Of a stretch of DNA of 38,523 bases, positions 1 through 38,523 are shown one piece after another. The stretch spans positions 1 through 38,523 of the forward strand of contig CALDQY010000003.1 in NCBI GenBank assembly GCA_937911445.1, written 5' to 3'. Below the pieces are notes generated by a model that was not told the DNA's origin, did no database searches, and saw only the letters and a program-made list of their open reading frames with translations. The DNA comes from an uncultured Rhodobiaceae bacterium. GTDB lineage: Archaea; Thermoplasmatota; Poseidoniia; Poseidoniales; Poseidoniaceae. Numbering within the stretch: position 1 is the stretch's first letter; each line of letters opens with the position of its first letter. Made by a program: the position numbers and the translations under genes.

Positions 1-1510
1 ATCCTTCGTAGCCAATGAGTGCCTCTTCAAGCGTTTCTTTGGATTCCATATCCAAGTGGTTGGTCGGCTCGTCCATCAGCAACAGGTTGTTGTCTTCGAG
101 AAGGAGTTTGAGCAAGGCAACACGAGCACGCTCTCCACCAGAGAGTTGCTTGAGTTTGGTTCCAACTTGGTCGCTTGAAAACTGGAAGCGTCCAAGGGCA
201 GCACGAATGTCTCCGTATTGGTAATCTGGCCGCAACTTCTGAATTTGTTCAACAGGATTCAGCTCGAAGTCGAGTGTGGCGTGGTCTTGATGAAAATAAC
301 CGATGACAGTACCTGGTGAAACATCGATTTTCCCAGAATCGAGTTTCAATTCCTCATTGATGATTTTGAGCAAGGTCGTCTTTCCTTGGCCGTTTCCACC
401 AACGATTCCGATGCGATCGCCCTTGCGGACTTCGAGGGTTTGGTTGTCAAGAATAGGTCGCTCAAGTCCTTCGAAGGTCTTGGTTGCATCGACGAGCTCC
501 AGAACATCCATGCTTGCTTTATCGATGGCATCAAGTTTGAGAATCAATGGCTTTCGCTTCTTCGGAACGCGTGCTTTCAATGCCTTGAGTTCTTGTTGCA
601 TACGTGTGATCATCTTGTGCTTTGCAGAGATCGACTTGTCGTATTTGTTGGCTCGCTTCATTTGCTGTATGGCACCTGTCGTGGATTGAATCTTCTTTTC
701 GAGGTTACCAATTCGCTCATTGAGCGCTTGTTCACTGGCAACTTTCTGGACGATGAATTGACTGTAATTGCCTTTCCATGGCCATGCTCGAAGGTTATCT
801 ACTTCGACAATCCTGTTGCAAACTTGGTCGAGGAAATATCGATCGTGAGAAACAATCAATTGCGCTCCCTTGAAATCCTTAAGGAAGGCTTCCAACCATT
901 CTGTTGTTTGGATGTCAAGGTGGTTTGTCGGTTCGTCCAAGAACATCACATCGATTCCAGAAAGGCCAACAAGTTGACGGGCAAGAGCGAGCTTTGCTTT
1001 TTCTCCACCGGAGAGTTGGGAAACATGCATGTCCATTGGATGTTGGTCAAGACCAAGTCGTTCGAGAATACCCTTCGCAATTCCAGCAACGTTTCCACCT
1101 CCTGATGATGCAAGTGTTTGTTGAAGTTCAGAGTATCGCTCCATGACCGGTTCCCAATCGCCCTCGTAGAATGATGGATCAACCATTTGGGCTTCAATCG
1201 AAGCGATTTCATCCTCCAATTCTTGGAATTGCCGACCCTTTCGACCAAGTTCTCCTTCAATGGTTGAATCAGATTCAATATCACGAATTTGGGTCAGGTA
1301 AGCAATACGAATTCCTGGTGCAAATTCAATCTCTCCAACGTCTTGCTTTTGTTCGCTGATAGTGTTGAGTAGTGTGGTCTTTCCAGCACCGTTGTGGCCC
1401 ACAATTCCGATGCGATCTCCATCGTTGACAATGAGGTTGATGTCCTGTAGAACATCGGTTGGTCCGAAACTTCTGTCAACGCCTTCTACGGTAATGAGTT
1501 CACGAACCAT
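1..1510 (-). CDS. ABC-F family ATP-binding protein (3' end cut by window edge)
   Basis: Soluble protein with two ABC ATPase domains and no membrane segment, the hallmark of the ABC-F family that acts on the ribosome (EttA/Uup relatives). The start is the ATG at 1508-1510 and about 503 codons are inside the window before the edge cuts the C-terminus. The first domain has Walker A GHNGAGKTT (residues 38-46), signature LSGGEKAKLALARQ and Walker B LDEPTNHLD. The second has GGNGQGKTT, LSGGERARVALLKL and MDEPTNHLD. Between them lies a charged linker, rich in Lys, Gln and Met, where ABC-F proteins carry the P-site tRNA interaction motif. A role in translation or antibiotic protection is family knowledge; which subfamily applies cannot be fixed without the C-terminus. 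Confidence 0.93.
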   Translation of the reverse strand, partial: MVRELITVEGVDRSFGPTDVLQDINLIVNDGDRIGIVGHNGAGKTTLLNTISEQKQDVGEIEFAPGIRIAYLTQIRDIESDSTIEGELGRKGRQFQELEDEIASIEAQMVDPSFYEGDWEPVMERYSELQQTLASSGGGNVAGIAKGILERLGLDQHPMDMHVSQLSGGEKAKLALARQLVGLSGIDVMFLDEPTNHLDIQTTEWLEAFLKDFKGAQLIVSHDRYFLDQVCNRIVEVDNLRAWPWKGNYSQFIVQKVASEQALNERIGNLEKKIQSTTGAIQQMKRANKYDKSISAKHKMITRMQQELKALKARVPKKRKPLILKLDAIDKASMDVLELVDATKTFEGLERPILDNQTLEVRKGDRIGIVGGNGQGKTTLLKIINEELKLDSGKIDVSPGTVIGYFHQDHATLDFELNPVEQIQKLRPDYQYGDIRAALGRFQFSSDQVGTKLKQLSGGERARVALLKLLLEDNNLLLMDEPTNHLDMESKETLEEALIGYEG

Positions 1511-1570
1511 GGTGGGTCACCAAACCGAGCCCATCGATGGGGCTTCAAAACCCAATCGGTTGAATTGGCT

Positions 1571-3481
1571 TCACTTGATGGCTGCAATGGATTCCTCATG
1601 GCGCGCCAAGAGGTTTCGCAACTTGACTTTCATTGACGGAGTCATGAGGTCGTTGTCCGTGGTCCATTCCTCATGATCGAGGATGATGGTTGCTGGAATC
1701 TCGTAACCTTTCCATGTTGGTGCTTGCATTGCATTGGCCTTCAACTCGGAGAGCATCCAGTCACGGGTCGATTGTCGAGCACAAATCTCCTCATCGCTTC
1801 CCGATGCGTCGACGCCAGCAGAGCTCAATGCAGCCTTCATGGCCTCAAGATTCGGGTGAACGATAAGATAGGTCTTGAGCATGTTTCGTCCATCGAGAGC
1901 AGCTTGCTCAACGAGTGGTGAAAGTTTGACGTTTTCTTCAAGTGGAGCAGGTGAAACGTACTTTCCATTCTCAAGTTTAAATTGGCTCTTGACACGGCCA
2001 GTAATGGAGAGATATCCATCTGCTGAGAGTTTACCGAGGTCACCTGTTCGGAACGTTCCTGGCTCCATGATGACTTCCTTGGTTGCCTCTTCGTTGTTCC
2101 AGTAACCGAGCATGACGTTCGGTCCAGTAACGATGATTTCGCCTTCATCAGGTCGGTCAGGATCGTCCCATGCATCGGTATCGATGGTGACCTTGACGCC
2201 GTTGGCAACTCGGCCAACGCATCGTAGTTTCGAAGTACCAGGTCCAGACCATCCGTTGGCAGCAACCAGTGGTGATGTTTCGGTCAATCCATAGCCTTCG
2301 TAACAACTGAATCCGACCATTTGGATGAATTCAGCAACGTCGGGAGAGAGTGCCGCTGCACCAGACATACAGAAACGGATGTTTCCACCGAATCGGGCAC
2401 GGACCTTGCTCCAAACGAGCTTGTCGTAGAGTTTGTCGAAGAAACCGCTTGCAGGTACTGCATCACATTCGACACCAGCCTTGGCGATTCGCTTTGCAGC
2501 GGATTTCTTGGCCTTACCAATGAGGACCTTCTTCAAACCGGTTGCAGCTTCGAACTGTGAGTTGACACGATCGTAGAACTTGTTCCATACACGAGGTACA
2601 GCAAGAAGGACTGCAGGCTTGATTTCGATACATTCGTCAGCAATCTTGGTTAAGTCAGAGATGAGGTTGATGTGGACACCACATCGAATCATCCAGTGCA
2701 AGTCGAAGGTACTACCAAAGGAGTGGGCCCATGGTAGGAACGCAGCATTCTTGTCACCGACGTAAATCTTGAAGGCAGATTGAACACAGAGGATGTTCGA
2801 GAGGGTGTTCCAATTTGTGAGCATGACACCCTTTGGATTTCCTGTTGTTCCCGATGTGTAAATGAGCGTGTTGAGTGCGAATGGGTCGTCAGCAACGTCG
2901 ATGGCTTCTTCACTCGCTCGTCCAGCGGCAACGAATTCTGCCCACTGATGGACGGTGACACCTTCAGGAGGAAGTTCGTTTGCTGGCTCGTCGCCAAGCA
3001 AGAGAACACCACAGCGTGGCCACTTTGATGCATCATCTGGCAGATTGGCAACGAGTTTGTCGAGAACCTCTGTATCTGCAACAGCAAGGAGTGCAGGCTC
3101 AGAATCGCCAAGGATGTAGGCCCATTCAGCACCATGCTGGTGTGTGTACATGGCAGTGTAAGCCGCACCGAGTGCGTTTGCTCCGTAAGAGAGCGCTGCC
3201 CATTCGACGGAATTGTTGAGAATCATGGCGACTCGATCGCCAGTGTTAACTCCAACATCGCGAAGTTGCTTACCAACTGCAGTTGCAAGGTCTCCAAACT
3301 CTTGGTAGGTCAAGTGGACACGAGGCATACCTGGCCCTGGAATGTAGCCAAAGCAAGGATGGCTGCTGAATCGTTCTGCGCTCGTCATAAGCATTTGGTA
3401 AAGCGTTCGGGGGTCGTCTCCCTCAGGCTTCTCCCACTGGCGGTCGTCAGGCTGTCGTTCCCACGCAAGTTGTTGTTGCAT
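1571..3481 (-). CDS. Long-chain fatty-acid CoA ligase (AMP-forming)
   Basis: Acyl-activating enzyme of the ANL superfamily, which converts a fatty acid, ATP and CoA to acyl-CoA via an acyl-adenylate. The P-loop-like motif YTSGTTGNPKG is at about residues 208-218, followed by the GYGLTET acyl-adenylate motif, the TGDLG motif, and a C-terminal ITGRVKSQFKLENGKYVSP segment that matches the long-chain FACS linker region. About 636 residues is usual for long-chain FadD/Faa-type enzymes. I chose the ATG at 3481; an in-frame GTG at 3505 would add eight residues. The gene lies 50 bases (26 for the GTG start) downstream of the uracil-DNA glycosylase gene on the same strand. It probably feeds exogenous fatty acids into beta-oxidation or lipid remodelling; chain-length preference cannot be read from the sequence. 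Confidence 0.93.
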   Translation of the reverse strand: MQQQLAWERQPDDRQWEKPEGDDPRTLYQMLMTSAERFSSHPCFGYIPGPGMPRVHLTYQEFGDLATAVGKQLRDVGVNTGDRVAMILNNSVEWAALSYGANALGAAYTAMYTHQHGAEWAYILGDSEPALLAVADTEVLDKLVANLPDDASKWPRCGVLLLGDEPANELPPEGVTVHQWAEFVAAGRASEEAIDVADDPFALNTLIYTSGTTGNPKGVMLTNWNTLSNILCVQSAFKIYVGDKNAAFLPWAHSFGSTFDLHWMIRCGVHINLISDLTKIADECIEIKPAVLLAVPRVWNKFYDRVNSQFEAATGLKKVLIGKAKKSAAKRIAKAGVECDAVPASGFFDKLYDKLVWSKVRARFGGNIRFCMSGAAALSPDVAEFIQMVGFSCYEGYGLTETSPLVAANGWSGPGTSKLRCVGRVANGVKVTIDTDAWDDPDRPDEGEIIVTGPNVMLGYWNNEEATKEVIMEPGTFRTGDLGKLSADGYLSITGRVKSQFKLENGKYVSPAPLEENVKLSPLVEQAALDGRNMLKTYLIVHPNLEAMKAALSSAGVDASGSDEEICARQSTRDWMLSELKANAMQAPTWKGYEIPATIILDHEEWTTDNDLMTPSMKVKLRNLLARHEESIAAIK

Positions 3482-3531
3482 AGCCTGCGGTGTGCATTGC
3501 CACACTTAATTTCATCCCCTACGACACATGG

Positions 3532-4263
3532 TCATGGAATTTTCGAAATTGCATTCGCCCTCCAGTCTGCGCCACCGTTTCGATTTGCAAGTGGGGAGGC
3601 TGGACTTGGATGCCACATTGCATCGATGTGAATGTCGGTGAGGACGGACTGAGCACGCTTCTTGGCGTAGTTACCAACACCTATGACCGTCTCGATGCCC
3701 ATAATCTCAACAACGGATTTCAGATGGCGGTCACAGGCTTTCAAAACCGGTTCGATGGTTGATTTTGGAAGATCAACAGGTGTCACATTTCGTCCAGTCT
3801 CACCTAGGATGAGGAGCGGGCAATGGTTGACAACAAAAATGTTGGAAAAAATGGCTTCGGTCGATCCGTAGTGGTCGGATAACATCGACCAGAATCGTGT
3901 GCCTGAGACTTCTTGACGTTCCATCGACAAACCCTCAATGGGACGTTTTGGATGGGCACCTGGGGGCGTTTGCACATCTCGTTCTTCGATTTGAAGAATG
4001 TCGCGTGCCATCGCAGTCGCCCCGAATGGGACACCGGTTTGCGCCATTCCATACGGCCCTGGATTCATTCCGAGCAACAGTGTCGTTGGACCAAACCCAC
4101 TCCATTTGTCGATGAATTGTTCGTGAAACTCCCATGCATAATCCAGTGGGTTCGTAACGTGTGCAACCGATTTGTGTTTGAGAATCCGATTCTTTCCTCG
4201 ATTGCAGGCCTCCGAAAGACGCAATGCAGCATCTTTCAGTTGTGCTGAAATGGATTCTACCAT
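3532..4263 (-). CDS. SMUG1-type single-strand-selective uracil-DNA glycosylase
   Basis: Base-excision repair enzyme that removes uracil (and, in the family, 5-hydroxymethyluracil) from DNA. At 243 residues it is close to the usual size. Motif 1 is GMNPGPYGMAQTGVPFG, with the water-activating Asn at residue 67. Motif 2 is HPSPASP, with His at residue 218. Both follow the SMUG1 rather than the UNG (GQDPYH) pattern. The start ATG overlaps the stop of the upstream dehydrogenase in the sequence ATGGTAG (7 bases), so the two are probably co-transcribed and translationally coupled. SMUG1 is best known from animals and some bacteria, so its presence beside archaeal genes is notable. The family call rests on two long diagnostic motifs and I am confident of it. 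Confidence 0.92.
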   Translation of the reverse strand: MVESISAQLKDAALRLSEACNRGKNRILKHKSVAHVTNPLDYAWEFHEQFIDKWSGFGPTTLLLGMNPGPYGMAQTGVPFGATAMARDILQIEERDVQTPPGAHPKRPIEGLSMERQEVSGTRFWSMLSDHYGSTEAIFSNIFVVNHCPLLILGETGRNVTPVDLPKSTIEPVLKACDRHLKSVVEIMGIETVIGVGNYAKKRAQSVLTDIHIDAMWHPSPASPLANRNGGADWRANAISKIP

Positions 4264-4937
4264 GGAAGCTCTTCTCCTGTGTACTCAAAGAATCGTCCGG
4301 ACCTTTCAGCGGTTTGTTGTTGAATCAATCCAATGAGACCCTGGACAGAAACAGATGCAGGAACTGGTGCACGCTCACCGCCCATGTCGGTCTTTGCCCA
4401 ACCTGGGTGATACGATGTCACGGTTATCTTGTCTGATTGCCCCTCGACAGCGAGGATTTTTGTGATCATGTTCAGTCCAGTTTTGCTCGTTCGGTACGCA
4501 TAGGATCTTCCACTCATACAATCATCAATCGAGCCCATGAGGCTGGATATGTTGGCCACTTTCGTTGGTTTATCACCTTGGAGAAGCGGCCATAGGGCTT
4601 GTGAAACGCGAAGAGGGCCAATGGTGTTGACGTTGAGGACGTCGAGAGACAGTTCTGGATCGACCTCTTCCAAGGACTGCCATCGTCCGTCCATTCGTCC
4701 GGCATTGTTCACGAGCACATCGATGGATGAAACAGAAGATTTGACATTCTTTGCAAAGGTTTCAACCGATGTTGTCGAAGCGACATCGAGTTGATACACA
4801 ATCATCTGTTCATGGTGGAAATCCATTGCTTCAGGGTTTCTCACACCAGCGATGATTGTGTGCCCCTCAGCGAGCAGTTGTTTGGCAAATTCAAGCCCCA
4901 AGCCTCGGTTTGCTCCAGTGATGACCCATGTCGCCAT
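4257..4937 (-). CDS. Short-chain dehydrogenase/reductase (SDR)
   Basis: NAD(P)-dependent oxidoreductase of the classical SDR superfamily, 226 residues, one Rossmann domain. The cofactor motif TGANRGLG is at residues 7-14 and NNAG at 77-80. The active site is Ser131/132 with Y148-x3-K152. The overall pattern (short, ending shortly after a PGWAKTDMGG segment) resembles the C-factor/sniffer-like SDR subgroup. The substrate cannot be predicted. It is the upstream partner of the SMUG1 gene with a 7-base overlap, and lies 31 bases downstream of the radical SAM gene, so all three may share a transcript. Nothing in the sequence links its chemistry to DNA repair. Confidence 0.92.
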   Translation of the reverse strand: MATWVITGANRGLGLEFAKQLLAEGHTIIAGVRNPEAMDFHHEQMIVYQLDVASTTSVETFAKNVKSSVSSIDVLVNNAGRMDGRWQSLEEVDPELSLDVLNVNTIGPLRVSQALWPLLQGDKPTKVANISSLMGSIDDCMSGRSYAYRTSKTGLNMITKILAVEGQSDKITVTSYHPGWAKTDMGGERAPVPASVSVQGLIGLIQQQTAERSGRFFEYTGEELPW

Positions 4938-4968
4938 GACTCAAGGTTGTCGAGGAGATTCATTGAGG

Positions 4969-6726
4969 TTACTCGTCTGCAAAGACGGGCAAAATAGTGG
5001 AATCGAGTTGAAGTTTAGCCGACGCAAAGATCGAGTCAATGCTTGGGCGTTCCTCTTTGCGCTTCAATTTTGCACGGGCAGAAACGATGTTCCACGCTGC
5101 TTTTTTGCCGATGCCAGGAATGGCTTCGAACTGTTTTTCAGTTGCTGTATTGATGTCCAACCCAATCTCAACTCCCGTGATTGAACGAGCGCCATGTCCA
5201 GTGATCATGATGTTTGAAGAGGTTTCGAGCGGAATGTGATATGGAACGCCAATGAGGATAGGGTAAGCTCCGATTTGGCGACCAAAAGTGAGCCCCGCGC
5301 GTCCATGAACATGCTCACCCACGTGCTCTTCCGTGAGGTGGACTGGTAAGCGAGTCCGACCATCATGAGTCTCCCAATGCACGTCTTTGAGAATGTGACC
5401 AAGAGGGAAGAGTTCCTGAAGGAGCGGTGAATCAATCGTATCACGAACAGCCGATTTGAAACTCTTGAATTCTTTTTCTGGAATGTCTTGGAAACCTTCG
5501 CCTTCGACTTGACGAATGTTAATTCGCCGTAACAGTAAGCCTTCGTTACGTAAATCATGGAGAAGATTGAGATTCATCGAATATGTTTCCGTTCGCTCAC
5601 CGTTCAATCCCGCTATGAAATTCAATCCTGGGAGGAGTTTTGGAAGACCACGTTCTCCACGCTCTCTCCCGTATTGATTGATGAGGCGGAGAGCTGATTT
5701 GAGCTGATGTGCATCGCAATTGAGCCAATTTGCAGCATGTACATTCGGATCCGCAGACTCCAAACCAAACGACAAAACGGCTCCATCTGATAGTGTTTCA
5801 ACCAATGTCTTGGTGATTTCAGTGGAAGGTTCAATGTTTTCTGCGATGATGGATGGGTTTCCATTGTCGGTGTGAAGAATACCAAGTCGTTCGTCTTCAC
5901 GCAATCCATGAAGGAGTTTGGCAATGGGTTCTGGATTTGGAATTGGATACTCAAGATCTTTCACACCTTCAGCCATGTAGGTGTAGGTGTCGGTCATTCC
6001 ACCAAGCCGAACATGTTGAACACCAGAGTCATGCGCCAGTTTGACTTCTTGGATAATGTCCTCAGGTGTACGCCAAATGGGTATGCCTTTTTTTGGTTCA
6101 ATGCAAAACTTGCACCCACGTTTGAATCGGACGCATCCTTGGTAGACCTCGACTTCGTAGGTAAGAGGTCCACGTTTTTCTTCCGTTCCTAGATCAGGAT
6201 GCTGCAAAACCGCCTTGCTCTGTGCTCCTGAGTGTGCCCACGTTGTCCATTGTTCACTCGTTCGACGTTCGTGTTTCCATGTTCCAGTTTTGAGGAACCC
6301 ATGCAAGGTCGCATCCGTATCTTGGACAGCGAGGAAGAGATTTGAGCGGAGAGGGAGCCATCCCTGTTGTTTCCAACCACGAACGGCCCATCCACCGAAC
6401 AATGCAGGAATCTCCCGGGGCAAGGATCGAATCAATTCAGTTGATTCTCTGCGGGAAATGGGTGTTCCACGAATGTATCGGCCTGGAACAACAGCACCAG
6501 CAATGCAGACAAATCCTTCCAAATCTCGAAGGTGTTGCTCTCGTTCTTGTTCAGAATACAACCTCCACTGATCGATGGTCACGTACGTGTAGTCGATCGA
6601 GTGCTGTTCGAGAACGCCACAAACGTATCGAATATGGAATCCTACGTAAGGTGGTACGCCAAAAGCAGCAGGTTCGTCCTCGTACCCATCAAGAACGAGC
6701 CAAGAAGGAGAATCGTTCTCTACCAT
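4969..6726 (-). CDS. Radical SAM enzyme with C-terminal helix-hairpin-helix (COG1031 type)
   Basis: Protein of 585 residues combining an N-terminal domain (about 1-150) like a B12-binding or Rossmann fold, a radical SAM core, and a C-terminal helix-hairpin-helix. The cluster motif reads GCVRFKRGCKFCIEP with Cys198, Cys205 and Cys208. This CX6CX2C spacing differs from the canonical CX3CX2C but, from memory, resembles the archaeal COG1031 family. The helix-hairpin-helix IPGIGKKAAWNIVSA is at residues 536-550 and suggests nucleic-acid contact. A conserved VRLGGMTDTYTY strand follows the cluster loop. The reaction is unknown; RNA or DNA modification is an inference from the HhH. The start is the ATG at 6726, 76 bases beyond the stop of the upstream csl4-like gene. 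Confidence 0.85.
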   Translation of the reverse strand: MVENDSPSWLVLDGYEDEPAAFGVPPYVGFHIRYVCGVLEQHSIDYTYVTIDQWRLYSEQEREQHLRDLEGFVCIAGAVVPGRYIRGTPISRRESTELIRSLPREIPALFGGWAVRGWKQQGWLPLRSNLFLAVQDTDATLHGFLKTGTWKHERRTSEQWTTWAHSGAQSKAVLQHPDLGTEEKRGPLTYEVEVYQGCVRFKRGCKFCIEPKKGIPIWRTPEDIIQEVKLAHDSGVQHVRLGGMTDTYTYMAEGVKDLEYPIPNPEPIAKLLHGLREDERLGILHTDNGNPSIIAENIEPSTEITKTLVETLSDGAVLSFGLESADPNVHAANWLNCDAHQLKSALRLINQYGRERGERGLPKLLPGLNFIAGLNGERTETYSMNLNLLHDLRNEGLLLRRINIRQVEGEGFQDIPEKEFKSFKSAVRDTIDSPLLQELFPLGHILKDVHWETHDGRTRLPVHLTEEHVGEHVHGRAGLTFGRQIGAYPILIGVPYHIPLETSSNIMITGHGARSITGVEIGLDINTATEKQFEAIPGIGKKAAWNIVSARAKLKRKEERPSIDSIFASAKLQLDSTILPVFADE

Positions 6727-6802
6727 GATGACCGTCTTGACTTCCGCTTGATAGCCTTATGTCCCCAGATTCCGTGGACTAGGCTGATTTGTGAGAATGA
6801 GA

Positions 6803-8155
6803 TCATCGGCGTTGCTTCTTCCGCTTCTCTTCAGCGATGGCCTTGAGTTCTCGAGCGGATTTTCCGCCCTGCCCCTTCTTCTTGCCACCTGCTTGCGAGA
6901 TGTCGACCTTCAATCGTCGACCGTTGAGTTCCTGTCCATTAAGGGCCTTAACGACGTCCTCGCCCTTGTCTTTCTCATCGATGAAGACAAACGCAAATCC
7001 TTTCGGTTTTCCTCCTTTATCGGTGGCAATAGCGATTTCTGTGATGGTGGCCTTGTCGCCAAAGAATGCTGTGATGGCTTTCTCGTCTGCATCGAATGGA
7101 AGGTTGCCGACGTAGAGTTTGAGCCCTTTTGCCGGACCTTTCGAACGCTTCTCCTTATTGTCTGCATCACGAACACCGATTCGGCGTCCATGAAGACGGT
7201 GACCATCAAGTTCATTGATGGCAGCATCCGCATGTGCCTTGTCTGTGTACGTCACAAATCCAAATCCTCTTGAGGCACCAGAATCATCGGTCATGACAAT
7301 GCAATCGGTCATCTCGCCATGCTTACCAAAGAGTTCTCGGAGTTTTTCAGTGTCAACCTCACGAGGCAGGCCACCGACAAAGAGACGACAACCAGGAGCA
7401 GCCTTTCGTCCACGTCCTCCTCCACCTCCTTGACCTTCAAATCGGAAGTAGGTACGTTCACGTCCATCTTCTCGAACGTCAGCAGCGATGTAGGTTGCCC
7501 GGCCGGACGATCCTTTGGCAAAGAGTTGCTCTGCGTCTTTGCCCCAACGCTTTCCAGATAGATTCAGAGTTGAAGCGCCTTGTTCGAGTTCTGCCCAGCC
7601 AGCACCGAAGTTGTCTGCGAGTGCACGGTAGCCTTCGTATGTACAACTTGGACAAGCAACGTTCCAGTCTCCATTGACATGGGCTTGCAGTGTATCACCA
7701 CACGATGGACAAATCGCGTGGAGTACGCCGCAATCGTCGCGCTCACGGAAGTCGAGCCGAACCACAGGTTCAATTTCGGTCACAACCGCTCGTGCAACAT
7801 CTCGTCGACGGACGGCATCAGCAACGGTGTGAAGGAATCGGTCGACAATTCGAGTCACGTGAAAGTGACCTTGGAGTTGATGTGGCAATACGTCGCCCTG
7901 TTTCCCTTCAACAACAAGGATTCGGGCTTCTCCCCCTTTTTCTTGCAGTTTCTCGAATTGGCAAAGAACCGTATCTCCAATTTCGATGTTGACGATGGAT
8001 TTTGATGCATCAACAATAACGTGGCCATCATCGATTCGCACGTATCCTGTCGTTGTTGCAACGATTCGGTTGTCAACTGTCGTCGTTCCTTCGCCGGCTT
8101 GATGTTCGCCAACGGTTCCAATCTCTGTTCCTGGGGTGACGAGGCTCGTCGTCAT
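6803..8155 (-). CDS. csl4: Exosome subunit Csl4 fused to two RRM domains
   Basis: The N-terminal half (about residues 1-185) is archaeal Csl4, the RNA-binding cap subunit of the 3'-5' exosome. It opens with the VTPGTEIG...GEGT strand pattern, continues with an S1-like region (about 55-135), and ends in a zinc ribbon with Cys149, Cys152, Cys168 and Cys171. After a linker containing GGGGGRGRK come two RNA-recognition motifs. RRM1 (about 257-332) has RNP2 LFVGGL and RNP1 RGFGFVTY. RRM2 (about 345-420) has RNP2 LYVGNL and RNP1 KGFAFVFI. A Lys/Arg-rich tail closes the protein at 450 residues, more than twice the usual Csl4 length. I chose the ATG at 8155; a GTG at 8173 in frame would add six residues. 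RRMs are uncommon in archaea, so this fusion is unusual. It probably recruits transcripts or adaptor RNA to the exosome, which is inference. Confidence 0.9.
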   Translation of the reverse strand: MTTSLVTPGTEIGTVGEHQAGEGTTTVDNRIVATTTGYVRIDDGHVIVDASKSIVNIEIGDTVLCQFEKLQEKGGEARILVVEGKQGDVLPHQLQGHFHVTRIVDRFLHTVADAVRRRDVARAVVTEIEPVVRLDFRERDDCGVLHAICPSCGDTLQAHVNGDWNVACPSCTYEGYRALADNFGAGWAELEQGASTLNLSGKRWGKDAEQLFAKGSSGRATYIAADVREDGRERTYFRFEGQGGGGGRGRKAAPGCRLFVGGLPREVDTEKLRELFGKHGEMTDCIVMTDDSGASRGFGFVTYTDKAHADAAINELDGHRLHGRRIGVRDADNKEKRSKGPAKGLKLYVGNLPFDADEKAITAFFGDKATITEIAIATDKGGKPKGFAFVFIDEKDKGEDVVKALNGQELNGRRLKVDISQAGGKKKGQGGKSARELKAIAEEKRKKQRR

Positions 8156-8251
8156 AATTTCAACTCGCTGCACAAGCCACCGACGCAGCGGTAACGTGTG
8201 CTGATTTGATGCGAGCGCTGCTCCCTTTTCAACCCCTCACATGGGTTTGCA

Positions 8252-8872
8252 TCAATTCTTCTTCGCAAGACGATAGCATCGAATTCGAGTAGAGGACTTG
8301 TTTTTCGTGTGATGTGCATAGGCCGCTGGTAGCCGGAAATCGTCCTGATAGATCGAATGAAGCTCATACCCGTTTTCGTGTGCGAGTGGCAACAAATGCT
8401 CAGCATCGATGCTGTGTATGAAGTGAATGAGGGGAATCTTCATCGAAAAGAGGGTCTCGAAAAATGCCCTATCCGCTCGTGGGGTTTGGACGCCCCACGG
8501 CGGATTCATGATCGCCATGTCAACAGGTTTGTCAAGTTCGATTGGATGTCCATTCACTCGACTGTTGATGACGGTACAGATGGACTCGCCTTCAACCTCT
8601 CGAACATTGTGTTGAAGTACGTCAAGGGTGGGTGCATCGCACTCGACCATGGTCACATGTTTCGCTCCTAGAAAGGCAGCACCGATTCCAAGAACACCGT
8701 TTCCGGCTCCCAAATCAAGAACGTGTTTGTCAGTAAATCCGTCACCAAGATCAATCTTGGTAAGCCAAGCAGCCGCAAGGTTTCCCTCCGTTGGGTATTG
8801 TTCAAGTTCAACGGATTGACACGGGTGAGGCTCAAGCGATGAGAGTCGCATCGCCAGATGCCGTTGACGCAT
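8252..8872 (-). CDS. Predicted RNA N6-adenine methylase (COG2263/METTL5-like)
   Basis: Class I SAM-dependent methyltransferase of 206 residues. The SAM-binding motif is DLGAGNG (residues 53-59), the acidic motif II is VECDA (76-80), and the catalytic loop is NPPWG (123-127) followed by VQTPRADRAFFE, which matches the NPPFG-x-ADR pattern of COG2263. Eukaryotic METTL5 of this family methylates adenine in small-subunit rRNA, so an rRNA target is likely by family. The aromatic after NPP is Trp rather than the common Phe. I start at the ATG at 8872, which lies four bases past the stop of the upstream zinc-ribbon gene; a TTG at 8899 would overlap that gene. Confidence 0.87.
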   Translation of the reverse strand: MRQRHLAMRLSSLEPHPCQSVELEQYPTEGNLAAAWLTKIDLGDGFTDKHVLDLGAGNGVLGIGAAFLGAKHVTMVECDAPTLDVLQHNVREVEGESICTVINSRVNGHPIELDKPVDMAIMNPPWGVQTPRADRAFFETLFSMKIPLIHFIHSIDAEHLLPLAHENGYELHSIYQDDFRLPAAYAHHTKNKSSTRIRCYRLAKKN

Positions 8873-8876
8873 GCAT

Positions 8877-9116
8877 TCACCAACGACGTTGCTGTCCAAA
8901 TTGCTGGTTGAATTGCTGCTGTTGTTGCATTTGCGCGTTGAATTGGGCTTGTTGCATGGCCTGTTGGTTGCTCATCATGAGTGCAATTTGACGAATCTGT
9001 TCAGCTTCCATGCGAAGGCGCTGAATCAATTGTTCACCTGGTTGCTGATTGCCACAAAACCGGCAGAATCGCATTCCATCGTTCAAAGATTGTCCGCACG
9101 TCACGCAGAATGCCAT
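8877..9116 (-). CDS. Small zinc-ribbon protein with Gln-rich tail
   Basis: A 79-residue protein. Residues 1-23 form a double zinc knuckle with Cys4, Cys7, Cys18 and Cys21 (CVTC...CRFC), typical of the small zinc-ribbon domains found throughout archaea. The rest is a predicted helix that becomes very rich in Gln, Met and Asn (residues 51-76), ending in RRW. No function can be assigned. It directly precedes the RNA methylase with a four-base gap and is probably co-transcribed with it. A role as a small RNA- or protein-binding adaptor is a guess from context. Confidence 0.8.
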   Translation of the reverse strand: MAFCVTCGQSLNDGMRFCRFCGNQQPGEQLIQRLRMEAEQIRQIALMMSNQQAMQQAQFNAQMQQQQQFNQQFGQQRRW

Positions 9117-9159
9117 GTTCTCACCTGCTCTTGACTAGACACCTTGTGATTTCAACCTT

Positions 9160-10221
9160 TCACTGGACCGATGTTAATTCCATGAAGACAGGCCAGGTTT
9201 CGAATCCGACAGCCGCTGCTCGCTCGTTAATCGGTTCCCAGCGTGGGTCATCGACCATGTCGCTCGGCTCAACGCCGTTGGCCATGAGTTCGGTAACGAG
9301 AGCCCTGAACTCAATCTCGATTTCTGTTTTCGGTTCTTCAACAAGTTCCGGGACTGCTACTTCAACTTCTCCGGTGACGTCTGCCGTTGGCAAAGGAACA
9401 TTCGCTTCTTCCAATTCGTCACCTGCAGCTTGCATTTCTTCGAAGCCGTCGGTTGTTGCTTTTGTAATCGCTTCAGTGACGGATTGTGGTCCCTCGGGCG
9501 ATTCCGTTTCAATCACAGGAAGCGGTACGGATTCTTGCTCCGGGATGGTGACATCTGCTGCTTCAACTGTATCGGATCCAGGAGATTGCATTGGCTCTGG
9601 AGCAGGTGCAGCCGGTTCTTCTACAACGACAGGTTCTGGTGTTGCAGGTTCTGCAGCACGACCTACGCCGAGAATTTCTGCCTGTTGTCGAGCCAATTCC
9701 GCCGCCTGTCGGCGAGGAAGACTTACGAAGCACTTGTTCGGGATTGACGTCGGTGGAAACGGAAGATAATACCGTTCAATCGCTGGAAGACTTGGGTGGC
9801 GAAAACAAATCATGGTGATGTTCTCGAATGCTCTTTGAGCAGGAACGTCCACTGAGAATGGTACGGGTTGAATCGAGATCGAACCACGAACCCACTTTTC
9901 ATTGGTGATCATATGCTGCATCCACGGTCCTAAGTCCGTTGTTGCGAGGTCAAGGAATTCAAATGAGGCGTCTCGTGGGTTCAAGCCTTGTTCTTCCAAC
10001 AAACGAGCCTCTGCACGGGGACGGTGAAACACGCCAATCACTGGCTGACCATGCTCGACCATGTCGCCGTGCATTTCGAGGATTTTGCGTTCTTTTCTTG
10101 GACAGATAAGCATGACTTGCATACGCAATGCTTCAGCATCGAAGATGTCGTGCCAACGCTCTTCGGCCTCAGAAAGGAGCCCATCGATGGTTGTTCCCGG
10201 AATCATTGCTGTTATGCCCAT
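9160..10221 (-). CDS. Unrecognised protein with acidic Pro/Glu-rich linker
   Basis: A 353-residue protein that I do not recognise. The N-terminal 185 residues look like a folded alpha/beta domain (segments LRMQVMLICPRKERKILEMH and ENITMICFRHPSLPAI). Next comes a low-complexity acidic linker rich in Pro, Glu, Val and Ala (about 195-310), then a short folded C-terminal region of about 45 residues with MANGVEPSDMVDDPRWEPIN. No cofactor motif, cysteine pair, signal peptide or membrane segment is visible. The ATG at 10221 is 39 bases beyond the stop of asd, on the same strand. The architecture of two folded ends joined by a flexible acidic spacer suggests a scaffold or adaptor, but this is only inference. 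Confidence 0.75.
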   Translation of the reverse strand: MGITAMIPGTTIDGLLSEAEERWHDIFDAEALRMQVMLICPRKERKILEMHGDMVEHGQPVIGVFHRPRAEARLLEEQGLNPRDASFEFLDLATTDLGPWMQHMITNEKWVRGSISIQPVPFSVDVPAQRAFENITMICFRHPSLPAIERYYLPFPPTSIPNKCFVSLPRRQAAELARQQAEILGVGRAAEPATPEPVVVEEPAAPAPEPMQSPGSDTVEAADVTIPEQESVPLPVIETESPEGPQSVTEAITKATTDGFEEMQAAGDELEEANVPLPTADVTGEVEVAVPELVEEPKTEIEIEFRALVTELMANGVEPSDMVDDPRWEPINERAAAVGFETWPVFMELTSVQ

Positions 10222-10260
10222 GCGCTCACGTCTACGATGATGCAGAGGTGGGATTTAGGT

Positions 10261-11310
10261 CTACTGCTCAAAGTATTTCTTCAAGTAGGCTAATTCTGCG
10301 AGAAGAACAACGCCTCCTGCTGCACCACGGATGGTATTGTGAGACAATCCAATGAACGAGACGACACCATTCTCGACGGATTTAAGCTGGACGGTCGTTG
10401 TCATTCCTGCCTTGAGGTCCACAGTCGGATTGAGAGGGTTCACGGATTGTCCATTCCATAGATGTTCTTCTCGGCTTGGTTCGGATTGAATGCACTCCAT
10501 AAGGAATGTTGGTTGACTTGGAAGTGCATGCGTTTGTTCCTTCGATTGCAGCAAAGATGCAACCACATCAAAGGTCGGTGTATTGTCGACATGCAGTTCG
10601 ACATGAACGATGTGCCCGTCGCGTTCTTCCACGCGCTTGGTTTGCACGTCCCACTCGGCATTGAGGTCCAGAATACGTTCAATTTCCTCGACGATTTTCT
10701 CAGCCTCTCCAGGGATTTCTTGATCGATTGCTTGCATTTTCAACTCCTGATTGTGAAGGAGTTTCCAACCCGCTCCTGAAAGGGCCTGCTCGCTTCGAGC
10801 GACCACCTTGCTAATCGTGTAGTGTTGTGATAGAACAGAAAGGGGGTGAAGAATCGGAACGAGTGTGCAATTTGTTGCACATGCATGGAGGGCCTGACCT
10901 GATGGTGCATGAAGGGCCTCGGGATTGACATCAGCAACAACCAAAGAGACTTCAGGATGCATCCGAAAGGCGCTCGCATTGGAGAACACGTGAAGTCCAG
11001 CACTGACGAGGTTGGCTTCTATTCTCGACGCGGGCTCGCTTGGCAATGCGCTGAAGACAGCAGCCACGTTTCGGTTCTTGAGCTCCTCTGCTAGGTTTCC
11101 GTCGTTGATATCGAGGATTTTGATTTCACTGGAGTCTAGAACTTCTGGCCGTGGTTCATCCAGATGCCATTCGATATCTGCGAGGTTCGTGCCCTGAGAT
11201 TGTCCCGCAACGGCGACCAATTCGAACCATGGATGCATGGCGAGACGTTGTTGCATGCGTTGCGAGACGAGGCCTGAAGCGCCAAGGATAGCGACATGAA
11301 CCCTTGACAT
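10261..11310 (-). CDS. asd: Aspartate-semialdehyde dehydrogenase
   Basis: Catalyses NADPH-dependent reduction of L-aspartyl-4-phosphate to aspartate-4-semialdehyde, the branch point to threonine, methionine and lysine. The protein has 349 residues, the usual length for the archaeal/fungal type. The Rossmann motif GASGLVS is at residues 10-16, the active-site Cys148 lies in ATNCTLVP, SGAG is at 178-181, and the catalytic His233 is in RDGHIVHVEL. The ATG at 11310 is shared with a 91-base divergent region before sodN. It heads a run of minus-strand genes. The catalytic context is NCT rather than the NCS usual in archaeal enzymes; cysteine position and remaining motifs are conserved, so activity is expected. 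Confidence 0.94.
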   Translation of the reverse strand: MSRVHVAILGASGLVSQRMQQRLAMHPWFELVAVAGQSQGTNLADIEWHLDEPRPEVLDSSEIKILDINDGNLAEELKNRNVAAVFSALPSEPASRIEANLVSAGLHVFSNASAFRMHPEVSLVVADVNPEALHAPSGQALHACATNCTLVPILHPLSVLSQHYTISKVVARSEQALSGAGWKLLHNQELKMQAIDQEIPGEAEKIVEEIERILDLNAEWDVQTKRVEERDGHIVHVELHVDNTPTFDVVASLLQSKEQTHALPSQPTFLMECIQSEPSREEHLWNGQSVNPLNPTVDLKAGMTTTVQLKSVENGVVSFIGLSHNTIRGAAGGVVLLAELAYLKKYFEQ

Positions 11311-11401
11311 GTTCCAGTCTCATGCTTCGTCATTTTAGTCCCTTGCATTGTAAAATTGCTGCAAAGCATATCTTCAAGTGCTCGACATTCAAGGCACCCT
11401 C

Positions 11402-11842
11402 ATGGAGAACACCATCACCATCGAAGCCTTTGCCCACTGTGACGGCCCATGTGGCGTCTACGACCCTGCAAGTGCACGTGTTGCAGCAGAAGCCGTGCAA
11501 TCAATGACCAAGAAAATGGTAGCATTGAGCACCGGCGATGCAGACAAGTCCGCTGCCTCCTACATCAACACGATGAGCCGCTACGCAGCTATCAAGGAAG
11601 AAGAAGCACAGAAGTGCAAAGACGAACTTCTCGTCCTCTGGACAGATTTCTTCAAGCCTCAACATCTAGAGGCAAATCCAGATCTTCACACAACGTTTTG
11701 GATGGCTGCAAAACTTTGCTCAGCGTGCAAGGTTGAAGTCTCCGAACAACACGCACAGGAGTTGATGGATGCTGTTGAAGCCATTCACAACATGTTCTGG
11801 GCAACCAAGGGGCGAGACGTCTCTTGGGTCCGTGCAAGTTGA
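11402..11842 (+). CDS. sodN: Nickel superoxide dismutase precursor
   Basis: NiSOD disproportionates superoxide to oxygen and hydrogen peroxide. The nickel hook HCDGPCGVYDP starts at residue 12. After removal of the 11-residue leader (MENTITIEAFA) His12 becomes the free N-terminal residue His1, and Cys13 and Cys17 match the nickel ligands Cys2 and Cys6. The mature chain of about 135 residues, mostly helical, agrees with the roughly 117-residue Streptomyces enzyme plus small additions. I use the ATG at 11402; an upstream GTG at 11378 would lengthen the leader to 19 residues. The leader must be cut exactly before His, and the putative protease gene follows 18 bases downstream. The leader has no hydrophobic stretch, so the enzyme is probably cytoplasmic. 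Confidence 0.95.
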   Translation: MENTITIEAFAHCDGPCGVYDPASARVAAEAVQSMTKKMVALSTGDADKSAASYINTMSRYAAIKEEEAQKCKDELLVLWTDFFKPQHLEANPDLHTTFWMAAKLCSACKVEVSEQHAQELMDAVEAIHNMFWATKGRDVSWVRAS

Positions 11843-11860
11843 GGCGATTCATTGGAATCA

Positions 11861-12136
11861 ATGGCTGTGGTCGTGAACGGCGACAGCATGTGGCCAACAC
11901 TCAAGGATGGGGAAACCATCAATGTGAATGTCCTGTACAAGCAACATCTGCAACCAGGAGACCTCGTTGTATTCCCTGATCCACGCAATACCTCGAGAAT
12001 GTGCATCAAGCGATTGAAGCGTATTGAGGAAAATGGCCTTTTTGTCGAAGGGGATAATCCAGACCCAACCGCTTCGACCGATTCACACAATTATGGGCTG
12101 ATTCCCCTTGAATCAGTGATTGGATTCAAACGCTAA
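11861..12136 (+). CDS. sodX: NiSOD maturation protease (SodX, S26/S24-like)
   Basis: A 91-residue soluble peptidase related to signal peptidase I, of the nickel-SOD maturation protease family. The catalytic Ser9 is in NGDSMWPTLKDGE and the general base Lys50 is in RMCIKRLKRI. There is no membrane anchor, which distinguishes it from ordinary signal peptidases. Its substrate is almost certainly the SodN leader, since it follows sodN by 18 bases on the same strand. The ATG at 11861 is chosen because the in-frame TTG at 11852 lies only nine bases from the sodN stop. The 3' end overlaps the convergent glycosyltransferase gene by 24 bases. Confidence 0.93.
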   Translation: MAVVVNGDSMWPTLKDGETINVNVLYKQHLQPGDLVVFPDPRNTSRMCIKRLKRIEENGLFVEGDNPDPTASTDSHNYGLIPLESVIGFKR

Positions 12137-12856
12137 TTTTCCTTGGCCTAACTCCTCCTCGACAGGAAGAGGGAATAATTTGCGTACGAGGAGTTTTCTT
12201 AGAATCGATGAACCGTCTCGTAGAGAACCCAACTTCGCCTCACCAACTCGGGCACTGTAGGAAATCGGCACGTTGGTGAGCGGGATTCCAGTGATGGCGC
12301 ATTGCGCATACATCTCGGCCTCGATTTCAAAATCCATGCTGTTCAGGTTCATCAGGACCAAAGCCTCTCGATCAAAGAGCCAAAATCCGCTGCAAACATC
12401 ATGGATTTCAAGGCCGTGAAGGATTACTGCAGACCAAGTGAGAAGATGATTCCCAATCCAGTTGACCGGTGACATTGCATCACTGGCTAAGTGGCGATTC
12501 AATCGATTTCCGACAACGACCATTCCAGATTCAAGTTTCGAAAGCATCCTCAGCATGTCCACTGGGTTGTAGGTTTGATCTGCATCAAACATGATGACCG
12601 CATCGTATTGATGCTGGAGCGCATAGGTGAACCCCAATCTAACTGCTTCTCCCTTGCCCTTTGAAGGTTGGACCAAGACAACACAACCACTCTCGGTACC
12701 AACTTGTTGGGATGAATCCGTACTCTTGCCATCAACAATCACGATATCGGGTTGCCAACCCTCTTCTTCAAGCGATGCGTGTGGTATTGTACTCAATACC
12801 GTACGCAACCCCTCTGCCTCATTGAGGACAGGAAGGAGAATCATCAATCGTTTCAC
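12113..12856 (-). CDS. Family 2 glycosyltransferase (DPM1/DPG-synthase-like)
   Basis: GT-A fold glycosyltransferase of 247 residues, resembling dolichyl-phosphate mannose or glucose synthases that transfer a sugar from NDP-sugar to a polyprenyl phosphate at the inner face of the membrane. The LPVLNEAEGL start (8-17), the metal-binding DAD (91-93) and VDGKSTD (41-47) are present. No transmembrane segment is apparent, so it is the soluble DPM1-like form. The start is a GTG at 12856 (an ATG at 12844 is the alternative). It follows the large GT-C-like membrane protein by 26 bases on the same strand, suggesting one sugar-transfer pathway. Its 3' end overlaps sodX by 24 bases in convergent orientation. 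Confidence 0.88.
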   Translation of the reverse strand: MKRLMILLPVLNEAEGLRTVLSTIPHASLEEEGWQPDIVIVDGKSTDSSQQVGTESGCVVLVQPSKGKGEAVRLGFTYALQHQYDAVIMFDADQTYNPVDMLRMLSKLESGMVVVGNRLNRHLASDAMSPVNWIGNHLLTWSAVILHGLEIHDVCSGFWLFDREALVLMNLNSMDFEIEAEMYAQCAITGIPLTNVPISYSARVGEAKLGSLRDGSSILRKLLVRKLFPLPVEEELGQGKLAFESNH

Positions 12857-12882
12857 GTTTGTTTCTTACAGAAGGTTGCTTT

Positions 12883-15219
12883 TCATGCCTTCGCAGGATT
12901 TACTCGATTCAATTCCAAATGATGAATCCGTAAGCCAGTTGAATCAACGATTTGTGAACTTCGTCCAGAAAATCCGAGAGGGTTGATCCAAGGTGACCCA
13001 TCTGAATTCAATTTGAATTCAACATGTAGTTGCTGATCGAGTTGTACATTTTGACACGCCATGTCCCAACCTCCTGACTTCTCTAGGCTCAAGGATTGAT
13101 TATTGAACCTGATCGAATAGTCTTCAAACGAACCAATTTGTTCGTACACAAGACATACCTTGTACAAGCCCTGCAGACTCGTTTGATTCACGATATCATT
13201 CCAGACAAAGGTACCTCTTTGAGTCAGGACAATTCGTTCATCACCTCGTTCAAGTGGATCATTAAAACGGTGGTTGCGCCAAGGATCTTCCTCTAATGCA
13301 CATCCCTTCATTGTGATGCATTCATCTTGGCTGAGTGCAACATTGGAGGAAACTCTGATGGGTGATGGCTCGCTCCAAAGTTTCCAATATCGCGCTCCGG
13401 AAAACTCCTGTTCCATGCTCCAATAAGGTGATGTGCCCAAGGTCAATGCAATCGTTCCGATGGGGCTTGAAACTGCGTAACCAATGCCAAGTCGGTTCAG
13501 GGTTTCGATATCATCCATACGAATGGCTGTTGTTGCCGCACCCTGGATGGATTCATCCAATGTCAGAAGACCGAGTGTTGGGATGCTTGTTGACTGAATT
13601 GACGCATCAAGGGCGTAACTGTGTCCCCAGTGAACGTTTTCAGAATACACGAACTTGTCTGGGGGATGATTCATCAGATATGTTCGAAGTTCAGCATCGC
13701 CAGAGGTTGTTGCATGGAGTTCCTCATGCGTTGAAAGGTTGGTCAACAAACCAACGCTCATCATCGATCCGATGACGAGCATGACAAGGAAAATCGTGCT
13801 GTACAATGGTCGAATGAATGGATCCATTTCCAATCCGAACCATGCATTTTCCTCATCGACGGTTGTGAACGAGGTCGATCGACTCGCAAGTAAACCTACA
13901 ATCACTGCAAGGGGGACATGATAGGCATGCAATGCCATCGAGTAAAGTGTGTAAGAAAGGAGGCTGAGAAGCTGGATGTTTGCCAATCCTTCGATGAGAT
14001 GAACGAATGAAAGAAGCCACAATGCTAGGAACCAGAGGGAAAGCAGTCGGATTTCGAGACTCTTCCGTCCCATGAATATCGCTATGCTCGCAAAGAGCAT
14101 CAGCGAACCATTGAACATGAGCATAGGTTTTCCGCCTTGCCATCCATATTCCGCAAAGATTGGTTCGCTCAGCATACGTGGTGCGAAATAGATGAGTGCG
14201 ATGATGAACATCGAGGTCACAATGAGAATCGACGTAAGGAAGATCGGCTTTTGTTGGGATTGTTCATTATCGGACAATCGTTCACGAGAAAGGAGGCTGG
14301 CAACAAGCAACGCAGCGAGGTAGATAGCTCCAGTGGGATGGATGAGAACGGTGCAAATTGAGAGGAATACAAAAGCGAGCAGATGATACCTGAGTGATTG
14401 TTGAATTGGTCGTAGGACAATCATCAATCCAACGATTAATCCCAATTGACTCGCAACGGTAGGGTAGCCTGAATCAAACACTTTTGCAAACAGCGCCAAG
14501 GATGCACCCATGGCTAGAACGCTTGAAGCACCTGCGCCGAGCCGATCCATGCTTCCCCAAATCCCAAGGAGGAGGGCAAAGAGGGAGAGATGGCCCAAAA
14601 CGAGTATGGATTGTTCAATCGATGATCCTGTTACACTCACGCTCCAGGCGAGAAGTGTTGGAAAAGCAGGTGGATATGTCCACAATCCTGCATTGGGTGA
14701 TGGAACCTCGAACGTGCCTGACTGGGCGACATGGCTTGCAAGTGTGCTAAAACCAATCCAATCAACACCAAACGGGCGATCAAACATGATGATTGGGACC
14801 AATGTAAGAAGACAAAAGCACCCCGCCGCAATCTGCAGCAATGGATTTCGGTTGTTTTGGAACCATTGCTGCGCAGCAACTTCCTGTTCAATTTCAGGCT
14901 CGGATTCACTAAGAACGAGGCCATGAATCGCAGCTTCCATTTTTTGCCATTGTGTGTATGTGGTTCGTTCGACGTGTACTTTGCGGAACAAAAAAGCAAT
15001 CGACAATGCGTTGACAGTGATGAGTGCAATGGTCAAATTCGTTATGCTCCATGCTTGAAGGACAAACAACAATCCTGATGTTCCATACATGGCTAAAAGC
15101 CCGATTGGGAAACACAACAATGCCTTCCGGAAGGTATCTGCAGAAGCATCGAGGATACGCAATAAGGCAAGACCTGGGGCAATGGTCGGTAGGAGAACTG
15201 CAAGCACAACCTCCCACAT
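12883..15219 (-). CDS. Large multi-spanning membrane protein, probable GT-C glycosyltransferase
   Basis: About 778 residues with roughly 14 predicted membrane helices (first near WEVVLAVLLPTIAPGLALL; last near LYSTIFLVMLVIGSMMSVG), then about 270 residues of soluble, presumably extracellular C-terminal domain. Following helix 4 is an acidic loop with FDRPFGVDWIGF and then LWTYPPAFPTLLAW. This Asp plus YPP-x-hydrophobic pattern resembles lipid-sugar-dependent GT-C enzymes. I chose the ATG at 15219; a TTG at 15237 would extend it by six residues. The next gene is a DPM1-like transferase, which makes the polyprenyl-linked donors such enzymes use. The C-terminal region has beta-rich, Ig- or jelly-roll-like character (SIRFNNQSLSLEKSGGW). 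The GT-C call is inference from these patterns; a transporter or polymerase is not excluded. Confidence 0.6.
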   Translation of the reverse strand: MWEVVLAVLLPTIAPGLALLRILDASADTFRKALLCFPIGLLAMYGTSGLLFVLQAWSITNLTIALITVNALSIAFLFRKVHVERTTYTQWQKMEAAIHGLVLSESEPEIEQEVAAQQWFQNNRNPLLQIAAGCFCLLTLVPIIMFDRPFGVDWIGFSTLASHVAQSGTFEVPSPNAGLWTYPPAFPTLLAWSVSVTGSSIEQSILVLGHLSLFALLLGIWGSMDRLGAGASSVLAMGASLALFAKVFDSGYPTVASQLGLIVGLMIVLRPIQQSLRYHLLAFVFLSICTVLIHPTGAIYLAALLVASLLSRERLSDNEQSQQKPIFLTSILIVTSMFIIALIYFAPRMLSEPIFAEYGWQGGKPMLMFNGSLMLFASIAIFMGRKSLEIRLLSLWFLALWLLSFVHLIEGLANIQLLSLLSYTLYSMALHAYHVPLAVIVGLLASRSTSFTTVDEENAWFGLEMDPFIRPLYSTIFLVMLVIGSMMSVGLLTNLSTHEELHATTSGDAELRTYLMNHPPDKFVYSENVHWGHSYALDASIQSTSIPTLGLLTLDESIQGAATTAIRMDDIETLNRLGIGYAVSSPIGTIALTLGTSPYWSMEQEFSGARYWKLWSEPSPIRVSSNVALSQDECITMKGCALEEDPWRNHRFNDPLERGDERIVLTQRGTFVWNDIVNQTSLQGLYKVCLVYEQIGSFEDYSIRFNNQSLSLEKSGGWDMACQNVQLDQQLHVEFKLNSDGSPWINPLGFSGRSSQIVDSTGLRIHHLELNRVNPAKA

Positions 15220-15291
15220 GCTTGACCGCTGGTTCAAGCATCACATCAAGTTCATGCATGAACTCTTAGAGGTGAATCCCTTCTTACGTCC

Positions 15292-15906
15292 ATGTGGGGT
15301 TGTCCAGACCGAGCAGGGAGCGGAAAGAATACGTTTCACCCAATCGTACTTCTTCCTGATGAATACTGGGTCCTAAATCTTCAGAAACCACAAACGACGT
15401 GGAATCAACAGTACGAATACACCGTCGGTCGATACGATGAAGATCGTCGCGGAATGTACACGCAAGACCTGTTTGGTGGTGAGCGAACCATTCACGTTGG
15501 GCTTGACATTGGTGGTCCTGTGCAAACACCGATTTTTGCGTTTGAGGATGGAAGGATTCACAGTTTTGCAGACAACGATGAGGATGGATCCTACGGTCCA
15601 ACCATCATTACAGAACACTCGATCGAGATTGATGGTGAACATCAAACCATCTGGGTTCTTCATGGTCATTTGTCTCGGGAATCGTTGAACGGATTGGTTG
15701 CAGGCGCACCCATCTCAAAAGGCGATGCGATTGGGAAGATGGGTGAAGAATTCGAAAACGGAGGTTGGCCTCCGCACGTCCACATACAATTGTCTATGGT
15801 TGAACCGACAGAACCAGACCTAGAAGGCGTTGTCTCACCAGAACATCGCAATGCTGCGCTCAAGCGGTATCCTGATCCTCGAAACATCCTCGGGCTACTC
15901 TATTGA
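15292..15906 (+). CDS. M23-family (LytM-like) metallopeptidase domain protein
   Basis: A 204-residue protein with the full M23 zinc-peptidase set: HVGLDIG (His68, Asp72), HGHLS (His124, His126) and HVHIQL (His162, His164). In bacteria such enzymes cut peptidoglycan cross-bridges with zinc bound by the first His, the Asp and the last His. The start ATG at 15292 is the only start after the in-frame stop at 15259-15261. No signal peptide or membrane segment is visible, so the protein is probably cytoplasmic, and an archaeon has no murein; the substrate is unknown. The C-terminal YPDPRNILG is typical of a compact M23 subfamily seen outside cell-wall hydrolases. Its 3' end overlaps the convergent isomerase gene by 12 bases. 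Confidence 0.85.
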   Translation: MWGCPDRAGSGKNTFHPIVLLPDEYWVLNLQKPQTTWNQQYEYTVGRYDEDRRGMYTQDLFGGERTIHVGLDIGGPVQTPIFAFEDGRIHSFADNDEDGSYGPTIITEHSIEIDGEHQTIWVLHGHLSRESLNGLVAGAPISKGDAIGKMGEEFENGGWPPHVHIQLSMVEPTEPDLEGVVSPEHRNAALKRYPDPRNILGLLY

Positions 15907-16995
15907 TGCATCATCAGAAAGATAACCCTTCAAAGCTTGAATTGGGCGAATGGCTGCTGGATCTTTGCCATGAAGCAATGCAAGGGCAATGGTGAGCCAA
16001 TCCATGACAATGCAGTGATGAAGTAGGACTTCCAGTAACGAGGTTCCCTCTCCATGAATTCTCCATGCAAAATCCGTTGGCGTATGTTCAATCATCCAAT
16101 CGACTCGGCGGCGTACGCGTGGATGCATTCCATCCCATGTCAGAATGAGTACTGCCTGATTTTCTCGAGCAGGATCGGCATCATCCGAGACGCCTCCCCA
16201 CGCGACAATTTCGTTGTGATTCATTTCGGGAACAATTCCAATTCGAGCGAAACGTCCTGAATTTTCATTCAACTGATTCTTGCATCGCACTAAGGCTGGT
16301 TGCATTTCTGTTGGTCCAAGCAATGCAATGGGATGTTCTCGAAGAGCCATCGCGAGTTCGAGCAATGGCGTGCCCGATGCATTACGGAAATCGTTTGCTT
16401 GACAAGCATATTCCAAACGAACGAGCATGGCTTCTCGCTCATCATCAGCTTGTTGAGGGATTAATCCAAGATGTTCCATTAATGCGAGTTGGCGTGAAAA
16501 CAAGTGGCCGAAGGCGGTACGTGGCGGTTGACCACCAATCGATGGAATGAGGTGACAGTTTTCATGCAACTCGCAAAGTCCTGCGAGAACACCACCAGTT
16601 GCGATGACGACGACGGTAGCGCCTTGTTTGAGAGCCGACTCAGTTGCAGCAATCGTCTCCTCTGTATTTCCACTGTGTGAAGTGGCCAAAATTAACCAGT
16701 CAGATGTCCACCACGATGGTAATTCGTAGCCTCTGTGGACGATGAACGGCTTTGAACCTGAAGCATCAGCAATTCGTGCCAAAAAATCGCCCCCGGCAGC
16801 AGAGCCACCCATTCCGAAGCAGAGTACGCCATTCCAATCACTGGATTTCAGTTGTTGAAGCCATGGAAGGTGTTTCTCATCAACTGCCGAGAAGCCACGT
16901 TCAAGATCAGAAACAAACGACTGGGTAAATCCAATCATACCTTCAGAATCCAATTGTTGAGACAAGTCGTCGATGCTGATCGTCTCATCGGCCAT
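15895..16995 (-). CDS. Bifunctional phosphoglucose/phosphomannose isomerase
   Basis: Interconverts fructose-6-phosphate with glucose-6-phosphate and with mannose-6-phosphate. Two SIS domains, 366 residues. GMGGSAAGGD (61-70) and SHSGNTEET (106-114) form the phosphate-binding sites. The archaeal PGI/PMI catalytic residues appear as Glu244 in QLNENSG and His260 in PEMNHNEI. This fits the archaeal family (described in Pyrobaculum and Thermoplasma), not the classic PGI. The ATG at 16995 is chosen because residues further upstream overlap the nmd3 end and have no domain similarity. It follows nmd3 by 37 bases on the same strand. It supplies glucose- and mannose-phosphates for the surface glycosylation suggested by neighbouring transferases. 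Confidence 0.92.
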   Translation of the reverse strand: MADETISIDDLSQQLDSEGMIGFTQSFVSDLERGFSAVDEKHLPWLQQLKSSDWNGVLCFGMGGSAAGGDFLARIADASGSKPFIVHRGYELPSWWTSDWLILATSHSGNTEETIAATESALKQGATVVVIATGGVLAGLCELHENCHLIPSIGGQPPRTAFGHLFSRQLALMEHLGLIPQQADDEREAMLVRLEYACQANDFRNASGTPLLELAMALREHPIALLGPTEMQPALVRCKNQLNENSGRFARIGIVPEMNHNEIVAWGGVSDDADPARENQAVLILTWDGMHPRVRRRVDWMIEHTPTDFAWRIHGEGTSLLEVLLHHCIVMDWLTIALALLHGKDPAAIRPIQALKGYLSDDASIE

Positions 16996-17032
16996 GGTTC
17001 TATGGAAGGTTTGACCTTCATATGGGCTCCTA

Positions 17033-18106
17033 TCAATTCGAGTGGTCAAGCGCCATATCGTGCAAGGCGATGAATTCGCCATCAACTCGAGCAAGACGTA
17101 ATTGAGTGGCACCATCATAGTCCCATGGAAGACGAACTGAGGTCATTTGCCAGGTATTTGGGTCTAGGAATTCGGCTGCAGAATCATCACGATTGAGAAT
17201 ATCCACGACGATGTGGTCGTTCATCTGCGACAATACTTTCACGCCATCAAGATCTCTCCACGTTGCACCTGTGCGTTCTTGGCGAGAAATACGCTCCATA
17301 ATGGCGCCATCCTTGCTCCAAGAACTCGGCCGCCACAATTCGCCTCGCCAACGAACAACGTCACCGAGGTCGTAACCGGGCTTTCGATAGAGAAGCGTCA
17401 GTCGTGTAACATCGACACCATCTTTTCGTCCCACTGTCGAATTCGTTTCTGTGACTTGCCCGCCCCAGTTCTCAATCAAATGGCGCCCCCATGCACGGGC
17501 AAGTCCTTTCGAACCCATGACAACATCGTATCCACCCGTAACGGGACCTTCATTGGTGATGAAAAACATTGGATCATCGCTGAGTTGTTCGATAACATCG
17601 TCAAGACTTGCGCGTAGATTGTTGAGTTCGCTTTCTTCCAGTCTGCGACCGGTTGAGCGAAGTTGAACAGTCGCCTCGAAATAATTTCCAGCTCGCCGTG
17701 TGCACGTTAAACACACACCGTTTGAACGGCGAGCTCTCATGGTGTGTTCCTCAGTGTACAAGAGATCGTCAATGACCCCCTCCATCTGCATGTGGAGCAA
17801 CGTGTGTCGATCTGAAACCGTCCTAGGTTCGAATCCCAAACCGATTTCTTCGGCTCGTTCGTGGAACGAAACGTTGCGCTGAATCAACTCGTCCCACAAC
17901 GTATCCTCTGGGATGTTGACCCAACGGCCTTGAATATCGATTAGTCCACAGCGAGCACATTGCGTAAAATTCGTGTTTTCGGGGACAATGGCAAGTTTGG
18001 TTCGCTTGCGTGTGCATGCTTCACACATTTTGTCGGTGAACAGAGGTGGCTCGTTGCCGCACACGAGGCAAAAATCTCCACCTAGTCCGCGACTCAATGA
18101 ACTCAC
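17033..18106 (-). CDS. nmd3: NMD3-family protein (archaeal ribosome-associated factor)
   Basis: A 357-residue protein of the NMD3 family; eukaryotic NMD3 is the export adaptor of the 60S ribosomal subunit, and the archaeal form presumably acts in large-subunit maturation. The N-terminus has two zinc sites: Cys13/Cys16 with Cys28/Cys31, and Cys50/Cys53 with Cys132/Cys135 (GVCLTC). Downstream come the alpha/beta SH3-like and OB-type regions, with the conserved FITNEGPVTGGYDVVMGSK segment near 187. The start is a GTG whose last two bases form the TGA stop of the upstream ccmD-like gene (GTGA), implying coupled translation. Placement at the end of a cytochrome c maturation operon is unusual; it may only reflect gene packing. 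Confidence 0.9.
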   Translation of the reverse strand: MSSLSRGLGGDFCLVCGNEPPLFTDKMCEACTRKRTKLAIVPENTNFTQCARCGLIDIQGRWVNIPEDTLWDELIQRNVSFHERAEEIGLGFEPRTVSDRHTLLHMQMEGVIDDLLYTEEHTMRARRSNGVCLTCTRRAGNYFEATVQLRSTGRRLEESELNNLRASLDDVIEQLSDDPMFFITNEGPVTGGYDVVMGSKGLARAWGRHLIENWGGQVTETNSTVGRKDGVDVTRLTLLYRKPGYDLGDVVRWRGELWRPSSWSKDGAIMERISRQERTGATWRDLDGVKVLSQMNDHIVVDILNRDDSAAEFLDPNTWQMTSVRLPWDYDGATQLRLARVDGEFIALHDMALDHSN

Positions 18107-18261
18107 TCCTGTTCATGGTCGGCCGTCTTGAAACTTCGTTCAACCGCTTCAATTCGCTTCTCGAGGTCGTTGCTGCGTGCAAATACTGTCCACGTCCAAA
18201 GGCCGATGGCAGCGAGCATGCCGAGATATGCCACAGCAAGATACGTCATTCCTTCGTCCAT
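18103..18261 (-). CDS. ccmD: CcmD-like small membrane protein of heme export complex
   Basis: A 52-residue open frame between ccmC and nmd3, below most gene-finder length cutoffs. It encodes an N-terminal membrane helix TYLAVAYLGMLAAIGLWTWT (residues 6-25), then FARSNDLEKRIEAVERSFKT, a charged helix. This layout, with one N-terminal helix and a cytoplasmic charged tail with a coiled-coil tendency, matches CcmD, which binds CcmABC and helps release holo-CcmE. It starts two bases after the TAA of ccmC, and its stop overlaps the nmd3 GTG by four bases. The identification relies on size, topology and position, as CcmD has little sequence conservation. Confidence 0.8.
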   Translation of the reverse strand: MDEGMTYLAVAYLGMLAAIGLWTWTVFARSNDLEKRIEAVERSFKTADHEQE

Positions 18262-18263
18262 GT

Positions 18264-18962
18264 TTACACCTCATCCTTTGCTTCTTGAATCCTTTCCAAT
18301 CGTTGCTCGAGCGATGTGATTCGCATGCTCATCAGCACATGACCGGTAATGAAAACTGTGAACGAGATCGCACCCAGCATGAGGATGAGGAACATTTCCT
18401 CGTTGAGGCTCCCACTTTCCCCGCCACCAATCACTGGACCAGGGTGACGAATTTGCCATAACCGCGTGGCAACGTACGTGACTGGAACGAGTATGAATCC
18501 AAACAGACCAAAGGTGGAAAAGGTATCTCTCGTTTCCACCCCATCGATTTGAGCTTGCCTACCCAAAACGAGGAACATTGCAAGGAATGTGAGGAGTCCA
18601 AATGTATTCAATCGAACGTCTGTCCAATCCCAGGGAACACCCCACTCTGCAGAACCCCAGACCATACCGCTCCATACGGTCATCAAACCTGTGGCAAGTC
18701 CGGCTTGTGCACCTGCGACATGCATTTTCCAGCCGAGGTCGGAACGCTTGAAAAACCACAATGCAGAACCTACGAAAAGGAATCCAAAAGCGATGAATGC
18801 AGACCATGCTGCGGGAACGTGCCAGTAGAAAATCCGTTGAGCTTCTGGTGATTCAAAAGCATTGATGGAAACACTCGGTGCTTTGAGAAATGCAAGCCCG
18901 AGGGTCATACCAATTCCGATGAATCCAAGCAAGAGAATCACCTCTGCCAACCGCTTGGTCAT
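18264..18962 (-). CDS. ccmC: Heme transporter/handling protein CcmC
   Basis: Membrane protein of 232 residues with six predicted helices, which presents heme to CcmE in System I cytochrome c maturation. The tryptophan-rich motif WGSAEWGVPWDWTDVRL (residues 102-118) is diagnostic of CcmC. The two candidate axial heme ligands are His48 in YWHVPAAW and His173 in IRHPGPV, matching the external histidines of E. coli CcmC. Start ATG at 18962, not the longer upstream reading, because the preceding codons lie in the ccmAB end and carry no family similarity. It is 38 bases after ccmAB and two before ccmD on the same strand. The C-terminus ends in a charged cytoplasmic helix. Confidence 0.94.
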   Translation of the reverse strand: MTKRLAEVILLLGFIGIGMTLGLAFLKAPSVSINAFESPEAQRIFYWHVPAAWSAFIAFGFLFVGSALWFFKRSDLGWKMHVAGAQAGLATGLMTVWSGMVWGSAEWGVPWDWTDVRLNTFGLLTFLAMFLVLGRQAQIDGVETRDTFSTFGLFGFILVPVTYVATRLWQIRHPGPVIGGGESGSLNEEMFLILMLGAISFTVFITGHVLMSMRITSLEQRLERIQEAKDEV

Positions 18963-19000
18963 GTTTATTCCACCGAACCTTTTGCTTTCAATAATTGCAT

Positions 19001-20233
19001 TTACAACAGGCCAGAATCGGTAATCCATTGAACAAGCAGAGCAAATGGTAGAATCAGAATCGGTGTCAAAATCCGAGTAAATGCAGCACGAGGTCGTGCA
19101 AGTCGAGATGTGGTGAGATCCATCCATCGCACCATCAGCATGGTTGAGGTGGTCAGCAATCCGCCAATGGCTACGAGTGGCAATGAAACGTCGGCATTAA
19201 ACCCTAATTGAGTCAACGCAGTCAGTCCTGAACCAAGGAGGAGACCGTGGATGTACGAGTTCGGAATACCTTGGCGATGGGCTTTCCACCAATCCAGCGC
19301 TCTGTGTTCATGCAACATTGAAACCATGTTGTCGCCAACCAGGCCAGCCGCGAAAGCGGCACTAAGGAACAATCCAGATGCTTGCATCAATGAGGAATCA
19401 ACCGCTGAAGCGTCGACGAGTGCAAGGAGAATCCCAAGGGTGAGGAATCCGGCTATGCCATTGCTAGCGACTGTAGACAACGTGCGTTGATTGAGCAAAA
19501 ATCCCGTTCGGAACGCTGGGTTGTTTTTGTGCAATGATGCGTTCATGTCGTCCTTTACTCCTTTCGATTCCTCGAAAGCTTCGTTCGTTTCCATCGTATT
19601 CCCAGTGAGAAGATGCGTCGCACAACCCGTCAAATCGATATGATGACTTGCAAGGAGAATAGCGTTTCCTCGATTTCGAAGTTCATGCAAATCCTCAACC
19701 AGTAAGGTGCGTGATGCTGCATCAAGTCCTGCCGCTGGTTCATCCAACAACAAAATACGGGGTGATGGACCTACAAATCCTGGCAACATTCCAGCGAGCA
19801 TGGCTACTTTGCGACGTTGACCGCCTGACAAGTGCGCGATTAGATCGTGCTTTCGATGGGCTAGATTGTAGCGTTCGAGCCATGGATCGATGTCAATACG
19901 TCCTCCTGCAAGGTCAAGGGCGTTGAGAAGATGTTCTTCGACACGTAGGCTTCCAACGCACCCATCGGATTGCAGCGTTAATCCGAATGCAAATTTGGGT
20001 CGTTTTGAACTACCAGATGCATCGATGAGAACGTCTCCCTTGTGGAGGACCTGTCCTTGTTCAAGAGGTAAAAGGCCAGCTGCAACTTCAATTATGGTTG
20101 ACTTACCTGCTCCGTTTTTGTCGTTCAAGAGCACAAGTTGTCCACTTGTGACGTCAAGGCTCACATCACTAAGCACGAGTGAGGTGCCACGGCGAACCGA
20201 AACGCCGTTTAGTGACAACAGCGCTTCGCTCAT
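19001..20233 (-). CDS. ccmAB: Fused CcmA-CcmB heme-exporter ABC protein
   Basis: 410 residues. Residues 1-225 are an ABC ATPase with Walker A DKNGAGKST (38-46), LSGGQRRK (135-142), Walker B LLLDEPAAGLD (161-171) and H-loop LLASHH, the arrangement of CcmA. The usual first Gly of the Walker A is replaced by Asp. From about residue 250 follows a hydrophobic region of about 160 residues with five or six membrane helices, consistent with a shortened CcmB permease. One continuous reading frame joins them, with no start or stop between. CcmC and CcmD follow at once, giving the A-B-C-D order of System I operons. CcmB assignment is by position and hydrophobicity; another ABC-2 type permease is possible. 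Confidence 0.82.
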   Translation of the reverse strand: MSEALLSLNGVSVRRGTSLVLSDVSLDVTSGQLVLLNDKNGAGKSTIIEVAAGLLPLEQGQVLHKGDVLIDASGSSKRPKFAFGLTLQSDGCVGSLRVEEHLLNALDLAGGRIDIDPWLERYNLAHRKHDLIAHLSGGQRRKVAMLAGMLPGFVGPSPRILLLDEPAAGLDAASRTLLVEDLHELRNRGNAILLASHHIDLTGCATHLLTGNTMETNEAFEESKGVKDDMNASLHKNNPAFRTGFLLNQRTLSTVASNGIAGFLTLGILLALVDASAVDSSLMQASGLFLSAAFAAGLVGDNMVSMLHEHRALDWWKAHRQGIPNSYIHGLLLGSGLTALTQLGFNADVSLPLVAIGGLLTTSTMLMVRWMDLTTSRLARPRAAFTRILTPILILPFALLVQWITDSGLL

Positions 20234-20310
20234 GTTCCAATCCAAAACACACACATGAATGAATGCTACGACAGGACAAGACCCATAGTCGAGCAAATGG
20301 TCGGAGATGT

Positions 20311-21363
20311 ATGGGGCAGTTGTATCTTACAACATTCGGAGCCTCTGAATGGATTATTCTGAGTGTGTGGATTCTCGCAGTTGTGTCTCCCATTGCGTAT
20401 TCTATCCGAAACAAGACGCCGATTGCGCTGGGGATTTCCGTTGGGTTACTGCTGGGTTACATCGTCCAATACGCGTTTGTTGTTATGGCTTCGTACGGTC
20501 TTGAGTTTCGGTTCGTATGGTTTGACTTCTGGCTGATTCCTGAGCGATTGGATTCCGTTGTCTACTACCCAACCCTGTTCACAGCAGGCTTCTTGCATAG
20601 CATGAGTGATGTGACGCACGTGCTTGGTAATGTTTTGGTCATTGCTTTGGTGGGCATTCCTCTTGAACAACGCTTGGGAGCCAAACGCTTCACAGTCGTC
20701 TATGTGACAGGATTGCTCGGAGGTTCAATTGCCTGGGTCTTCTTCAACAGCGGCTCAGGAACACCATCATGGGGCGCTTCAGGAGCTGCATATGGTCTGC
20801 TCGGAGCATACCTCTCTGGCTGGCCTCGTGATGAAATTCCATTCCCTCTCATTTTGATCCGGCCTTGGCCGGTTACCATCATTGCCTTGTTCTATTTTGG
20901 ATTTGAGTTGGTACGAGCGTTCAACACGGTTGGCCTCGGTGGTTATTCCACCGTTGCCCACATGGCGCACATTGGAGGATTTGTCGCTGCTTACGCTTTG
21001 CTTCCATTGGTGGCAAGAGGCGGGCCATACCCATTGGGTATTGTCGATGGAGGGCCGAAAGGATTCGGACATTCAAGAGCTGGATTTGACCAGATCAAAT
21101 CATCCATGGTTGATGTATCTGGCATCGACGACCCATGGACAGAACTTGGACTTGACGTTCCGAAGAATCTACGCGAGCCACTTCGAAAATTGAAGGAAGC
21201 TGGAGATGAAGCGGAAACGCGAATTGCATGGATGGAGCACATTGCCGAGGCTGGCGACTGCCCTGTTTGCCTCGCCCCATTGGGCATGGTCGAACGCCGT
21301 ACAGGGCCCCAACTCCAATGTTCGAAAGAACCGAAGCACTTGTCATGGCCAAAGCATGGATAA
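20311..21363 (+). CDS. Rhomboid-family intramembrane serine protease with C-terminal metal-binding tail
   Basis: 350 residues, with about six to seven membrane helices in the first 235. The rhomboid features are HVLGN (His103, Asn107), the catalytic Ser157 in WGASGAAYG, and His220 in HMAHIGGF. The rest is a soluble tail with CPVC at about residue 313 and QCSKEPKH near the end, which looks like an incomplete zinc ribbon using three Cys and a His. Start ATG at 20311 puts the first membrane helix near residue 14; an earlier in-frame ATG at 20263 would add 16 charged residues. It is divergent from ccmAB and precedes the subtilisin-like protease. Substrate unknown; membrane-anchored surface proteins are plausible. 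Confidence 0.88.
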   Translation: MGQLYLTTFGASEWIILSVWILAVVSPIAYSIRNKTPIALGISVGLLLGYIVQYAFVVMASYGLEFRFVWFDFWLIPERLDSVVYYPTLFTAGFLHSMSDVTHVLGNVLVIALVGIPLEQRLGAKRFTVVYVTGLLGGSIAWVFFNSGSGTPSWGASGAAYGLLGAYLSGWPRDEIPFPLILIRPWPVTIIALFYFGFELVRAFNTVGLGGYSTVAHMAHIGGFVAAYALLPLVARGGPYPLGIVDGGPKGFGHSRAGFDQIKSSMVDVSGIDDPWTELGLDVPKNLREPLRKLKEAGDEAETRIAWMEHIAEAGDCPVCLAPLGMVERRTGPQLQCSKEPKHLSWPKHG

Positions 21364-21399
21364 TCAGGGCCAATCAACACACGTTGGAGCGATACCATC

Positions 21400-21407
21400 A
21401 AAATATA
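21400..21407 (+). promoter_or_regulatory. Putative archaeal TATA element for the subtilase gene
   Basis: The A/T run AAATATAT lies in the gap after the rhomboid gene, centred about 30 bases before the ATG at 21434 and about 21 before the ATG at 21425. In archaea the TATA box sits about 26 bases from the transcription start, so this site would give a nearly leaderless mRNA for the 21434 start. It is the clearest TATA-like site in the window, but no experiment supports it. Confidence 0.4.
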
Positions 21408-21433
21408 TCGATTTGTGGTTGGGTATGGCGATT

Positions 21434-24400
21434 ATGCGCGGATGGTCTCATCACTCAAATCCAAGGCAGGCGTTGTTCTTGGTTTTGCTCATGCTTTTGC
21501 TGCCTATGGCATCGCAAGTTCAGGCGATAGAAACGCTCCCTGAGACACAAGAACCAACACACGCGCCTCCAATTCTGGTCGAAGGCTTGCCACCGCTCAT
21601 GTGTGGTGAGGAGTTGTGTGACCGACCACTTAGAATGTACGACCGTCAAGGGCGAGATGCCGCTTTGGATTATGGATGGTGGCAGGCCTATGGCCCAGAC
21701 CTCGACTGGAATGGTATGGATGACCGTCTTCAGCGTGTTCTAGACGGAATGGATTCTGTATCACCAACAGCGATCATTGGTGCAGACGGGCGAAAGACTG
21801 TCGCAATCGTAGTAGATTATGCATGGCACCCCTCAGAACCAGAAATCCAATCACTCAAATCAACACTTGAAGCACATGGCTGGGTTGGTGTGGAAAATGG
21901 CGCATGGTTTGAAGTGCTCAGGAGCATTGACAGCATCGTTGTTGACAAGGTTCCGGTTTCAGCTCTGATGGACATCTATCACCTTGAAGGGGTTGTCGTC
22001 ATAGAGATGCAAAACGTCATGGCTCCAGTGAATGACGTCGCTGCAAAAGCAGCTTTAGCACGTCCATCTCTGGAGTATGGGAACACTGCAAACGAACTCG
22101 GTTACTATGGAACAGGTGTCGTCATAGCAGTTATGGATACAGGTGTTGATAACGAACACCGCTCTCTCAACGACTTTGATGATGTTGATGATGCGCCAGA
22201 TGCAGATGCTTCGACATACAGCGATCAAAAGTGGGTTGCAGGTTTTGATGCAACATCTCCCAATCCGAATCCAGATGGCTCCACAGATCCCGATGATGGT
22301 AACGGTCACGGAACACACGTTGCAGGTTCGGCACTGGGTACGGGGGATTCATCGCGTGTTCACAGAGGAACAGCACCTGGTGCTGCTTTGGTTGACATCA
22401 AAGTCCTCACAGATGGCGGAGGAACCAATTCACAAGCGAGTCTGGCAGGCATTCAGTGGATGATCAACAACAAAGATACGGACTGGGGAATCAATTCGAC
22501 GTACCGGGGTATCCAAATCGCTTCCATGTCTTATGGTTCGGTTGGCACACCGCTCAACTCTGGTGACCAAGGTGATAACGGGACAAGCGCAGAAGCCTCA
22601 CTCATCAATCAAGCGACCGCTGAAGGCATTATTTGCGTTGTAGCTATCGGTAATGACGGCAGCAACAGAGTGCCTTCTCCTGGAAGTGCTGATGGCGCAA
22701 TAACAGTTGGCTCAGTGAACGACAAGAATACGATTCTAAGAGACGATGATGAGCATTCAGATTTCTCAAATTGGGGTCCACGACTTAGTGATGGAGACGA
22801 TGACGAGTGGGATGAACTCAAGCCGGATATTACCTCTTACGGGCACAACATTGTTTCAGCGACATATGGTACATCGCTCCCAATCCCCGGTGACACAGGA
22901 CTTGCGGACGACCAATACGATTCAAAGTCGGGAACGAGCATGGCAACTCCTATTGCATCAGGAGTCGTTGCTCTGATGCTGGAAGCAGATTCCACCCTTA
23001 CGCCTCAAGAAGTCAAGGATATTCTTCGAAACAGTTCCGAACAAAGAGGAGATCCATACGACGAATCCTTGTCAGAAAGGTGGAATGATAAATACGGATT
23101 TGGAATCATTGATGCAGCATGTGCCGTCAATTCAATTGAGGGAAACCCTTGTGACAACGGGTTTGTGGTAAAAGAATCCAAGAGCGATGTCAATGTTAGT
23201 TATCCTTCAAATGGCACTTGGCTGTTGAGTGATTCATTCACTCGAATTTCTGGAGAAGTCAACATGACCGAAATAGATTATCAGCGCGTTGAGTTGTACA
23301 TCGAACAGCATTTCTACGACAGAGGGCCAAAGATGCTCATGAATTGGACTGAAGCTAACGGGTCGATGGAAAATTGGTTCCTTGATGTTGAGATTCAAGA
23401 TTCATGGGTCGATTACAGCTCAAACGAGAAATTCTTACTCCTCCAAGCCAAAGCCTCCGACGATGATGGTAATGTCTCCAACGTGGCATATCGAAAGTTT
23501 AAGGTGTCTCGTGAAAGTATTTTGATCGATACGCCAATTTCGCGAAACGCCTTATCCGGTACCGTTGAAGTCAAAGGTGAAGTCGAAGGCGTGGAGCATG
23601 AACGAATTGAGTATCGCGTGGATGATGGTGACTGGTTGTTTGGTAGTTCAATCCAGACAAACAACAATCCTGGCGATGATGGAAAATCGAGTTGGTCCTT
23701 CAATTGGGACACAACTGAAATTGATGATGGATTCAGACAACTTTCTGTCCGAATGGTCAACAACTCTGGAAAAGAATCACAAATCGCTCAGAGAAGTTAC
23801 ACCATCGATAACATAGAACCTGCCCCATCGCTTCGATTTACAGGAGATGTCGAGGTACTGAATCGAGGCATGCCTGCAGAAGAAGCGTATCAAGGAAGTT
23901 TACTCGAGCTCAAATTCGACGTCTACAATGCAGGCGATGCTGATGCCTCGGATATTTTCGTTCGATTGGTTGCCCCTGGCGATGAATCTGAAGTGTATCC
24001 TTCGCAAGGGCTCATCCCTGAACTTCCGAAAGGAGAATCGGTTCAGGTTACATTGTTTTGGTCAGCGACTGTCGCAGGATCGCATGATGTTCGAATCGAA
24101 CTTGACCCGAACAACGCACAAGGAGACCCTGATACCTCGGACAACGTGTACGTTTTGAATTATGAAATTCTACAACGACCAGATCAACCTGTACTGCGCT
24201 ATTTGCCCGGATTCGTCACCACCTTGCCCGTTGTGCCACTTGTTGATGAAGAATACAAAATCGACATACGGATTGACAACCTCGGCAAATCGGAAGCATT
24301 CTCACTCGACATCGCACTCGAGTATTGGATTCCTGAGGCTGGCTGGCAATTGATTGACGAAGAGCGTGTTGGATTTGTTCCAGGGGCTACCAGTGAATCG

Positions 24401-26275
24401 GGTTACACCATGGTCGATTTTAGACACCAATCGGAGAAGATAGGCGCAGTACTCTACCGTGCTACGCTTACTGGAGATGGTGTCGAAAGTGATTACAGCC
24501 AAACAACGTTCAGTGTCATTGTCAGTGATGTATCAACCGTTGCAGGTTCAACCACACTTTCCCTCTCGGATGGTGAATACCCGGTTGCATTCGTAGGCGT
24601 AGAATCCTCAACACTCGTGTTTACTTCTGTCGATGGAGAACTTCATGCTCGGTCTTTGAATGACAACCTTTTGCTTCTTACAGACACGCTCGTTGACGAC
24701 AACTGGGAAGGGGAGCTCGATGTTTATCTCAGAGATGACGGATTGGTACATGCTGCATGGACGAGCCGCCAACAAACTGAGCAAGGATATTTTATGACCA
24801 ACATTGCCATGACTTCTTTTTCTCCTGCAGGGCAAATGCTCCCTATTCATACGCATCTTACACCTCTAAAAATCTCCGAGGGCAAATATTGGGGACTTGA
24901 TTTGACCGAAGATGATGGGACCATGGTCTTGTCTGGATACCACCGAAATATCTCAACGGGTGGTTCTTGGAGCGATGTCACTTCCATTTTCAGTTTGCAT
25001 TCTTCCTCACCAGATGTGGGCGAGAGTTGGAGTGAACCAAAGACGCATCTTGCAAACGTAGAGATTCATCCTGATGATGGTGACAAATTGTCAACTGTCC
25101 TTGATGATGAGATTTTGCACATTCTCTTCCAACAGGAACGAGACGATGTTACGGGTGTAGAGAGAAGTGGATTGATGTATACAAAAGGTGACCTTTTGTC
25201 TGCTTCATGGTCGTACCAGTCTTCAATTGGAGATGATGCATCTTCTGCACAAATATCGATCATCAACATCGATAATCAAAAAACCATCTTCGCATCTTGG
25301 ATTGAAGGTTCTGGTCAAAATGCAGAGATTGTAACGATTGCTACACAAGGTGATTGGGATGAGGATGTACATCGTGTTCAGGCACCGGGCGCAACCATTC
25401 TCATATACACTCAACGCAATGATATGGTTGAAGTGATTTACGACGAAATCACAGTCAGAGGAAAAGTTGCTCGCTATGGGATTCTGACAATTGACAACGA
25501 GCAGCCGGTTATTGGCCTTGGTAACATTGTATCAGAGAACGGAGTTCTTGGTTACAGTATGAATAACAAGGATGGAATTCTTTTCCTTGTCTCTGAAACA
25601 GGACGATTCTCAATGCAGAAGTTCCTACTCGATGAAGAACAAGAGGCTGGGGAGTCAAAATCCTTACTTGAGCAATTGTTGGAGCCTCTACCTGGTTCGG
25701 ACGAAACGAAGGTGAGGATATTCCTTGGCCTTGTTTCAGTCCTCTTCATTTTGTTTGTTCTTGTTGTGATTTCTCTCCGATCTGGCAGAAAAGAGGATAA
25801 CATCGCTGATGCGGCCATCGTAGAGGAAGACGAAGTTGCCATCCTCGTTCAGGTTGAAGAAGATGAGCAAGAGGAAGAATTGGTTGCCACAGTCCCAATT
25901 ACTCCTCCTGTACAGGTCGAGATGGAGGAACCCACGCTCGCAGCTGAACTGGAAGCAAAGAGCATTGCTGGCGAAGGGAATGCACGATTGAATCGTCGCA
26001 TGAAGAGGAAACAAGATCGTGAGATAGCAGAGATTGTTTCCAAAGGACTGCCTCCGTTGCCAACTCCAACACCGTTACCGGAACTACCAGCTGCCGAAGC
26101 ATTACCACCTCTACCTGTAGCAGAGCCCGGAACTGGTGCGCTACCGCCATTAGCAGATTTGCCTCCTCTTCGTCGCCAGGCGGTATGCCCCTCATGTGGC
26201 GCAAATTTCCCGGTAACCGATTTGATGCGGGCTCAAGTGATGTGTCCAATCTGTTCAGAAAGATTCAACCTTTGA
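21434..26275 (+). CDS. Giant membrane-anchored subtilisin-like serine protease
   Basis: About 1613 residues. An N-terminal signal sequence (QALFLVLLMLLLPMASQVQA) is followed by a subtilase S8 domain with Asp235 (VMDTGVD), His292 (NGHGTHVAG) and Ser502 (GTSMATPIASG). The ectodomain continues with Ig-like regions (23200-23810) and two CARDB-like repeats (about 23820-24160 and 24180-24520), then a beta-rich, propeller-like portion. A single helix (FLGLVSVLFILFVLVVISL, near residue 1430) anchors the C-terminus, followed by an acidic, Pro-rich cytoplasmic tail and a terminal zinc ribbon (CPSCGANF...CPICSERF). Start ATG at 21434 follows a TATA-like site; an ATG at 21425 is also possible. It probably degrades extracellular protein or processes surface proteins. 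glmS follows nine bases later. Confidence 0.92.
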   Translation: MRGWSHHSNPRQALFLVLLMLLLPMASQVQAIETLPETQEPTHAPPILVEGLPPLMCGEELCDRPLRMYDRQGRDAALDYGWWQAYGPDLDWNGMDDRLQRVLDGMDSVSPTAIIGADGRKTVAIVVDYAWHPSEPEIQSLKSTLEAHGWVGVENGAWFEVLRSIDSIVVDKVPVSALMDIYHLEGVVVIEMQNVMAPVNDVAAKAALARPSLEYGNTANELGYYGTGVVIAVMDTGVDNEHRSLNDFDDVDDAPDADASTYSDQKWVAGFDATSPNPNPDGSTDPDDGNGHGTHVAGSALGTGDSSRVHRGTAPGAALVDIKVLTDGGGTNSQASLAGIQWMINNKDTDWGINSTYRGIQIASMSYGSVGTPLNSGDQGDNGTSAEASLINQATAEGIICVVAIGNDGSNRVPSPGSADGAITVGSVNDKNTILRDDDEHSDFSNWGPRLSDGDDDEWDELKPDITSYGHNIVSATYGTSLPIPGDTGLADDQYDSKSGTSMATPIASGVVALMLEADSTLTPQEVKDILRNSSEQRGDPYDESLSERWNDKYGFGIIDAACAVNSIEGNPCDNGFVVKESKSDVNVSYPSNGTWLLSDSFTRISGEVNMTEIDYQRVELYIEQHFYDRGPKMLMNWTEANGSMENWFLDVEIQDSWVDYSSNEKFLLLQAKASDDDGNVSNVAYRKFKVSRESILIDTPISRNALSGTVEVKGEVEGVEHERIEYRVDDGDWLFGSSIQTNNNPGDDGKSSWSFNWDTTEIDDGFRQLSVRMVNNSGKESQIAQRSYTIDNIEPAPSLRFTGDVEVLNRGMPAEEAYQGSLLELKFDVYNAGDADASDIFVRLVAPGDESEVYPSQGLIPELPKGESVQVTLFWSATVAGSHDVRIELDPNNAQGDPDTSDNVYVLNYEILQRPDQPVLRYLPGFVTTLPVVPLVDEEYKIDIRIDNLGKSEAFSLDIALEYWIPEAGWQLIDEERVGFVPGATSESGYTMVDFRHQSEKIGAVLYRATLTGDGVESDYSQTTFSVIVSDVSTVAGSTTLSLSDGEYPVAFVGVESSTLVFTSVDGELHARSLNDNLLLLTDTLVDDNWEGELDVYLRDDGLVHAAWTSRQQTEQGYFMTNIAMTSFSPAGQMLPIHTHLTPLKISEGKYWGLDLTEDDGTMVLSGYHRNISTGGSWSDVTSIFSLHSSSPDVGESWSEPKTHLANVEIHPDDGDKLSTVLDDEILHILFQQERDDVTGVERSGLMYTKGDLLSASWSYQSSIGDDASSAQISIINIDNQKTIFASWIEGSGQNAEIVTIATQGDWDEDVHRVQAPGATILIYTQRNDMVEVIYDEITVRGKVARYGILTIDNEQPVIGLGNIVSENGVLGYSMNNKDGILFLVSETGRFSMQKFLLDEEQEAGESKSLLEQLLEPLPGSDETKVRIFLGLVSVLFILFVLVVISLRSGRKEDNIADAAIVEEDEVAILVQVEEDEQEEELVATVPITPPVQVEMEEPTLAAELEAKSIAGEGNARLNRRMKRKQDREIAEIVSKGLPPLPTPTPLPELPAAEALPPLPVAEPGTGALPPLADLPPLRRQAVCPSCGANFPVTDLMRAQVMCPICSERFNL

Positions 26276-26284
26276 AGTGGTACA

Positions 26285-28102
26285 ATGTGTGGAATTTTTG
26301 GCTACATTGGTCACCGTAATGCTTCATCCCTGCTCGTCAAAGGATTGTTACGTCTTGAATATCGAGGCTATGATTCGAGTGGTGTGGTTGTCAAGAATGG
26401 GCAATTGCAATCTTACAAGGACATCGGGAAAATTTCAGAGATGGCTACATCGTTACCTGACTTCAAAGGCTCGATGGGCATTGCTCACACACGCTGGGCA
26501 ACACACGGTGGAGTTACGAAAGAAAACGCCCACCCTCATCTCAGCAATGATGGAAAAGTTGCAATCGTACACAATGGTATTCTACAGAATTCCGATGCTC
26601 TACGTAAGCGTCTCAAGCGGGCAGGTGTTCAACTCAACTCGGAAACCGATTCTGAAGTGTTTTGTCACTACATTGCGATGGCTCTGGAAGAGGGTAAAGA
26701 ACCCCTTGAAGCACTTCAGAGTGTTCTCTCAATGGCTAGAGGGACGTGGGGGGTTTGCGTCCTGTTTCAAGAATACGACTATGTGCTCTGCGCTCGGAAT
26801 GGTTCACCTCTCATTATTGGCCGAGGAAAGGACGAGATGTTCATTTCAAGTGACCCTCACGCAATTCGAGAACACACCGATCAACTGGTTGCACTCGAAG
26901 ATGGACAAATCGCAAAGCTTGATGCACACGATTTCCAAGTTATGCAAACGGATGGCCAAGAGGTTGAATCCCACCTTCTTCAGTTGGAAGAAGAATGGGG
27001 TGAAAGCGAATTAGGAGCATATCCTCACTTTATGCTCAAGGAAATTCATGAACAATCTCAGTCTTTGCAGCATTGTATTTCGGGCCGATTACGTCATGCT
27101 GAGGGGACATCAGTACTCGGTGGTCTACAGGTACAACCCCAGAAACTTGCACAACTCCCTCACGTCCGTTTGATTGGTTGTGGTACGGCTTTGCATGCTG
27201 CTCAGATTGGGCAGATCCTGATTGAACAGTGGGCAAGAATCCCTGCAGTTTCTCATGTTGCAAGCGAATTCAATGCTAACGACCCAGTCATCAATCCAAA
27301 AGCGCTCCACTTGGCGATATCTCAATCAGGAGAAACAGCCGACACGCTCTCAGCGGTCAAGGAAATTCAACGAAAGGGAGCGGATGTCTATGGCATTGTG
27401 AATGTTGTCGGCTCGAGCATTGCAAGGCAATGCGGAAAAGGGGTCTACATCCACTCTGGGCCAGAACAATCCGTTGCTTCAACAAAGGCGTTCACGAACA
27501 TGGTCGGTGCCCTTGCCTTGTTCGCTCTACAACTTGGTCGAAGCCGTCATCTTTCAAAGACCAAGGGAAAATCAATCATTCGAGAAATGCGTACTCTCCC
27601 TGAAAAGATACGAACGTACCTCGAGCAGCCTGGACCAATCGAACAAGCTGTTGAGTTGGTTACGAAGGCGAAGAGTGTTCTGTTTCTGGGAAGAGGCATT
27701 TCTTCGCCAGTTGCTTCTGAAGGGGCTCTCAAACTGATGGAGATTGCTTACATTCCGTGCCTTGCCTATCCAGCAGGTGAAATGAAGCATGGGCCAATCG
27801 CACTGATTGAAGAGAATTCACCCGTTGTTGTCATCGCTCCAAACGATGGCGTTCAGGAGAGAACTCTGAACGCAATCCATGAGTGCAAAGCACGTGGTGC
27901 AAAAATCATCCTGATTCATGAGGAAGGAGATCCTATCTCTGAAACTGCGGATGTGAGTATCCCAATTCCATCAACGATGCCTATGTTGACACCATTGTTG
28001 AGTGTCCTACCGACTCAACTGATTGCCTATCACGCAGCTCTCGCTCTCGATAATGATGTGGACCGCCCTCGCAACCTCGCGAAATCTGTGACGGTTGAAT
28101 GA
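26285..28102 (+). CDS. glmS: Glutamine-fructose-6-phosphate aminotransferase (isomerizing)
   Basis: Makes glucosamine-6-phosphate from fructose-6-phosphate and glutamine, the entry point to UDP-GlcNAc. It has 605 residues, close to the family's usual 609. The N-terminal glutaminase begins MCGIFGYIG with catalytic Cys2, LEYRGYDSSG, and the THG-containing ARWATHGG-like stretch HTRWATHGGVTKENAHPH. Two SIS domains follow, with SQSGETADT and the synthase-type signature PAGEMKHGPIALI, and the C-terminus DNDVDRPRNLAKSVTVE is standard. The ATG is nine bases beyond the stop of the large protease, so the two are probably on one transcript. It supplies amino sugars for surface polymers. Its stop abuts the convergent KaiC-like gene with no gap. 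Confidence 0.96.
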   Translation: MCGIFGYIGHRNASSLLVKGLLRLEYRGYDSSGVVVKNGQLQSYKDIGKISEMATSLPDFKGSMGIAHTRWATHGGVTKENAHPHLSNDGKVAIVHNGILQNSDALRKRLKRAGVQLNSETDSEVFCHYIAMALEEGKEPLEALQSVLSMARGTWGVCVLFQEYDYVLCARNGSPLIIGRGKDEMFISSDPHAIREHTDQLVALEDGQIAKLDAHDFQVMQTDGQEVESHLLQLEEEWGESELGAYPHFMLKEIHEQSQSLQHCISGRLRHAEGTSVLGGLQVQPQKLAQLPHVRLIGCGTALHAAQIGQILIEQWARIPAVSHVASEFNANDPVINPKALHLAISQSGETADTLSAVKEIQRKGADVYGIVNVVGSSIARQCGKGVYIHSGPEQSVASTKAFTNMVGALALFALQLGRSRHLSKTKGKSIIREMRTLPEKIRTYLEQPGPIEQAVELVTKAKSVLFLGRGISSPVASEGALKLMEIAYIPCLAYPAGEMKHGPIALIEENSPVVVIAPNDGVQERTLNAIHECKARGAKIILIHEEGDPISETADVSIPIPSTMPMLTPLLSVLPTQLIAYHAALALDNDVDRPRNLAKSVTVE

Positions 28103-28822
28103 TTAAACAACTGTAAAGCGTTGTTCTTCTTCCTTCCAATTGAATGGTTTGTAACCCAATGCATGTCGTGTGTGACGCATTTTGATGATGCCGAGTTTGC
28201 GTTGAACATCGTCCTCTTTTCGATCCATTACGAGATGAATAACTCCATCTGAAAGATAGTCTTCTACGCCATATTCTCCAAATTGTTTGTGATTTTCTCC
28301 CGTCATTTCACAGATAAAGAACGAGGTCAATTCAAGACGGCGAACTGCTTCAAAGAGTCTAAAAATCTCATCTCGAGGGTTTTCCATCTTGGTGAGCGTG
28401 AAGAACGCACCTAGCGAGTCGAAGACGAGCAGTTCAAAACCAATGGACTTCCTGTAATTTGTGAGTTGCTTAATCAATTGACCCATCCAGTCAACACGGT
28501 TGCTCATGCCTTGCTCGTCTAGTTGGACACGAAGGTCAGAAAGATCGATGATAGCAATTCGATTACGAACACGAGGGTCGTCTACGTTCATACCCATGTT
28601 GGACATGTGCGCTCGCAAAGAATCCTTTCCTTGTTCGAGCGTGACATAGATCCCACTCGTTTCGCCATACAATACAGCGTTGTAGAGCATTGAGAAGGTG
28701 ACACTCGATTTCATGGCACCAGATGCACCTGCAACGATGCAGATGTGTCCCTTCGGAATTCCGCCTTGCATGTTCTCATCGAGTCCTTCAATGTGTGTGG
28801 GAATTCGTTCCATGATGTCCAT
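28103..28822 (-). CDS. KaiC/RadA-superfamily ATPase with atypical Walker A
   Basis: One KaiC-type ATPase domain of 239 residues. It begins IPTHIEGLDENMQGGIPKG, the usual KaiC entry. The Walker A is GASGAMKSS (32-40), where the Gly before Lys is replaced by Met. The YVTLEQ glutamate (motif after strand 2) and a Walker B LLVFDSLGAFF are intact. C-terminally, IIKMRHTRH resembles the KaiC/RadA arginine-finger region. Single-domain KaiC proteins are common in archaea and regulate motility and signalling, but the target here is unknown. The stop codon adjoins the glmS stop. A 97-base region separates its ATG from the divergent maf gene. An alternative start is the ATG three codons later. Confidence 0.85.
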   Translation of the reverse strand: MDIMERIPTHIEGLDENMQGGIPKGHICIVAGASGAMKSSVTFSMLYNAVLYGETSGIYVTLEQGKDSLRAHMSNMGMNVDDPRVRNRIAIIDLSDLRVQLDEQGMSNRVDWMGQLIKQLTNYRKSIGFELLVFDSLGAFFTLTKMENPRDEIFRLFEAVRRLELTSFFICEMTGENHKQFGEYGVEDYLSDGVIHLVMDRKEDDVQRKLGIIKMRHTRHALGYKPFNWKEEEQRFTVV

Positions 28823-28919
28823 AGTGTCGCCTCAACATGAAGGAATACGATTCAACACTTGAAATTCACCCCCGATTTGTTTGCAAAATCTGATGTGGTT
28901 GATGTGACGTGTTTCGGTT
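28823..28919. promoter_or_regulatory. Divergent promoter region between KaiC-like and maf genes
   Basis: A 97-base noncoding interval between two genes that point away from each other, so it must carry both promoters. I see an A/T-rich stretch (GCAAAATCTG at about 28881-28890) suitable for the maf side but no strong TATA or repeat, and no ORF of note. Confidence 0.35.
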
Positions 28920-29504
28920 ATGCGCATCCTCTTGGCTTCTGCATCTGAACGACGAGGCACCATTCTTCGCCAGCGCTTTGCAAACGTCGAACAAGTCGCG
29001 CTCAAGGGCGTGGATGAATCTGTCTCCCACCAGATTCTCTCCAATCAAGTGAAGGAAGTTGCCTCACGCAAAGCAGAGGCTGTCGTACTCAACGATGAGT
29101 TCGATGTCGTGGTCGTTTCAGATACCCTAGTCGAGGATCCTGATGACGAACATGTCGCACTTGGAAAACCAGTCTCGAGGGAACAAGCTGTTGCTATGCT
29201 TCTCCGATTGCGTGGCCGCCGTCACCGTGTGTGGTCCGCAACGATGGTGCATGCTATGGACAAATGGCATTCAAGCGTTGAATACGCTGTTGTTGAAATC
29301 GAGGACTTTACGGATGATGCATTGGTCGAACTCATCGAATCAGACTCTTGGGTTGGTAAAGCTGGTGGCTATGACTTGGCTGGTATGATGGGAAAATACG
29401 CTCAATTGATTGAAGGCACAGAGCCGACAGTGTTGGGATTTACTCAGTCTTCTCTTGACTTGCTGGACGACGTTCAATCGATGTTCTCCATGAGTCGATC
29501 GTAA
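28920..29504 (+). CDS. maf: Maf-family nucleotide pyrophosphatase
   Basis: House-cleaning enzyme of 194 residues that hydrolyses non-canonical or modified nucleoside triphosphates to monophosphates. The signature LASASERR opens the protein. It continues with ASRKAEAV, the metal-site VVVSDT (Asp68), GKPVSREQAVAMLLRLRGR and KAGGYDLAGM, all of the Maf/YhdE/YceF pattern. Substrate preference among dTTP, UTP and m7GTP cannot be set from motifs alone. The start ATG at 28920 sits across a divergent region from the KaiC-like gene. The final 31 bases overlap the end of the convergent 12-helix membrane gene, in opposite orientation, an unusually long overlap for this compact genome. Confidence 0.9.
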   Translation: MRILLASASERRGTILRQRFANVEQVALKGVDESVSHQILSNQVKEVASRKAEAVVLNDEFDVVVVSDTLVEDPDDEHVALGKPVSREQAVAMLLRLRGRRHRVWSATMVHAMDKWHSSVEYAVVEIEDFTDDALVELIESDSWVGKAGGYDLAGMMGKYAQLIEGTEPTVLGFTQSSLDLLDDVQSMFSMSRS

Positions 29505-30760
29505 AACATCGGCATTCGGTGCCAGTTGTCCGATGGGAATACAGTATGTCGAATGAACAAAATCCCGAGCAAGAAGGATGCAACACTTTGTGTCCCAATC
29601 CAAATGTACACCGGCAAGTATTCTCCATCCAAAAGCACGGCTCCATCATAGAGAGACCATGTCATAAGGACGCCGCAAGCAAGGAACATCAACACCAGGT
29701 GCCAATGCGTTATCCGTGTTGATGGAGAATAATGCAAGTGATCTTCGTGAAGGAAAATAGCAAACCCGCAGACGACGAAGAAACATGAATAGGCAATCAA
29801 TAACCAATGTGCAGGCTGAATGTTTGCTATGCCTTCATGTCCTGTCCAAATAGGTGCAATTGAAACGAGTGAGAGCAGGGGCAACAGGAAGTACCCTATG
29901 AACACAAATCGAGAATGCGGTTTTGCAAATTTCCCGATGGAGAATCGTAAAACCTTCAACGGGTTCATCATGAAAAATACGTTCAAGAGAAGAACTGCGA
30001 AACCGATATCGATTAAATCCTCTGATATCGAATTCCTCGCTCGCAGAAAACTCGCCACAACGTAACCAATTCCTAAGAGGATGAGGATGAGGAACCGAAC
30101 TGGTAGAGTTTTCGGGTTTGTTGTATTCCAACCTAGCCTGCGATTGAAATGTGAGAGTATGACTGTCGACATCATCATCATGCAAAAGATCCCTACAATG
30201 AAAGCAACCCCAACTTGTATCATGCCATCGATTCCACGCATAAACCATGATGCAACGATAAACAACGAGCAGAACACGAGAACCAATCCGGGCGAATATG
30301 AGAAAATACCAACCTCTCCTGAGTTGCTCTTCTGTTTGACAATGTCAATCGATGATGGCGTGAGCGTGAGTAAAGCGAGGCACATTAAAACGATACCAAT
30401 TCCAGAGAATTCGATGAACACGTCCCAATTACCAATGTAGATGCCAATATGAATGAACAATTGCCCAAGACCGTTGAGTTGCAAAAAGTGACGCATTGTT
30501 GTCCGTTCAAAGGACGGGACTTTGTACACCAGCGGCAACGTATCAAACGCAATACCAGCAAGGATGGCCATGACAGGTCCTAATGCGAAAAGCGTAATCA
30601 AAACAAAGTTCATGATTTCAAGACGCTCAGTGTTCTCGAACAACTCGTAAGGAGAAAAAAATGTTAACCACGCCAGAAGGAATGTTAAGGCGATGAAGAA
30701 CAACATCGATGATGTAAACAGTTCAAGATAAGAACCTGCGAATTGCTGACGCCTGTCCAT
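29474..30760 (-). CDS. 12-helix membrane protein, possible heme-copper-oxidase-like fold
   Basis: A 428-residue protein with twelve predicted membrane helices and short loops. I do not recognise a named family. Histidines occur at helix ends: RHFLQLNGLGQLFIHIG in helix 3, LHEDHLHYSPSTRITHWH between helices 10 and 11. The second to third helix segment GIAFDTLPLVYKVP has some resemblance to subunit I of cbb3-type oxidases (gly-x3-Pro before a short loop), and twelve helices is the count for that fold. Metal-ligand histidines in the expected pattern are not clear, so this is a weak suggestion. It lies nine bases after the SepF-like gene on the same strand and overlaps maf by 31 bases at its end. 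Confidence 0.6.
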   Translation of the reverse strand: MDRRQQFAGSYLELFTSSMLFFIALTFLLAWLTFFSPYELFENTERLEIMNFVLITLFALGPVMAILAGIAFDTLPLVYKVPSFERTTMRHFLQLNGLGQLFIHIGIYIGNWDVFIEFSGIGIVLMCLALLTLTPSSIDIVKQKSNSGEVGIFSYSPGLVLVFCSLFIVASWFMRGIDGMIQVGVAFIVGIFCMMMMSTVILSHFNRRLGWNTTNPKTLPVRFLILILLGIGYVVASFLRARNSISEDLIDIGFAVLLLNVFFMMNPLKVLRFSIGKFAKPHSRFVFIGYFLLPLLSLVSIAPIWTGHEGIANIQPAHWLLIAYSCFFVVCGFAIFLHEDHLHYSPSTRITHWHLVLMFLACGVLMTWSLYDGAVLLDGEYLPVYIWIGTQSVASFLLGILFIRHTVFPSDNWHRMPMFYDRLMENID

Positions 30761-30769
30761 CGTTTCACC

Positions 30770-31321
30770 TCAAGATACGCGCAGCAGACGTGTAATTCCA
30801 AGCTCGTGCTTTTCAATATCAACAACGACATCTGCTCCGGGAATCATCAACAACTTGTCTTCCGAATCCAGAGCAAAGACGCCAACACCTACTTGTTCAC
30901 ACATAACTCGTAACTCTCGTCGACAGGCCTGTTGATGCGATTCCATGTGGACCAATGTTCGTAGATCAACGATCACAGTATCCCCTTGAAGCACTCGTTG
31001 AGCGATGTCTCGCGTGTGGATACGATGCTTTTCATCTGGCTTAACATACCGAAGCGCTCGTGTTGGTCGAGTCATAACCCGTCCTCCATGGTGTGAGAGA
31101 TCGTGGAATGGTTCTCCGTCTGGTGTTACTGGTCCATTCCATTCGAAAGAGATGTTTTCGTCGATTTGAGATGTAGGCGTCTCCTCGACAATTTGGGTTT
31201 CTACTGCAACAGGTTCATTGGTCAATTGCCTGTTTTGCGTGGAAGCAGGTGCTTCTGCAACTCGAGCCGCACCACCCGCATCTGGGTCCGGGAGTCCAAA
31301 GAACTGCCATAGATTTCCCAT
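30770..31321 (-). CDS. sepF: SepF-like cell-division membrane-anchor protein
   Basis: 183 residues. The C-terminal half (about 92-178) follows the SepF pattern: TRDIAQRVLQGDTVIVDLRT, a helix with RRELRVMCEQVGVGVFAL, and DKLLMIPGADVVVD. The N-terminus MGNLWQFFGLPDP is a short amphipathic helix of the membrane-targeting type. The middle is acidic and disordered. Archaeal SepF tethers FtsZ to the membrane at midcell. The ATG at 31321 starts five bases after the upstream stop; an in-frame GTG at 31330 overlapping that stop as GTGA is also possible, but would displace the helix from the N-terminus. Position downstream of two giant surface proteins suggests co-expression. Confidence 0.7.
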   Translation of the reverse strand: MGNLWQFFGLPDPDAGGAARVAEAPASTQNRQLTNEPVAVETQIVEETPTSQIDENISFEWNGPVTPDGEPFHDLSHHGGRVMTRPTRALRYVKPDEKHRIHTRDIAQRVLQGDTVIVDLRTLVHMESHQQACRRELRVMCEQVGVGVFALDSEDKLLMIPGADVVVDIEKHELGITRLLRVS

Positions 31322-31326
31322 CGTTA

Positions 31327-34300
31327 TCACAAATCCAAATCATCCAGTAGGTCGGAGAGATTCGTGTCCTGATTCGATGGTGGAGTCATTGAAGGTGTCG
31401 GTTGATAGGTAGGTGCAGGTGCTTGATTTGCTGCCAGATATTGCTCACCATAGTACGCCCATTGTTCCATGGTCCAACCAGCCGGCAGGCCAGTGGCTGG
31501 GAGTGGAGGGCCTTGATTCACGACTGGCTGTTCAACAAACGGTTCTGGTTGAACAGGCGCTTGTGGTGCTGGCTGCTCGTATGTGGGCAATTCCGAAGGC
31601 GCATAACTTGGTAAGGGCGTTGTATCCCATGCTTTGTTCGATGGAGTCTCGACCAAATCTGGCGGTGAACGGCGAGTGATGAGCAGGAACGATGCCAACA
31701 TGATCACCAAACCAACGAGTCCTAGAATGACGATCGACATGGTTTTAGAGACACCCAATGTATCGCTGAACTCTTCGATGAATCCTTCAGGGGGCGGTTC
31801 TGCAACATCGATGGTAAGCGTAAATGTGTCCGTCGAAAGATCGTCATCGGTTACAGTGAGGTTGATCTTCCACGTGCCAACCGGTAAATCGGTTATCGAT
31901 ACTACAGGCCCAGTTTCACCAAGGTCATTCTCGCCTCTCCACTCAAATGTCCAAACGTAGAGCATGTTCAGCAGATCTGAATCTGAGTCCGTTGTCCCAT
32001 CGGATGAGAGGTTGAGCGTATCGCCCTTCACGAGGTTGTCAAGTGATCCGTTGGCGAACGAAATCTCTGCGCCCGGCAGGACGTTCTGAACTTTGACAAC
32101 AGCCGAAATCGATGCCATGGCACCATCGTCGTCCTTCACCCATGCCGTAACGGTTCGGAACTGAGGGTTGCTGGTCTCCCATGTGTACTCAAAATGAGTC
32201 CCACTCACATCGCAGTCATTGTTCAAGGTGCCATCGAGGTCCGCATCACGTGTTCCGTCGATATCCCAACAGACTTCCAGTGAATCCTTGTCTGAAGCCG
32301 TATCATCAACAGCGACGTCAAAGACCACTTCGTCGTCTTCATCAACCGTAAGGCCTTTGTTGACAGCGTTGAGGAAATTCGCTTCTGCTGTCATGGTTGG
32401 CGGTACGTTGACAATTGTGACCTTTGCGAGCGATGTGGAAGAGGTCGCTCCGTCGTCATCAACAGCACGAACTGAGATGATGTGTTCTCCAGACGTTGGC
32501 CACGAGGTTGAAACATCGGAGGCGGAACCATCAGTGGATACGGTGAAATTATCGAGAACATCACTTAGGTTCCAGTCGATGATGAGTCCATCACGGTCGT
32601 TGAGTGTATCATCGCCTTGGGCACGAAGAATGACGGTCTGATCCTCTTGGAGTACCCAGGTTCCATTCGCATCGAATGGTGTGTTTACGCCTGCAATCCA
32701 CACGCCAATTTCGCCGATGGTTGGGGCTACATTCAGAACTTCAATCGATGAAAGCACTTCGGTTTCTTCGCCATCATCGTCGGTTGCGATGGCACGGATT
32801 GGCATCGTTCCCTCCTCAAGTGGCGAAAACGTACACGTCGGTTGCGTTAACCCTTCAAGACAGTTCAAATCTGGCCAAGAAATACTGACCTGCTGGCCCG
32901 ATGGAGATACTGTATCAATATCGCCGCTATCACTGGCATCGATGGTGATGGAGGATTCGACAGCAATTTCCGGTGGGTGGCTGAGGTTGATGTACGGTGC
33001 TCGATTCAGGATGGTGACATTGCTGATCAAAACAGTTGAGTCAAGTTCATTGTCGGTTACAATGGTTCGCAATTCCCAGTCACCGTCGTCAGACCAGTTC
33101 CAACTGATAGCACAATCTGGCGTTGTAATGACATCGACAAGACCTGGACGTGATTCAATTTCAAATCGGCACTCGACGTCTCCACCATCAGGGTCAAAGG
33201 AAGAACGGGCGTCAATGAAGACGTCCTCGAACGTGTAATTCCCAGTGTCGATAGCAATGGATGCGTTCGGTGCACGGCCGATGAAGACGTCAACAGTAGC
33301 TTGGTTGTTGCTTCGATTGGCGTCTCCGGTGATGAGCTCATCCGGATCAACGGTGAAGGTCAATGTCTGGTTGCCGATGGTGGAATCTTCAGGAACAATC
33401 CAGTCGATTACAATGCGTTGCTCACTGTACGCCTCGATGGATGGAACAGCCTGTCGGCTCGAATCGCCATCGGGCACAACAATTTCCATTTCTGTTGAAG
33501 GCGATGGCAAAACACCTCTGTTTTGGGCTGGTAGAGAGAAGGAGAGTTCGTCACCGGGCAAGGCGTTGTATCCGATCGATTTGGACAGGGTCGCAACCTC
33601 ACCATCGCGAGTTCGAGTAACGATGATTGAATCTTCTTGAGCAACCAAATCGATACCTACAACAGACAAATCGATGACAACCGTGGCAACGCCAATGATT
33701 TCCTGAACTGGATCCCAGACTATCACGCCGTTGCTGCTAAAATCATCGCTAGCGATGGTGTCATCGACGACGTTTGAAACATTGATTGTCTCTTCAATCT
33801 GTCCACTGCTGTTGGTAGTTGGATTAATCAGCGTTCCCGCCATTTCGTAACGCAACTGGAGGTTTTTGTTGACCTCTGGTATGCCGTTTGGAGCAACCGA
33901 GTAGGTTGCATAAATCTTTGATTCTGAGTCTGGTAATGTAGCAATAAATTGAGTCTCAACCTCAATGTCGACGTTCCGATCGCCCGGGTTTTTTCTTTTG
34001 TCAACGCCAAACGAGTCAACGGGTTCGTAGTCTTTCAAGAGCCAATCAATGGTGAAACCAGCAGCGTTTGAGATTCGTATCCAAGAGTTGAATCGAACAG
34101 CGGGACAGTACCAATTAAACCCAGCACTGACGCCTGTGGCGTTCCATTCGTTGACTTTGTACGAATCATCGCATCCTTCGTACTTGATGTTCTGTCCATC
34201 TTCCGTTGGAATTCCATCCTTGGTGACCTGCCAAGATGTATTTTCGGCTCCTTGAGTATCAAACGAGGTCGGGTCGAAGTAATCAGATGAACCACTTACA

Positions 34301-34911
34301 CTCGTGCCTGACATGAAGGGCATGTACCATTGGTCACCCGTCCGCATTGGGAAATCGTATTTTTCTTTTGGCGGGTCGTAATAGGTATCGAATGAGATTG
34401 TGGCGAGGTTCTGGGATAGGAAGCCAAGATTGAATGGTGCAAAGCTGACGTCTAATTCAAATTCCGAATTGATAACTGCGAGATCTCGTACTCGTACGAT
34501 GTCCTCGCCTGAATAATCGATGTCGAGCCTTCCACTGACCCCTTCAAGTGTTGCGCCACTGTTTCCTGATGAGAATTCCCCTTCGATGAGCATCTTGTAT
34601 GCAAGCGTCTGAATCCCGTCAACATTGATGAAAAAGATGTCATCAATTTCGTAAGCAGTGTCCCCGGTGAGTGTATTGAGGCTCGCAGATACGTTGGCTT
34701 GTGCCAGCAGTTGAGAGACATCGAATTGCGTTTCATAGGTCCACTTGTCACCGATGCGCCAGCTTGGGACATCGGTCGAGCTTGTTGTACCTGAGGATTG
34801 GTCAACAGATGGTAGCAGGTCAAGTGTCGTTGTGTCGTTGTTGACAAAGTGCACAGTGGATGAACCTGCCAAAAGGAACAAAACTAGGAATGTCAATACG
34901 CGGTTCGCCAT
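31327..34911 (-). CDS. Giant PKD/CARDB surface protein A
   Basis: 1194 residues. An N-terminal signal peptide (VLTFLVLFLLAGSSTVHF) is followed by a cap domain opening PSWRIGDKWTYETQFD. Next comes a CARDB-like module near residue 450-545, then several PKD-like Ig folds (SSFDPDGGDVECRF, ATDDDGEETEV, AVDDDGATSSTS, WVKDDDGAMASI). A helix (SIVILGLVGLVIMLASFLL) near residue 1060 anchors the protein. The short cytoplasmic tail, Pro- and Gln-rich, has the motif GLPAGWTMEQWAYYGEQYL and ends LSDLLDDLDL. It is a paralog of the adjacent upstream gene, sharing domain order and motifs. It probably forms part of the surface layer or binds partners; no enzymatic motif is seen. Confidence 0.88.
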   Translation of the reverse strand: MANRVLTFLVLFLLAGSSTVHFVNNDTTTLDLLPSVDQSSGTTSSTDVPSWRIGDKWTYETQFDVSQLLAQANVSASLNTLTGDTAYEIDDIFFINVDGIQTLAYKMLIEGEFSSGNSGATLEGVSGRLDIDYSGEDIVRVRDLAVINSEFELDVSFAPFNLGFLSQNLATISFDTYYDPPKEKYDFPMRTGDQWYMPFMSGTSVSGSSDYFDPTSFDTQGAENTSWQVTKDGIPTEDGQNIKYEGCDDSYKVNEWNATGVSAGFNWYCPAVRFNSWIRISNAAGFTIDWLLKDYEPVDSFGVDKRKNPGDRNVDIEVETQFIATLPDSESKIYATYSVAPNGIPEVNKNLQLRYEMAGTLINPTTNSSGQIEETINVSNVVDDTIASDDFSSNGVIVWDPVQEIIGVATVVIDLSVVGIDLVAQEDSIIVTRTRDGEVATLSKSIGYNALPGDELSFSLPAQNRGVLPSPSTEMEIVVPDGDSSRQAVPSIEAYSEQRIVIDWIVPEDSTIGNQTLTFTVDPDELITGDANRSNNQATVDVFIGRAPNASIAIDTGNYTFEDVFIDARSSFDPDGGDVECRFEIESRPGLVDVITTPDCAISWNWSDDGDWELRTIVTDNELDSTVLISNVTILNRAPYINLSHPPEIAVESSITIDASDSGDIDTVSPSGQQVSISWPDLNCLEGLTQPTCTFSPLEEGTMPIRAIATDDDGEETEVLSSIEVLNVAPTIGEIGVWIAGVNTPFDANGTWVLQEDQTVILRAQGDDTLNDRDGLIIDWNLSDVLDNFTVSTDGSASDVSTSWPTSGEHIISVRAVDDDGATSSTSLAKVTIVNVPPTMTAEANFLNAVNKGLTVDEDDEVVFDVAVDDTASDKDSLEVCWDIDGTRDADLDGTLNNDCDVSGTHFEYTWETSNPQFRTVTAWVKDDDGAMASISAVVKVQNVLPGAEISFANGSLDNLVKGDTLNLSSDGTTDSDSDLLNMLYVWTFEWRGENDLGETGPVVSITDLPVGTWKINLTVTDDDLSTDTFTLTIDVAEPPPEGFIEEFSDTLGVSKTMSIVILGLVGLVIMLASFLLITRRSPPDLVETPSNKAWDTTPLPSYAPSELPTYEQPAPQAPVQPEPFVEQPVVNQGPPLPATGLPAGWTMEQWAYYGEQYLAANQAPAPTYQPTPSMTPPSNQDTNLSDLLDDLDL

Positions 34912-34935
34912 GTGTGAATGTCTGCTTTCTCGTAC

Positions 34936-37900
34936 TTAGGAATTGTCAACCTGCGAGTCGAGCCATTGTTGACCATAGTGCTCCCACTGCTCCATCGTCC
35001 ACCCCTCGGGCAATCCGCCTTCTGGAAGAGGGGGTCCAGTTGTAGGCGCAGGGGCTACGTTGACTGAATCAAAGGCTCGTTCAATAGGTGGATCTTGTGG
35101 TCGATTGCGACGTGCTGAGATTTCATGCGGCATCAGGCCGACTTCCTCATCGCTGAAAATTGCGTTCTGCTGCTGGTCAAGCCGATCCATGGCTCGTTGT
35201 TGTCTGCCTGAACGTCGACGTCGGGTCATCATGCCGAGGACAAGGAGCATGAACGCAAGCAATGAAAGTTGAGCAACTGGATTGGCTTCATCGCCGACGA
35301 GGGCAGCGCCTAATTCTTCAACGATTGTACGTTCTGGGGCACCGATCTCAACATTGATGACTCGAGTTCCGGGTCGTTCCGGATTCTCATCCCAGGCAAT
35401 GACTCGGATTGTGTAAGATCCTTCACGGGTAAACACATGTTCGATTTGTTTACCGATTTTGTCAGCATCGTTGTCTTTGACTCCATCACCATTGCTGTCA
35501 ACAGACGTGTCGAGATCCCAAACGACCGTGATTTGGTCGAGATCATTGATGGAGTCAATCGTTCCAGTTGCATCCAAAAGACATGCTTCGAGGGCGTTGC
35601 AGACAATGTCTTTGGTTCGGACGATTGGTGGGATGTTGAGGACTTCAATGGAGAGAATCTCACTGACACGCACGCCGTCGTCGTCGGTTACGTGATAGAT
35701 GACCGTGTGCGTCCCGCTTGTGTTCCAATGCCAGACCAGCTCATCGCCAATCACATCGCAGTCATCATCAGCACCGCCGATATCGTTGGAATCGAGACCG
35801 GGATCGACATCCCAGCAACGAATCAACGTGTCGTAATCGGAGGGAGTATCGGTAGCATTGCCGACCAATCGAACTTCTTCTCCTTCTGCGAGGGGAAGAA
35901 CTTGCTCCAGTGGCTGAACAACTGGTGGGACGTTCGCAACACTTACCCATCGCTCGTATGTACCGCTGCTGGCCCCTTCAGAGTCGCTTACCTCGAGGCG
36001 CATGCGGTGGAGCCCTGATGTCTCCCACATCATCTCAAATTCAGAAACTCGCCCATCGAAGGTTTTGATGAGATTTGGCTGCGCATCATCTGGCCACCAT
36101 CGGTGGGTTAAGCCATCTAAATCATCGACTGAATCGAGGGCTTGGCCACGGAGATTGACCATTTGGTCCTCCTGAACATGCCAAGTTTGCTGGACATCAA
36201 GCGGTAGGGGACCACTCTCATTGGTCATGGTGACGGACAGCCCGTGGGGGTTGATGTTGGTGAATCGGATATCGATGCTGGCCATGGTCATGGCACTATC
36301 GTCGTCGACGCCAACGGCTTGGAATGTATGCCATCCTTCAGTTGGTGCAGTCGTTGTACAAACTCGCGTGTAGTACCCTTCTTCGCAGATTGCATTTAGC
36401 CAGTACACGTCCACAATCCCTGGAAACGGATCTTCAGAATCTGTATCGTTTGCATAAGCATAGAGTGTAACGGGATGTTCAACTTTGACCTCGTTACGAG
36501 CGCTGATGACCTCGATGTTTGGCGCCCGATTCAAAATGACAACATCAAGAATGCCTTCGACTTGGTCTTGTTCTTCGTCGGTAATGGTCACCTCGACAGG
36601 GTATTCACCATCGTTTGTCCATGTCCAGTTCAGCATGCAATCCATGGATTCAACTCGCGTCCACGCAGCCGAGCGAGTGCCATCGTACCAAGGAACATTA
36701 AACAGACAGGATACATTACCACCGTCTTCATCAAAACTACCTGAGGCATTGATCACCGTCTCGACGTTTGTGTAGACTTCGATGGGCTCGAGGACTGCTG
36801 TCGGTAGACGTCCAATGAACAATTCAATTTCACCGAGGTCGTTATCGGCATCCGCATCTGCAGTATTGACTTGCAGAGGATCGGATTCCCATCGAATTGG
36901 CAAGGTTCCAATCGCTGCATCAGCGGGTACTGTCCAAGTGAAATTGACCTTGTGAGATTCGTATGTGGCGAGCGGTGGTAATCCGAGGTCAAAGATGGAA
37001 CCATCTGGATGATAAATGCGCAAATCTGTTGCTGTGGATGTTGTGATGCCTTTGTTGACAACAGCGACTTCGATGGTTAAGTCATCACCGGGAAGGACAT
37101 TGTAACCGGACAGTGAACTGACAGTGCTTACAACGCCGCTCCTGTTTCGAATGATGACTGCTCGTTCTTCGTCTGCAATCAAGTCGAGGCCAACAAGATA
37201 CTCATCGAGCGTAATGGTGGCTGCACCAACGTAACTTCCAGATTTCGCCATAATGCCATGGCTGGACCAGTCCGTGTTCGTTGCAGAATAGTCAATGCTG
37301 CTACCTGAATCAATCGTTGTGCTTGCTGAACCGTTTGAAGCGGTGTAGACAGTGGTTGAGGCACCATCGTATGCGACCTCAACTCCAACGCCATCAATGG
37401 TCCCATAACACGATGGGCTGAGGTGAACCCATACTTCGAGCGGTGAATCAAGTGCTGTGAGAGAACGCTCAGGAGCGACATCGACACATGTCGGCCGAGT
37501 GCCTGGATCACTGTTGCTTTCAACGCCTGTGGCTCCAACAGGCATGTACTGTTTCAAGCGGAAATCAATGGTCAGGCCAACGTCTTCCTCGGCATGTCGC
37601 CATGCGTAATTGTTGACCGCTGGGCAGTACCATCTGTAACCCGTCGAGACACCATCTGAGTTCCACGATGTCAGCTCATACGATGCATCGCATCCACTGT
37701 AAGCGATTCCAGCTCCGATGGCGTTTCGAGGTTGTCCTACATCGGTGACTTCCCATGTTGTTGTGTTGGTATCTGTTTCTGGTGGCGGGAACGGTGTGAT
37801 GTAATCGCTTTGACCAGACCATTGAGAGGATGCAGTTGTCAGTGAAGTCCACCGTTCTCCATAGCGGAGTGGGAAATCGTATACCTCCGTAGCAGGGCTG

Positions 37901-38436
37901 TATTCGTTCGTAATCGTGATATCACCAAGGATTTGCGTGAGCGAACCGATTCCGTATGGAATGAACTTGATGTACAGATCGAGATCGTTCTTCACAGTCG
38001 CAAAATCGCTCACTCGTAGGTATTCGGTTTGTGTGAATTGGATTTCAGCGTTTCCTGTGAACCCTTCAAGTTCAACACCACTTTTGTCGAAATCTGCAGA
38101 CATCCGCAATTTGTAAACCCATTCGGTTCCATTGTCGAATTGAAGTTCGAGAATATCTACGACTTCAGCAGTCGCATCGCCTCGAATCTCACCCACGTTC
38201 GCTGAAACGCCCGTATCTGTAATGAGGATGGAAGGATCAAACGTCCCTGAGTAAATCCACTTGTCACCGACTCTCCATGATGGTAGGTCGGTCACACCAG
38301 GGTCGGACCCACTTCGCTGGACGACTTGCTCGTTGGAAGGCAGAAGGTTGTGTTCAACCAATGGGATTTGACTGAACCCAATCATGCATGCGAGAACGAG
38401 CAGGGTCAAGACACGTGACTTGAACACTCCGCCCAT
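34936..38436 (-). CDS. Giant PKD/CARDB surface protein B (paralog of A)
   Basis: About 1166 residues with the same order as the neighbouring paralog: signal peptide (SRVLTLLVLACMIGFSQIP), cap domain with LPSWRVGDKWIYSGTFDPS, CARDB-like module, multiple PKD-like domains (SFDEDGGNVSCLF, GVDDDSAMTM, VTDDDGVRVSE), and one membrane helix (LSLLAFMLLVLGMM, near 1055). The tail has basic RRRRSGRQQ after the helix and the motif GLPEGWTMEQWEHYGQQWL, ending with DSQVDNS. Cys pairs occur in the cap domain (YSGCDASYEL...WYCPAV), also present in paralog A, suggesting a disulfide. I start at the ATG at 38436; the in-frame GTG at 38460 would put eight residues before the signal peptide. It is 24 bases upstream of paralog A on the same strand. 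Confidence 0.87.
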   Translation of the reverse strand: MGGVFKSRVLTLLVLACMIGFSQIPLVEHNLLPSNEQVVQRSGSDPGVTDLPSWRVGDKWIYSGTFDPSILITDTGVSANVGEIRGDATAEVVDILELQFDNGTEWVYKLRMSADFDKSGVELEGFTGNAEIQFTQTEYLRVSDFATVKNDLDLYIKFIPYGIGSLTQILGDITITNEYSPATEVYDFPLRYGERWTSLTTASSQWSGQSDYITPFPPPETDTNTTTWEVTDVGQPRNAIGAGIAYSGCDASYELTSWNSDGVSTGYRWYCPAVNNYAWRHAEEDVGLTIDFRLKQYMPVGATGVESNSDPGTRPTCVDVAPERSLTALDSPLEVWVHLSPSCYGTIDGVGVEVAYDGASTTVYTASNGSASTTIDSGSSIDYSATNTDWSSHGIMAKSGSYVGAATITLDEYLVGLDLIADEERAVIIRNRSGVVSTVSSLSGYNVLPGDDLTIEVAVVNKGITTSTATDLRIYHPDGSIFDLGLPPLATYESHKVNFTWTVPADAAIGTLPIRWESDPLQVNTADADADNDLGEIELFIGRLPTAVLEPIEVYTNVETVINASGSFDEDGGNVSCLFNVPWYDGTRSAAWTRVESMDCMLNWTWTNDGEYPVEVTITDEEQDQVEGILDVVILNRAPNIEVISARNEVKVEHPVTLYAYANDTDSEDPFPGIVDVYWLNAICEEGYYTRVCTTTAPTEGWHTFQAVGVDDDSAMTMASIDIRFTNINPHGLSVTMTNESGPLPLDVQQTWHVQEDQMVNLRGQALDSVDDLDGLTHRWWPDDAQPNLIKTFDGRVSEFEMMWETSGLHRMRLEVSDSEGASSGTYERWVSVANVPPVVQPLEQVLPLAEGEEVRLVGNATDTPSDYDTLIRCWDVDPGLDSNDIGGADDDCDVIGDELVWHWNTSGTHTVIYHVTDDDGVRVSEILSIEVLNIPPIVRTKDIVCNALEACLLDATGTIDSINDLDQITVVWDLDTSVDSNGDGVKDNDADKIGKQIEHVFTREGSYTIRVIAWDENPERPGTRVINVEIGAPERTIVEELGAALVGDEANPVAQLSLLAFMLLVLGMMTRRRRSGRQQRAMDRLDQQQNAIFSDEEVGLMPHEISARRNRPQDPPIERAFDSVNVAPAPTTGPPLPEGGLPEGWTMEQWEHYGQQWLDSQVDNS

Positions 38437-38481
38437 GCATATGCTTAGATGTTCTTGCACATCAAAGGTGCGACGATGGCC

Positions 38482-38523
38482 TCAGAGGAGATCAGCAAGT
38501 TCGTCCTTGATGATTTCAACTGC
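38482..38523 (-). CDS. C-terminal fragment of a gene entering from the window edge
   Basis: On the minus strand the last 42 bases read AVEIIKDELADLL followed by TGA, a plausible end of a helical protein. The strand agrees with the following cluster and the gap to the PKD gene start is 45 bases. The opposite-strand reading MASEEISKFVLDDFNC from 38476 is an alternative, but it would place a divergent gene very close to the PKD promoter. Too short for any functional call. Confidence 0.4.
   Translation of the reverse strand, partial: AVEIIKDELADLL

Follow-up and report, generated by a model that had tools for sequence, protein, structure and literature searches.

A giant PKD-domain ectoprotein and a divergent SepF form a conserved gene pair in Poseidoniales: a candidate tie between cell surface and division ring

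A divergent SepF-domain protein (SepF-A) and a giant PKD-domain ectoprotein (PKD2) are encoded by a tightly coupled, one-to-one gene pair that is kept throughout the order Poseidoniales, and the conserved cytosolic end of the giant may serve to dock it on SepF-A. The pair was studied on a stretch of 38,523 nucleotides (the window), which is the complete contig C3 of genome G000 (2.04 Mb, 318 contigs, 87.5% complete). The relatives used for comparison are grouped into f1, the family of the window (Poseidoniaceae), f2, a second family of the same order, and f3, a second order of the same class; f2 most likely corresponds to Thalassarchaeaceae and f3 most likely to Marine Group III. A relative of SepF-A in a Ca. 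Poseidoniales MAG is 94% identical, and the named matches belong to Ca. Poseidoniaceae or Marine Group II (MGII). The following genes were annotated in the window:

38482–38523, minus strand: C-terminus of the TATA-binding protein (TBP), truncated by the contig edge; AVEIIKDELADLL and stop, read directly
34936–38436, minus strand: PKD1, giant ectoprotein, optional tandem copy; ATG start, with a GTG at 38460 possible
31327–34911, minus strand: PKD2, giant ectoprotein directly upstream of SepF-A and its conserved partner (ORF, Pfam, 118 of 121 relatives)
30770–31321, minus strand: SepF-A, divergent SepF-domain protein; ATG start, profile and fold matches
29474–30760, minus strand: many-helix membrane protein (10–12 TM segments), optional member (ORF, hydropathy)

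An earlier note on this DNA had described the last four genes as a tight minus-strand row with two paralogous giants, and both statements were borne out: the re-measured gaps are 24, 5 and 9 bases, and PKD1 and PKD2 align over their full length (32% identity over 1187 columns, E 4e-178). An alternative GTG start of SepF-A at 31330 would overlap the PKD2 stop codon as GTGA. The end of TBP, the general transcription factor, lies 45 bases ahead of the PKD1 ATG; it is identical in relatives, where the complete gene is assigned to TBP by Pfam (E 1.3e-49). For the many-helix protein, no relative was found above cut-off in Pfam, NCBIfam, PHROG or PDB, and at the hydropathy threshold used at least 10 strong hydrophobic segments were counted, so that the 12 helices named earlier are plausible but not proved. 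Two further genes of the window were observed, a KaiC-domain protein (28103–28822) with 76–90% identity across f1, much above the conservation of its neighbors, and a 1689-residue subtilase-CARDB surface protein (21206–26275) with one TM segment and a zinc-ribbon-like cytosolic C-terminus.

In both sampled families, a giant is located directly upstream of SepF-A on the same strand in 118 of the 121 loci whose upstream gene could be read, a count in which some loci represent one contig retrieved twice by different searches and are thus not all independent. The spacing is a gap of 9 bases in 46 loci and an overlap (−4) in 39, the others being similar, and the three exceptions look like an N run, a likely break of the reading frame and a contig that ends early. 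Since the pair is kept to this extent, the arrangement is not due to chance. The synteny proposed for all four genes was confirmed for the giant–SepF pair, which is retained order-wide, but not for the four-gene unit: the 12-helix gene directly follows SepF-A in 63 of 123 loci, none of them in f2, and the second, PKD1-type giant is optional and limited to some lineages. For this reason, a single envelope-division machine made up of the products of all four genes, with the 12-helix protein among them, is very improbable. Such a reading is suggested by the close packing of the genes in the window and in its genus, and it is weakened by the losses of the second giant and by the lack of the 12-helix gene beside SepF in half of the loci and all f2 loci.

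The gene order MVK (mevalonate kinase), TBP, giant and SepF-A recurs upstream in f1 and f2, and in several f2 genomes TBP overlaps or almost abuts the giant. With TBP read in the same direction ahead of the giants, these genes could belong to a mixed housekeeping operon, and for the same reason co-transcription alone implies no role in division. MVK, TBP, giant and SepF-A would then be neighbors through kept gene order and a common transcript, and the giant would be an ordinary surface or adhesion protein without a physical link to SepF-A. The order shared by both families and the closeness of TBP and giant in f2 speak for this explanation. Against it, Maf/KaiC/GlmS follow SepF-A in f1 and other genes in f2, so that the downstream neighbors are reshuffled while the giant–SepF pair is not; moreover, the giant family occurs almost only at the SepF-A locus, another giant stands ahead of SepF in f3, and the copy next to SepF has a conserved cytosolic C-terminus (see below). 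On balance, a housekeeping operon, the main rival of the docking model proposed below, is regarded as a possible but rather doubtful explanation.

The assignment of SepF-A to SepF was verified with profile and structure comparisons, for which these parts of the protein are relevant:

30791–31069, minus strand: core domain of SepF-A (AF2)
31283–31321, minus strand: N-terminal hydrophobic segment of SepF-A, MGNLWQFFGLPDP, of the membrane-targeting type (conservation, hydrophobicity/moment)

No SepF match was obtained in a Pfam scan of the single SepF-A sequence, and nothing exceeded the cut-offs in Pfam, NCBIfam or PHROGs. When the whole genome was searched with PF04472, SepF-A was the best match, scoring 12.8 bits where the cut-off is 27, which is a detection limit and not a biological criterion; among 20 family members, one was matched (E 0.016). 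A family profile built from 20 sequences and compared with all PDB sequences returned the archaeal SepF 3zie as the first match (E 0.0087). The AF2 model, with a pLDDT of about 96 across most of residues 90–165, was compared with the PDB by Foldseek, and the top 11 matches were all SepF (probability 1.00, target TM 0.67–0.80), with archaeal SepFs ranking highest. The comparison with canonical Thermoplasmatota SepF by hhalign gave a probability of 95.3 (E 2.1e-8), whereas reversed decoys reached about 0.1%. As PDB profile, Foldseek and hhalign agree, the SepF identity holds despite the sub-threshold Pfam score, and the SepF match in the earlier note thus survives. The N-terminus is strongly conserved in the family alignment (MxNLWxFFGLPDP / MVNLFRLLGLPDP), and its hydrophobic moments resemble those of canonical SepFs, while AF2 gives no confident helix. 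It probably belongs to the membrane-binding type that characterizes SepF anchors. On helix alpha2, a basic CRR is largely conserved in most members. Of 116 genomes of the order, 115 have SepF-A and all 116 have FtsZ.

The single SepF of the earlier note is a SepF gene, but one of two. In the f2 genus g12, a second SepF gene above or near the Pfam SepF cut-off is located directly upstream of ZPR1 (zinc-ribbon), and order-wide a SepF-domain ORF, SepF-B, was found at this position in all readable loci (26 of 30 loci, L320–L349). In the window's genome, this divergent SepF-domain gene lies at L335:908-1486 (G000:C203), directly upstream of ZPR1. The SepF-B profile matches canonical SepF with an hhalign probability of 97.2, and several further Thermoplasmatota families likewise have a SepF next to ZPR1. 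A tree of 51 SepF sequences shows SepF-A and SepF-B each as one MGII clade with full support; SepF-B is placed among the canonical SepFs and SepF-A outside all others on a very long branch, the tree being midpoint-rooted and its direction therefore uncertain. The N-terminal membrane-type segment is kept by SepF-A, and none is obvious in SepF-B or the f3 SepF. Our reading of these data is that SepF-B, with its ZPR1 neighbor, looks like the inherited SepF and SepF-A like a diverged paralogue.

Since SepF-B exists and is nested among canonical SepFs, the principal anchor of FtsZ may be a protein other than SepF-A. SepF-A could have been diverted from FtsZ to organize the PKD giants at the membrane, for example in surface patches, vesicles or cell shape, while SepF-B does division. 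The outlying position of SepF-A on its long branch and the ZPR1 neighborhood that SepF-B shares with other Thermoplasmatota are consistent with such a diversion; the membrane-type N-terminus, which is present on SepF-A and missing from SepF-B, and the retention of both SepFs together with FtsZ argue against it, and it is considered unlikely.

In PKD1 and PKD2, PKD and CARDB domains were detected by Pfam, and in a hydropathy scan, members of the giant family have a signal-type N-terminus and, towards the C-terminus, a single TM segment. The following regions were assigned in PKD2:

33577–34782, minus strand: N-terminal region of PKD2, residues 44–445, all-beta and order-specific (alignment, AF2 pLDDT 85, genome search)
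31678–31740, minus strand: TM segment of PKD2, followed by RR (direct sequence reading, family hydropathy)

A profile of the N-terminal region detected it in 17 of 17 genomes of the order, almost exclusively at the SepF-A locus, with additional copies or fragments in G017, G007 and G004; the same search found it in none of eight f3 genomes. The confident all-beta model gave only weak Ig-like or macroglobulin-type matches in the PDB and no clear homologue there. From the hydropathy, we infer that PKD2 crosses the membrane once, from outside to inside, and ends in a cytosolic tail of about 115 residues. PKD/CARDB domains and a C-terminal anchor are common to the PKD-repeat surface proteins of archaea; in contrast to these, the giants described here add the order-specific N-terminus, the near-exclusive linkage to SepF and a conserved cytosolic end.

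Three short motifs were located in the tails of the giants:

34984–35004, minus strand: GWTMEQW tail motif of PKD1, not SepF-specific (sequence)
31459–31479, minus strand: GWTMEQW tail motif of PKD2, not SepF-specific (sequence)
31330–31350, minus strand: C-terminal LLDDLDL of PKD2, proposed docking peptide for SepF-A (conserved end in f1)

The anchors and tails of the two giants had been reported as matching. This applies to GWTMEQW, which is common to PKD1 and PKD2, but not to the last seven residues, LLDDLDL, which occur on PKD2 only. GWTMEQW was also tried as the SepF-docking motif and rejected: it occurs at eight places in the window's genome (at least six besides PKD1 and PKD2), several of them on unrelated surface proteins, and is missing from most f2 giants. 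As unrelated surface proteins carry it, it cannot be a SepF-specific docking signal. The longer form GLPxGWTMEQWxxYGxQYL was observed as a cytosolic tail motif on several large, otherwise different surface proteins (also L090, L092–L095) and resembles a tag used throughout the lineage.

In f1, the PKD2 tail consists of a variable P/Q-rich linker, usually GWTMEQW, and LLDDLD[LFI] at the extreme end in nearly all members. Each genome has about one or two DDLD[LF]-stop ends, most of them on PKD2, and about one other protein per genome, such as a cytosolic zinc-ribbon-like protein or a second surface protein, ends in this or a similar way. The f2 giant tails mostly end with DIEALF[DE][DE]. Genus g16 deviates, its SepF-adjacent giant ending with EEE and the tandem copy with LDLDI or LDWDL. 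A cytosolic protein with a PKD2-like C-terminus (LL[DG]DDLDL / LIDDDLDF) was observed in L354, L355, L358 and L367; it is zinc-ribbon-like in L355 (221 aa), L358 and L367 and shorter in L354. PKD2 and this zinc-ribbon-like protein could possibly have a common binding partner.

In Methanobrevibacter smithii, the C-terminal peptide (CTD) of FtsZ bound in the SepF groove contains LDDFI, and three Asp pair with Arg/Lys of SepF (PMC8178401). The LLDDLD[LF] end resembles LDDFI, a suggestive but short similarity, and the largely conserved CRR of SepF-A lies on the corresponding helix. That the PKD2 tail copies the organism's own FtsZ tails is unsupported: MGII FtsZ (L060–L118) ends with EFVN/QFIG or RFD, without the GID motif that is reported as nearly invariant in archaeal FtsZ tails (PMC8178401). 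A third, partial match to the FtsZ/tubulin family was observed at G000:C71:3792-4097, besides the two FtsZs of the genome.

We tentatively propose, giving it somewhat less than an even chance, that PKD2 and SepF-A constitute a two-protein device of Poseidoniales in which the PKD2 tail docks on SepF-A and couples the cell surface to the division ring. PKD2 would be a membrane protein of type I that exposes an ectodomain of about 1000 residues and reaches into the cytosol with a flexible tail beyond its single TM helix, and SepF-A would be a cytosolic protein of the SepF fold with an N-terminal segment of the membrane-binding type. SepF dimers are known from homologues. The acidic-hydrophobic end of PKD2 (LLDDLD[LF] in f1, mostly DIEALF[DE][DE] in f2) would bind the peptide groove of SepF-A, which in characterized SepFs accommodates the FtsZ tail, either beside FtsZ or in competition with it. 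By tying FtsZ filaments to a surface protein, SepF-A would couple constriction to the outer layer, or it would serve as a marker of the division site, the part played by MapZ in streptococci. Of the elements of this model, the data show the SepF fold, the order-wide one-to-one pairing, the tight gene coupling, the near restriction of the giant to this locus and the conservation of its tail; the topology, the binding of the tail in the groove, the localization and the division role are putative. This docking model is favored because the downstream neighbors differ between the families while the giant stays, because a different PKD giant precedes SepF in f3, and because LLDDLD[LF] resembles the LDDFI of M. 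smithii and SepF-A keeps its basic CRR. It is weakened because TBP lies upstream, SepF-B exists as a second SepF, DDLD[LF]-type ends are not unique, the f2 tails differ and the adjacent giant of g16 ends with EEE.

In f3, a canonical SepF above the Pfam cut-off was found in 13 of 15 genomes, and in 12 of 12 loci inspected (L244–L255) it lies directly after the gene of a large protein. Complete copies of this protein comprise about 1140–1220 residues with a signal segment and usually one C-terminal TM segment, and the copies read contain a metalloprotease-like HEFGH motif and PKD repeats. An orthologous relationship with the MGII giant was rejected, as the N-terminal region is unrelated (0 of 8 genomes) and only PKD/CARDB repeats are common. 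Outside the class, no giant was found beside SepF in the rest of the phylum, save one secreted-type protein of 874 aa at a distance of 194 bases. An undiscovered additional partner that places SepF has been proposed (PMC8178401). The giant PKD protein could be such a transmembrane partner, with LLDDLD[LF] mimicking the FtsZ tail in the groove of SepF-A and the f3 giant playing the same part; in this full form, the idea is judged rather unlikely.

The core fold, a probable N-terminal membrane-type segment, the flexible linker and the co-occurrence with FtsZ are common to SepF-A and the archaeal SepFs of M. smithii and H. volcanii (PDB 3zie, 3zig). SepF-A differs from these by a score below the Pfam SepF cut-off, a two-residue insertion before the last strands, its separate long-branch clade, a second SepF in the genome and a fixed giant-protein neighbor. 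MapZ of Streptococcus pneumoniae resembles PKD2 as a single-pass membrane protein with an ectodomain and a proposed surface-to-ring tie, as an analogy only: the topology of MapZ is reversed relative to PKD2, the proposed contact of PKD2 is SepF and not FtsZ, and we know of no homology between the two. CdpA and CdpB1-CdpB2 of Haloferax volcanii are archaeal divisome factors beside SepF and FtsZ, like the role proposed here. To our knowledge, neither CdpA nor CdpB is a giant PKD ectoprotein; the CdpB proteins are PRC-barrel proteins (PMC12186497). In the open-access literature, no report of the giant–SepF pair or of two SepFs in Poseidoniales was found.

In archaea that lack peptidoglycan, membrane and surface layer have to be constricted together, yet SepF and FtsZ both reside in the cytosol. 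A surface protein locked beside SepF across an abundant marine order is a named candidate for the connection, with a specific seven-residue motif, and the giant is thus a candidate for the missing link between division ring and cell surface. Most archaea are reported to have one SepF, in a variable gene neighborhood (PMC8178401), a situation from which the two-SepF, two-FtsZ set of Poseidoniales departs. If the proposed docking is true, FtsZ and the archaeal cell surface are physically connected through one SepF paralogue, and if the f3 giant has the same role, the coupling of SepF to a giant would have arisen or been re-fitted twice.
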